From Methanobacteriota archaeon (GTDB taxonomy: Archaea > Thermoplasmatota > Poseidoniia > MGIII > CG-Epi1), in NCBI GenBank assembly GCA_029977605.1, contig JAPOKN010000004.1, positions 1 to 46,068 on the forward strand: a DNA stretch of 46,068 nucleotides, written 5' to 3'. The notes beneath the pieces were generated by a model, which did no database searches, was not told the DNA's origin, and saw only the letters and a program-made list of their open reading frames with translations. This document shows positions 1-46,068 of this stretch, piece by piece. How positions within the stretch are numbered: position 1 is the first letter of the stretch; each line of letters opens with the position of its first letter. The position numbers and the translations under genes were made by a program.

Positions 1-1
1 T

Positions 2-61
2 GATCATCTAAATATCCCAATTCCTGACAAAACAATAAATGCAACCTCTTCTCAAACGTAA
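2..61 (+). CDS. Possible C-terminal end of a truncated upstream gene
   Basis: The frame starting at base 2 is open to a TAA at 59-61 and reads DHLNIPIPDKTINATSSQT. It would be the last 19 residues of a gene that begins outside the window, ending four bases before tRNA-Arg. No family can be recognised from so little sequence, and an open frame this short can occur by chance. Other frames here are also partly open, so this is a weak call. Confidence 0.3.
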   Translation, partial: DHLNIPIPDKTINATSSQT

Positions 62-64
62 TTA

Positions 65-141
65 GGGCCTGTAGCCTAGCCTGGAAGGGCGTCTGGCTTC
101 TAACCAGAAGATCCAGGGTTCGAATCCCTGCAGGCCCGCCA
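65..141 (+). tRNA. tRNA-Arg (anticodon UCU), CCA encoded
   Basis: A full cloverleaf is visible. The acceptor stem GGGCCTG (65-71) pairs perfectly with CAGGCCC (131-137). The anticodon stem TCTGG/CCAGA (92-96, 104-108) encloses the loop CTTCTAA, giving anticodon TCT at 99-101. The T arm is CAGGG-TTCGAAT-CCCTG (114-130). G138 is the discriminator and CCA is encoded at 139-141. No intron is present. Confidence 0.95.
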
Positions 142-147
142 CTTATT

Positions 148-1104
148 TTAGAAAGGTAATTTTGTCAAATCTACGTTTCCACCAGTCAATATAATTCCAA
201 CAGTTTCAATGTTATCTAGTTTTCTAAATTCGGGAGTTAAAATTGCTGCAAGAGGTGTTGCACAGCTCGGCTCAATTATAATTTTCATTCTTTCCCATAT
301 TAATTTCATTGCAGTAATTACTTCATCATCATCTACAGTGATTATGGCTTCTAAGTGATCTTTCAAAATTTTCCAAGTATTTTCCCCCATGCTGGTTAGA
401 AGTCCGTCACAAATAGTATCAGGATTCTCTTGAGGCAAAAGTTTTCCTTGTTTTAAAGATCTATATGCGTCATCAGCCCCTTTTGGTTCAGCTCCAAATA
501 ACCTAACATTAGGTAGCATATGTTTAGCAGTAATACATGTTCCAGACATTAGTCCACCACCTCCAATTGGAGCACAAATGGCATCTAATTCTTCAATATC
601 TTCTATCAATTCTAATGCAGCAGTACCTTGTCCTGCGATTACCTTCGGCTCATTAAATGGATGAACGACATATGCGCCAGTTTTTTCAGCAATTTTTTCT
701 AATGTTTCTCTTCTTGCTTTCAGAGTAGGTTCACACAAAGTAATCTTAGCATTGTATCCTTCTACGGCTTGAATTTTAACTTTTGGAGCATTTTTAGGCA
801 TAACTATGTATGCCGGAATATTCCGTTTCATTGCAGCATATGCTACAGCTTGTGCATGGTTTCCACTACTGTGCGTGCAAACTCCCTTTTTGGCTTCTTC
901 CTCAGATAAAGATGATATAGCATTCCACCCTCCTCGAAATTTGAATGCGCCTATCTTCTGGAAATTTTCGCACTTAAAGAATACTTTTTTACCAGTTAAA
1001 TGATCTATTGTTTTATTGGTAAAGATAGGGGTTCGATGACCGTGCCCTTCAATTATTTTTGATGCAGCAATTACATCTTCCATTGATGCCGCATATTTTG
1101 CCAT
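148..1104 (-). CDS. PLP-dependent threonine/serine dehydratase or serine racemase-like protein
   Basis: This is a fold-type II pyridoxal-phosphate enzyme that deaminates or racemises serine or threonine. Visible motifs are the Schiff-base lysine in GAFKFRGG, the HSSGNHAQAVAYAA segment, the phosphate-binding loop GGGGLMSG, and a C-terminal LTGGNVDL. The TGGNVDL form is typical of the serine racemase/threonine dehydratase branch that lacks a C-terminal ACT regulatory domain, and the length (318 residues from the chosen start) fits that branch. The reading frame extends upstream to an ATG at 1149. I prefer the ATG at 1104 (MAKYAASMEDVI), because a TATA-like TTAAATAC on the minus strand near 1160-1167 would start transcription downstream of 1149. 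It is divergent from tbp. Which activity dominates cannot be told from sequence. Confidence 0.85.
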   Translation of the reverse strand: MAKYAASMEDVIAASKIIEGHGHRTPIFTNKTIDHLTGKKVFFKCENFQKIGAFKFRGGWNAISSLSEEEAKKGVCTHSSGNHAQAVAYAAMKRNIPAYIVMPKNAPKVKIQAVEGYNAKITLCEPTLKARRETLEKIAEKTGAYVVHPFNEPKVIAGQGTAALELIEDIEELDAICAPIGGGGLMSGTCITAKHMLPNVRLFGAEPKGADDAYRSLKQGKLLPQENPDTICDGLLTSMGENTWKILKDHLEAIITVDDDEVITAMKLIWERMKIIIEPSCATPLAAILTPEFRKLDNIETVGIILTGGNVDLTKLPF

Positions 1105-1201
1105 TGTGTTATTTACATTAGATGGCTTGTAAAAAAGGTTGATACGCATATTTTTCGTCGTATTTAAGTTTAATATTTGTATTTCTTTCTTTTAAAAAGG
1201 G

Positions 1202-1250
1202 TATTTAAACCTTTAAATAGGCCCTTTATATACACAGTTCTCCGAGGAGG
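1202..1250 (+). promoter_or_regulatory. Promoter region of tbp with tandem TATA-like boxes and a Shine-Dalgarno
   Basis: Three A/T boxes are stacked here: TATTTAAA from 1202, TTTAAATA at 1212-1219 and TTTATATA at 1225-1232. The last lies about 25 nt upstream of the tbp ATG (1255) and would give a leaderless mRNA. The middle one would start near 1241 and keep the GGAGG at 1246-1250 in the leader. Because the product binds TATA boxes, autoregulation is possible, but that is inference. Confidence 0.6.
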
Positions 1251-1254
1251 AACT

Positions 1255-1806
1255 ATGGCAGAAATTATAGTAGTAAACGTGGTAGCCAGTGCATCAATTG
1301 GTAAAGAATTGATGCTTCAAGATATTGCTTTTCAGTTAGAAGGAGCAGAGTATGATCAGGATAGATTCCCAGGTTTGATTTACAAACTAGCTGAACCTAA
1401 AACTGCAGTATTGATATTCAGAAGCGGTAAAGTTGTCTGTACAGGTGCAAGATCAATTCCAGATGTTCATGTTGCAATAAACAAGGTTGTTGATGAATTA
1501 AGAGTCTTAGATATGCCTGTTAAAGATGAACCAGATATTGTTATTCAAAATATTGTAGCAACAACTAATTTGGAATCTACACTTAATTTGATTCAGATTG
1601 CAATGTCATTAGGTTTTGAGAATGTAGAATACGAGCCTGAAGCATTTCCTGGTCTAGTTTACCGTATGGACGATCCAAAAGTTGTTCTTTTATTGTTCGG
1701 TAGCGGTAAAATGGTGTGCGTTGGAGCTAGAGAAGTTAATAACATCAAAGACGCTGTTCGAAACATCAAAGAAGAGTTATCAACAGCAGGTTTAATGAGG
1801 ACATAA
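1255..1806 (+). CDS. tbp: TATA-box-binding protein (TBP)
   Basis: This general transcription factor binds the TATA element and recruits TFB and RNA polymerase. The 183-residue protein is two imperfect direct repeats of the TBP saddle. Matching pieces are IVVNVVASASIGKELML with IVIQNIVATTNLESTL, FPGLIYKL with FPGLVYRM, and FRSGKVVCTGAR with FGSGKMVCVGAR. The frame is open upstream to 1177, but the ATG at 1255 is preceded by GGAGG at 1246-1250 and starts exactly where TBP homology begins. It heads a tight operon with a 57-residue ORF, eIF5A and agmatinase. Confidence 0.98.
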   Translation: MAEIIVVNVVASASIGKELMLQDIAFQLEGAEYDQDRFPGLIYKLAEPKTAVLIFRSGKVVCTGARSIPDVHVAINKVVDELRVLDMPVKDEPDIVIQNIVATTNLESTLNLIQIAMSLGFENVEYEPEAFPGLVYRMDDPKVVLLLFGSGKMVCVGAREVNNIKDAVRNIKEELSTAGLMRT

Positions 1807-1810
1807 GTCC

Positions 1811-1984
1811 ATGATTAGTATAGAGCAATTGATTCAACGATTAGAGGCTTTACACGAAGAGAATAATGATCAAGCATTAGAAGTATCAATAGATATCTTC
1901 AATCGTTTAAGGCGCAATATTTCTGGACGCAATACTCTTTATGGGTATCTCTCAGATGACATGTGGCGCGATTTAGAGTGGTGA
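1811..1984 (+). CDS. Small conserved-looking hypothetical protein, 57 residues
   Basis: An ATG at 1811 opens a 57-residue frame that ends with TGA at 1982-1984. It begins MISIEQLIQRLEALHEENND and ends SDDMWRDLEW. It fits exactly between tbp (4-nt gap) and eIF5A (4-nt gap), so it fills the only space in the operon. The composition is charged and predicted helical, with no signal peptide, cysteine pair or membrane segment. I do not recognise a family. Its position suggests a protein translated with TBP and eIF5A, but no function can be assigned. Confidence 0.7.
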   Translation: MISIEQLIQRLEALHEENNDQALEVSIDIFNRLRRNISGRNTLYGYLSDDMWRDLEW

Positions 1985-1988
1985 ATAA

Positions 1989-2384
1989 ATGAGTCAAACA
2001 TCAATTCAAGAAATTAGGACTTTGAAAGTAGGCAGATACATTGTCATAGACGATGAACCATGTAAATTAGTTGAATACGTTACATCTAAACCAGGAAAAC
2101 ACGGTGAAGCAAAAGCCCGTATGGTCGCTATTGGTCTTTTCGATGGTCAGAAAAGGTCTTTGGTACACCCTGTAAAACATAAGGTTCACGTACCTCAAGT
2201 AGATCGCCGTAAAGCTCAAGTTTTAGCCAATTTAGGATCTGAAATTCAGATGATGGATTTAGAAGATTACAATACATTCAATGTGCCTTTATCCGTCATT
2301 CCAGAAAAATTTCATGGAAATATGGAACCTGGAAATGAAATAGTATATCTATCTGCTATGGGTAGAGTCCTGGTAACAGACTAA
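1989..2384 (+). CDS. eif5A: Translation factor aIF5A (hypusine-containing)
   Basis: aIF5A rescues ribosomes stalled on difficult peptide bonds and carries hypusine or deoxyhypusine on a conserved lysine. The modification loop SKPGKHGEAKARM is present, with the target lysine at K37. The N-terminal SH3-like domain (about residues 1-70) and the C-terminal OB domain (about 71-131) give the usual archaeal length of 131 residues. Agmatinase starts one base after the stop codon. That pairing makes sense, because hypusine synthesis needs a polyamine-type precursor derived from agmatine. Confidence 0.97.
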   Translation: MSQTSIQEIRTLKVGRYIVIDDEPCKLVEYVTSKPGKHGEAKARMVAIGLFDGQKRSLVHPVKHKVHVPQVDRRKAQVLANLGSEIQMMDLEDYNTFNVPLSVIPEKFHGNMEPGNEIVYLSAMGRVLVTD

Positions 2385-2385
2385 A

Positions 2386-3246
2386 GTGACAGAATTCTTC
2401 GCAGACGCAGAGTCATCATTTGACAATTCTAAATTTGTATATTATGGATATCCTTATGATGGAACGGCTTGTTTCAGAAAGGGAGCTTCTTTAGCTCCAG
2501 ATGAGATACGTAAACACAGCTATAATTTTGAAACTTACTTACTAGAGTTAGGAGTAGATATTACAGATGTTTCTATGAATGATTGGGGAAATATTGATGT
2601 TTCCTCAGATCAAGAAAAAAATGAAACTGCAGTTGAAGAGTTAGTCTCTAAAATTGTTAACGCAAATAAATTCCCCATAGGTTTAGGGGGCGAGCATTCG
2701 TTGACTCCTCCTGCAGTCAAAGCTTTACATTCAAAATATCCTACTTTATCTGTTGTAATTTTAGATGCTCATTTAGACTTTAGAAAAGAATACGAGGGCA
2801 ATCCTCTCTCTCATGCCACCGTAACTAGGAGAGTTAGCGAAATAGTTGGTATAGAAAAAGTACGTCCAGTGGGTATTCGCTCGGTGTCTCAATCTGAAAT
2901 TTCAGAGGCTAGGTCAGTTGGATTGAACTTTTTGGAATCTGGTTGGACTGAGCTTAGAGAATATTTATCAGACGTTATTGAAGATTTAGAAGGGCCGATT
3001 TATTTGAGTTTAGATATGGATGCCGTAGATCCAGCATTTGCACCGGGAGTAGGAACTCCTGAACCTTTGGGTATGACACCTTATGAAGTAATACAGACAG
3101 TCAACTTCTTTGCAGATAGAATAGTAGGTTTTGACTGTGTTGAAGTTTGTCCACCTCATGACAACGGCAATACTTCTGCGCTTGCTGCAAGGTTAATTCG
3201 TCATTTAGTAGGTGCCGTATGGCAATCTCAGCAAAGATTCAAATAA
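2386..3246 (+). CDS. speB: Agmatinase/ureohydrolase family enzyme
   Basis: This is a binuclear manganese ureohydrolase of the arginase/agmatinase family, here most likely hydrolysing agmatine to putrescine and urea. The metal-binding motifs are GGEHS, DAHLDFR and SLDMDAVDPAFAPGVGTPEP, with a later GFDCVEVCPPHD segment. The start is GTG at 2386, one base past the eIF5A stop, so translation is probably coupled. The 286-residue length is standard for the family. In archaea agmatinase is linked to the supply of the hypusine precursor, and the adjacency to eIF5A supports that role. Activity on another guanidino substrate cannot be excluded. Confidence 0.9.
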   Translation: MTEFFADAESSFDNSKFVYYGYPYDGTACFRKGASLAPDEIRKHSYNFETYLLELGVDITDVSMNDWGNIDVSSDQEKNETAVEELVSKIVNANKFPIGLGGEHSLTPPAVKALHSKYPTLSVVILDAHLDFRKEYEGNPLSHATVTRRVSEIVGIEKVRPVGIRSVSQSEISEARSVGLNFLESGWTELREYLSDVIEDLEGPIYLSLDMDAVDPAFAPGVGTPEPLGMTPYEVIQTVNFFADRIVGFDCVEVCPPHDNGNTSALAARLIRHLVGAVWQSQQRFK

Positions 3247-3248
3247 AT

Positions 3249-3860
3249 TCAGTATTCAACGGGTACAGGATCTAAACTTCTCCACATATACCAAGTCGCT
3301 ATAGAGCACCATGGGCTCCACTTTTCCTTAAATTTCATTAATTTTTCTTTGCTAAGTTTTTCCTTGTTATTATAATGTAGGTTAATTGCATTAACTAATC
3401 CAATGTCTCCGAGTGGTAAAATATTAGTTCTACCCAATCTAAAAATGAGAAACATATCTGCAGTCCAAGGGCCAATCCCTTTAATTTTACACAATTCATT
3501 ACTTACTTCCTCATCGTTCATATCTTCCCAATCTAATTCAGATAGGTTAGCATTTACAATATTCATTATATAATTCGATTTAGTGTTGGAAAGCCCGGTT
3601 TTTCGCATATCCTCAATACTTAACCGCAGTAGATTTTTCTCAGTTATTGAATTGTCACACGCATCATCTAGCCTGTTCCAAATTGCATCTGCAGCTCTTA
3701 CTGAAATTTGTTGGCCTACTACAGATCTTACTAGCGTGTGCAAGGTGTCATTTTTCATTTCCATTCTTTCTTTGGGATAATTGGCTATAATTTTTGCAAT
3801 AACGTTATCATTTTTACTTAAATCTGTCACTGCTTTATCCCACTCAGCAAGCATATTCAT
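3249..3860 (-). CDS. DNA-3-methyladenine glycosylase of the HhH-GPD (AlkA-like) family
   Basis: This base-excision repair enzyme removes alkylated bases from DNA. The 203-residue protein has the helix-hairpin-helix segment CKIKGIGPWTADMFLIF followed by the catalytic aspartate in LPLGDIGL (D152). An upstream VGQQISVRAADAIW helix is typical of AlkA/MPG II-like glycosylases. No Fe-S cluster cysteines follow, which separates it from endonuclease III. A TATA-like TCTATTTTAG on the minus strand at 3881-3890 lies about 25 nt upstream of the ATG at 3860, suggesting a leaderless mRNA. It is convergent with agmatinase, with a 2-nt gap. Confidence 0.9.
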   Translation of the reverse strand: MNMLAEWDKAVTDLSKNDNVIAKIIANYPKERMEMKNDTLHTLVRSVVGQQISVRAADAIWNRLDDACDNSITEKNLLRLSIEDMRKTGLSNTKSNYIMNIVNANLSELDWEDMNDEEVSNELCKIKGIGPWTADMFLIFRLGRTNILPLGDIGLVNAINLHYNNKEKLSKEKLMKFKEKWSPWCSIATWYMWRSLDPVPVEY

Positions 3861-3880
3861 TTAGTTTGAATACCGCGTAC

Positions 3881-3890
3881 CTAAAATAGA
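3881..3890. promoter_or_regulatory. TATA-like element that could serve both AlkA-like gene and tRNA-Leu
   Basis: The sequence CTAAAATAGA reads as a TATA-like box on both strands. Its centre lies about 25 nt from the minus-strand ATG at 3860 and about 27 nt from the plus-strand 5' end of tRNA-Leu at 3913. It is the only such box in the 52-nt divergent gap. Confidence 0.45.
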
Positions 3891-3912
3891 GCTACGTTGG
3901 TGGAAAATATGT

Positions 3913-3999
3913 GCGGGGGTCGCATAGTCTGGCCAATTGCGTCGGGCTCAAAATCCGATCCTTAGTGGTACGTGGGTTCGAATCCCTCCCCCCGCACCA
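3913..3999 (+). tRNA. tRNA-Leu (anticodon CAA), CCA encoded
   Basis: This is a class II tRNA with a long variable arm. The acceptor stem GCGGGGG (3913-3919) pairs with CCCCCGC (3989-3995), A3996 is the discriminator and CCA is encoded at 3997-3999. The anticodon stem TCGGG/TCCGA (3942-3946, 3954-3958, one G-T pair) encloses CTCAAAA, giving anticodon CAA at 3949-3951. The T loop is TTCGAAT (3977-3983). The T stem has one T-T mismatch. The 3' CCA abuts the stop codon of the convergent ferredoxin gene. Confidence 0.93.
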
Positions 4000-4338
4000 T
4001 TACAGTTCAATTAAACATCTTTTAACAACATTTCCATCGATTAAATGTTCTTTTACTATTTCAGGGATGTCTTTCTCCGGATTCACAACAGAATACCACA
4101 CACCTTCAGGATAAATTACGATAGTTGGCCCTTGTTCACAAAAATCTAAACATCCAGCAGAATTGATTCTAATGTTCTTTTTTGCATAATTATCTAATTC
4201 CTTTTTGAATAATGCTTTTATGTCACCTTTACTTTTTTTGGAACAGCATTCTCTTGGATGTCCATTTTCTCTTTTATTTTCACAAACAAACACGTGTCTA
4301 TCAAATCCAACAACTTTTCTACCTTTTGGATCCTTCAT
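4000..4338 (-). CDS. Thioredoxin-like [2Fe-2S] ferredoxin
   Basis: This small electron-transfer protein belongs to the thioredoxin-like [2Fe-2S] family, related to NuoE-type domains. The pattern is an N-terminal HVFVCENKREN, a CC pair in RECCSKKS, then NSAGCLDFCEQGPTIVIYPE, which together supply the usual four cluster ligands. I place the start at the ATG at 4338 (MKDPKGRK), because it overlaps the pdxT stop in an ATGA arrangement; the frame is open to 4356. That gives 112 residues. It appears co-transcribed downstream of pdxT. Its redox partner is not evident. The stop codon touches the CCA of tRNA-Leu. Confidence 0.8.
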   Translation of the reverse strand: MKDPKGRKVVGFDRHVFVCENKRENGHPRECCSKKSKGDIKALFKKELDNYAKKNIRINSAGCLDFCEQGPTIVIYPEGVWYSVVNPEKDIPEIVKEHLIDGNVVKRCLIEL

Positions 4339-4871
4339 TGCAATCCTCTTAACCACATTTCGTGAAAATAGGTGTCATTAGTTAGTTCAGGATGAAATGT
4401 TAATGCCATATTTTTTCTATCAGTACATGCTACTATCTCACCTTTGCAAAATGCAATTGGTTTCGAATTTCCTACTTTCGTTATTGCTGGAGCTCTAATG
4501 AAAACGCCTCTAAAATTTGGATAATCTTCAATTTCCAATTTTTCCTCAAATGAATCTATCTGTCTTCCGTAAAAATTTCGATCAATAACATAATCCATTT
4601 TTTCAAATGTAATATCATCGCTTTTACCTAATAGTATGGCTCCAGCACAAGTTCCCATAATTGGCATATCACTTTTCATTATGAAATCCCAAAGATTAGC
4701 ATTAACAAGTAACTTACGCAGTGTAGTAGATTCGCCGCCAGGCATAATCAAGCCATCAATGTCTCTTATGTCTTCTGTATTTCTTATTTCCTTGTTACTG
4801 ATATTTAGCGAATCCAAAGCTGCACAATGCTCCGAAACTGCACCCTGAAGAGCTAATACACCGATAAGCAT
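4335..4871 (-). CDS. pdxT: Pyridoxal 5'-phosphate synthase glutaminase subunit PdxT
   Basis: PdxT hydrolyses glutamine and passes ammonia to PdxS in the DXP-independent PLP synthase. The class I amidotransferase triad is visible: the nucleophile in GTCAGA (C75) and the pair in FHPELT (H160, E162). The segments GVLALQGAVSEH and MPGGESTT are PdxT-specific, and 178 residues is a normal length. A TATA-like TATTTTAA on the minus strand (4893-4900) sits about 25 nt upstream of the ATG, so the message is probably leaderless. The synthase partner pdxS is not in this window. Confidence 0.95.
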   Translation of the reverse strand: MLIGVLALQGAVSEHCAALDSLNISNKEIRNTEDIRDIDGLIMPGGESTTLRKLLVNANLWDFIMKSDMPIMGTCAGAILLGKSDDITFEKMDYVIDRNFYGRQIDSFEEKLEIEDYPNFRGVFIRAPAITKVGNSKPIAFCKGEIVACTDRKNMALTFHPELTNDTYFHEMWLRGLQ

Positions 4872-4892
4872 AAATTGAATAGAATTTTACCC

Positions 4893-4900
4893 TTAAAATA
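4893..4900 (-). promoter_or_regulatory. TATA-like box of pdxT
   Basis: TATTTTAA on the minus strand lies about 25 nt upstream of the pdxT ATG at 4871, the spacing expected for a leaderless archaeal transcript. Confidence 0.5.
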
Positions 4901-4938
4901 GCTTCTCATTTTTTCTTTCAAAAAAATAAATGCCAACC

Positions 4939-4947
4939 TTTATAATA
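4939..4947 (+). promoter_or_regulatory. TATA-like box of the 2374-residue secreted protein gene
   Basis: TTTATAATA at about 4939-4947 is the best TATA match in the divergent gap before the ATG at 5022. Transcription would start near 4970 and leave a leader of roughly 50 nt, unlike the leaderless neighbours. Confidence 0.55.
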
Positions 4948-4971
4948 TATTGGCGTCATGTATGTAATCCT

Positions 4972-4993
4972 TCAACGGGCTAAAACCTGTTGA
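4972..4993 (+). promoter_or_regulatory. 5' leader hairpin of the giant secreted protein mRNA
   Basis: TCAACGGG (4972-4979) pairs with CCTGTTGA (4986-4993) over 8 bp with one G-U pair, around a 6-nt loop CTAAAA. It would sit at or very near the predicted 5' end of the transcript. A possible ribosome site, AAGGTG at 5009-5014, follows it 8 nt before the ATG. A role in mRNA stability or translation control is inference. Confidence 0.5.
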
Positions 4994-5021
4994 TTTAAGG
5001 ACTCAACCAAGGTGTGTACAT

Positions 5022-8000
5022 ATGCAAGAAACCTATAAAATAGAAAAGAGAGATTGGGCTGCAACCCTAATGGCTGTTGTAGTCGTCGTGACTATGGTCA
5101 CCAGTACATTCGTACTGTTTGCACCAGAGGCATCGGCAAGAACCGGTAGCGATAGCTACGGTTATAGTTTTAAAGATTCAGCAGAAACTGATGGTCCAAC
5201 TTATGATTGGACAGATATTGTAAGTAGTGGAACAAAATTACTTGGCAGTACAACTGATGGAGCGCAAGGTCCATTTAACATCGGATTCGATTTTGAATTT
5301 TATGAAACCTCGTACGACAAGTTTTACAATGGAGGAGACAACGGTTACATTACATTCGGCGGAGCAGTTTCGAATGCTTGGACGCCTTATGCACTTCCAG
5401 CAACTCAACTTGGCCAAAATGCAATAGTTGCAGGATGGTTTGACGGTGGTTTCTGTACATCTAGAAATCCTAACTCTGGAGTTTATTATGAAACCGTAGG
5501 AGACGAAGGATCTAGACAATTAATTATACAAATGCAAGACCAAGTATACTGGAGTGCTAGAGATGGCAGTTCATATTGTAACAGTGGAAGTGCCTGGGCA
5601 ACTAACACAATTACTTGGCAAATTCTTTTGAACGAAGGTTCCAACAGTATTGTATTACAATATAAAGATGCAACCGGCGGTTCATTTTACGATAACGAAT
5701 ATCTGACATCAGGTATTCAAGGTGTTGTAGATGGTACTCAATATGGTCTACAATACAAATACAGGTCTACACCATCTTCGACTATAGCAGATGAAACTGC
5801 AGTCAAGTTTGTAGCACCACCTCCAAAGAGAAATGACTTGAAATTGTCAGCAACTACTATCCCACAGCCAATTTCATTGGCAGAAGATAACATTCTAGGT
5901 GCAACTGTAACCAACAACGGAGTTAACTGTGATACTGCAGGAGATTGTACTCCAGTACCAGAAACTGACGTTGATGTTACAGCTAGTATATTTTCAGTTA
6001 AAGAAACAGTCACAGAGTTTGACTTTGATGATAGATCAAATGCTGAAGGATGGACTCATTCCGGTATAGGCGGAGCTTCAAGTAAGTGGACTCAAGCACT
6101 GAATGATGGTGTTGGAAATTACAACTACGGTGAAGAAGGAACTGACGATGGTTCATGGTCTTCAGGACGTAAATCAACAACTTTCAGTGGATTGTTCAGC
6201 GATAATCAAAGAATTCACTACGATGGAACAGATATACTCGTAGCAGATGATGGATCTAACTCAGTTAAGAAAATTGATACTACAGATAATTCTGTAACAA
6301 CTATACTCGGACCTGACCTAACAAATTTACGAAATGTTCTTGATGTAACTTCTGATGAAGATTATTATTATACATTGGCAAGAGCATCCAGTACTTATTC
6401 CTCAACAACACGCATATGTAAATGGGATAGAGATGATGGTGCAATGGTAGGTTCTTGTTCAACTGCAGGAAAATATGGTACAGCATTAACTATCTATGAA
6501 GATGCAGACGAATTATTCCTTCTTCAAACATCATCAAGTAGTACATACCGTAAGATTGTAGGTTTCTCTACATCTAACTTAGCAACTAACGGAAAATCAA
6601 TTAGTTATGGTAGTGGAGTATCATCATACTACTATTCACAAGATATTGATGCAGATGAAAATACAGGAGATGTTTACATTTCATACAGAGAATATAATGG
6701 CCGAATGAGAGCTTACGAAAGAGCTACAGACGGTAGTTACTGTGCAAGTACCTCTTGTTACACTCAAGTTTACACTGGAGCCAGGTATCCAATCAGTATG
6801 GAAGTTCATGATAACTACGCATACATAATGGGATACTATTACTCATCATGGTATGGAGGTATCAAGAAAATGCCTACCAACTCTTTGAGTAGTATAACAA
6901 CAGTTATTTCTTCGTTCACACAAGGAACTTACAAAGGTTCTCTTGCAATAACTGATTCGGAAGATATCTACGTGTCTAGTAATTATGCATACAGTTACTA
7001 TAATTTCTTGAATTATCAAGATGCAGTATATTACTTTGAATCTGGAAGTACTTCAGGTACAGCTACTACTACAATTGGTCCAGCACCAACATATCTTGCA
7101 GCATTGAGCTCTCCAGCAATGGATCTTAGTGACGCAGTAGGATTAGAGATGTCTTTCAAAATCTCGTATAATTTCTACTTCAGATACGAAGGAGCTTACT
7201 TAGAAGTTTCAACAGATGGTGGAAATAACTGGGAATACATCAGTAATGATAAATTATCAGGTAAGAAATATTATGGAACTACCTACACAACATGGGGTAA
7301 CCCATTGGTAACTTCAAGAGATGCATGGACTTACTATGATACAGATGGTCGATATTCCTCTTATTCTAACACAGAAAATTGGAAAGAGACTACTGCAACA
7401 TTGGATGAATACACAGGATATGATGACGTACGTCTTCGTTTCGTTGTCGGATATAATACATATTCAATGTCATACTATAATGCATTCTTCAGAGTAGATG
7501 ATGTGTCTTTTACAGCACTAGAAGCAGATGAAACTTTTGCAACAGAAACCCAAACTATAGATTCTCTTGATTTCAAAGCATCAGAATCAGTAAGTTTCTT
7601 TGCAACAAATAAATTCAAGCCTAGCGCAGAAGGATTGCAGGTTGGCGATACAGTAGGAATATCTATTAATGTTCCAGGAAACGCTAATGATGAAGACAAA
7701 ACAAATCAACGTGTAGTTGTCTTTAGAGAAGTAAAATATGTTATATTTTCAGATGACTTCGAAGGTGGAGATAAAGGTTGGACTGATGGAAAAGTTCAAT
7801 ACGGAACTAGTGATTGGGCAGTCCGCTCAATTTCCGCATCAAGTGGTGCAAATTCGATGGACAGTGGTTACAGAAACAGTAATCCAGTTCCTTCTGATAC
7901 TTATGTTTCCACACCAGCATTAGATCTAGGTTTACCTGTTGAAGCTGAACTTCAAATGAAAATAGCATATTATGGATATTATACATATGATGGATACCAA

Positions 8001-11000
8001 GCACAAATATCAGATGATGGTGGAAGTACTTGGTCTATGATAACACCTATCGGCGGTTATCCAAATAATATCTACAATTACGCATACTACGGAAACCCAT
8101 TGCGCGGTCAACCAGCATACACATACTATGGATCTAGTACAGGTTTCACCAGTTCACCAGATTCAAATAAGTATATTGATGTAAAATTCAACCTTGATGC
8201 ATACACCGGTCAAGATGACATTATGTTTAGATGGGTTGCAGGATGGTCATCTATACCAACAGGATATGGATTCTATAATTCATTCTTGAGATTTGATGAC
8301 TTTGCAGTAACTGGTCTTGTGTACAACGATAACGTAGGAGTAAGTGCTTTAGAGCTTCCAGATCCAATTGGAATTGATGAGACTATTGCATTATCTACTA
8401 CAGTCATTAATGCAGGAATCAATAACCAAACAGCTGGAGCAGCTAAAGTAAGATTGCAATTAGGACCTATGGGTCTTGCAACTTACGATACTAGTGATGA
8501 CATAGAGTATACCTCTGTTTCAGAAGCTGCAGCAGCCGGTTGGAGTATGACAGATAAAGTATGTAATACTACATACGGAACATGTACTTCATGGGGAAGT
8601 CCAGCAGGTTTCACAATTGTCGCTGATGATGATACAACCGCATTAGGTCCAGAGGATGGAGAATTCGAGATGTACTACAGCGGTGGAAGTACAGAAACTA
8701 CTACACCTACCTTGAACTTCGCAGATGCTGAAAGTGATCTGAAATTAACCTTGAAACACAGATATAATTTCGATTATTATTCTGGCATGAGTACTGCATA
8801 CAATGGTGGACAAGTCTTGATTTCTACAGATGATGGAGACAATTGGGAATTATTCACACCTGAAGGCGGATATCCAGGAACAATGTACAATTATGCATAT
8901 TATGCAAATCCATTGTACAACCAAGCTGGATTCGTTCACTGTGGTGACTGTTCAGGAGTAAGTGGAACTGCTTCAGATAATGAAGACAAGTACATTGAAA
9001 CAGTATTCGACATGGCAGACTACGTTGGTGAAACAGAAGTCAAACTTAAGTTCCAAGTAGGAATGTATCGATATCAGTATCCAGGTGATGGAGAACACTG
9101 GTACATTGATTCATTAGCATTTACTGGAACTGGTATGGAGTCTGTAGCCTTTGAAGAAATTGTAGCAATTTCCGGAGCTGCAGGACCATTTGTTAGCGGT
9201 GAAAAATTCGAATATTCAAAAGATTACCACTTCCAAGTTCCAGGTGAATACAAAATCGAGTTCACTACTTGGATTGGATCAGATCCTTCAGCAGGAGATG
9301 ATTTTACAGGAGATAATACTGCAGCTGCAACACGTGAGACTATGTTTACCATAGCTGGAACAACAGCAGATGCAGATGCAACCTCTAACAAGAATGATGA
9401 ATTGAATAGAATGTATTACGAAGACGATTGGACATCAGCCAAGGATGGAGGTCCTCAGGACGGACATCAATGGAGAACAGATTCAACATCAAGTTCACCT
9501 GATTCACCAGTATGGTGGGTCGGACCTGATGCATATGGTTCTTCATACAATGGAGATGATGTAAGTCTAATGTCACCAGTAATTGATCTTTCACAAGCTA
9601 CCTCAGCAAAATTAGTGTTTGATCACGTTTTCTCATTCTACGCAAGTATTGGAAACTACAACTATTATTATGATGGTGGTAGAGTAGAAATTAGTACTAA
9701 TGGTGGAAGCACTTGGTCAGCCTTACCTGTCACATCAGGTCAAGGATATGGTGGATCTGTTTACAACTACGCATACTACGGTAACCCTCTAAGAGGTCAG
9801 CAAGCTTTCGTTGCATCTTCTTCAGCAGGTAATAGCATGGTAGAGACACAATGTAGTTTGAATGATTACACTGGCGAAGGTTTCGACAATGTAAGACTCA
9901 GATTCAGATACGGTGGAGCTTTCCCTAACTGGGGAAGTACTTGGAGCATTGACAATGTTGGTATCTACGGACTTGGTTTCGATTTGAAACAAACTAGTTC
10001 ATCTGTACCTTACACATTAGAAGTCGGTGAATCCAGTACAATAACTACCTCGTTTATTAACCAAGGTAAAGGAGACCTAGGTGCCGGTGGCGCAATGTCT
10101 GAAGCTTATGCATACGCATATGTTAACGACATGAGCGGTAACGAGCTATGGTCTTCATCCAGCTCATTGGGTAACTTAGACATGGCATATTATGATGAAA
10201 ACGGAAACACATTTGCTGGAGAATCTACTCCAACAATTAGTTTCGATTTCCCAGGTATGTCCAATGCAGGTATGTACACAGCAGGTGTAATGGTTGCAGA
10301 CTCTAATGGAGACATGTTGTCAGATTTATTCTCAGCAAACAATGATGCAAATCATATGTTGTTAGTAGGTCTTGGAGCTGACATGGGTTCACCAATGCTA
10401 GCAGGCGGATCTAACTGGGGCGCAGCTTCAGATGTTCCATCAGATGTTGGTGCAGGTGCTCTTGGAGTCGCTTGGGATGAAACAGGCGTTGCAACAGGAA
10501 CATTAGACATAGATATTGCAAGTCAAGGAACAGGATTTGTCCCTGAATCACCTACAGTTCAAATTGGAACAACTGTGAAATGGACTAATTCAGATACCAT
10601 GACTCATACTGTAACTGATAAAGCATCAGAGTTTGATTCATTCGATATCGCACCAGGTAGTTCCTTTGAATTAACGTTCAATGAAATAGGAGTGTTCACT
10701 TACTACTGTAAATACCATCCAATGATGGAAGGTACAATTACAGTAACATCTGACAATAGTGCAGATGAGCAAGCAAGAACAAACTACATCAATGTCTGGT
10801 CTGCAGAATCATACTTGTTCTTCTGGGCTAAGTATGACCTTTCTGATGATAGTGCAATATCTGTATATGCACAAAAGAAAGGCTCAGACATAGATGATGC
10901 AGGAACACTAGCTCTTTGGGGAGCTAATGGATTCAAGATAATGGATGGTTCAGATCATTCAGAAGTCGGAGATTCTTTAACTGGAGATAGCGGCTGGAAC

Positions 11001-12146
11001 CCATATTATATCTATTTAGATTCTAATAAATTGGGTTACAACAGTTTAGCATATGATCCAGAAGAAGATAATTCCTATGCATTTGTCTTCAGAGCACGTG
11101 GTGTAGAAGGTACAGCTGAGATTGGAAACGTACAAGTTGTGAGAACACAAGATACAGGTTTCTTCTTCGCTAAAGATAATCCAAATAAGCTAACTTATGA
11201 AATATTCCCAAGTTTAGCTGTAGAAATGGATTATTTCGCTAAGAACATAGGTACAGAAGACAATGAGTTCCAATTCACTCCTCACTTGGTTGCACAAGGT
11301 AAGGATTACATGGGAGCTGCATTCACAATAACAGTACAAGTGTTAGTTAATGGAGTAGAAGATAATGATGTATCTTCAACATCAGACGGTAATGGAACTT
11401 ACACATATGGAGTAGAAATGGCTCCAGATGATGAAGCATTAATTACTGTAAGATTCTTAGCTCCAGACTTTGACTCTGAGAAAGGTGAACCTGCAGGAAA
11501 CCGCAAATTCGATGTGAAAATGGATCCTACTGACACAGGTAGTGATGAAGAAATGAGAGAGCCAACTTCGGCAACCTTGTTCATTAAGCCATCACAATTT
11601 GTTCTAGGCGATATGTCATACGACAGAGCAGGAGTTCTTGAAGGCGATTCATTAGCAATCACTGTAAAAGCATGGAACGAAGGAAACTACGCTTCAGATG
11701 TCTTAATGGTGGTCTATGTAATTGATTCAACTGGAGATGCATACAACACACCAGACGGTGTAAAACGTATGACTAGAGTAGCTTCAACTACAGAACCAGT
11801 AATGGCACCAAAACCAGTTCTTGAGTCACAAGGAATCTATCAGACATGGTACCCAATAACAGCAGTTTGGGAAGAAGCATTCATACCAGGTGAAACAACT
11901 CAGGATTTCACAAATGTTGAGTTATACGCAATGATTAATCCAGATCCAGAGCAACAAGACGTTGACAATGGTTACAAGAAACAAGACGAATACTTGAACC
12001 AAAAAGACGACAATGATGCGTTCGGACAGATTGCAGTTGTTAAAGACAAATCATCTACTCCATCTTTCGCACTTGGAATAGTAGGTATGTCAGTAGCAGC
12101 ATTAATTGCAGCAGCTGGTGCTTCTCTAAGAAGAGAAGAAGAATAA
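5022..12146 (+). CDS. Giant secreted, C-terminally anchored protein with four MAM-like modules and a cupredoxin domain
   Basis: This is a 2374-residue exported surface protein of unknown function. Residues 15-40 form a signal peptide or N-terminal helix (TLMAVVVVVTMVTSTFVLF). A beta-rich domain follows (about 45-262), then a CARDB-like stretch. Four MAM/immune-inhibitor-A-like modules lie near 333-837, 909-1103, 1155-1372 and 1467-1653. They share a YNYAYYGNPLRGQ-type loop and an STDGGNNWE-type strand. Module 1 carries an extra insert of about 280 residues that looks propeller-like. Residues 1826-1911 are a cupredoxin with all type 1 copper ligands: H1862, C1896, H1899 and M1902 (CKYHPMM). 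More CARDB-like domains follow. The tail TPSFALGIVG, hydrophobic stretch, RREEE resembles an archaeosortase-type sorting signal or a plain anchor. The next gene is a rhomboid protease. Confidence 0.85.
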   Translation: MQETYKIEKRDWAATLMAVVVVVTMVTSTFVLFAPEASARTGSDSYGYSFKDSAETDGPTYDWTDIVSSGTKLLGSTTDGAQGPFNIGFDFEFYETSYDKFYNGGDNGYITFGGAVSNAWTPYALPATQLGQNAIVAGWFDGGFCTSRNPNSGVYYETVGDEGSRQLIIQMQDQVYWSARDGSSYCNSGSAWATNTITWQILLNEGSNSIVLQYKDATGGSFYDNEYLTSGIQGVVDGTQYGLQYKYRSTPSSTIADETAVKFVAPPPKRNDLKLSATTIPQPISLAEDNILGATVTNNGVNCDTAGDCTPVPETDVDVTASIFSVKETVTEFDFDDRSNAEGWTHSGIGGASSKWTQALNDGVGNYNYGEEGTDDGSWSSGRKSTTFSGLFSDNQRIHYDGTDILVADDGSNSVKKIDTTDNSVTTILGPDLTNLRNVLDVTSDEDYYYTLARASSTYSSTTRICKWDRDDGAMVGSCSTAGKYGTALTIYEDADELFLLQTSSSSTYRKIVGFSTSNLATNGKSISYGSGVSSYYYSQDIDADENTGDVYISYREYNGRMRAYERATDGSYCASTSCYTQVYTGARYPISMEVHDNYAYIMGYYYSSWYGGIKKMPTNSLSSITTVISSFTQGTYKGSLAITDSEDIYVSSNYAYSYYNFLNYQDAVYYFESGSTSGTATTTIGPAPTYLAALSSPAMDLSDAVGLEMSFKISYNFYFRYEGAYLEVSTDGGNNWEYISNDKLSGKKYYGTTYTTWGNPLVTSRDAWTYYDTDGRYSSYSNTENWKETTATLDEYTGYDDVRLRFVVGYNTYSMSYYNAFFRVDDVSFTALEADETFATETQTIDSLDFKASESVSFFATNKFKPSAEGLQVGDTVGISINVPGNANDEDKTNQRVVVFREVKYVIFSDDFEGGDKGWTDGKVQYGTSDWAVRSISASSGANSMDSGYRNSNPVPSDTYVSTPALDLGLPVEAELQMKIAYYGYYTYDGYQAQISDDGGSTWSMITPIGGYPNNIYNYAYYGNPLRGQPAYTYYGSSTGFTSSPDSNKYIDVKFNLDAYTGQDDIMFRWVAGWSSIPTGYGFYNSFLRFDDFAVTGLVYNDNVGVSALELPDPIGIDETIALSTTVINAGINNQTAGAAKVRLQLGPMGLATYDTSDDIEYTSVSEAAAAGWSMTDKVCNTTYGTCTSWGSPAGFTIVADDDTTALGPEDGEFEMYYSGGSTETTTPTLNFADAESDLKLTLKHRYNFDYYSGMSTAYNGGQVLISTDDGDNWELFTPEGGYPGTMYNYAYYANPLYNQAGFVHCGDCSGVSGTASDNEDKYIETVFDMADYVGETEVKLKFQVGMYRYQYPGDGEHWYIDSLAFTGTGMESVAFEEIVAISGAAGPFVSGEKFEYSKDYHFQVPGEYKIEFTTWIGSDPSAGDDFTGDNTAAATRETMFTIAGTTADADATSNKNDELNRMYYEDDWTSAKDGGPQDGHQWRTDSTSSSPDSPVWWVGPDAYGSSYNGDDVSLMSPVIDLSQATSAKLVFDHVFSFYASIGNYNYYYDGGRVEISTNGGSTWSALPVTSGQGYGGSVYNYAYYGNPLRGQQAFVASSSAGNSMVETQCSLNDYTGEGFDNVRLRFRYGGAFPNWGSTWSIDNVGIYGLGFDLKQTSSSVPYTLEVGESSTITTSFINQGKGDLGAGGAMSEAYAYAYVNDMSGNELWSSSSSLGNLDMAYYDENGNTFAGESTPTISFDFPGMSNAGMYTAGVMVADSNGDMLSDLFSANNDANHMLLVGLGADMGSPMLAGGSNWGAASDVPSDVGAGALGVAWDETGVATGTLDIDIASQGTGFVPESPTVQIGTTVKWTNSDTMTHTVTDKASEFDSFDIAPGSSFELTFNEIGVFTYYCKYHPMMEGTITVTSDNSADEQARTNYINVWSAESYLFFWAKYDLSDDSAISVYAQKKGSDIDDAGTLALWGANGFKIMDGSDHSEVGDSLTGDSGWNPYYIYLDSNKLGYNSLAYDPEEDNSYAFVFRARGVEGTAEIGNVQVVRTQDTGFFFAKDNPNKLTYEIFPSLAVEMDYFAKNIGTEDNEFQFTPHLVAQGKDYMGAAFTITVQVLVNGVEDNDVSSTSDGNGTYTYGVEMAPDDEALITVRFLAPDFDSEKGEPAGNRKFDVKMDPTDTGSDEEMREPTSATLFIKPSQFVLGDMSYDRAGVLEGDSLAITVKAWNEGNYASDVLMVVYVIDSTGDAYNTPDGVKRMTRVASTTEPVMAPKPVLESQGIYQTWYPITAVWEEAFIPGETTQDFTNVELYAMINPDPEQQDVDNGYKKQDEYLNQKDDNDAFGQIAVVKDKSSTPSFALGIVGMSVAALIAAAGASLRREEE

Positions 12147-12164
12147 GTAAGTCAATGAGGAAAA

Positions 12165-12183
12165 GGGGAAGTTTTACTTCCCC
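12165..12183 (+). terminator. Hairpin terminator after the giant secreted protein gene
   Basis: GGGGAAGT (12165-12172) and ACTTCCCC (12176-12183) form a perfect 8-bp stem with a TTT loop, followed by CTATTTT. It lies 18 nt after the stop codon and before the rhomboid promoter region. Confidence 0.6.
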
Positions 12184-12192
12184 CTATTTTCC

Positions 12193-12203
12193 GCTTTAAA
12201 TAT
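12193..12203 (+). promoter_or_regulatory. TATA-like box upstream of the rhomboid gene
   Basis: The sequence GCTTTAAATAT at about 12193-12203 is TATA-like and follows the terminator hairpin, suggesting the rhomboid gene has its own promoter. A second AT-rich box (TTTTAAAT near 12230) is too close to the ATG at 12244. Confidence 0.4.
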
Positions 12204-12243
12204 TAGCGTCAGCTTTAATGAGGCCTAGTTTTAAATCGGGAAT

Positions 12244-13152
12244 ATGGCGGAGCCAATATCATCAATGGGAACATTGATTCTGATTACAATAGGATTATTA
12301 GTTTCATACTATTGTTTACGAAACCAGTTCATGGTTTCCCAGTCATTGGTTTTCATAAATTTTTCAATATTCGCAAGTTGGTGGATGATTTATCTACTAT
12401 CTCCAAAATTAGGAATTGAAGCTCTAATTGATCTAGGTTTCAAATCGCAATACATTGCCGAGCCACAATTTAGATTAGTTTCGATCATAACAGCTATGTT
12501 CATGCACGGTGGTTCGATGCATATTCTGATGAATATGCTAGTTCTAATTTTGTTAGGAGTTCCATTTGAAGAGAGAATAGGTTCTAGGTCCTTTTTTCTG
12601 ATTTACTTTATTTCAGGAATTTTAGGTTCTTTGATCACAGGGTCAGTATCAGTTTTCAATGCAGAAGGCCTTAACACATTGAATATAGGAGCCTCGGGCG
12701 CCGTTTTTGGAATAATGGGTGGTTTTGCCTTATTGTATCCTCGAGATGAGATACCAATGTTACTAGGTCCAATTTTTCTCCAAAGAGTCCCTGTGATTCT
12801 TGCAACAATAGTCTTTGTGGCGATGGAAACACTATATGTTGGAATGAATACACAAGACGGTATTGGCCATGGAACACACATGGCTTCATTTATAGCAGGG
12901 GTTTTTCTTTCACCATTGTTTCCTAAGAGGGGAATTGTTGAAAAACAATCAATTAGTTTTGATATAAATTATCTTACTAAATTATATGATAAAAGTAGTA
13001 AAGGTGAATACGAGTTATCAATGTTGAAACAGGCAGATGAACCAGAGTTACAATCAGCCTGGTTAGAAACATTCTTAGAGAAACAAACATGCTTAGAATG
13101 CACTGGCAAGCTAGATTCAAAGGGCGTTTGTTCAGATTGCGATACTAGTTAG
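12244..13152 (+). CDS. Rhomboid-family intramembrane serine protease with C-terminal zinc ribbon
   Basis: Rhomboids cleave membrane-spanning segments of other proteins. The catalytic serine is in GASGAVFG (S151) and the catalytic histidine in HMASFIAG (H212). The HGGSMHILMNMLVLILLG segment is the conserved L1/TM2 region, and about six membrane helices span residues 10-225. The last 25 residues hold CLEC...CSDC, a likely zinc ribbon in the cytoplasm, which is an extra beyond the minimal rhomboid. The gene lies directly downstream of the giant anchored protein, whose C-terminal helix is rich in glycine and alanine. A protease-substrate link is possible but unproven. The stop codon abuts that of the convergent transporter. 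Confidence 0.92.
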   Translation: MAEPISSMGTLILITIGLLVSYYCLRNQFMVSQSLVFINFSIFASWWMIYLLSPKLGIEALIDLGFKSQYIAEPQFRLVSIITAMFMHGGSMHILMNMLVLILLGVPFEERIGSRSFFLIYFISGILGSLITGSVSVFNAEGLNTLNIGASGAVFGIMGGFALLYPRDEIPMLLGPIFLQRVPVILATIVFVAMETLYVGMNTQDGIGHGTHMASFIAGVFLSPLFPKRGIVEKQSISFDINYLTKLYDKSSKGEYELSMLKQADEPELQSAWLETFLEKQTCLECTGKLDSKGVCSDCDTS

Positions 13153-14619
13153 CTAAGCAGTCAGGAAATGGTCGTAGAATAGGGCAACAACTATTGAGCC
13201 TATAGTACAAGTTATAATCATAACAGGAACTCCTACACCAAGCCATTCTTTGGTTGAAATTTTGTGCCCGCCTCTTTCGCTAATTGCAATGGTCATAACG
13301 TTTGCACTAGAACCAATAGGGGTAGCATTTCCTCCAAATCCACAGCCAATAGCTAAAGCCCAATACAGAGGGATAATATCTACTTCAGCTACACCAGTAA
13401 TTGGATCTTTACTTAATTCTCCTATTTCTAGTATTACAGGTAGCATAGCTGCACAAAAAGGAATGTTATCAACTATGGCAGATGCAATAGCGGAAACCCA
13501 AATGAGAACAATAACCAATACCACGGGACTGTTATGTATTGATCCATCAGGTCCAAAATTATCAAATATCATATTAGCTATAGCCTCTAGATATCCCATA
13601 GCTTCCAGCCCTCCAACCATAACAAATAACCCTGCGAAGAATAAAAGTGCACCCCATTCGACTTTATGCACAACTTCATGGATATCCATACGTTTTTCCT
13701 CGGGAACGCCTAGCATACTAATTGACATAGCAATACCTGCACCACCGAGAGATACTGCGGAAATTTCTAAATCTAAATGCAAAAGTTCCACAGCAGCAAA
13801 CATTACAACAGTTACTGCCAAAGCTCCTAAAGTTCTGTACATCAAAGTATCATTTTTTACAGCTTCCCATTCATCTTCACTAGTTACTTCTTCCACATTC
13901 TGAGGTTTAACTTCTCTCCAGTTTTTGAAGTGGCGATGCATAAACCAGAGAGTAGCACCCCAAGCAATTATGGCCAAAGGAGTTAAGTGGTAGATAAAAC
14001 TCATAAAACCGAATCCTAAGCCTCGAGCGCTTGCATATGACGCGATTAAAACGTTAGGAGGATCTCCTACTAATGTTGCAACACCTCCTGTGTTTGAAAA
14101 GATTGCTAGGGCAATTAGTGGTGGGATAGGATTAATTTCAATCTTAGAGCAAATTTTTAGGGTTACAGGTGCAATTAGAATCAAAGCTGTAACATTATCA
14201 ATAAAGACGGAGATTACAGTGGTGAAAGTTCCTAGATAGAATACCAATTTCCAAGGATCTCCGCCTGATAATTTTGTAGCTTTTATTGCCACAAATTCAA
14301 AGAAACCACTTATTTCTAGCATTCCAGCAAAGATCATCATTCCCAATAGTAATCCTATGACGTTGAAATCTATAGCCTCAAACAGATTATTTTCACATAC
14401 AGCACCGGCTTCACCGTGACCACCTCCTGTACACCAAGTTAGAGAATTGTAGTAAGTTCCAACCAGGAGCATTCCAACGGCACCTCCCCAAGCTGCTAAA
14501 ACACGATCTACAATTTCCCCTAAAATTAAAGCGAAAGCAATCAAAAATACCAGCAAAATTAAAATGGCCTCAATAGACCCAGTATCAGCTACATAACTAC
14601 TAGTTGCATCTGTCGACAT
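13153..14619 (-). CDS. ArsB/NhaD/SLC13-type ion transporter (probable Na+/H+ antiporter or anion permease)
   Basis: This 488-residue polytopic membrane protein belongs to the ion transporter superfamily. It shows the two inverted half-repeats expected of the fold. The first half has FIDNVTALILIAPVTLKI and NTGGVATLVGDPPNVLIA; the second has IVDNIPFCAAMLPVILEI and GGNATPIGSSANVM. The GDPPN motif is typical of the NhaD/P-protein/ArsB branch. A cysteine-containing extracytoplasmic loop near the N-terminus (CTGGGHGEAGAVCENN) and a charged cytoplasmic loop in the middle are visible. The transported ion cannot be read from sequence: sodium/proton exchange suits a marine cell, but arsenite or a dicarboxylate is possible. 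A TATA-like box about 25 nt upstream suggests a leaderless mRNA. Confidence 0.85.
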   Translation of the reverse strand: MSTDATSSYVADTGSIEAILILLVFLIAFALILGEIVDRVLAAWGGAVGMLLVGTYYNSLTWCTGGGHGEAGAVCENNLFEAIDFNVIGLLLGMMIFAGMLEISGFFEFVAIKATKLSGGDPWKLVFYLGTFTTVISVFIDNVTALILIAPVTLKICSKIEINPIPPLIALAIFSNTGGVATLVGDPPNVLIASYASARGLGFGFMSFIYHLTPLAIIAWGATLWFMHRHFKNWREVKPQNVEEVTSEDEWEAVKNDTLMYRTLGALAVTVVMFAAVELLHLDLEISAVSLGGAGIAMSISMLGVPEEKRMDIHEVVHKVEWGALLFFAGLFVMVGGLEAMGYLEAIANMIFDNFGPDGSIHNSPVVLVIVLIWVSAIASAIVDNIPFCAAMLPVILEIGELSKDPITGVAEVDIIPLYWALAIGCGFGGNATPIGSSANVMTIAISERGGHKISTKEWLGVGVPVMIITCTIGSIVVALFYDHFLTA

Positions 14620-14650
14620 AAGTTAAATATTCAAAGGTAGGATTAAAAGC

Positions 14651-16945
14651 TTAAGCCATCCTATTCCATAGAGGTTCGGTCCATTTTTTTCTCAATTCTT
14701 CAATTGAAAACATGATACTTTCTTTTTCATTTAATACAAAGTTCACGTTCTTATTTACAGTTCCAATTTTTTTAGCAAAATCAAATCTTTTAGAAAATTC
14801 TCCTTCGAGGCCAGGTTTAACTTGAACGATCCATCTTCCATTTGATTCATTAAATAATTCTAAATCAGCCCTCATGTCTCCAGATAAATTTATTTCAGCT
14901 CCAACTCCACTCATGCACATTTCAATTATTGCAAGTGCCATACCTCCTGTAGAAATGTCATGGCATGCGACAACTTCTCCGCATTCGATAGCATCAATTA
15001 GTTGTTCCATTCTAGGAATAAATGAATCAAAGTCAGTGGTAGGTACATTAGGGCAATTAATGCCTAAGGTTCTATAATACAAACTAGCGCCCAGCTGTTG
15101 TTTATTGTCTCCTACTAGCCATATATCACCTTCATTCTTCAAATCACTAGTAACACATTTTCTGATATCATCAACAAGTCCGATTCCCATTAGAACAGGT
15201 GTAGGAGGTATTGCACCTTCAGCAGTCTCGTTGTATAAGCTAACATTACCTGAAACATAAGGGACGTCAACAGAAGTTGCGGCATCTCTGAGTGCATCAC
15301 AACTTGACTTAAATTGTCCCATAATCTCAGGCCTTTGAGGATTTCCAAAACATAAACAATCAGCTAATGAATCAATCCTAGCACCTACAGAAGCCAAATT
15401 ACGACAAATCTCCTCGACAGCGCTCATTGTGCCATGGTATGGATTGGCTTCCATCAAGTGAGGATTGATGTCTGTAGTCAAAGCAAGCCCTTTCCAAGAA
15501 TCCTCTACAGGCTTTAATACCGATGAATCTCCATGAACTTCTTTACCGATTTTACCCTGAATTGGTTTAATTGCTGTAGCGCCCCTGACCTCATGATCAT
15601 ATTGCCTAATTACCCAGTCTTTCGAAGCAACCTCAGGATTACTGATAATTTCCTCTATTGTTTTAGATAAATTCAAAGGAAGTTCAGGTAATTCTACCGC
15701 TTCTAAATTGTTAACTTCAGGTAAAGTATATGGCCGATTGTATACTGGCCCTCCGGTTGTAAACTCTAAGTCCAAATTCAAAATTTCAGTATTGTGAAAT
15801 CTTACAATATTTCGTTTTTCTTTGATTACTTCTCCAATTGCAACAGCTTCGACGTCCCATGCATTACACCGATCTAGAACGGTTTGTACATCATTAGGCT
15901 TAACAGTAAACATCATTCTTTCTTGAGATTCAGAAACCCAAATTTCCCAGGGTGCCATATTTTTTAATTTTAAATGAACTTTTTCTAAGTCAACTTTTGC
16001 ACCAAAACCAGCATCTAAGGCAAGTTCACCTACAACACAGGAGAGTCCGCCACCTCCTAAATCTTTCATTCCAGTTAATAATCCTAATTCATTCAATTCT
16101 AAGCATAAATGCATCAAAGGTTCTTTTGTAATGGGATCGCCTAATTGAACTGCTCCAATATCATCTTCAGATCCGGCATCTAAATCTCTAGAAGCAAAAG
16201 TAACGCCATGTATTCCGTCTCTTCCTGTTTTTCCACCGGCTAATATGTAAATATCACCTATATCTCCAGCATGACTATGAATCATCAAATCTTTTTTTAC
16301 TATACCAATGCACCCTACATTTACTAAAGGATTTCCAGTGTATCTTGGATGGAAAGCAACTTGTCCAGCAACAGTTGGAATTCCTACTCTGTTTCCGTAG
16401 TCTCGAATTCCGGCTACGACGCCACCCATTAGGTATTGTGGATGTTTAATCCCATCAGGAAGCTCATCGCGAGGCAAGTCTAAATTTCCAAAAAAGATAG
16501 GATCTACAAGCGCAATAGGTTGTGCGCCCATGCACACGACATCCCTTAGTATTCCTCCAATTCCGGTTGCAGACCCTCCGTAAGGATCCAATGCAGAAGG
16601 ATGATTATGGGATTCTAATCCGACAGCATAATAATGCTCATCATCAAATTCCATAATGCCTGCATCTTCCCGTGCGACAACTTTTTTTGATGATTTCAAC
16701 CCAAAAACAGTTTCTTCTAAAACAGGTTTTGATGATTTATAGCAACAATGTTCAGACCATGCTTGATCTATAGCCTGTAGTTCAACATCAGTGGGTTTTC
16801 TTCCTTCTTTAGAAAAGTATTTTTTTACATTTTCCATTTCATCACTTAGTAAACCAAGCCCTAAAGATTTTACAACTTCATCCAAATCAGAATTCTCTAA
16901 ATCAACGTAAAAAACATTTTCCAAATTTTTAACCGGTTCAAGCAT
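14651..16945 (-). CDS. purL: Phosphoribosylformylglycinamidine synthase subunit PurL
   Basis: PurL is the synthase subunit that converts FGAR to FGAM in purine biosynthesis, using ATP and ammonia from PurQ. The 764-residue length fits the short PurL that works with separate PurS and PurQ. Visible features are the EHCCYKSSKP segment, the HNHPSALDPYGGSATGIGG catalytic/ATP region, KDLGGGGLSC, and the second-half CHDISTGGMALAI, reflecting the internal repeat. Its ATG directly follows the purS stop codon with no gap, so the two are surely co-transcribed. purQ is not in this window. Confidence 0.97.
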   Translation of the reverse strand: MLEPVKNLENVFYVDLENSDLDEVVKSLGLGLLSDEMENVKKYFSKEGRKPTDVELQAIDQAWSEHCCYKSSKPVLEETVFGLKSSKKVVAREDAGIMEFDDEHYYAVGLESHNHPSALDPYGGSATGIGGILRDVVCMGAQPIALVDPIFFGNLDLPRDELPDGIKHPQYLMGGVVAGIRDYGNRVGIPTVAGQVAFHPRYTGNPLVNVGCIGIVKKDLMIHSHAGDIGDIYILAGGKTGRDGIHGVTFASRDLDAGSEDDIGAVQLGDPITKEPLMHLCLELNELGLLTGMKDLGGGGLSCVVGELALDAGFGAKVDLEKVHLKLKNMAPWEIWVSESQERMMFTVKPNDVQTVLDRCNAWDVEAVAIGEVIKEKRNIVRFHNTEILNLDLEFTTGGPVYNRPYTLPEVNNLEAVELPELPLNLSKTIEEIISNPEVASKDWVIRQYDHEVRGATAIKPIQGKIGKEVHGDSSVLKPVEDSWKGLALTTDINPHLMEANPYHGTMSAVEEICRNLASVGARIDSLADCLCFGNPQRPEIMGQFKSSCDALRDAATSVDVPYVSGNVSLYNETAEGAIPPTPVLMGIGLVDDIRKCVTSDLKNEGDIWLVGDNKQQLGASLYYRTLGINCPNVPTTDFDSFIPRMEQLIDAIECGEVVACHDISTGGMALAIIEMCMSGVGAEINLSGDMRADLELFNESNGRWIVQVKPGLEGEFSKRFDFAKKIGTVNKNVNFVLNEKESIMFSIEELRKKWTEPLWNRMA

Positions 16946-17191
16946 TTATTTTGCCACCGAAATAGAATATTCATGAACTACTGGATTTGCTAATAATTTT
17001 TTGCAAATTTCCTCAGATTCCTTAATTGCTTCAGTTTCGTTCTTATCAATAGTAATTCTGTAGCATTTAACAGAGTCCACTTTTTTAACGCTATCAAAGC
17101 CTAATAAATCTAGGGCTTTTTTCACATTAACGCCTTCTGGATCAGCCATTCCTGATTTTAGTCCAACCTGTATTTCGATTTCAGTAGTCAT
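16946..17191 (-). CDS. purS: Phosphoribosylformylglycinamidine synthase subunit PurS
   Basis: PurS is the small structural subunit linking PurL and PurQ in the FGAM synthase complex. The 81-residue protein has the family pattern IEIQVGLKSGMADPEGVNV at the start, GFDSVKKVDSVKCYRI in the middle and LLANPVVHEYSI near the end. It lies immediately upstream of purL with zero intergenic bases. A weak TATA-like GCCTTAATC lies about 25 nt upstream of its ATG. Confidence 0.95.
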   Translation of the reverse strand: MTTEIEIQVGLKSGMADPEGVNVKKALDLLGFDSVKKVDSVKCYRITIDKNETEAIKESEEICKKLLANPVVHEYSISVAK

Positions 17192-17261
17192 AAAAGTCTA
17201 ATGTTACAGATTAAGGCCAGAATAAAAATTAATCGGCATAATTTTAGAGTTAATATAGGAA

Positions 17262-17744
17262 TCAGATAAGATTAAAATAGTCGAAAAGAAGTATGGCAAG
17301 CAAGGTTTGAAACCCTGCAGCAATGTCATCCAATAAAATTCCATGGCCTCCATGGAGTTTTTCTAAATTTCTTGCAGGCCATAATTTTGCTACATCAAAA
17401 ATACGGAATAAGATAAATGATAAAAACCAAATATGATTTTCCATTGAAAATTGAATAAGACTCAATGAAGCAATTATAATAAGATATCCAATAACTTCAT
17501 CTAGGACATATATTCCAGGATCGCCTCCATACTTTTTTTCAGCCCAAGGTGCTAATATTAAGCCAAAGTAGTACATTATAGGAATTAATGTTAGTAAAGC
17601 ATATCCTGCATTGCTTTCAAGATAATTAGTTAGTAAGAATCCTAGTACAACACCGCCTAAAGTTCCAAATGTCCCAGGAGCAATAGGAGCCCTTCCTAAA
17701 AAGAAGAAAGACAGATAAATTTCTTTGAATAACTCTTTATTCAT
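17262..17744 (-). CDS. pgpA: Phosphatidylglycerophosphatase A-like lipid phosphatase
   Basis: PgpA removes the terminal phosphate of phosphatidylglycerophosphate; in archaea it would act on the archaetidyl equivalent. Signature segments are APGTFGTLGG near the N-terminus, DPGIYVLDEVIGY in the middle, and LFRIFDVAKLWPARNLE followed by HGGHGILLDDIAAG. Four membrane helices fit the family. I chose the ATG at 17744, which overlaps the upstream CDP-alcohol phosphotransferase by 8 nt; an in-frame ATG at 17756 is also possible. The overlap pairs a lipid synthase with a phosphatase in consecutive steps. Confidence 0.9.
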   Translation of the reverse strand: MNKELFKEIYLSFFFLGRAPIAPGTFGTLGGVVLGFLLTNYLESNAGYALLTLIPIMYYFGLILAPWAEKKYGGDPGIYVLDEVIGYLIIIASLSLIQFSMENHIWFLSFILFRIFDVAKLWPARNLEKLHGGHGILLDDIAAGFQTLLAILLFDYFNLI

Positions 17745-18366
17745 TTTTAGCCTCAACCCAAAAATGGTTCATTCTTTGTATGGCAGTTAGATTTCCTAAT
17801 ATTGCCAGCACGGCAACTACGATGGTAACGATAGTCTCGACATCTCCCATTAATTCACCAATCAACAATCCCATTCCTAAAATAAACCACCTTTCGGGCC
17901 TTTCAATTAATCCAATACCTTCTTGTGAAACACCTAGTCTTTCGGCAGCTGCGCGACAGTATGATGTTTGAAATGCTCCAATCATTGCAGCCATTGCCCA
18001 CATTTGTCCAGAAATAAACTCAAGGCTTTCAATAGGCAAAGGATTTACCCAATCGCAAAGAATTAGGGCACTAAAAGCGATACAATCAGCATATCTATCT
18101 AAAGTCGCATCTAAGTATCCGCCTCTTACAGAACTGGTTTTTGTCGCTCTTGCAACTAATCCATCTGCACCGTCGAAAAGAGATGCAATCATCCCTACCA
18201 AAAAAGCGTAATAAATATTTTGATCGTATAATAGCAATGCAGCATACATAGTCAAAGCAACTCCAGAAATTGTAATATGATTCGGTTTGATGCCGAATTT
18301 ACCAAGTCCTTTGGCCAGCGGATCAAACAGCTTTCCAGCAGCAGTTTTCAGAGTTTTACTAAGCAT
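17737..18366 (-). CDS. CDP-alcohol phosphotransferase (archaetidyl-alcohol phosphate synthase)
   Basis: This membrane enzyme transfers an archaetidyl group from CDP-archaeol to an alcohol phosphate. The family signature D-G-x2-A-R-x8-G-x3-D-x3-D is visible from DGADGLVARATKTSS through GGYLDATLDRYAD. Several membrane helices surround it. The acceptor is unclear: the motif context resembles inositol-phosphate synthases, while the overlapping pgpA suggests glycerol phosphate. I prefer the ATG at 18366 (MLSKTLKTAAGKL); a TATA-like ACTAAAAGAG at 18391-18400 on the minus strand would give a leaderless message from it. The frame is open to 18411. Confidence 0.85.
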   Translation of the reverse strand: MLSKTLKTAAGKLFDPLAKGLGKFGIKPNHITISGVALTMYAALLLYDQNIYYAFLVGMIASLFDGADGLVARATKTSSVRGGYLDATLDRYADCIAFSALILCDWVNPLPIESLEFISGQMWAMAAMIGAFQTSYCRAAAERLGVSQEGIGLIERPERWFILGMGLLIGELMGDVETIVTIVVAVLAILGNLTAIQRMNHFWVEAKNE

Positions 18367-18425
18367 GGAAGTAAAATGACATGGGAGAGGCTCTTTTAGT
18401 CCCTTGTCCAATGAGCAAATAGCTT

Positions 18426-19388
18426 ATGGACCGAGACCTGATAAAACAACAATTAGAATATGCGCTAGAAGGAACAAACTTTGATGACCAAGGGGAATTA
18501 TACAAAGGTAAAGTTCGAGATAATTACATTAACGAAGAGACGATAACTATGGTTACCACTGATCGAATTTCTGCATTTGACAGAGTTCTAGGTACTGTAC
18601 CATTCAAAGGTCAAGCTCTAACGGAATTAGCAGATTGGTGGTTTGGTGAAACTGCAGACATTGTAGCAAATCACATAATTAAGCGTCCACATCCTAATGT
18701 TTGGAAAGTTAAAAAATGTGAACCAATTCAAGTTGAGATGGTAGTTAGGGGCTATCTAACTGGCGTAACCTCAACATCAGCATGGACGGCTTACCAAAAA
18801 GGAGATAGAAATTTTTGTGGAAATGAGTTGCCAGATGGCATGCGTAAGAATGAAGCCTTTCCAGAACCTATAATCACACCGTCAACAAAGGCAGCACAAG
18901 GTGAACATGATGAATCTGTTGCCCCATCGGAATTGTACAAAAGAGGTGCTGTTGATCCTGGCCTTTACAAGGAATTAGCACGTATTTCAATGAGATTATA
19001 TGAAAGAGGAGTTTCTAGAGCAGCTGACCATGGAATGATATTTGTTGATACAAAATATGAGTTCGGAATATCTAATGGTAAAATAATGCTGATGGATGAA
19101 GTCAACACTCCAGATTCAAGTAGATATTGGATGAAAGATGATTATGAAGATAGATTTGAAAAAGGTGAAGAACCACGTAAGCTTGACAAAGAATACGTCA
19201 GAACCTGGCTTTCTGAGCAAGGTTTCACTGGAGAGGGTAAGCCACCTAAGCTTACAGATGAAATTCGAGTTGAAGCATCAGCAAGATATATGGAAGTAGT
19301 TGAAAAATTCACGGGAGAACCTATGCAATTGGATGTAGGGCCTGTAGATAAATCAATATACTCGATACTCAATCCATTTGCATATTAG
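18426..19388 (+). CDS. purC: Phosphoribosylaminoimidazole-succinocarboxamide synthase (PurC)
   Basis: PurC ligates aspartate to CAIR, giving SAICAR in purine synthesis. Key segments are LYKGKVRDNY (nucleotide-binding start), TTDRISAFDRVLGTVPFKGQ, VEMVVRGYLTGVTSTSAW, ITPSTKAAQGEHDESV and the late LMDEVNTPDSSRYW. The 320 residues match the long PurC form seen in many bacteria and eukaryotes rather than the short one of about 240. It is divergent from the phosphotransferase gene and is separated from purL and purS by the lipid pair. Confidence 0.97.
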   Translation: MDRDLIKQQLEYALEGTNFDDQGELYKGKVRDNYINEETITMVTTDRISAFDRVLGTVPFKGQALTELADWWFGETADIVANHIIKRPHPNVWKVKKCEPIQVEMVVRGYLTGVTSTSAWTAYQKGDRNFCGNELPDGMRKNEAFPEPIITPSTKAAQGEHDESVAPSELYKRGAVDPGLYKELARISMRLYERGVSRAADHGMIFVDTKYEFGISNGKIMLMDEVNTPDSSRYWMKDDYEDRFEKGEEPRKLDKEYVRTWLSEQGFTGEGKPPKLTDEIRVEASARYMEVVEKFTGEPMQLDVGPVDKSIYSILNPFAY

Positions 19389-19450
19389 CTGAATAGTCAG
19401 CTTTATATCATATGCTCGAGGTTTACAAATTCCTAGAGGCGTATTTAGTT

Positions 19451-20341
19451 ATGAGTCAAAAGAAATCTAGACAACAAAAAAAGCCAAAATCAGAAATTAA
19501 ATTGGCTGAAGAACGTTTTCAAAGTTGTGTAGTGAAAAGAAATAATTTCAATGACGAAGCCCGCTCCCTCCGGGATGAGCGAAATGCTTTACATGATCAA
19601 AGAGGAAAGATTATGGAAGAAATTATGAAGCATAGGGAAGAAATGAAATCAAATACTTCCGCTAAAGCTAAACATCAGAAGGTAAGAAATACTGCACAGG
19701 AAAAAGCTAAACAACTAATTTCAATAAAGCAACAGAAGCGAGGAAACAAAAAAGGTGGAAAGTCTCTTACCGATACAGTTCAGGCATTACATTCAGAAAT
19801 TCTTAATTTAGAAAGAAGAAGAGAAACTACGGAAATGCCAATTTCTAAAGAGAGAGAAGTAATGGAAAAGTTAGGAATATTGAGGAGAAGTTTGGGAGAG
19901 CAAGAGAGCGAACTTGCAACTCAAGAGCATTTAAATTTAGAAGTATCTGAATTAGATGCAGAAATAGATTCAGAATTTTCTAAGGCTAATGATGAGCATA
20001 GTGAAGTTATAGTTCTGGCCAAGCTCAATAAAAAAATATACAAAAAGGTTAGTAACCTTATGAAAGAAGCTTCCCATTTATCTACAGAAGCAGATAAAAA
20101 GCATAAAGAATTTGTAAATGTTCGTAAGAAAGCTGACAACCAACATTCTAAGGCTATGGAAATGCTAGAAGCATTAAAATTGCACAGAAAAACGGCTAAT
20201 GAAGAAAGACAAGCCAGATGGAAAGTAGTTAAAGACCATAGAAAGAACATAAAGGATGAGTTGTATAATCCTAAAAAATTAGAATCTGCAGCAGATGATG
20301 CCTTACAGCAATTAATGTCTGGCGGTAAAATAAACCTTTAA
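19451..20341 (+). CDS. Archaeal coiled-coil protein (COG1340-like)
   Basis: This 296-residue protein is almost entirely charged coiled coil, rich in K, E, R and Q, with no membrane segment or signal peptide. It resembles the uncharacterised archaeal coiled-coil family COG1340 in length, composition and the NDEARSLRDERNALHDQR-type opening helix. The frame is open upstream to 19412, but the ATG at 19451 (MSQKKSRQQKK) is preferred: a TATA-like TTTATATC near 19400 puts the transcript start near 19426. Its TAA overlaps the next ATG by one base, so it is co-translated with the nucleotidyltransferase. Function is unknown. Confidence 0.75.
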   Translation: MSQKKSRQQKKPKSEIKLAEERFQSCVVKRNNFNDEARSLRDERNALHDQRGKIMEEIMKHREEMKSNTSAKAKHQKVRNTAQEKAKQLISIKQQKRGNKKGGKSLTDTVQALHSEILNLERRRETTEMPISKEREVMEKLGILRRSLGEQESELATQEHLNLEVSELDAEIDSEFSKANDEHSEVIVLAKLNKKIYKKVSNLMKEASHLSTEADKKHKEFVNVRKKADNQHSKAMEMLEALKLHRKTANEERQARWKVVKDHRKNIKDELYNPKKLESAADDALQQLMSGGKINL

Positions 20342-21075
20342 TGGACGCTATAATCCTCGCAGGTGGTTTTGCTAAGAGAATGTGGCCATTAACCAAGAAT
20401 AAACCTAAGCAACTTCTTAATCTTGCGGGGAAACCAATGCTTGATTATGTTTTTGATTCTTTAGATAATCTTGATTTTGAAAGAATTATTGTTTCAGTAA
20501 ATAGTTTTTTTGCACCTCAATTTCAAGAGTATTTATTGTCTAATTCTAAAGATAAGAAAATTGAATTATTTATTGAAGAAAGCACTAATGAAAACGAAAA
20601 ATTAGGCGCTTTAGGCGCTTTAAATCTTTTATTCAAAAAGAAAAAATTGGTAGGTCCAGTTTTCATAGCTGGAGGCGATAATTTGTCAGATTTTGATTTA
20701 ATAAAAATGATAGACCTGTACGAAAAATCGAATTCGGATGTTATTGGTTTATTTGATGTTGAAAATATAGAATTAGCAAAATTATATGGTATAGCTAACC
20801 TAGAGGGGAACAGGATCATTGATTTTGTTGAAAAACCTTCCTCTCCTCCATCGACGTTGGCAGCAACTGCTTATTGGCTACTTTCAGAATCAGGGATAAA
20901 TAATTTTTTTACGTACATAGAAGGCGGAGGAGATAGAGATGCAATGGGTAATTTTTTAACTTGGAACGTTAAACGCAATCCAGTATTGTCAGTATCATTT
21001 AAGGGAAGTTGGTATGATATTGGTGGTTTAGAATCTTATTCAGAGGCGCAGAATTGGTTAGAAAAAAGACCTTAG
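20341..21075 (+). CDS. Sugar-phosphate nucleotidyltransferase
   Basis: This Rossmann-like nucleotidyltransferase activates a sugar 1-phosphate. The N-terminal signature reads LAGGFAKRMWPLTKNKPKQL, followed by PMLDYVFDSL; GGDNLSDFDL holds a metal-binding aspartate, and VEKPSSPP is the usual sugar-side motif. It is 244 residues and lacks a C-terminal beta-helix, like RmlA-type or mannose-1-phosphate guanylyltransferase catalytic domains. Sugar and nucleotide cannot be fixed from sequence. It overlaps the coiled-coil gene by one base and precedes the archaeosortase fusion, so a role in making sugars for surface glycans is plausible. Confidence 0.88.
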   Translation: MDAIILAGGFAKRMWPLTKNKPKQLLNLAGKPMLDYVFDSLDNLDFERIIVSVNSFFAPQFQEYLLSNSKDKKIELFIEESTNENEKLGALGALNLLFKKKKLVGPVFIAGGDNLSDFDLIKMIDLYEKSNSDVIGLFDVENIELAKLYGIANLEGNRIIDFVEKPSSPPSTLAATAYWLLSESGINNFFTYIEGGGDRDAMGNFLTWNVKRNPVLSVSFKGSWYDIGGLESYSEAQNWLEKRP

Positions 21076-21106
21076 GTTTTTTTTAGAACGGCTCTAGTGT
21101 TAAGTG

Positions 21107-22762
21107 ATGACTAGTGATTTATCTATACTTGCAGAAGTTCTTGTCATCAGTTCCTTAATTATTTTATCATTAGGATATTTTTTTTCAAGCAAGAACCATA
21201 TTATTTTTGGTAAGAAGTTTCCTGTAAAAATAGGTCACAATCTGAATATTATAGGTTGGTTACTTCTAGGTTTTTTTTGGTGGATACAAGTAGAGCATTA
21301 CATTTTAATAAATGATCCAGCAAATGGTTTTTTCTGTGCATTAGCGATGCCGTTTTTCGGTTACCTGGCAATACATGAATATCTAAGTATACGTTGGAAT
21401 GCTAACTATGAACCACTCAGATGGCTAGCTGCGATGACAGTTGTTGCTGGAGGAATTTATTTTTTCGTTGAGCGAGTCCCTATTCTCTCAGGTTGGTTAA
21501 TTCAAATAGTTGCTGAACAATCAATATGGATATTAAATTCATTTGATATTCCAACATCTTTAGGTAATTTAGATTACGGTGATGGATCAAAATATTACAG
21601 GCCAGCTTCCAATCATGAAGAAGTTCAAATCGCCATTGAAGGTGATGAATGGCGTAATCCTGATTCAGTATCACTTACTATTGTATTAGCATGTACGGCT
21701 TTACAAAGTATGATAATATTTGTGGGCGGAGTTGTTTGTACTAAGGCTCCTGCAGATAGAAGATTTTATGCATTTCTTGCTACAGTCCCTGCAATTTATC
21801 TTTTAAATTTAATAAGAAATGCAGTTGTTATTTGGTTAACATATGAGCACATATGGGGGGATGAAACTTTTTTCTATGCTCACAGCGTTTTAGGGAAAGT
21901 TGGGAGTTTAATTGCCCTGGTATTTCTAGCAATAGCAGTATTTCACTTTTTGCCAGAAATGCAGGATTCCATATTAGGTGTAATTGATTTACCTCTTAGA
22001 AAGGCTCCGGATGGCTTACGAGGACTTCCTTTTGCTAAAGGTATGCCTTCCCAAGTAGCATATCTCTTAGTTACTGGCCTAGTATTATTTCCATTTGGTT
22101 TCTTTTCAAAATCAGTTGAAGAGCAAGGTTTTGATTCAAATCTTCCTCTTGAAAGCATGTATACCTTATCAATAATCTTGTTATTAGTTTCTTTCTTTTT
22201 GTTGTATTTTTACCGAGACCCTGAAAGAAAAATTGAAGCTGGAATTGTTAGTCCTGCTGATGGTCTTGTACAAAGAGCAGAAATAAAGAGTGGAATGGTC
22301 CGCCTATCTATCTTTATGAATGTACATAATGTTCATGTAAACAGGTCTCCTTTTGATGGGAAAATTTTGTCTATTAAACATAAATCTGGAGGTTACCTTC
22401 CAGCTTTTCACAAGGATTCAGATAGGAACGAACGTCTGATGACTAAGATAGAAACCTCAATTGGTGTAATGAAGGTAATTCAGATAGCTGGAGTTTTAGT
22501 TAGACGAATTGTTAGTTACGTTAAACCAGATACAGAAGTTACTAAGGGGGAAAGAATAGGCTTAATCCATTTCGGTTCTAGAGTTGATCTATCATTTGAA
22601 TCTGCAGGAATAGATATTTTAGTTAAAAAGGGAGACAGAGTATTGGCCGGACAACAATTAGCAGAATATACACCAATGTCTTCATTATCAGTTACTGAAA
22701 AGTTATTTGAGGCACCTAAGCGTATTCTGTCAAAATTACAGGCTTCCCAAAGTGATGAGTGA
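21107..22762 (+). CDS. Fusion of archaeosortase and archaetidylserine decarboxylase
   Basis: Two enzymes are joined in one 551-residue membrane protein. Residues 1-290 form a multi-helix archaeosortase/exosortase domain with the cysteine in ACTALQSM (C196), the arginine in LIRNAVV (R237) and candidate histidines H259 (YAHSVLGKVGS) and H280. Residues 315-375 hold two more helices. From YFYRDPERKIEAG on, the protein matches PssD-type decarboxylases: VSPADGLVQ, FMNVHNVHVNRSPFDG, and the self-cleavage site FGSRVDLSF, where S491 would become the pyruvoyl group. In haloarchaea, ArtA and the separate PssA and PssD enzymes are required together for processing and lipid anchoring of PGF-CTERM proteins. 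The synthase gene follows after 3 nt. GTG at 21104 is an alternative start. Confidence 0.88.
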   Translation: MTSDLSILAEVLVISSLIILSLGYFFSSKNHIIFGKKFPVKIGHNLNIIGWLLLGFFWWIQVEHYILINDPANGFFCALAMPFFGYLAIHEYLSIRWNANYEPLRWLAAMTVVAGGIYFFVERVPILSGWLIQIVAEQSIWILNSFDIPTSLGNLDYGDGSKYYRPASNHEEVQIAIEGDEWRNPDSVSLTIVLACTALQSMIIFVGGVVCTKAPADRRFYAFLATVPAIYLLNLIRNAVVIWLTYEHIWGDETFFYAHSVLGKVGSLIALVFLAIAVFHFLPEMQDSILGVIDLPLRKAPDGLRGLPFAKGMPSQVAYLLVTGLVLFPFGFFSKSVEEQGFDSNLPLESMYTLSIILLLVSFFLLYFYRDPERKIEAGIVSPADGLVQRAEIKSGMVRLSIFMNVHNVHVNRSPFDGKILSIKHKSGGYLPAFHKDSDRNERLMTKIETSIGVMKVIQIAGVLVRRIVSYVKPDTEVTKGERIGLIHFGSRVDLSFESAGIDILVKKGDRVLAGQQLAEYTPMSSLSVTEKLFEAPKRILSKLQASQSDE

Positions 22763-22765
22763 ATT

Positions 22766-23557
22766 ATGATTAATTTAAAAAAAGTATTTAGGCCATTAAC
22801 TTTGATTTCTTACGCAGATATGGCAACTTTACTAAGTGCTACTTTGGGTTTTTTAGCAATAACATACATGATTGATGGCAACGAGAAAAGTTACATTGTA
22901 GCTATGTTAATATTGCCATTTTGTGCGATTATTGACGGAATGGATGGTGCATTGGCTAGAAAATTTGGTACTAAACATCATTATGGAAAATACCTTGATT
23001 CAATTTCAGATTCAATATGTTTTGGAATCGCTCCGTCCATTTTGGTTTATTCCTTGTATTATAATTTAGATAAAGGCCCAGCAATAGATATTTTTGATGA
23101 TAACTTTGAGGTAAACTTAAGGTATAATATAGATAATATAATTGCAATTTCTTCAGCCTTATTAATCGCAATTTTAAGTATAATCAGATTAGCTAATTTT
23201 ACTATAGGTGATCAGGGTAGTAACGAATATTTTTCAGGTCTACCTTCCCCTGGGTTAACTATGTTTATAGTTGTAATTTCAATAAAGTATTCACAGATTA
23301 ATGATTATAATAATATACTAATTCCCTTATCAATTGGTTTGGTTTCACTACTAACTGCATCAACTATACCCTATGCTAAAGCTAGAAAACAATTTAAGTT
23401 TCCTATACTTTTTGGATTAATTGTACTGATAATAACAATAGTTCTTAGATATTTAGAACAAGCGTTTTGGCTCACAATATGGCCTTTAGCCTTACTTTTG
23501 TACTTAGTCTATTTTTTGCTTTTGCCGTTACTAATTTTAAACAGATATTTTGATTAG
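22766..23557 (+). CDS. pssA: Archaetidylserine synthase (CDP-archaeol:serine phosphotransferase)
   Basis: This CDP-alcohol phosphotransferase makes archaetidylserine, the substrate of the decarboxylase encoded just upstream. The motif IDGMDGALARKFGTKHHYG followed by KYLDSISDSICFGIAPS fits D-G-x2-A-R-x8-G-x3-D-x3-D with the PssA-typical SDxxxFGxAP ending. About seven membrane helices are visible in 263 residues. The gap to the fusion gene is 3 nt, so they form an operon. The 3' end overlaps the convergent 2200-residue surface protein gene by 4 nt. Confidence 0.92.
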   Translation: MINLKKVFRPLTLISYADMATLLSATLGFLAITYMIDGNEKSYIVAMLILPFCAIIDGMDGALARKFGTKHHYGKYLDSISDSICFGIAPSILVYSLYYNLDKGPAIDIFDDNFEVNLRYNIDNIIAISSALLIAILSIIRLANFTIGDQGSNEYFSGLPSPGLTMFIVVISIKYSQINDYNNILIPLSIGLVSLLTASTIPYAKARKQFKFPILFGLIVLIITIVLRYLEQAFWLTIWPLALLLYLVYFLLLPLLILNRYFD

Positions 23558-26500
23558 TGTTTTCTTCTGTAAACAATTAGTGCTAGGAGCCCTACAACAG
23601 ATAAGAATGAAGGTCCAGGAAGTAAAGAGTCCTCGCCTTCAGATGCAGTTTCTTCAGATATAATATCTCCTTCGACTGTAACTGTTAGAGTAACTTGATC
23701 TAATATCTCGAAGACATACCCTCCACTTGAAGATTCACTTGCAGATAAAATATTCAGTGTGTATGTATAAGTTCCAGGCAAAACTTCCCTTGCAATAACT
23801 GCTAAAGCCCCCCAATCTAGCGTTTCACCGGCCTGAACTTTTAATGGATATAATTTAGTATCGGATGGAGAAATAGCTAATCTCCATTCTTTACTATTTT
23901 CATCAAAATAGAGATCAGTATCTTTAGTTCCATCTGGCATAATCAATTCAAGCGCCACATCTACATCCACAGTTCCTTTATTATCAATAATGAAGCCAGT
24001 AGATGCAGTTTGTATTTTAGAAGCTTCAATAGTGATTTCAAAATTTGCTGAATCTAGACATAGATTACTCAAATCAGCGAAGCAAAGAGAAACATCTTGA
24101 ATTTCTTCAATCGGAGTTTGTACGACTATGTTTGATATAGATTTTGCTAATTCATTACCATTATCATCAAAAATTAATATTTCTAATCGATATGTTGCAT
24201 CAGAAGTTCCTAATGGAACATTAATGGTTGCGCTTACAACTTTAGCTTCATCAACATCTAAATCAAATGTTGCAGGTTCTAACATAACCCAACTTCCAGC
24301 TTGACTTTCAGCAACTACTTCTATGGCCTGTTTTCCATTTCCGTCACTTAAAATATTGAATACGATGGTATCAGATTCACCGGGTGCGATTGTTCTTAAG
24401 CCAGATCCTTCTCTTCTTAGAGTTACACCGGTTTCTAATTCTTCTACTGAAACTCTGATTGTTTTATCATCTTTTGCAGTTTCGTCACCTCTTGATGTGG
24501 CTTCAACTTCAATATACACATTTCCATCATCTTGGTCATCAGGAATTGAAATTATTCCATTGACAGTAGCTTCACCATCTGCTCCAATAGTAATTCCGTT
24601 TTCTTCAAATTGGACCCATTCATTTTCATCACCTAAAACTTCAAGATCAAATGTATCGGTTTCATCTCCGTTATTGTATATTGTTACACTAAATTCTACA
24701 TCCTGTCCAGCTACAGATTCAGTGTTTGTTGGACTTACAGCTATTTCGACTTCATAGTTTGTAGGATTATCTGTCACATCTATAGTTAAATCTAAAGTTT
24801 CAGTAACGTCTCCGGCAGTCAGAATAATAGTTAGATCATACAAGTCATATTCAGCATCATCTGGTATTGTTATTTGTAGTTCTATATCTTTACTTTCATT
24901 ACTTTTCATTTCCATTTGATTTGTCATAGATCCCCAATCTTCAGCAGATCCAACCATATCAAGATAGAAGGTATCAGTTCCAGAAGCTCCGTTTTTGATA
25001 ACAATATTAAATTCTAATTTTGCACCAGGTTCACCTTCTTTATCTTGATTAAAAGTAGATATCTCAGGTAGATGAACCATTTCAACATCTAAATCAATTT
25101 CTTTATCATCATTTCTATGATTCTCGTCCTCTTTTGTAGTCTCTACAATAATTATGTATTCACCGGGATTATTACTTTCCCATTCCCATTCTAATGTTTC
25201 TTCTTCACCAGATTCTAATGGTCCTGTTATCTGTTGATTGCTAGTCCAGACTTCGTTCTCTTCAGAATCCAGAATAGTTGCTTTAACATCAATAGCGGCC
25301 TGAGTATCAGATCCATAATTTTTTATTATACTTGAAAACGAAATAGTTGAATTTTCTTTTGCGTCGCTCTCCAATTTGAGTACTTTAACTCCGACATCAT
25401 CTGCAGCTGCAGAGGCCCGTAACCAGTCGAGAGCCCTTCCTACCATGTCCTCACGATCGTTTGAAGTGTTAACCTTACCAAATGTAAAAGGAGAAACAAT
25501 TAATCTGTAATCACCATCATAATGTAAAGACATATTGAAAACCTGTGCAGCATCATCCCAGTTTTCCATTCCATCTTCCATATCGTCAGATAGATGACTT
25601 GTAGTTCCTCCGTTAGAAGTTAATTCAACATCATCAAAATACCAACCCTCATAGGCATCAATAACCCCATCTGCTCCAAATCTCCATTTTAATTTTACAT
25701 CTTCGCCTGAGAAATTTGTTAGATCAAATGTAGCTTGTACCCACCCTCCAGATTGTCCGTAGTAACCAGGTTCTCCATCTAAACCGCTAACTGACTGAGC
25801 AGGATATCCTCCATTAGGCTGTATAACTTCCCACGTTTCTCCTCCATCAGTTGTAATTTGTACGTTTCCTCCATCATAAGCATAGCTTTCACTCTCAGTA
25901 TCATAGTAGTGTTGGAATGATAGCTGGGGGCTGTTTCCAAGTGTGAATTCATCTGAAGTATAAACAGAGTAATCCCATCCATTACCATACTCTCCATCGC
26001 CTTTAGATTCATCCCCTATCCACATTGAATGAGTAGGGCTATTTGCTTTTCGATTTGGATCGCTAACAGTATCTACAATATGCCACCAATTACTTCTATC
26101 AGTATAAAATGCACCAATGGCTTCATCGTTAGGCCTTATCCAATCAGCATAGTCAGAGAAATATATGCTTGTATCTCCCATATTATATTCAGCGTCGCCA
26201 AATATCTCATCTCCGTCTACTCCAATTAGCGGATCGGGCGTTCCAACATTGTTTCTAATGTAATCAATTTTAAAATAATCATATTCAAAATCGCCGGCTT
26301 CTCTTGGCCCGTCACTTTCGTTTAATGCAGTTAAAAATTGTTGTCCCATAATCCAAAGGCTTCCGCCTTGATCCAAATATTCACTAATACATTCTTGCCA
26401 GTTAGTAGTATTTCTTTGATTATGATCGCCTTGAGTCCATATAACAACATCATAGTTACTCATCAAATCTAAAGTAGGATATGGCCCTAATTCACCGAAT

Positions 26501-29500
26501 GATCCCAGTTCACTGTCATAAGGCATGGTGTAAACATCGTAGCCTCTGCTTTCACCATCAGTAAAGTATTCCTGTAAAGCGAACTTTAGTCTATTATCTA
26601 TCTTATCTACATCGTAGTAGTTGTTATATCCATTATTTTTACCGAAGTTTGCATCAACTAATAGAACTTTATCTCCACCTTCTTGTGAATAATAGAATGG
26701 AGTTGCGGAGATGTCACTACTGTCTTCAGTTTCAGGATCATCTCTACTTGTTACAGTTACTGTAAAGGAATGTTCATTTCCAGTAGGTTCCAATGTAGGA
26801 GCAATTACAACTACAGTAAAGTTTTGACTTGAGCCTGAACTTAGATAAATAGAGCTTACATGAGAAATAATTTCCCAATCATCCTCTTGTTCAGAATCTA
26901 AACTTATGTCGTAATATCCACTATTTTCTCCAGTATTTGTGGCAGTAAAGTTGAATGCTACAGATTCACCAGATAGTACATCTTTTGCTTGTTCTTGTAC
27001 CGCTAAAGCAACATTATAGCCACTTTCGGCTATATCTATATTTTCTTCTTTTGGATTATTACCAGCTCTTTCATCTCCAGTTAATAATGTTTCGACTCTT
27101 ATTGTGTAGGTACCTTCAGGTCCACCTTCCCAGGTCCACTCTAATGTAGAATTATCTTTTGATTCAAGTGAATCAATAGTTTGAGTTTCGTTGTAAACTT
27201 CAGTACCATCGTCTCTCGTTACTGTGCCTCTTATATCAAAATCATCTTGATCATTTGTTCCAAAATTGTAGATTTCAGAAGTAAAAGTTACAGCTCTTCC
27301 TGGTTTAGCTGTGCTAGGCGAATCTAATTCTTTAGTTCCAACATCGTTAGGTATCGGTGGAAGACTATAAACTGCAAAATTATCAACATACAATCCTTCA
27401 AGTTGAGTGAAGGTATTAGATTCAAATCTAAGTCTGAATGAAACATCGTCCTCATACTCACTTACATCACTTTCAAAATAGAGCCACCCATTCTCGTCAG
27501 CTCCATCGTATTCGCTAGAGTAATCTCCATCATCGCCGGGTAAAGTTTCTAAAAGTTCCCACTCGCCGGATTGATTTATTTCTAAGTTGACAAAATCATT
27601 TGGACCGTCAATTGCAAACCATACCATTGCAGAAACATATTTTTCAGCACCATCTCCTATGTCAAACGTAGGTGATTCTAAAGAATCATTTAGTGAAGCA
27701 CTGTAAGTTTCAGTACTTGGATTTCCTAAATACCATGAATAATCTCCAGAATAGGATTTGTTGCTATAGTAATTCCACTCACTTTCAACAATGTCGGCCA
27801 TCCAATCTCCGTCGCCATCTTCAAAATCATCTTCAAAATGAGTTTCAGTTCCACTGTTAACTTCAATATTATCAATATACCATCCTTCATAGGCTTCTAC
27901 ACTTGCATCTGTTCCGAACCTAAATTTGAATCTTACATCTTGATTAGTATAGTTTGCAAGACTAAAGGATGCAGTTTCCCAATCAGCAGTATCTCCTTCC
28001 CCAGAAGTTCCAGTGTATCCTGGTTCATTATCCAATCCAACTACGGCATCATCAGGGTATCCGCCGTCAGGATTGATGACTTCCCAAGTTTCTCCGTCGT
28101 CAGTTGTAATTTGAACATTACCTCCATCCCAACTAAATTCAGTACTATACCAAATATCAACAGACATCTGTGGGTTAGTTTGACCAAGTGAAATCTCTTC
28201 ACTTGTATAAACAGAAAAATCCCAATTATTGTCATATTCACCATCTCCCTTAGATTCATCTCCAACCCACATCGCATGAGTTGGACTAGATGCTTCTCTG
28301 TTACTATCTTCGTCAGTATCGATTAAATGCCATGGATTGCTTAATGATTTGTAATTAGTCCACCCATTAACTCCGCTTTCCATGTCATCACTAAATTCAA
28401 CATCGACACTTCTCATCATTGAATCAATTATATCATTTTCTGGAACTTCATCATCATCATCTATGACTTTAGCTTCAAACCAAAAAGTTCCGTAATCATC
28501 AGTTTCCCATTCCCATGTAAGTGTTAAATCTTCACCTGGAGCTAAATCTTCAACATCTTTATTTCCTAAATTTTCAACAACGTTTCCTGCTCCATCATAG
28601 ATTTTACCACTAATTTCAGAATTCATAGTAACATCTCCACTATTTGTAACAATTACACTCATTTCTCTTTCTTCATCTTTCTCAGCGATCATTGGAGTAA
28701 CACGAGCATCTTTTACTTCTAAATCATACGTAACATAGGTATTAACTTTGATAATCTTTTCATTATTTTCCTCTTTTTCATCATTTGAAATTGTGGCCTT
28801 ACTTTTTATCTGATAAACATAGTCTTCATCATCTGGAGTATCCCATTCAAATTCAACAAAAGCACCAGTGCCTGAATCTAGTGAAATAGTTTCAGATTCA
28901 GTAAACGTGTACGAGCTATTCAAACATGTAATTTCTAACGAAACTTGAATACTATCTTGGTCTTCAGTACCTCTGTTTCTTACTGTAACATTTACAATGT
29001 TTTCAACGTTAGGTTCAACAGTCTCTTCATCTTTAGGCGTATTAAATCTGCTTAAACTTACATCATTTTCTAGTTGTTCAACAAGGTATTCAACAACGTT
29101 TTCCATAAATTCGTCCCTATCATCACTACTTGTAATAGAACTAAAATCAATAGTCATGAATACCAATTTGAATTCATCTTCAGTTCTTATGGTTGAAATA
29201 TTATAGTCTCCATTTGAACTTAAGACTTTTTCAAATCCGCTTCTAGGATTAATATCGTCTGCAAAATCTGAGCTTATCGCATCAGCATCGTATTCTATAC
29301 CATCAGAAATAGGATCATCGTCTTCACCATATACTACAGCAGGTGTTGCCCTGTCATTATCGGCATAACTAACGCCAAGATAATCGTGTTCAAAGTCACC
29401 AGCGCTACGATCACCGTCTGATGTATCAAAATCATACAAAATATCCATTCCTATAACCCACATAGCTCCTCCATCCTCTAGATATTCTGCGACATTTGAT

Positions 29501-30156
29501 TTGTCATTATCAGTAAAAGTTACATCAGTGTCTCCACTTTGGTAGTCAGTTCCACATACCCAAATAATCATTTGATACTCTGATAAAACATCTATTCCAG
29601 GAGCATCAGCACTACTATTGACTCTTACTATATCATATGCAATAGGATTAGTAAGGTTGTCAAGGGCATTGGCATAGTATGAGTCAGTTTCAGTCCTCGA
29701 ACCACCATTATTTCCGCTGTTATCATCGTCTAAAAGCAATATGGGCGGATATGAAACGGCAATATCTTCGGTTTCCTCATTATTATCCTCGTCAGATTCA
29801 GTAATTTGTTCTTCTTCATCAACAATTACTTTAATTTTGTGAGATCCTCCCACTGCAGTCCATTCAGTTTCAGCGTCTGCAGTATTTCCACCGGGAATAG
29901 TTATTGTTTCTTTAGCAATAAAGTTTCCATCATAGTAAAAGCTAACATTTGTAGTTACAGTAATTAGTCCACTAGTCCCCCCATCATTTGCGACCTCTGC
30001 GGTAATAGTTATCTCATCACCTCCTGTAGGTGAATCATCACTAAAACTTATCTCATTTATTGATAAGTCAGGATCATTTTCATCAGCTAATGTGTTCATA
30101 GCTGAAAGTGGTAGCATCAGCATGGCTAGCAAGAAAGCAGTTATTTTACGAGACAT
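23554..30156 (-). CDS. Giant surface protein with CARDB, GATase-like and MAM-like modules and PGPS-type C-terminal sorting signal
   Basis: This is a 2200-residue exported protein. Residues 1-25 are a signal peptide (AFLLAMLMLPLSAMNTLA). CARDB/APHP-type beta-sandwich repeats occur near 29-133, 371-600, 940-1150 and 1587-2165. Two GATase/flavodoxin-like domains start near residues 136 (ILLLDDDNSG) and 1160 (VLLVDANFG). MAM-like modules lie near 584-774 and 775-935. A third (about 1351-1537) sits inside the second GATase-like domain and appears permuted. The C-terminus, LLPGPSFLSVVGLLALIVYR then RKH, has the three parts of an archaeosortase signal: short motif, hydrophobic helix, basic tail. It is convergent with the archaeosortase fusion and pssA. 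It is probably processed there and lipid-anchored. The acidic composition suits a surface protein; its ligand is unknown. Confidence 0.85.
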   Translation of the reverse strand: MSRKITAFLLAMLMLPLSAMNTLADENDPDLSINEISFSDDSPTGGDEITITAEVANDGGTSGLITVTTNVSFYYDGNFIAKETITIPGGNTADAETEWTAVGGSHKIKVIVDEEEQITESDEDNNEETEDIAVSYPPILLLDDDNSGNNGGSRTETDSYYANALDNLTNPIAYDIVRVNSSADAPGIDVLSEYQMIIWVCGTDYQSGDTDVTFTDNDKSNVAEYLEDGGAMWVIGMDILYDFDTSDGDRSAGDFEHDYLGVSYADNDRATPAVVYGEDDDPISDGIEYDADAISSDFADDINPRSGFEKVLSSNGDYNISTIRTEDEFKLVFMTIDFSSITSSDDRDEFMENVVEYLVEQLENDVSLSRFNTPKDEETVEPNVENIVNVTVRNRGTEDQDSIQVSLEITCLNSSYTFTESETISLDSGTGAFVEFEWDTPDDEDYVYQIKSKATISNDEKEENNEKIIKVNTYVTYDLEVKDARVTPMIAEKDEEREMSVIVTNSGDVTMNSEISGKIYDGAGNVVENLGNKDVEDLAPGEDLTLTWEWETDDYGTFWFEAKVIDDDDEVPENDIIDSMMRSVDVEFSDDMESGVNGWTNYKSLSNPWHLIDTDEDSNREASSPTHAMWVGDESKGDGEYDNNWDFSVYTSEEISLGQTNPQMSVDIWYSTEFSWDGGNVQITTDDGETWEVINPDGGYPDDAVVGLDNEPGYTGTSGEGDTADWETASFSLANYTNQDVRFKFRFGTDASVEAYEGWYIDNIEVNSGTETHFEDDFEDGDGDWMADIVESEWNYYSNKSYSGDYSWYLGNPSTETYSASLNDSLESPTFDIGDGAEKYVSAMVWFAIDGPNDFVNLEINQSGEWELLETLPGDDGDYSSEYDGADENGWLYFESDVSEYEDDVSFRLRFESNTFTQLEGLYVDNFAVYSLPPIPNDVGTKELDSPSTAKPGRAVTFTSEIYNFGTNDQDDFDIRGTVTRDDGTEVYNETQTIDSLESKDNSTLEWTWEGGPEGTYTIRVETLLTGDERAGNNPKEENIDIAESGYNVALAVQEQAKDVLSGESVAFNFTATNTGENSGYYDISLDSEQEDDWEIISHVSSIYLSSGSSQNFTVVVIAPTLEPTGNEHSFTVTVTSRDDPETEDSSDISATPFYYSQEGGDKVLLVDANFGKNNGYNNYYDVDKIDNRLKFALQEYFTDGESRGYDVYTMPYDSELGSFGELGPYPTLDLMSNYDVVIWTQGDHNQRNTTNWQECISEYLDQGGSLWIMGQQFLTALNESDGPREAGDFEYDYFKIDYIRNNVGTPDPLIGVDGDEIFGDAEYNMGDTSIYFSDYADWIRPNDEAIGAFYTDRSNWWHIVDTVSDPNRKANSPTHSMWIGDESKGDGEYGNGWDYSVYTSDEFTLGNSPQLSFQHYYDTESESYAYDGGNVQITTDGGETWEVIQPNGGYPAQSVSGLDGEPGYYGQSGGWVQATFDLTNFSGEDVKLKWRFGADGVIDAYEGWYFDDVELTSNGGTTSHLSDDMEDGMENWDDAAQVFNMSLHYDGDYRLIVSPFTFGKVNTSNDREDMVGRALDWLRASAAADDVGVKVLKLESDAKENSTISFSSIIKNYGSDTQAAIDVKATILDSEENEVWTSNQQITGPLESGEEETLEWEWESNNPGEYIIIVETTKEDENHRNDDKEIDLDVEMVHLPEISTFNQDKEGEPGAKLEFNIVIKNGASGTDTFYLDMVGSAEDWGSMTNQMEMKSNESKDIELQITIPDDAEYDLYDLTIILTAGDVTETLDLTIDVTDNPTNYEVEIAVSPTNTESVAGQDVEFSVTIYNNGDETDTFDLEVLGDENEWVQFEENGITIGADGEATVNGIISIPDDQDDGNVYIEVEATSRGDETAKDDKTIRVSVEELETGVTLRREGSGLRTIAPGESDTIVFNILSDGNGKQAIEVVAESQAGSWVMLEPATFDLDVDEAKVVSATINVPLGTSDATYRLEILIFDDNGNELAKSISNIVVQTPIEEIQDVSLCFADLSNLCLDSANFEITIEASKIQTASTGFIIDNKGTVDVDVALELIMPDGTKDTDLYFDENSKEWRLAISPSDTKLYPLKVQAGETLDWGALAVIAREVLPGTYTYTLNILSASESSSGGYVFEILDQVTLTVTVEGDIISEETASEGEDSLLPGPSFLSVVGLLALIVYRRKH

Positions 30157-30184
30157 ATTTCTCCGTAGTTGCCTAGGCCCTATA

Positions 30185-30192
30185 GATATAAA
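30185..30192 (-). promoter_or_regulatory. TATA-like box of the 2200-residue surface protein gene
   Basis: TTTATATC on the minus strand lies about 33 nt upstream of the ATG at 30156. Transcription would start near 30163, leaving a short leader; CGGAGA just before the ATG could act as ribosome site. Confidence 0.55.
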
Positions 30193-30198
30193 GGTGTG

Positions 30199-30217
30199 TT
30201 ACACCCTTCGGGTGTAA
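30199..30217 (-). terminator. Hairpin overlapping the 3' end of folA
   Basis: TTACACCC (30199-30206) and GGGTGTAA (30210-30217) form a perfect 8-bp stem with a 3-nt loop. It coincides with the last codons and the stop of folA and lies just upstream of the next gene's TATA box. It could end or stabilise the folA mRNA; the run that follows is only partly T-rich. Confidence 0.4.
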
Positions 30218-30663
30218 ATTCGATGAAATAATTTAGAACCACTTTCTAGAGGTTTTTTTTCGCTTCCTTTCCATTCATTTCCTATCTTTGGGAAGTAAAT
30301 ACAATTCTTTCCGGTTACGCTATCAGGTACAAGAGTCATATCTATACAATCAGCTAAATTCATAGCCTCTTTGTAAATTCCAGCACCTCCTATAAACCAA
30401 ATATCTCCTTCGCAAGTATCTATAGCCTCATCTATACTTCTGAAGCATTCTACTTCATCAAGTGAACTTCTTGTTATTACAATATTTCTTCTTTCTGGTA
30501 GGGGTTTTATTGGTAAAGATTCCCAAGTATTTCTGCCCATAATAACAGTTTTTCCAATAGTCAGTCTCCTAAATCTCTTTAAATCTTCAGAATAATACCA
30601 AGGAATTGTATTATCTTTTCCAATAACTCCCTCAGGTGACGTTGCTACTAGTATTCCTCTCAT
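30199..30663 (-). CDS. folA: Dihydrofolate reductase
   Basis: DHFR reduces dihydrofolate to tetrahydrofolate with NADPH, restoring the cofactor oxidised by ThyA. The 154-residue protein has the N-terminal GVIGKDNTIPWYYSEDLKRF segment with the substrate-binding acidic region, the NADPH-binding TVIMGRNTWESLP, RRNIVITRS, and FIGGAGIYKEAM. The ATG overlaps the thyA stop (ATGA), so the two are translationally coupled. Together they indicate folate-dependent dTMP synthesis, as in haloarchaea, rather than the flavin-dependent ThyX route. Confidence 0.97.
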   Translation of the reverse strand: MRGILVATSPEGVIGKDNTIPWYYSEDLKRFRRLTIGKTVIMGRNTWESLPIKPLPERRNIVITRSSLDEVECFRSIDEAIDTCEGDIWFIGGAGIYKEAMNLADCIDMTLVPDSVTGKNCIYFPKIGNEWKGSEKKPLESGSKLFHRIYTRRV

Positions 30664-31532
30664 ACGGCAACTTTGAAAGGTATAAACGGTTCAGGGTTGT
30701 AATTTTTCAATTCAAATTTTGACATTATAGTTTCAGTGTCTTTGTCTAACAAATCCATTACATCATCTAATGTTTTTATATTAGAATCAATTTTAAGTTC
30801 AGGTAAAGGTTTAATCTTTCGCTTTGTTTGTTCCATCAAGCCAGGTATGTGGTCGTATTCTTCCATGCTTCCGTCGGCCTTCTTTGTGTATATGTGCGCA
30901 TCAACTAAAGTATGTCCAAAAGTTCCAACTTTCATGCCAGATAAATGGGCAAAAAGATGTAATAAGAATGAATATCCTGCAATATTATAAGGAACACCTA
31001 GGGCGACATCACAACTTCTTTGAGTCAAGTGTACGCATAATCTAGGTTCTCCATTTTTATCATACTGAACATTAAAAATGAATAGTAAATGACATGGAGG
31101 TAAACCACTAGTTTGAGCATTTCCTGGAGCCCAAGCAGTTATTACCATTCTTCTGCTATTTGGATTTTTTTTTAAGGTTTCTAAAACATACTTAACTTGA
31201 TCATTATACTCATCTTTTCCGTGAACTGGAAATTTTCTCCAAAAATTACCGTAAGCGCTAGGCACAAACCCATCTTCATCTGCCCAGTGATCCCAAAACT
31301 TACAACCGTGCTTTTTTAATAGTCCAATATGCAAATCTCCGGACAAAAACCATAGATTTTCGATAACAATATTTTTCCAGGAAATTTCTTTTGTTGTCAG
31401 CAATGGAAATCCTTCATTTAGGTTGATTGAATAGTTAATATTAAATGCTGAAATTGTATCGACACCAGTTCGATTTTCCTTTCTAGTTCCACGTTTTAAG
31501 ACTTCGTTAACTAAGTCAAGGTATTGTTTCAC
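30660..31532 (-). CDS. thyA: Thymidylate synthase ThyA
   Basis: ThyA methylates dUMP to dTMP using methylenetetrahydrofolate. The catalytic cysteine is C147 in SGLPPCHLLF. Other signatures are the arginine-rich NSRRMVITAW, LTQRSCDVALGVPYNIAGYS, and HTLVDAHIYT. The protein is 290 residues, somewhat longer than E. coli ThyA. The start codon is GTG at 31532; a TATA-like CTTTATTGGG at 31551-31560 on the minus strand lies about 25 nt upstream, predicting a leaderless GTG-initiated mRNA. It overlaps folA by 4 nt. Confidence 0.98.
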   Translation of the reverse strand: MKQYLDLVNEVLKRGTRKENRTGVDTISAFNINYSINLNEGFPLLTTKEISWKNIVIENLWFLSGDLHIGLLKKHGCKFWDHWADEDGFVPSAYGNFWRKFPVHGKDEYNDQVKYVLETLKKNPNSRRMVITAWAPGNAQTSGLPPCHLLFIFNVQYDKNGEPRLCVHLTQRSCDVALGVPYNIAGYSFLLHLFAHLSGMKVGTFGHTLVDAHIYTKKADGSMEEYDHIPGLMEQTKRKIKPLPELKIDSNIKTLDDVMDLLDKDTETIMSKFELKNYNPEPFIPFKVAV

Positions 31533-31550
31533 ATTATCCCATTAAAGTGG

Positions 31551-31560
31551 CCCAATAAAG
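31551..31560 (-). promoter_or_regulatory. TATA-like box of thyA-folA
   Basis: CTTTATTGGG on the minus strand is centred about 25 nt upstream of the GTG start of thyA, consistent with leaderless transcription of the thyA-folA pair. Confidence 0.5.
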
Positions 31561-31579
31561 GCTTATTTCTTTTAGAAAA

Positions 31580-31589
31580 TTATATATAA
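31580..31589 (+). promoter_or_regulatory. Strong TATA box before a 42-residue ORF
   Basis: TTATATATAA at about 31580-31589 is among the best TATA boxes in the window and is centred 25-26 nt upstream of an ATG at 31610. It is divergent from the thyA promoter. Confidence 0.6.
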
Positions 31590-31609
31590 TTTAGTGTAGT
31601 GTGTATTGA

Positions 31610-31738
31610 ATGCCATTTCGAATTATAGACCATGAGTCAAATGAAATTTTGCTAGAATCTCCACACGTCTCAGATTTAATTGAATATATTGATAAACATT
31701 CGGATGAGTATCTTGTAAAAGAATTAACAATATCCTAA
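31610..31738 (+). CDS. Small leaderless ORF, 42 residues
   Basis: The ATG at 31610 opens a 42-residue frame ending with TAA at 31736-31738. It begins MPFRIIDHESNEILLESPHV and ends YLVKELTIS. A strong TATA box sits exactly the leaderless distance upstream, which is why I accept so short a frame. The protein is acidic, with no cysteines, signal peptide or membrane helix. I do not recognise a family. It lies between the divergent thyA-folA pair and the convergent phhB. Confidence 0.6.
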   Translation: MPFRIIDHESNEILLESPHVSDLIEYIDKHSDEYLVKELTIS

Positions 31739-31759
31739 TTTTTTTAACAAGAAATAACA

Positions 31760-32053
31760 CTAACTAACTAATATTTCTACGCTTTCAATAAGTCCTATAT
31801 CGTTTTCTGTGACTCCACCTTCATCAGAAGTAGTTGCAGTGATTCTGACTGCACCTTTTTTGTAAATTAAAATTTCTGGATAATGTCCAACTTCGCTAGC
31901 TAACTTAGCGACATGTTGAACGAATGTTGCGGCAGATTCAAAACTATCGAAAGCAAATTCTTTGCGCAGGCACCTGTAGACATCATCATATTCCCATCCA
32001 TCCATACCTTTTATGGCGCTAGCAACATCATTGTCTTTCAATACTGCACTCAT
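31760..32053 (-). CDS. phhB: Pterin-4a-carbinolamine dehydratase
   Basis: PhhB (PCD/DCoH) dehydrates the 4a-hydroxypterin formed by aromatic amino acid hydroxylases so that the cofactor can be re-reduced. The 97-residue protein has the active-site region VGHYPEILIYKKGAVRITAT followed by SDEGGVTENDIGL, matching the family's H-x2-P-to-T-x5-G-G-x-T-x2-D layout, and WEYDDVYRCLRKEFAFDSF near the start. The first of the usual two adjacent histidines is replaced by glycine. A phenylalanine hydroxylase gene (phhA) lies about 6 kb downstream on the same strand. PCD-like proteins also occur without a hydroxylase, so the pairing is an inference. Confidence 0.92.
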   Translation of the reverse strand: MSAVLKDNDVASAIKGMDGWEYDDVYRCLRKEFAFDSFESAATFVQHVAKLASEVGHYPEILIYKKGAVRITATTSDEGGVTENDIGLIESVEILVS

Positions 32054-32127
32054 TTAATATCTAATAATACGATGCTATATACGGTTTCACCTAATTGATT
32101 TATAAACATATTTTTAAGTGTATATTT

Positions 32128-33885
32128 GTGAGTACTACTTCACCAAAGGCATTTGGACTTCGTCAAGACTTTCCATTTGTTAGAATGTTTGGATTCTTTT
32201 TGTCGATATTTACAATGACAGTAATGCGAACTACAATCGATAAAATAGTTCCAAGTCCTTACTATTCTATAACAAATAGAAATACAGGAGAAGACTATAT
32301 CATCTTCACAGATGATGCAATTTGGATGTTAATTTTAATGTCATTTGTTATTTTTCTTACACTCACATTCATTATTCCCATAGTACTTTATTTTCGTGGT
32401 TTAAGTAAATGGGAATGGGATCCCACAACAGTAGTATTCTGGTTAATAATTACGTGGAGTTTATCATTTTTCTTCACGGAAATAGCCGCAACAAACTCTA
32501 CGATTGAGCCTTTGTTTTTAGTTTTAACAAAGATATCAGATGGTTCTTTTGTAGTATTTATGACTGTCTTTGTTTTACGAGCTTACAGCAATTACCTAGT
32601 TCCATTGATTTCAGATTGGATAAATGTAGGTAAATCAGATACGCAATACGGACCATTGTTAGATATTCTTGGTTCAATTATGATAATAGTTTTTGGCATT
32701 ACAAATTTCCTATCAACATTCAATGTTGAATTTGGAGTTTTAGTTGCAGGAGTGGGTGTTGTTGGTTTAGTTATTGCGTTAGCTGCTCAAGATACCCTTA
32801 GTAATTTCTTCTCAGGAATTCTTCTTTTACTTGATCAAGGTTTCAAGACAGGAGATATGATTTATTTCAATGATACCTATTGTCTAATTAGGGAAATAGG
32901 CCTTCGTTCGACAAAAATTTATGACATTGTAAACCACGTAATAATTATAATTCCAAATAATGCTCTAGCAAATCAGAACATATTAAATCTTACAAAGCCA
33001 GACAGATATTACAGACTGAGAATTGAAGTTGGAGTCTCTTATGATTCTAATCCAGATGAAGTAGAAGCTGCATTGTTAGAAGTTGCTAAAGAAAATTCAA
33101 GCATTGAGCATGATGATCCTACTAGAAAGCCTTTAGTTAGGTTCCAAAATTTTGGCGATTCAACATTGAACTTTGCATTAGTCGCATGGATTAAAAATGT
33201 TATTAAAATGAGGCAAATAAATTCGGACCTCCATCACCAAGTATTCGCAAAGCTTAGGGCTAAAAATATAGTAATTGCCTTCCCACAGAGAGATGTTCAT
33301 TTATTTCATGAAGGAGATTCCCAGTCTAATTCTCAAGAAAAAAAAATAAATACAACTATTGAAGAGCGTCAGGAAGTGATTGCTGACGATTCAACACCAG
33401 ATGAGCCTAATGAAGTGTCTGAATTAGTTGAAGATTTACCCGATATTTTAGATGAAAATGTTGATCTAGATACAGATAAGGATGAAGAAAATGTGGCTAT
33501 GATTGCACTTATGGACGAGCTTAATATTCTTAGACAGGAAATGAAAACAATAAATAATCAAAATCTGGAATCAGAGAATAAAGAAATTAAGTCTCTTAAA
33601 AGTCAATTATCGCTAATGGAAAAGAATTTTAAAGATAGTGAGAACGAAGAAATTAAGTCTCTCAAAAGTCAATTATCGCAAATGGAAAAGAATTTTAAAG
33701 ATAGTGATAACGAGGAGATAAATTTACTAAGGGATGAAATCAATACCCTAAAAGCAGACCTAAAGGATAGTGAAGATACCAAGCCAGATGAAAAGGTCAT
33801 AAATATTAAGTCGAAAAAAGATGAAGAAGACTTGGCTGAAGCACAAAGATTAATTGAAGAAATTGAGTCTCGTAAATTAGATTAG
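32128..33885 (+). CDS. MscS-family mechanosensitive channel with coiled-coil tail
   Basis: MscS channels release osmolytes on hypo-osmotic shock. Several N-terminal membrane helices precede the pore-lining helix and beta domain, GVGVVGLVIALAAQDTLSNF followed by LLDQGFKTGDMI. The cytoplasmic domain continues to about residue 405. From there to residue 585 the protein is acidic and then coiled coil, with three tandem 22-residue repeats (see 33583-33780). I chose GTG at 32128 (VSTTSPKAFG), because the TATA-like TTTATAAA at 32098-32105 lies about 26 nt upstream; an ATG at 32095 is in frame but upstream of that box. The long coiled-coil tail is unusual for MscS. Confidence 0.9.
   Translation: MSTTSPKAFGLRQDFPFVRMFGFFLSIFTMTVMRTTIDKIVPSPYYSITNRNTGEDYIIFTDDAIWMLILMSFVIFLTLTFIIPIVLYFRGLSKWEWDPTTVVFWLIITWSLSFFFTEIAATNSTIEPLFLVLTKISDGSFVVFMTVFVLRAYSNYLVPLISDWINVGKSDTQYGPLLDILGSIMIIVFGITNFLSTFNVEFGVLVAGVGVVGLVIALAAQDTLSNFFSGILLLLDQGFKTGDMIYFNDTYCLIREIGLRSTKIYDIVNHVIIIIPNNALANQNILNLTKPDRYYRLRIEVGVSYDSNPDEVEAALLEVAKENSSIEHDDPTRKPLVRFQNFGDSTLNFALVAWIKNVIKMRQINSDLHHQVFAKLRAKNIVIAFPQRDVHLFHEGDSQSNSQEKKINTTIEERQEVIADDSTPDEPNEVSELVEDLPDILDENVDLDTDKDEENVAMIALMDELNILRQEMKTINNQNLESENKEIKSLKSQLSLMEKNFKDSENEEIKSLKSQLSQMEKNFKDSDNEEINLLRDEINTLKADLKDSEDTKPDEKVINIKSKKDEEDLAEAQRLIEEIESRKLD
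33583..33780 (+). repeat. Three tandem 66-bp coding repeats in the MscS tail
   Basis: Three consecutive 22-residue units begin KEIKSLKSQL, EEIKSLKSQL and EEINLLRDEI. The first two are nearly identical in DNA (GAAATTAAGTCTCT at 33583 and 33649); the third has diverged. The heptad-like pattern predicts a coiled coil that can change length by slippage. Confidence 0.85.
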
Positions 33886-33886
33886 T

Positions 33887-35665
33887 TCATTCATTATTTT
33901 CATACCAGATAGGAGGCGTAAACAAATCATCTGCCCCTCTATCAATTATAGGTAAAGATAAAACACTATTTTGATTAGTTCCTATAGTAACATAGCCACT
34001 ACTTACAGGCGAGGGAATGTAGTCATCATTTGTTTGTGTAATGACTAGTTCTAGCGCGTTTCCAGCAGGAACTACTACATCTAATGCAAACATTTGCATT
34101 TTAGCATTTACAGTTCCAGTAACCGTACAAGGCTGTCCACATTCTCTTCCACCTTCATGATATCTTAGATCCATTACTCCGTGTCCCAAATGGATTCCTC
34201 CGGCAATTGCTAATTCAATGTATAAATGTCCTGAAGTTTGTCCAGGAGGTATTGTTACATCTACATGGAAAGTGGGCATTCCAGAAATCCGAGTTTCATT
34301 TTCAAAAATTTCAGTTTCAAGTGTTAAAGTGTTTGTAGGTCCAACTAATCCGCTTCCCGAAACTACATTCAATCCTTCACCTATAGGTAATTGTAGGAAT
34401 TCTCTGTCATTTGCTGGCCATGTTTGTTCAACTCTCCACCCGCCCAAGTTATCTTGCATTTCTACATGAAGTGCAGGTTTCATGCTGCCTTCATACAAAT
34501 AATAATTGAACCACTCTAACAAGTCTTGAGCCCAGTCATATCTCACAGACATAGGATATGCTTCAGCTCCCCTGCCGGCTGACATTCCATTATGATCTCC
34601 AGGTCTATCGGGGTAGTGATGCCCCCATTGACCAAAAAGCCCTTTAATTTCAAACCCAGCTTGTTGTAATTGCTTATAGGCTGGGAATGCCATATGTGGA
34701 TCCACATTCCAATCTTGCATTCCATGAATAAAATAAATTGAACCGTTGTAATTTTGAATTGTTCGTTCTAGAAAGTGTCTATCTGTCCAGTAAGTATTGC
34801 CTGCGTAGTTTACCTCATCGCCAGCTAAGTATGCAGCAGGACCATTTGCGTAGCCTTCTGCATATCCTCTGCATACAGTTTGCCAATCCTCACTGTCTCC
34901 ATCCCACCCAAATGAGCCATACACTCCATTGTGCATGGCCAGACCTCTGGCTTCCATGGATCCATTTCTCCACATTAAATCGTGAACTCCAATTAATCCA
35001 GATATAGGGATTATAGTTTTTAGATGCGGATTGCCAAACATGGCAGCTTGCCAAGGCGTTGTTCCATCGTATGATTTTCCAACAATTCCTACATTACCAT
35101 TGCTCCATTCTTGTGTCCCTAGCCAAGTTACGGCAGCATCAATCCCCATCTGTTCGCTTAGCCCCATAAAGTCCATACAATGGTTTGACATTCCAGTTCC
35201 AAAAACTGAAACTTGGGCAACAGCATATCCATGAGGAACCATATTTTCAATTAAAAATTTGCCAAGACGGTTTGCAGGTGTTAACGCATCTACATCTCCA
35301 TCATCATAGTAAGGACCGACGTCAGCAATTACAGGAATCTTAGTTCCGTTGGGGACCTCTGGTAGCCAAAGCCCAAGATGAACTTGACAGTCATCAGTTA
35401 TTGTACACCCTAATTCACTACTTGGTAAATCAACATCAATGAATACACTTTCAGGCCCTAATGTACTATATTGACCAGACTCTAATGTGTAGCTATAGGA
35501 TCCAGTTGTATTGAAATTTTGATTTACTCTTTCCCAAACGGGAACAAGTCCATTATCATATATTGATGAATCTTGTTCTAGGGTTTCATTACTGTTCATG
35601 TATAATAAAATTGGCGATATGATCAAAATTGCCACAGTAATTATTGTAAAACTTCGTTCATCCAT
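33887..35665 (-). CDS. Membrane-anchored S15/CocE-type alpha/beta hydrolase
   Basis: This belongs to the X-Pro dipeptidyl-peptidase (S15)/CocE family of serine hydrolases. The N-terminal helix FTIITVAILIISPILLY is a signal anchor that places the enzyme outside the membrane. The nucleophile elbow is GKSYDG, the acid and base regions are near MQDWNVDPH and GQWGHHYPDRPGDH, and the last 180 residues form the beta-sandwich PepX_C domain. At 592 residues it is typical for the family. The sequence does not decide between proline-specific peptidase and ester or amide hydrolase. The cell could use it on external peptides. Confidence 0.85.
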   Translation of the reverse strand: MDERSFTIITVAILIISPILLYMNSNETLEQDSSIYDNGLVPVWERVNQNFNTTGSYSYTLESGQYSTLGPESVFIDVDLPSSELGCTITDDCQVHLGLWLPEVPNGTKIPVIADVGPYYDDGDVDALTPANRLGKFLIENMVPHGYAVAQVSVFGTGMSNHCMDFMGLSEQMGIDAAVTWLGTQEWSNGNVGIVGKSYDGTTPWQAAMFGNPHLKTIIPISGLIGVHDLMWRNGSMEARGLAMHNGVYGSFGWDGDSEDWQTVCRGYAEGYANGPAAYLAGDEVNYAGNTYWTDRHFLERTIQNYNGSIYFIHGMQDWNVDPHMAFPAYKQLQQAGFEIKGLFGQWGHHYPDRPGDHNGMSAGRGAEAYPMSVRYDWAQDLLEWFNYYLYEGSMKPALHVEMQDNLGGWRVEQTWPANDREFLQLPIGEGLNVVSGSGLVGPTNTLTLETEIFENETRISGMPTFHVDVTIPPGQTSGHLYIELAIAGGIHLGHGVMDLRYHEGGRECGQPCTVTGTVNAKMQMFALDVVVPAGNALELVITQTNDDYIPSPVSSGYVTIGTNQNSVLSLPIIDRGADDLFTPPIWYENNE

Positions 35666-35683
35666 TGATTACACAAAATAAAC

Positions 35684-36397
35684 CTAGGTTTTTACCGATT
35701 TCTTTTTTGTTTGAGCCATGGGAGGCAGTCTCAATTTAGCTTGATGGAAAACGGCAAAAGAAACAACTAAGAATCCCAAAAGTGAAATGAGTGGAACAAT
35801 TATTGTTTCATATATATCATAATGTATTTCTTCTAGGGCAAGAGTATTTAAGAAGGACAAAATCAGGTATAGAATAGCGAATCTACTTGCAATTCTAGCA
35901 CCTTGTCTTTTCTTTATTCCGTATGAAATCCACATTGCAGCGCCTCCAAGAAATAGAACAGTTGAGAATCCAAACGATGCAAGAATGAAGAAATCAAATA
36001 CAGACAAATCATGTACTTCTTCAGTTACTAGTAATTTCCAAAATTCAATAGCCCCTCCATAAAAAAGTCCAAATCCTGCAGAATAGTATGGAGCTCCTCT
36101 CTCATCTTTGAAAGTTTTTCTATTAACTCCGATAAATAGGAAAATTAGAATAATAATGGGAGATACTAATACTTTTGATGCATATCCAATGTCTTCATTG
36201 TAAGTATTAATTCCTCCAAGAATCATGATAATGTCAGCTCCTGTGCCGAGAACGACACCTAATCCACAAGCAATGTATAATTTTCTCTCTACTAAATTTT
36301 CTTCAACTTCCTTAATAACCCAAGAAAAAAAAAGCATGGCAGGTACTATGTATGCCAGCATTCCGATTACATTTCCTTGAAATATTATTGAATCCAT
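35684..36397 (-). CDS. Multi-pass membrane protein of unknown function
   Basis: This 237-residue protein has about seven hydrophobic helices with a charged, basic C-terminus (AQTKKKSVKT). A glycine-rich YYSAGFGLFYGGAIEFWKL segment with one glutamate lies mid-protein, and ACGLGVVLGTGADIIM lies near the start. The layout is loosely reminiscent of YhfC/PrsW-type membrane proteins, but the conserved metal-binding residues are not clear, so I do not assign a family. It starts 2 nt after the cyclophilin stop and is probably co-transcribed with it. Confidence 0.7.
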   Translation of the reverse strand: MDSIIFQGNVIGMLAYIVPAMLFFSWVIKEVEENLVERKLYIACGLGVVLGTGADIIMILGGINTYNEDIGYASKVLVSPIIILIFLFIGVNRKTFKDERGAPYYSAGFGLFYGGAIEFWKLLVTEEVHDLSVFDFFILASFGFSTVLFLGGAAMWISYGIKKRQGARIASRFAILYLILSFLNTLALEEIHYDIYETIIVPLISLLGFLVVSFAVFHQAKLRLPPMAQTKKKSVKT

Positions 36398-36399
36398 AA

Positions 36400-37158
36400 T
36401 TAATTTCTACGCAGTAGTGTTAATAATCCTATTGATAAGATGGAAAGGCTAAAACTAATACTTGGTGTTTTTTCATTTTCTCTTTCATTTGTAGGGGAAC
36501 TAACAAAGCCTTGTAAAGTTATAGATTTCACGTGAACTTCATAGAGAGGTCTATTCAGAGGGTCATTGGATGTAGGAACTTGGGCTACGGCTTTCACTAG
36601 TTCCATGCCTTCTCTTACAACTCCAAATACAGCATATCCGGGGTCGTCATCCTGTGAACGATTTCCATTGTCTAATCCATGCTGTGGTCCGTCACAAATG
36701 TAAAATTGACTTGAGGCCGAGTCAGGATCTACACTTCTAGCCATACCCACAGCTCCATTTATGTGAGTAAGATTTGCATTAGCTTCGAATGGAATATTCT
36801 CATCAGATCCATTACTCCCGCATGAGGGGTCGCTTGCAGGATAAGCCCCAACTGCAGTACAAGTTGGGTCGCCTGTTTGAATGACAAAATCATCAATTAC
36901 ACGGTGAAAGAAAATTCCATCATAGAATGATTGATTTACTAAACTAACAAAATTGTTAACTGTCACGGGAGCCCAATTATGAAATAATTCGATTACAATA
37001 TCTCCCTGAATGTCGTTACCACCACCAATTCCTGCATCATATGTTAGATTAATAACAACTACAGGATTTCCTTTGTAAGATTGTTCCATAGGGCTTGCCT
37101 CAGAGCTTCCATTTGGAATAAAAAGCATCAATATCAAAAGAAAGACGGCAATTCTCAC
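36400..37158 (-). CDS. Secreted cyclophilin-type peptidyl-prolyl isomerase with C-terminal anchor
   Basis: Cyclophilins speed proline isomerisation in folding proteins. The domain (about residues 30-215) shows APVTVNNFVSLV, YDGIFFHRVIDDFVIQTGDP, NGAVGMARSVDPDSASSQFY and GYAVFGVVREGMELV. Residues 1-20 form a signal peptide (IAVFLLILMLFIPNGSS), so it works outside the membrane. The C-terminus TPSISFSLSILSIGLLTLL then RRN is a short motif, hydrophobic helix and basic end, resembling an archaeosortase signal and the tails of the two giant proteins. The start is GTG at 37158, with TATA-like TATAAA on the minus strand at 37180-37185, about 25 nt upstream. Confidence 0.92.
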   Translation of the reverse strand: MRIAVFLLILMLFIPNGSSEASPMEQSYKGNPVVVINLTYDAGIGGGNDIQGDIVIELFHNWAPVTVNNFVSLVNQSFYDGIFFHRVIDDFVIQTGDPTCTAVGAYPASDPSCGSNGSDENIPFEANANLTHINGAVGMARSVDPDSASSQFYICDGPQHGLDNGNRSQDDDPGYAVFGVVREGMELVKAVAQVPTSNDPLNRPLYEVHVKSITLQGFVSSPTNERENEKTPSISFSLSILSIGLLTLLRRN

Positions 37159-37234
37159 AATATACGTATTTTTGGCTAGTTTATAGCGGTTTAGTATACA
37201 GTAACTATTAAATCTCCTTGAAAACTAGATTTGT

Positions 37235-37594
37235 ATGGACATTAAGGTTACAGAGAATGCTAAATCGAAACTTTACGAGATGGGCGTATCAGAAGAAACG
37301 TTTCTACGAATCGGAGTAAAGTCTGGTGGTTGCTCAGGAAATACCTACGACGCAATACTCGATGATAATATGAGCGAAGTTGATGAAGTTTATTTTTCAG
37401 ATGGCAATCTTAGGATAGTTTCTGATAAAGTAAGTTCAGTTTTTCTAGACGGACTGACTGTTGATTTTTCAAATGATTTAATAGAGCCTGGTTTCAGACT
37501 TACAAATTCCAATGCTAAAGGATCTTGCGGTTGTGGCTCCAGCTTTAGTACAGGTGATCCCGCACCTAATGTTGATGTAAGCTTTACGGTTTAA
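37235..37594 (+). CDS. A-type iron-sulfur carrier (IscA/SufA/ErpA family)
   Basis: A-type carriers deliver Fe-S clusters to apoproteins. The three expected cysteines are present, one in VKSGGCSGNTYD and two in the C-terminal GSCGCGSSF. The 119-residue length fits, with a slightly long tail. A TATA-like TATTAAAT near 37206-37213 is about 25 nt upstream of the ATG. Two small genes follow at 2-nt and 1-nt gaps, making a three-gene operon. It may serve the [2Fe-2S] ferredoxin or other cluster proteins. Confidence 0.93.
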   Translation: MDIKVTENAKSKLYEMGVSEETFLRIGVKSGGCSGNTYDAILDDNMSEVDEVYFSDGNLRIVSDKVSSVFLDGLTVDFSNDLIEPGFRLTNSNAKGSCGCGSSFSTGDPAPNVDVSFTV

Positions 37595-37596
37595 AA

Positions 37597-37815
37597 ATGG
37601 TTTTGAGTCCAGTATCAATACTCGGCGGAGATTCTGTTTATTGTATCAATGAAGCACAAATGAATCAAGCTAAGCAGTTAGCTGAAGAAGATCCAGAGTC
37701 ATCAATTAAAATTAAATCAATGATTAAAAGTTTAGAATCAGATTTTTCTAGAAATGAAAGGGCTGCACTTGCCTTTACAATAATTGATAATTTAAGAGAA
37801 AATAGAGATAAATAG
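37597..37815 (+). CDS. Small hypothetical protein, 72 residues
   Basis: The 72-residue frame starts with ATG at 37597, 2 nt after the iscA-like stop, and ends 1 nt before the DUF2237 gene. It is helical and charged, with one cysteine (SVYCINEA) and a C-terminal ERAALAFTIIDNLREN helix. No membrane segment or signal is seen. Its snug fit between two real genes argues that it is translated. I do not recognise a family. Confidence 0.7.
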   Translation: MVLSPVSILGGDSVYCINEAQMNQAKQLAEEDPESSIKIKSMIKSLESDFSRNERAALAFTIIDNLRENRDK

Positions 37816-37816
37816 A

Positions 37817-38182
37817 ATGGAAGAATCAATAAATGTCTTAGGAAGTAAGTTAGAGTCTTGCTCAACAGATCCTATGACGGGTTGGTTTAGAGATGGTTGT
37901 TGTAATACAGATAAACGAGATTATGGTAGGCATGTTGTATGTGCAGTTATGACCGATGTTTTCTTGGCATTTTCTAAAGGAGCAGGAAATGACCTCAGCT
38001 CTCCAGCACCAGGATTTTCAGGATTAAAGGAAGGAGACAGATGGTGCCTTTGCCTTTCAAGGTGGGTAGAAGCTTATGATTCAGGAATGGCACCTTACGT
38101 AGTTCTCGAAGCTACTCACGAATCTGCTTTAGAGATGGTAGCTTTAGAAAAGTTACAGGAATATGCTTACAAAGAAGTGTAA
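37817..38182 (+). CDS. DUF2237 family protein
   Basis: This 121-residue cytosolic protein matches the uncharacterised DUF2237/COG3651 family over its whole length. Diagnostic pieces are NVLGSKLESCSTDPMTGWFR, DGCCNTDKRDYG, HVVCAVMTDVFLAFSKGAGN, GDRWCLCLSRWVEA and PYVVLEATHESALE. Six cysteines, several clustered as GCCN and WCLC, suggest metal or redox chemistry, but the function is not known to me. Its place behind an Fe-S carrier gene is suggestive only. Confidence 0.92.
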   Translation: MEESINVLGSKLESCSTDPMTGWFRDGCCNTDKRDYGRHVVCAVMTDVFLAFSKGAGNDLSSPAPGFSGLKEGDRWCLCLSRWVEAYDSGMAPYVVLEATHESALEMVALEKLQEYAYKEV

Positions 38183-38183
38183 T

Positions 38184-39119
38184 CTATTGATGTAAATCTT
38201 TTCTTGGGTCGTTATCAGTTCCCCAGTTCGTTACAAATTCTTTTGTTTTTTCGTATAACTCTTCAAATGAATCCCAAACATACAGTATTGGTTGATATTT
38301 CGTAACATCATATGCAAGAGTTTCCATTTCTTCAAAATTAGGTTTTCTATATTCAACCTCACCAGATGCACATGCATGTTCCATTTCACCAAAAGAAGAT
38401 AATAATCCAGGCCCTACTGATTTCACGTTTCCTTCTTCACGACAAGTTCCAAATTCAAGAACATACCAATAAACAGATCCAAGGCGATTGATTGCAGCTT
38501 CACTTTCAGTTCTCATATCAGCCTCTCCAAATAGAACATTAAGCTCAGCCCATTCAGGTACACCTAGCATTGCAGTGTGTCCAACAAGTTCGTGCACAAC
38601 ATCAGGTTCAGGCGTGTAAAATGGTCTTGACGAATGTCTAATATATTGTGTTGAAAGGAAAACTCGGTTTGCTAGAGCAGTGTGAAATGTTTTAGGATGA
38701 ACTAAGCCCCCAACAGGTTCTTGTCTGAAGCCAGTCATTTCTTCTAATGTCTCACTGACTTCTTGTAATTGTGGTATTCTATCGTTGGGTAATCCTAATT
38801 TTTTTGCATTTTCAAGATACTGTTTACATGCGTATTTTTCATGAACAGGAGTAATTCTTTCCATAATCGCAGCCCAAACCGCATCCTCATCTTCAGAGTA
38901 CGGAGCATGTGGAATCTTTTTTGTTCTTCTTTCGTCCATAGACATTTCATTCCATTCAAGTGCAATCTTAGCAATCTCATTTCTTCTTGATCTATAGCCT
39001 TCATCCTTGAATCCTGGATGGTCAGGGTCTAGTTCTACGAAAACGTTTCCACCAACTATTTTTACGGCAGAATTCGCTTCATCTGTTTCTTCACTTACTC
39101 CTTCAGATGGTCCGTGCAT
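38184..39119 (-). CDS. phhA: Phenylalanine 4-hydroxylase (pterin-dependent)
   Basis: PhhA hydroxylates phenylalanine to tyrosine using O2, non-haem iron and a reduced pterin. The iron triad is visible: H176 and H181 in DVVHELVGH and E222 in WYVLEFG. Other signatures are TGFRQEPVGGLVHPKTFHT, FLSTQYIRHSSRPFYTPEPD and LSSFGEMEH. At 311 residues it is close to the bacterial monomeric form and has no N-terminal ACT regulatory domain. phhB, for recycling the pterin, is in the same window. Pterin-dependent hydroxylases are rare in archaea, so transfer from bacteria is a reasonable inference. Confidence 0.95.
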   Translation of the reverse strand: MHGPSEGVSEETDEANSAVKIVGGNVFVELDPDHPGFKDEGYRSRRNEIAKIALEWNEMSMDERRTKKIPHAPYSEDEDAVWAAIMERITPVHEKYACKQYLENAKKLGLPNDRIPQLQEVSETLEEMTGFRQEPVGGLVHPKTFHTALANRVFLSTQYIRHSSRPFYTPEPDVVHELVGHTAMLGVPEWAELNVLFGEADMRTESEAAINRLGSVYWYVLEFGTCREEGNVKSVGPGLLSSFGEMEHACASGEVEYRKPNFEEMETLAYDVTKYQPILYVWDSFEELYEKTKEFVTNWGTDNDPRKDLHQ

Positions 39120-39203
39120 AATATATCACTAATACCCATATGAAGCCTCTAATAAATGTCTTTGTTTATTTTAGTTGAATTTAGCGATGTTTAATGTTAC
39201 TTA

Positions 39204-39211
39204 TTTATATG
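39204..39211 (+). promoter_or_regulatory. TATA-like box of the VKOR gene
   Basis: TTTATATG at 39204-39211 lies about 25 nt upstream of the ATG at 39232. It decides between that start and the frame-extending ATG at 39175, which lies upstream of the box. Confidence 0.5.
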
Positions 39212-39231
39212 TTAATGATAATGTTTACTTA

Positions 39232-39726
39232 ATGAGTATGGAATCGGAAGACAGGTCATTGAAAATTATAATGTTCATTTCTTTCATTGGCCTAATCGAT
39301 GCGATATATTTGTCTTATTTACATCATTTGATTTCCCAAGGGGCTGGCTGTCCAACAGAAAATCTTCCAGGTTTAGATTGTGGCGTAGTTCTGGCAAGCG
39401 ATCAGGCAAAATTATTCGGTATTCCAGTCGCTTGGTTGGGAGTTGTTGGATTTTTGATGCTAATTGGATTGTCTTTAGATAGATATCTAAATATGGACTT
39501 AGAACGTACTTACTACAATAAAATTCTTTTACCAATCACTGGAGTTATTGGTGTTATTTTCGGTTCATATCTAACTTATGCAGAGGCATTCATAATTCAT
39601 GAATGGTGTCCTTTTTGCGTAGTCGCTTTTGTTTTGACAATCGCAGCAACTTTTTTCTGCATAACTGAATATGGTAGTGAAATAAAGGAGTTAATTAACA
39701 AAAATGGCATCGAAGAGGAAGCGTAA
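39232..39726 (+). CDS. Vitamin K epoxide reductase (VKOR) family protein
   Basis: Prokaryotic VKOR homologues reoxidise disulfide-making thioredoxin-like proteins and pass electrons to quinone, like DsbB. The external pair is in GCPTENLPGLDCGVV and the active-site pair in EWCPFCVV, across four to five membrane helices. The 164 residues from ATG 39232 (MSMESEDRSLK) give the normal length; the TATA box at 39204-39211 supports this start. The gene overlaps the downstream thioredoxin-like gene by 23 nt, which fits a VKOR-thioredoxin pair for oxidative folding outside the membrane. Confidence 0.92.
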   Translation: MSMESEDRSLKIIMFISFIGLIDAIYLSYLHHLISQGAGCPTENLPGLDCGVVLASDQAKLFGIPVAWLGVVGFLMLIGLSLDRYLNMDLERTYYNKILLPITGVIGVIFGSYLTYAEAFIIHEWCPFCVVAFVLTIAATFFCITEYGSEIKELINKNGIEEEA

Positions 39727-40306
39727 ACTAGAAAAAAAATCATCTAAAGATTTTAAAGATAAAATGCAAGCTAGGAGAGCTTCAGCTAATGATGCATTAT
39801 GGACCTACGGCCTTCCTTTAGCAGTTATTTTAGTGGTAGGATTAGGAGTATATTTTGCTTTTTTCTATGAGATGGGCGACCCTCGTGCAGAAGAATGGGA
39901 GCTTGAAGATCCTCAGTCAGGCGAAGTTTATGCATCAGAAGATTATTACAATAACCGCTTAACAATTGTTGAATTTTTTAACACTAAATGCGGAGCTTGC
40001 CAGACTCAAGCGCCAATTTTGAACGATGTCCATGCAAATTATTCCTCACAAGTAGATATGTTTGCAATAGGTGGCTACAAGTTAGGGAGTGGGCAAGATT
40101 CAGCTTCAAGTATTGCAAACTTCAAAATAGAGTATAATATGCAATTTCCTCATTTATATGACCCCTCTGGAGATTTGATGCGAGATTATGGTTTTTCATC
40201 TTATCCTTCTTTAGCTTTTATCAAAAATGGAGAAATTGTTTACAGCCACTCAGGCATATTATCAGAAAGTCGATTGGCTGCAGAAATTGAAAAACACCTC
40301 GAGTGA
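39704..40306 (+). CDS. Membrane-anchored thioredoxin-like oxidoreductase (TlpA/DsbE-like)
   Basis: This 200-residue protein has a basic N-terminus, one membrane helix (LPLAVILVVGLGVYFAFFY) and an external thioredoxin fold. The redox motif is CGAC (C96, C99) in FFNTKCGACQTQAP, and the cis-proline region is FSSYPSLAF. It overlaps the VKOR gene and would be its redox partner. It is strikingly similar to the thioredoxin domain inserted in the SCO protein encoded next: both share DYYNN, a CxxC site followed by Q-x-P, HAN-x-S-x-QVD and IGGY-x-LG. A duplication within this locus is likely. Confidence 0.9.
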   Translation: MASKRKRKLEKKSSKDFKDKMQARRASANDALWTYGLPLAVILVVGLGVYFAFFYEMGDPRAEEWELEDPQSGEVYASEDYYNNRLTIVEFFNTKCGACQTQAPILNDVHANYSSQVDMFAIGGYKLGSGQDSASSIANFKIEYNMQFPHLYDPSGDLMRDYGFSSYPSLAFIKNGEIVYSHSGILSESRLAAEIEKHLE

Positions 40307-40310
40307 AAAT

Positions 40311-40319
40311 TTTATATAA
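40311..40319 (+). promoter_or_regulatory. TATA-like box of the SCO-family gene
   Basis: TTTATATAA at 40311-40319 is centred about 26 nt upstream of the ATG at 40341. GGAGTGA at 40330-40336 could be a ribosome site if transcription starts slightly earlier. Confidence 0.55.
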
Positions 40320-40340
40320 GTTTTAATCTGGAGTGAAAAT

Positions 40341-41816
40341 ATGAATCGAAGTATTCCAACAATTTTTATTGTTTTTATGTTCTTAGCATCAACAGGCTGT
40401 TTAGATGCACTAACTAATTCTGGAGATTCAGGTAAATTTTGGGGTGAGGACTGTGAAGACGTTTCTGAGGAAATTTGTCCATCAGGTGAAGCACCAGATT
40501 TTTCATTAGTTGATCAAAACGGAGATACAGTTAATTTGACATTATACGAGGATAAAATAGTGGTAGTTTCGTTTGTTTACACTTACTGTCCCGATATATG
40601 CCCAGCATTAACTTATCAGCTAAGAAAATTATCGGAAGAATTGGGCGACGATTATGGGGAATCTGTAGAATTTATCACAATAACTGTAGACCCTGAACGA
40701 GACACTCCTGAAAGATTAGCCTCTTTTGCAGCTAATAATAATGCAGACTGGAGATTTTTAACATCAGTTTCTAACGACTCGTTTGGAGACATGGTTTCTA
40801 TTTGGGCAGATTACAGAGTTTACGTTGACATTGATGAAGAAGCTTGCTCAGGCAATGGACATTACATGGAAGGATACGATGGATGCCATTGTAATCCAGG
40901 ATTTATGCAAGATTCAAATGATACATATTTCGGTAAAGACGTTTGTATTGAAGATCCTAATTACAGTAATCTAAATGTCTCATTTGAGCAAGGAAGTATA
41001 GAATACGATATTATTTTAGCATTGGAAGAATTTAATGAAGCTGCAGGAATAATAAGTGAAGATTTTGCGCTTCAAGCTATAGATGCTTACGTATCTCAAA
41101 CTTTCCCTTCAAGTTGGACAATGCCTGGCGTAGATAATACAACATACAAATCTAGAGATTATTACAATAACAACCTAACATTAATTGAGTTTTTTCATAC
41201 AGACTGTTCAGTTTGTAATGCACAAATTCCTGAACTTAAAGAATTCCATGCAAATTTTTCGAATCAAGTTGACGTAATATCAATTGGCGGATATTCACTA
41301 GGTGGCAATGTAGATGATATTTCTACCATTGAAGACTTCGCATCTGAGCACAATGTTTCTTGGCCTTATGTTCTTGATGAAGAGGGTACAATGATGACTA
41401 AGTTCGGACTAGAAAGTAGATATCCTAGTTGGGTACTATTAGAAGGCAATTTGTCATCGGGAATTCCACAAGTTGTTGATACTTTTGTAGGCAGAGAATC
41501 ATACGATGACTTAGTTTATAGAATAGATAATCGTTCATCTCCAATTAATGTCTCTGAACAACTTGTCGATATTATAGATTATTTTGGACACTGGAGTCAA
41601 GACCATATATCTGATACAGAAATGATATCTATCATCTCAGATTTACTAGGATATGAGTTTGAAAATGAAGTAGTTGAAGAGGTAGCTAATTATGGAGTTA
41701 GTCATTCTAATAAGTTATATCTGATAGATAAGGAAGGAAATGTTAGAGTAGTTTGGAGAGGAATAGAATGGACTTATGCCTCAGTTTACCATGATATTCA
41801 ACTTCTTATGTTGTAA
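40341..41816 (+). CDS. SCO1/SenC-type lipoprotein with a thioredoxin domain inserted in the SCO fold
   Basis: SCO proteins deliver copper to the CuA site of cytochrome oxidase. A lipobox STGC follows the signal peptide. The SCO domain starts at APDFSLVDQNGDTVNL and has the copper motif YCPDICP (C83, C87), ending near DYRVYVDID (about residue 170). A cysteine-rich EGF-like patch (GCHCNPGF) follows. Residues 265-395 then form a thioredoxin-like domain with CSVC (C289, C292) that closely resembles the protein encoded just upstream. The missing end of the SCO fold, with the copper histidine, reappears at SHSNKLYLIDKEGNVRVVWR (H455). The convergent cox operon encodes the CuA subunit, the expected client. 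At 491 residues it is about twice the usual SCO length. Confidence 0.88.
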   Translation: MNRSIPTIFIVFMFLASTGCLDALTNSGDSGKFWGEDCEDVSEEICPSGEAPDFSLVDQNGDTVNLTLYEDKIVVVSFVYTYCPDICPALTYQLRKLSEELGDDYGESVEFITITVDPERDTPERLASFAANNNADWRFLTSVSNDSFGDMVSIWADYRVYVDIDEEACSGNGHYMEGYDGCHCNPGFMQDSNDTYFGKDVCIEDPNYSNLNVSFEQGSIEYDIILALEEFNEAAGIISEDFALQAIDAYVSQTFPSSWTMPGVDNTTYKSRDYYNNNLTLIEFFHTDCSVCNAQIPELKEFHANFSNQVDVISIGGYSLGGNVDDISTIEDFASEHNVSWPYVLDEEGTMMTKFGLESRYPSWVLLEGNLSSGIPQVVDTFVGRESYDDLVYRIDNRSSPINVSEQLVDIIDYFGHWSQDHISDTEMISIISDLLGYEFENEVVEEVANYGVSHSNKLYLIDKEGNVRVVWRGIEWTYASVYHDIQLLML

Positions 41817-41856
41817 TACAAGTTAAGCCCATATACCCTTGTTCAGATTATATTTT

Positions 41857-42303
41857 ATGACACTATTAGGATTCGGTGACGACAATTTAGTATTTTTTGA
41901 CTTTGAATTTAGTTATGTTAGTATAATCGGCGCGAGTATTTCGGTTTTTCTTGGTATTGTGATGACACAATCTGGTTTTGACAAGATATTTAATTGGGAA
42001 GGCGAATTAGATTTCATTACAGGTAAGTTTGCTAACACTCCCCTAGCTAATTTTTCTACATTTGGTTTAATTCAAGTTACAATATTTGAAATATTATCAG
42101 GCCTTTTGTCATTATTTGGGTCGCTTATGGCCTTATTTTACAATGATTATTCCTATGCAATAATGGGTTTAATTTTAGCAGCAAGTTCTTTAGCTATTCT
42201 AATGTTAGGTCAAAGAATCTCAAAAGACTATGAAGGAGCAGCAGTGTTAGTTCCTTACTATATTTTAACAATGTTTGGTCTATTTATCTACACTCAGTTT
42301 TAG
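41857..42303 (+). CDS. DoxX-like membrane protein
   Basis: This 148-residue protein has four hydrophobic helices. The pattern GIVMTQSGFDKIFNW followed by helices and a GQRISKDYEGAA segment is similar to the DoxX/quinol-oxidase-associated family, but the match is loose. The ATG at 41857 is preferred over 41839, because CCATATAC at 41829-41836 lies about 25 nt upstream. It ends 4 nt into the convergent coxD gene. DoxX proteins are linked to thiosulfate:quinone oxidation or membrane redox chemistry; here its neighbours are disulfide and oxidase genes. Confidence 0.6.
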   Translation: MTLLGFGDDNLVFFDFEFSYVSIIGASISVFLGIVMTQSGFDKIFNWEGELDFITGKFANTPLANFSTFGLIQVTIFEILSGLLSLFGSLMALFYNDYSYAIMGLILAASSLAILMLGQRISKDYEGAAVLVPYYILTMFGLFIYTQF

Positions 42304-42683
42304 AAACCACAAATAGTAGCCAAATCATCTACAGCACCAGGAGTTGTTAGCCCTACAGCTAAGAATAATACGGCTAAGAAAAACAGAGGTACAGATGCAG
42401 TCTGATAAACTAATGGAGGATCCCATGTCATGTGCATAAAGAATGAGCAAATATACCAGCATTTGATAAGTGCTATACCGAATAGAATTAGCATATTCAA
42501 TGCAAACGAATCAAATTCTTGAACAATTGCCAATACTTCTAGAATTGTCCAAAAAACTAGCCACGCAAATATTTTGATGAATCCATCTACAGGATCATCA
42601 GTATGCCCAAAAGTCACCCAGTCTGGGAAAGAATGGTCATGGTGTTCATCGTGGCTGTTTTCAGTTTTTGTTTCTTCACTCAT
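42300..42683 (-). CDS. coxD: Cytochrome c oxidase subunit IV-like protein
   Basis: This small membrane subunit stabilises haem-copper oxidases. The 127-residue protein has a charged, His-rich N-terminus (NSHDEHHDHSFPDW) and three membrane helices, with CWYICSFFMHMTWDPPL as the family-typical middle segment. It follows coxC by 8 nt with GAGGTAA as a likely ribosome site, so it is the last gene of the cox operon. Its 3' end overlaps the DoxX-like gene. Confidence 0.88.
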   Translation of the reverse strand: MSEETKTENSHDEHHDHSFPDWVTFGHTDDPVDGFIKIFAWLVFWTILEVLAIVQEFDSFALNMLILFGIALIKCWYICSFFMHMTWDPPLVYQTASVPLFFLAVLFLAVGLTTPGAVDDLATICGF

Positions 42684-42691
42684 TTTTTACC

Positions 42692-43636
42692 TCAATATAA
42701 ATAGAAAAATGGAAATACAAATACCCAAACCAAATCAACGTAGTGCCAGTATAGTCCAAATAGCTCAATAGTTTCATGGTTTTCTTCATTATATCCATCT
42801 TTGTTTGATTTTGCAATCAAGTATCCTAATGCAATTAGCCCAATGAAGACGTGAGCACCATGCATGCCTGTAGTAATGTAAAAAGTACTGCCTTCAATAC
42901 TAGTATCAAGCCAAAAACCATTTGCGTATTTTGGAGCAATACAATGGTCTGCGATGCTTTGTCCTGCTAAAACGTCACAACCGTTATGAGATTCGTCCCA
43001 GAAATTATAATGTCTCATTTCATTCCATTCCCACAACTTTAGAGCTAAGAACATAGCTCCTAGGACAAAGGTAACAGCCAAATATCTAGTAACTGCTTTT
43101 GGGTTATTGTTCTTAGCAGCATACAATGCTAACACAACAGTCAAACTGCTTAAAAGAAGTGCAAATGTATTAATCACTCCAAATATTAAGTGACTTCTGA
43201 TAACATCAGCAGCAGGTACCCAGCAATCTTCAAAGTATAATCCACAATCAATGTCTGGAGAATAGTCTGGCATTGACGCTCTGTATCTCAAATATGCACT
43301 TAATAATGTACTGAAAACCATGACTTCAGTTAATAGGAAAATCCACATTCCAAATTTTCGAGTTGAAATTGTATCCCAGAATTTATGATAAGTTTCTATG
43401 TGTTCATCTTCTTCACCTTCTAGATCCCAATAATCTTGAACCCACATGAAGAATGCTGTAAAAATTCCAATAAGTCCTATGATGAATACAAACCAGTAAC
43501 CCGTATCTCCTGTTTTATCTTCACCGCCAGCAGTGGCCATGACTAACCCAATAAACATAATTGCAGTTGCAACACAGAATAAGAAAGGCGCAGGAGTTTC
43601 TATGTGAGCATGATGCTCATCATGTTCATCACTCAT
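42692..43636 (-). CDS. coxC: Cytochrome c oxidase subunit III
   Basis: Subunit III is a membrane protein of aa3-type oxidases that sustains proton uptake. Seven helices are visible. Typical segments are FGMWIFLLTEVMVFSTLLSA, GVINTFALLLSSLTVVLA, FYITTGMHGAHVFIGLIALG and the C-terminal YWHYVDLVWVFVFPFFYLY. The ATG at 43636 (MSDEHDEHHAH) is chosen because GGAGG lies just upstream on the minus strand; it overlaps the coxA stop by 8 nt. An ATG at 43660 is also in frame. A loop between helices carries four cysteines not usual in the family. Confidence 0.96.
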   Translation of the reverse strand: MSDEHDEHHAHIETPAPFLFCVATAIMFIGLVMATAGGEDKTGDTGYWFVFIIGLIGIFTAFFMWVQDYWDLEGEEDEHIETYHKFWDTISTRKFGMWIFLLTEVMVFSTLLSAYLRYRASMPDYSPDIDCGLYFEDCWVPAADVIRSHLIFGVINTFALLLSSLTVVLALYAAKNNNPKAVTRYLAVTFVLGAMFLALKLWEWNEMRHYNFWDESHNGCDVLAGQSIADHCIAPKYANGFWLDTSIEGSTFYITTGMHGAHVFIGLIALGYLIAKSNKDGYNEENHETIELFGLYWHYVDLVWVFVFPFFYLY

Positions 43637-45950
43637 TTTTTTTAGCCTCCTCTTCGGCATCTAGCAATGTAGGAATTTCGATGAAACTATTTTCTGGCGG
43701 TGGAGATGATGTAGCCCATTCTAATGACCATCCATTCCACGGATTGTCTCCAGCTTCTTTACCATTCCTGTAAGAGTAAAATACGTTATAAACAAAAATT
43801 AGTTGTACTAAGCCGAATAGTATTGCGAAAATACTAATGAATTGGTTTAATTCTGTTAACGATGCGTCATAGGTAGCATATCTTCTTGGCATTCCAGAAA
43901 TTCCTACATTGTGCATCGGATAAAATGCAGCGTTAAAAGTGATGAATGTTGTTGCAAAATGTATAATTCCTAATCTTTCATCCATCATCTTTCCAGTCAT
44001 TTTAGGATACCAATAGTAAACTCCAGCTATGAAAGAAAACATAGTTCCCCCAATCAAGACATAATGGAAGTGTGCTACAACGAAATAAGTGTCGTGGAAA
44101 GCAATATCTAATGGAATAGAAGCCAAAATAATGCCAGTAATTCCTCCAATTGTGAAAGTAATAATAGTACCTAATGAAAACATCATTGGTGTGTTTAGAA
44201 CTACAGATCCACCAGTCATAGTAGCAAGCCAATTGAATATTTTAATTCCAGTAGGTACTGCAACTAACATTGTTGTTAGCATTACAATGAAACGGAATAA
44301 TGGATCAGCACCTGTAGTAAACATGTGGTGACCGTATACTACGAACGAAATTATTCCTATTGTAGCCATTGCATATACCATAGAAGTGTATCCAAAAATT
44401 GGTCTTCTTGAAAATGTAGATATTATTTCAGATAAAACGCCAAAGGCAGGTAAAATAACAATGTAAACTTCCGGATGTCCAAAGTACCAGAATAAGTGCT
44501 GCCACAATATAGGGTCAGAATCTGGACCTGAAAAGTATAAACTTCCAAAAGTACGATCTGCCATCAGTAAAATTAAAGCAACAGTGAATACAGGAATAGA
44601 TAGCAGAAGTAAGAATACAGTTACAAGGATAGACCAAGCGAATAGGGGCATTTTCATTAGAGAAACTCCTGGAGCACGCATTCTCAGCATAGTTACTAGG
44701 AAATTAACTGCTGTAAGTGTTGAAGAAGCTCCCAACATTAGTTGCCCAGCAACCCAGAAATCCGTTCCAGGCCTTGTAGCGGATGCGCCAGAAGAATAAG
44801 GTGCATATCCAGTCCAGCCAACGTCTCCAGCACCTCCAGTGAAATATCCCATGTACAATACAATACCGCCAGTAGGAAGGAGCCAATAACCAAATGAATT
44901 TAGTCTTGGGAATGCTAAATCTCTTGCACCAATTTGAAGAGGAATTAAGTAATTTGCAAAGCCAAAAATGATAGGCATGGCAGCCATGAAAATCATGGTT
45001 GTTCCATGCATTGTAAAGGTAGAGTTATACTCTTGGTATGTTAAGAAATCACCATCCACTCGAGGTTCATATAATTGCCATCTAATCAATAAACCTAAAA
45101 TTCCCCCAATGAAGAACCAGGCAAATCCAGTGACAATGTAAAGCGTTCCAATATATTTGTGATCAGTAGTCGTGAGCCATGGATAAATCCATTTCCAGTA
45201 GCTCTTCATTACCTCTTCGAATGATTCGTCTTGATCGACCATTCTATATCCAACTACTACAACAGCTAAAGTAATGAAAACAATTCCAAATCCGTATACT
45301 ACTTTCTTAGGTCCAGATAATTCGCCATGAGCTCCACCATCTGTAATTTGAGCATTTTTACCAGCAAGAAGGAAGGTTCCTGAATTCCAATAGTCTCCAC
45401 TATTTCCCATACCTCCACTATCTTCGTAAGCATTTCCGTTAACAGAATTTCCGTAAACCATGAATTCTGCAACTACAGAATCGCTATCTGGAGCTGTCCA
45501 ATTGAAACTCCATTCTCTTAAGTTATTTCCATCTCCACTCTGCCCCTCTTCTCCCCCAGTGTGAGTTAGGTAACTACTATCTTCAGGTTTCCATACGTTA
45601 TCATCAATAGGAGTTAAAGTTCCAGTGGAAACTTTCAGCATAAAACCTCCCATATTGGGTCCATTTTCCATTGGTGCAATATCATTTGGTCCGCCGGAAA
45701 TGTTGAGAATTAATGTGTAAGTTTCACCTGCTGTAAAATTAGAAGGTATTGTTAAATTTAGAATAACAGCCGAATTTGGATTATTCATATTTCCGTCGCC
45801 TATATTGTGACAGCTACAGCCATTTGCTTCGACTAATGTGCTTATACTTGGATCAATTCCTCCTGGATTTGTTTCTCCAGTTGGAACTGCAGTTACAGCA
45901 AAAATGATGCTTAATAGTATTCCTAGCCCTATTGCTTTACTTCTAAGCAT
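43629..45950 (-). CDS. coxA: Cytochrome c oxidase subunit I with an N-terminal secreted CxCH domain
   Basis: Subunit I holds haem a, haem a3 and CuB and reduces O2. The core (about residues 255-740) has FTMHGTTMIF, GHPEVYIVILPAFG with the CuB histidine, the cross-linked tyrosine and the type A1 glutamate, YGHHMFTTG, and VAHFHYVLIGG. Ahead of it, residues 1-20 form a signal peptide. Residues 40-195 form an external beta domain with NGCSCHN (C45, C47, H48), like the choice-of-anchor V/reeler-type domains. A helix (VVYGFGIVFITLAVVVVGY) then links to the core. The motif is CxCH, not the CxxCH of c-type haem. The gene overlaps coxB by 8 nt and coxC by 8 nt. The 773-residue length reflects the fusion. 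Confidence 0.95.
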   Translation of the reverse strand: MLRSKAIGLGILLSIIFAVTAVPTGETNPGGIDPSISTLVEANGCSCHNIGDGNMNNPNSAVILNLTIPSNFTAGETYTLILNISGGPNDIAPMENGPNMGGFMLKVSTGTLTPIDDNVWKPEDSSYLTHTGGEEGQSGDGNNLREWSFNWTAPDSDSVVAEFMVYGNSVNGNAYEDSGGMGNSGDYWNSGTFLLAGKNAQITDGGAHGELSGPKKVVYGFGIVFITLAVVVVGYRMVDQDESFEEVMKSYWKWIYPWLTTTDHKYIGTLYIVTGFAWFFIGGILGLLIRWQLYEPRVDGDFLTYQEYNSTFTMHGTTMIFMAAMPIIFGFANYLIPLQIGARDLAFPRLNSFGYWLLPTGGIVLYMGYFTGGAGDVGWTGYAPYSSGASATRPGTDFWVAGQLMLGASSTLTAVNFLVTMLRMRAPGVSLMKMPLFAWSILVTVFLLLLSIPVFTVALILLMADRTFGSLYFSGPDSDPILWQHLFWYFGHPEVYIVILPAFGVLSEIISTFSRRPIFGYTSMVYAMATIGIISFVVYGHHMFTTGADPLFRFIVMLTTMLVAVPTGIKIFNWLATMTGGSVVLNTPMMFSLGTIITFTIGGITGIILASIPLDIAFHDTYFVVAHFHYVLIGGTMFSFIAGVYYWYPKMTGKMMDERLGIIHFATTFITFNAAFYPMHNVGISGMPRRYATYDASLTELNQFISIFAILFGLVQLIFVYNVFYSYRNGKEAGDNPWNGWSLEWATSSPPPENSFIEIPTLLDAEEEAKKNE

Positions 45951-46068
45951 TGTTTACCTCAGTTACATATATTTCAGCTAACATTTGAGAGTGGCTATTT
46001 CCACAGTATTCAGTACAGTAAATCCTGTAAGGTTCATCTCTTGCCGATACCATACTGGTGTCAACCCA
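45943..46068 (-). CDS. coxB: Cytochrome c oxidase subunit II, C-terminal fragment (runs off the window)
   Basis: The last 41 codons of the gene are present, open to the window edge. They include the CuA site IYCTEYCGNSHSQMLAEIYV, with the C-x3-C, H and M ligands in the right order. The stop codon TAG at 45943-45945 lies inside coxA, overlapping by 8 nt. It shows a true oxidase of the CuA type, which explains the nearby SCO copper chaperone. Confidence 0.95.
   Translation of the reverse strand, partial: WVDTSMVSARDEPYRIYCTEYCGNSHSQMLAEIYVTEVNNA

Follow-up and report, generated by a model that had tools for sequence, protein, structure and literature searches.

A thioredoxin domain nested in the Sco loop of a predicted SCO lipoprotein from a Marine Group III archaeon

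The window, a stretch of 46,068 nucleotides, comes from a Marine Group III archaeon and encodes a 491-aa predicted lipoprotein in which a complete thioredoxin domain lies inside a split SCO domain. Its open reading frame starts with ATG at 40341 and runs to 41816 on the forward strand; the nearest named contig is CG-Epi1 MIZA01000002.1, with 96% identity in the SCO-thioredoxin protein. The nesting had been proposed in the original prediction, whose coordinates for the reading frame proved exact, and it is confirmed here by Pfam, by matches to the PDB, and by a profile of SCO C-termini. No described SCO with a nested thioredoxin was found in the open-access literature, represented mostly by titles and abstracts, and the novelty of this architecture is its absence from the open-access text searched. 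The features of the protein are as follows.

40341..41816, +: complete gene (491 aa) for a predicted SCO lipoprotein with an EGF-like patch and a thioredoxin domain nested in it (ORF; Pfam; full-length orthologues 52-96% identical)
40341..40400, +: signal sequence with lipobox-like STGC at its end (sequence; G19 and C20 invariant in 9 orthologues)
40452..40478, +: extra cysteine pair C38/C46, N-terminal to the SCO domain (invariant in the genus; absent from sister-genus SCOs L022, L023, L024, and L034)
40494..40829, +: SCO domain part 1, residues 52-163 (PF02630 positions 2-109 of 134; PDB ScoI; AF2 b-a-b-a pattern)
40587..40601, +: C83-PDI-C87, predicted SCO copper/redox cysteines (cysteines invariant; aligned with ScoI CxxxC)
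40842..40958, +: EGF-like four-cysteine patch, residues 168-206, with C169, C182, C184, and C202 (distant orthologues 69-87% identical)
40959..41114, +: predicted helical hairpin 1, residues 207-258 (AF2 helices 220-233 and 240-251, low confidence)
41115..41531, +: nested thioredoxin domain, residues 259-397 (Pfam; AF2 pLDDT about 90; ResA/StoA/DsbE-like fold, TM-target up to 0.84)
41205..41216, +: thioredoxin active site C289-SV-C292 (cysteines invariant; dipeptide variable)
41532..41660, +: predicted helical hairpin 2, residues 398-440 (AF2 helices 404-419 and 425-435, low confidence)
41691..41813, +: SCO domain part 2, residues 451-491, with the last strands, helix, and predicted copper-ligand histidine (C-terminal SCO HMM; 45-52% identity to sister-genus SCO C-termini)
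41703..41705, +: H455 in the Sco loop, predicted to be the copper-ligand histidine (invariant; aligned with the histidine of ScoI YTMDHT)

The intact protein matches the Pfam SCO1-SenC model with 106.1 bits (gathering threshold 22.8) over residues 52-164, which cover profile positions 2-109 of 134. Deleting residues 165-440 in silico extends the match to positions 2-134 of 134 of PF02630, with the total score about unchanged, and raises the best PDB match, Bradyrhizobium ScoI, from 53.7 to 64.8 bits in one alignment that runs through the histidine. Mapped on ScoI, the insertion point separates RVYA from YTMDHT and so falls in the Sco loop, where the extra histidine is located (PMC6696091). A C-terminal SCO profile trained on six SCOs, all from outside the window's genus, gives 43.7 bits at residues 451-489, and the best of 1000 shuffles gives 3.6. 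The original prediction had the split right and its boundaries (45-170 plus 440-491) approximately so; they are refined here to 52-163 plus 451-491, and the same boundary is seen in all nine orthologues aligned. The motifs that it named (CxxxC, at C83-C87; CSVC, at C289-C292; and the histidine H455) are also correct, and these ligand and active-site residues are invariant in the nine orthologues, as are all 11 cysteines of the protein and the thioredoxin YPS motif.

The protein shares with the SCO1/SenC chaperones (BsSco/YpmQ, BjScoI, and human SCO1) the CxxxC...H motif, the Pfam SCO1-SenC family, a thioredoxin-like fold, and cytochrome oxidase neighbours, and its copper motif, CxxxC with a distal histidine, is complete and aligned with that of ScoI. 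It departs from the usual short-loop, uninterrupted architecture in that its Sco loop holds about 285 residues, including the thioredoxin, whereas this loop is 9-24 residues long in canonical SCOs of the phylum and similarly short in solved ScoI. The long loop is an architectural variation that leaves the defining SCO motif unaffected.

Structure prediction with AF2 agrees with this division. In the second model, the N-terminal part of the SCO domain follows the b-a-b-a pattern up to residue 156 and lacks the final strand-strand-helix, which is supplied by residues 459-462, 468-472, and 479-490; hence no complete SCO fold precedes residue 163, and the thioredoxin lobe (260-396) forms a complete unit without the C-terminal segment. 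Confidence is about 90 (pLDDT) in the thioredoxin lobe, mostly 58-84 over residues 51-140 of the SCO N-terminal part, and about 41-64 in the C-terminal part, with a pTM of 0.41. The pLDDT was 44.9 in the first run, with nine orthologues, and 60.6 in the second, with rows of thioredoxin neighbours and part of one distant SCO. The separate thioredoxin lobe expected from the original prediction was thus obtained, but the C-terminal part was not confidently placed in the SCO half, and because AF2 confidence is weak there, homology is a better guide to its packing than the model. A Foldseek search with the model returned ResA/StoA/DsbE-like thioredoxins first and also matched BsSco and BjScoI, as two lobes would predict.

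The inserted domain is a complete thioredoxin fold with a CxxC site, as judged from the AF2 model and the invariant C289 and C292, and Pfam AhpC-TSA, Redoxin, and thioredoxin models match at about residues 254-368. It resembles ResA/StoA/DsbE-type thioredoxins in fold (TM-target about 0.8), in the CxxC, and in the conserved proline of the YPS motif (P362, invariant in orthologues). However, it stays far below the cut-off of the curated ResA model (46.9 vs 170 bits) and has no membrane anchor of its own. The dipeptide between the cysteines differs among orthologues: CSVC in the window, elsewhere CPTC, CGHC, CPHC, CSHC, CVHC, and others, with a CxHC site in about half of them. Sites of the CxHC type are typical of oxidases and isomerases.

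Judged by sequence similarity, the nested thioredoxin and the membrane-anchored thioredoxin encoded immediately upstream are paralogues. In trees, the nested thioredoxins form one clade and the neighbouring thioredoxins another, with free thioredoxins of a sister genus within the same small group; a duplication before the split from the sister genus and one after it both fit the trees (AU p 0.21 and 0.33).

The remainder of the insert consists of the four-cysteine patch and two hairpins. The patch, which the original prediction had called EGF-like, stands as a conserved four-cysteine motif, but not at the level of Pfam EGF families, since it has four cysteines rather than the six-cysteine pattern and scores 17.5 bits with EGF_Teneurin against a cut-off of 24.3. 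Hairpin 2 carries the invariant residues H417-W418...H422...M428 (residues 417-428; 41589-41624), and H417, H422, and M428 might form an additional metal site. The cysteine pair C38/C46 could be a relay or a structural disulfide acquired along with the thioredoxin.

In the window's genus, the gene order is VKOR-Trx-SCO(Trx)-DoxX, facing the cytochrome oxidase genes, and this run is conserved. The neighbours in the window are as follows.

39232..39726, +: VKOR-family disulfide oxidase, same gene run, two genes upstream of the SCO (PF07884, 84 bits)
39704..40306, +: membrane-anchored thioredoxin with a CGAC site, paralogous to the nested domain (46% identity, E 2e-30)
41857..42303, +: DoxX/MauE-like membrane protein, directly downstream (DoxX 22.4 bits, just under the cut-off of 23.6; order kept in L004-L008)
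42300..42683, -: cytochrome oxidase subunit IV (COX4_pro), convergent (Pfam)
42692..43660, -: cytochrome oxidase subunit III (Pfam)
43629..45950, -: cytochrome oxidase subunit I with an extra N-terminal domain (profile matches)

Two related loci show other arrangements. In another genus of the same family (genome G015, locus L111), the order PAH-SCO-DoxX-COX4-COX3-COX1-COX2 includes a canonical SCO with a 16-residue loop and represents an empty site; in sister genus g2 (L026), the locus holds PAH, VKOR, Trx, DoxX, and COX4/COX3 without the SCO, which lies elsewhere (L107). PAH denotes a biopterin-dependent aromatic amino acid hydroxylase, which in the window (38184-39119, -) likewise adjoins the oxidase assembly genes, as it does in these two other genera of the family. 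The extra N-terminal domain of COX1 is led by a signal peptide, matches the choice-of-anchor V model (74.9 bits vs 42), and contains a GCxCH motif; the family's other two genera (L108 and L111) and L104 have a comparable GCxCH-bearing N-terminal part. Further away, 23554-30156 (-) encodes a probable large surface protein of 2200 aa that contains CARDB repeats and an InhA-like MAM domain.

The copper ligands of SCO proteins are CxxxC and the histidine of the loop, and the redox upkeep of SCO and CuA cysteines varies between organisms: a separate thioredoxin, TlpA, reduces ScoI and COX II in Bradyrhizobium, and in Thermus the CuA cysteines are reduced by SCO itself and copper is brought by PCuAC (PMC6696091, PMC9145763). 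A COX2 with CuA ligands (CAEYCGESHSRM) was found in the window's genus, no PCuAC was found there, and the window's genome gave one strong SCO match; a TlpA-ScoI system in one chain is therefore the simplest reading. By analogy with TlpA and ScoI, we give about an even chance to the proposal that the protein is a lipoprotein CuA-assembly factor for the adjacent cytochrome oxidase whose thioredoxin pair exchanges with SCO and/or COX2 cysteines. The extracytoplasmic lipoprotein SCO would assist the CuA centre of the neighbouring oxidase. The C289/C292 pair would swap electrons with the SCO cysteines C83/C87, the CuA cysteines of COX2, or both, and would thereby keep the cysteines in the redox state needed for copper binding or transfer. 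The helical hairpins may position the thioredoxin lobe above the copper site, and the mobile Sco loop may serve as a hinge. The likeness to the Bradyrhizobium pair is that SCO and COX2 are the targets of an extracytoplasmic thioredoxin linked to the membrane, an equivalence that would extend to the window protein only by inference, and the difference is that TlpA and ScoI are two proteins, whereas here one polypeptide carries the thioredoxin inside the SCO fold. The idea in the original prediction of a reductase integrated in the chaperone is no more than plausible.

Net reduction of SCO and CuA appears likelier than the possible alternative that the domain works with the nearby VKOR as an isomerase or oxidase. 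Counting against reduction are the oxidative VKOR upstream, the CxHC sites of about half of the orthologues, and the lack of any CcdA/DsbD above the cut-off in 14 genomes. Several genomes do encode a fusion of 460 aa in which a thioredoxin is joined to a membrane part with a CcdA-like motif (FFSPCSFPMLPGY) and a weak DsbD_TM match (13.3 bits against a cut-off of 27.1). Proteins of this kind, about 450-480 aa long and composed of an anchored thioredoxin and a CcdA/DsbD-like membrane part barely registered by Pfam, are found at L088 (the 13.3-bit match), L089, L090, and L092, and they are candidates for the reductive electron importer of Marine Group III.

A less likely alternative is that the nested thioredoxin is not mainly a copper-site reductant but an oxidase or isomerase arm that works with VKOR and the membrane thioredoxin on disulfides of COX2, the EGF-like patch, or other secreted proteins. 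Prokaryotic VKORs draw electrons from thioredoxin-like proteins in oxidative folding (PMC4555120), and a VKOR and a paralogous thioredoxin are encoded immediately upstream. The CGHC, CPHC, CSHC, and CVHC sites of orthologues, together with the probable structural cysteines of the protein itself, fit such a role. However, SCO copper sites require reduced cysteines, and a tethered oxidase would be counterproductive unless tightly controlled; moreover, the window's own site is CSVC, and the free thioredoxin would be a simpler partner for VKOR.

A profile-based census of the Sco loop covered 62 distinct SCO proteins of the phylum, nearly all from the class Poseidoniia, and every insert sits at the same point. 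Besides the canonical class (9-24 residues), there are loops of 47-53 residues (TSP3-like or acidic/His-rich), of 156-191 residues (one Trp-rich module, usually with an EGF-like motif), and of 250-295 residues (two Trp-rich modules, usually with an EGF-like motif, or the EGF-like patch and thioredoxin). Judged from sequence, the Poseidoniia Sco loop thus carries at least three fillings besides thioredoxin. In a tree built from the SCO core alone, the thioredoxin-containing proteins group together (100/90), and closest to them are the g2 SCOs, which carry Trp-rich or acidic inserts (97/96); the loop type changes at least eight times on this tree. The shared insertion point, the loop classes, and these changes together mark the loop as a recurrent insertion site, and therefore the thioredoxin is one genus-specific version. 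The survey of fillings covered Thermoplasmatota and, outside it, PDB entries and plasmids.

The Poseidoniia SCOs L022, L033, L027, and their relatives share the SCO core and insertion point of the window protein but have Trp-rich module(s) or a TSP3-like stretch in place of the thioredoxin. Many also have the EGF-like motif, which there precedes the SCO C-terminus, whereas in the window protein it follows the SCO N-terminal part. The Trp-rich module (L027, L033, L022, L023, and others) had no Pfam match; by eye, it has a DUF4430-like look.

Because other lineages put non-redox modules in the same loop, the insert may have a docking role, and a further alternative, which we regard as rather improbable, is that it is mainly a docking or spacing module in a loop that accepts many domains, with thiol chemistry secondary. 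In relatives, the loop is either empty or filled with a Trp-rich module and EGF-like motif or with TSP3-like or acidic/His-rich stretches, and the EGF-like patch is conserved better than the thioredoxin. However, both active-site cysteines and P362 are invariant, which fits a working redox domain. Our tentative synthesis, held at a little under even confidence, is that the Poseidoniia Sco loop is a reusable landing site into which, in Marine Group III, a copy of the type of thioredoxin encoded next door was inserted, yielding a single-chain TlpA-ScoI with its thiol reagent hinged on the copper-gating loop.

Far less probable is a simple tandem of SCO and thioredoxin with the C-terminal tail belonging to the latter; AF2 places the tail without high confidence, but this reading is contradicted by the SCO-type character of the tail, which scores 43.7 bits with the profile of SCO C-termini, fills out the SCO alignments in Pfam and the PDB, is shared with sister-genus SCOs that lack thioredoxin (e.g., L023), and is missing from the end of the upstream thioredoxin. 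Although the source genomes are metagenome-assembled, a join of two genes by assembly or frameshift error has a negligible probability and is contradicted by the same full-length, stop-free architecture, found at 52-96% identity in 11 of the 14 separately assembled genus genomes.

The three genomes of the genus without the fused gene are incomplete, and in one of them (G003) the cox contig (L109) stops just before the site. A twelfth copy, 92% identical to that of the window, occurs in a genome of another family that has its own SCOs (G059), on a contig (L002, G059:C16) that is probably mis-binned. The viral contigs scanned gave one bacterial SCO and nothing else, and the plasmid collection gave no record covering 80% of the query, the best place listed covering 36%.

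Overall, the natural fusion of a thioredoxin to the copper-ligand loop suggests that thiol exchange and copper loading are physically coupled, and it offers a single-chain system for measuring this coupling. In addition, the loop holds other domains in other lineages, and thus large insertions appear to be tolerated by a copper-gating element that has been supposed critical.
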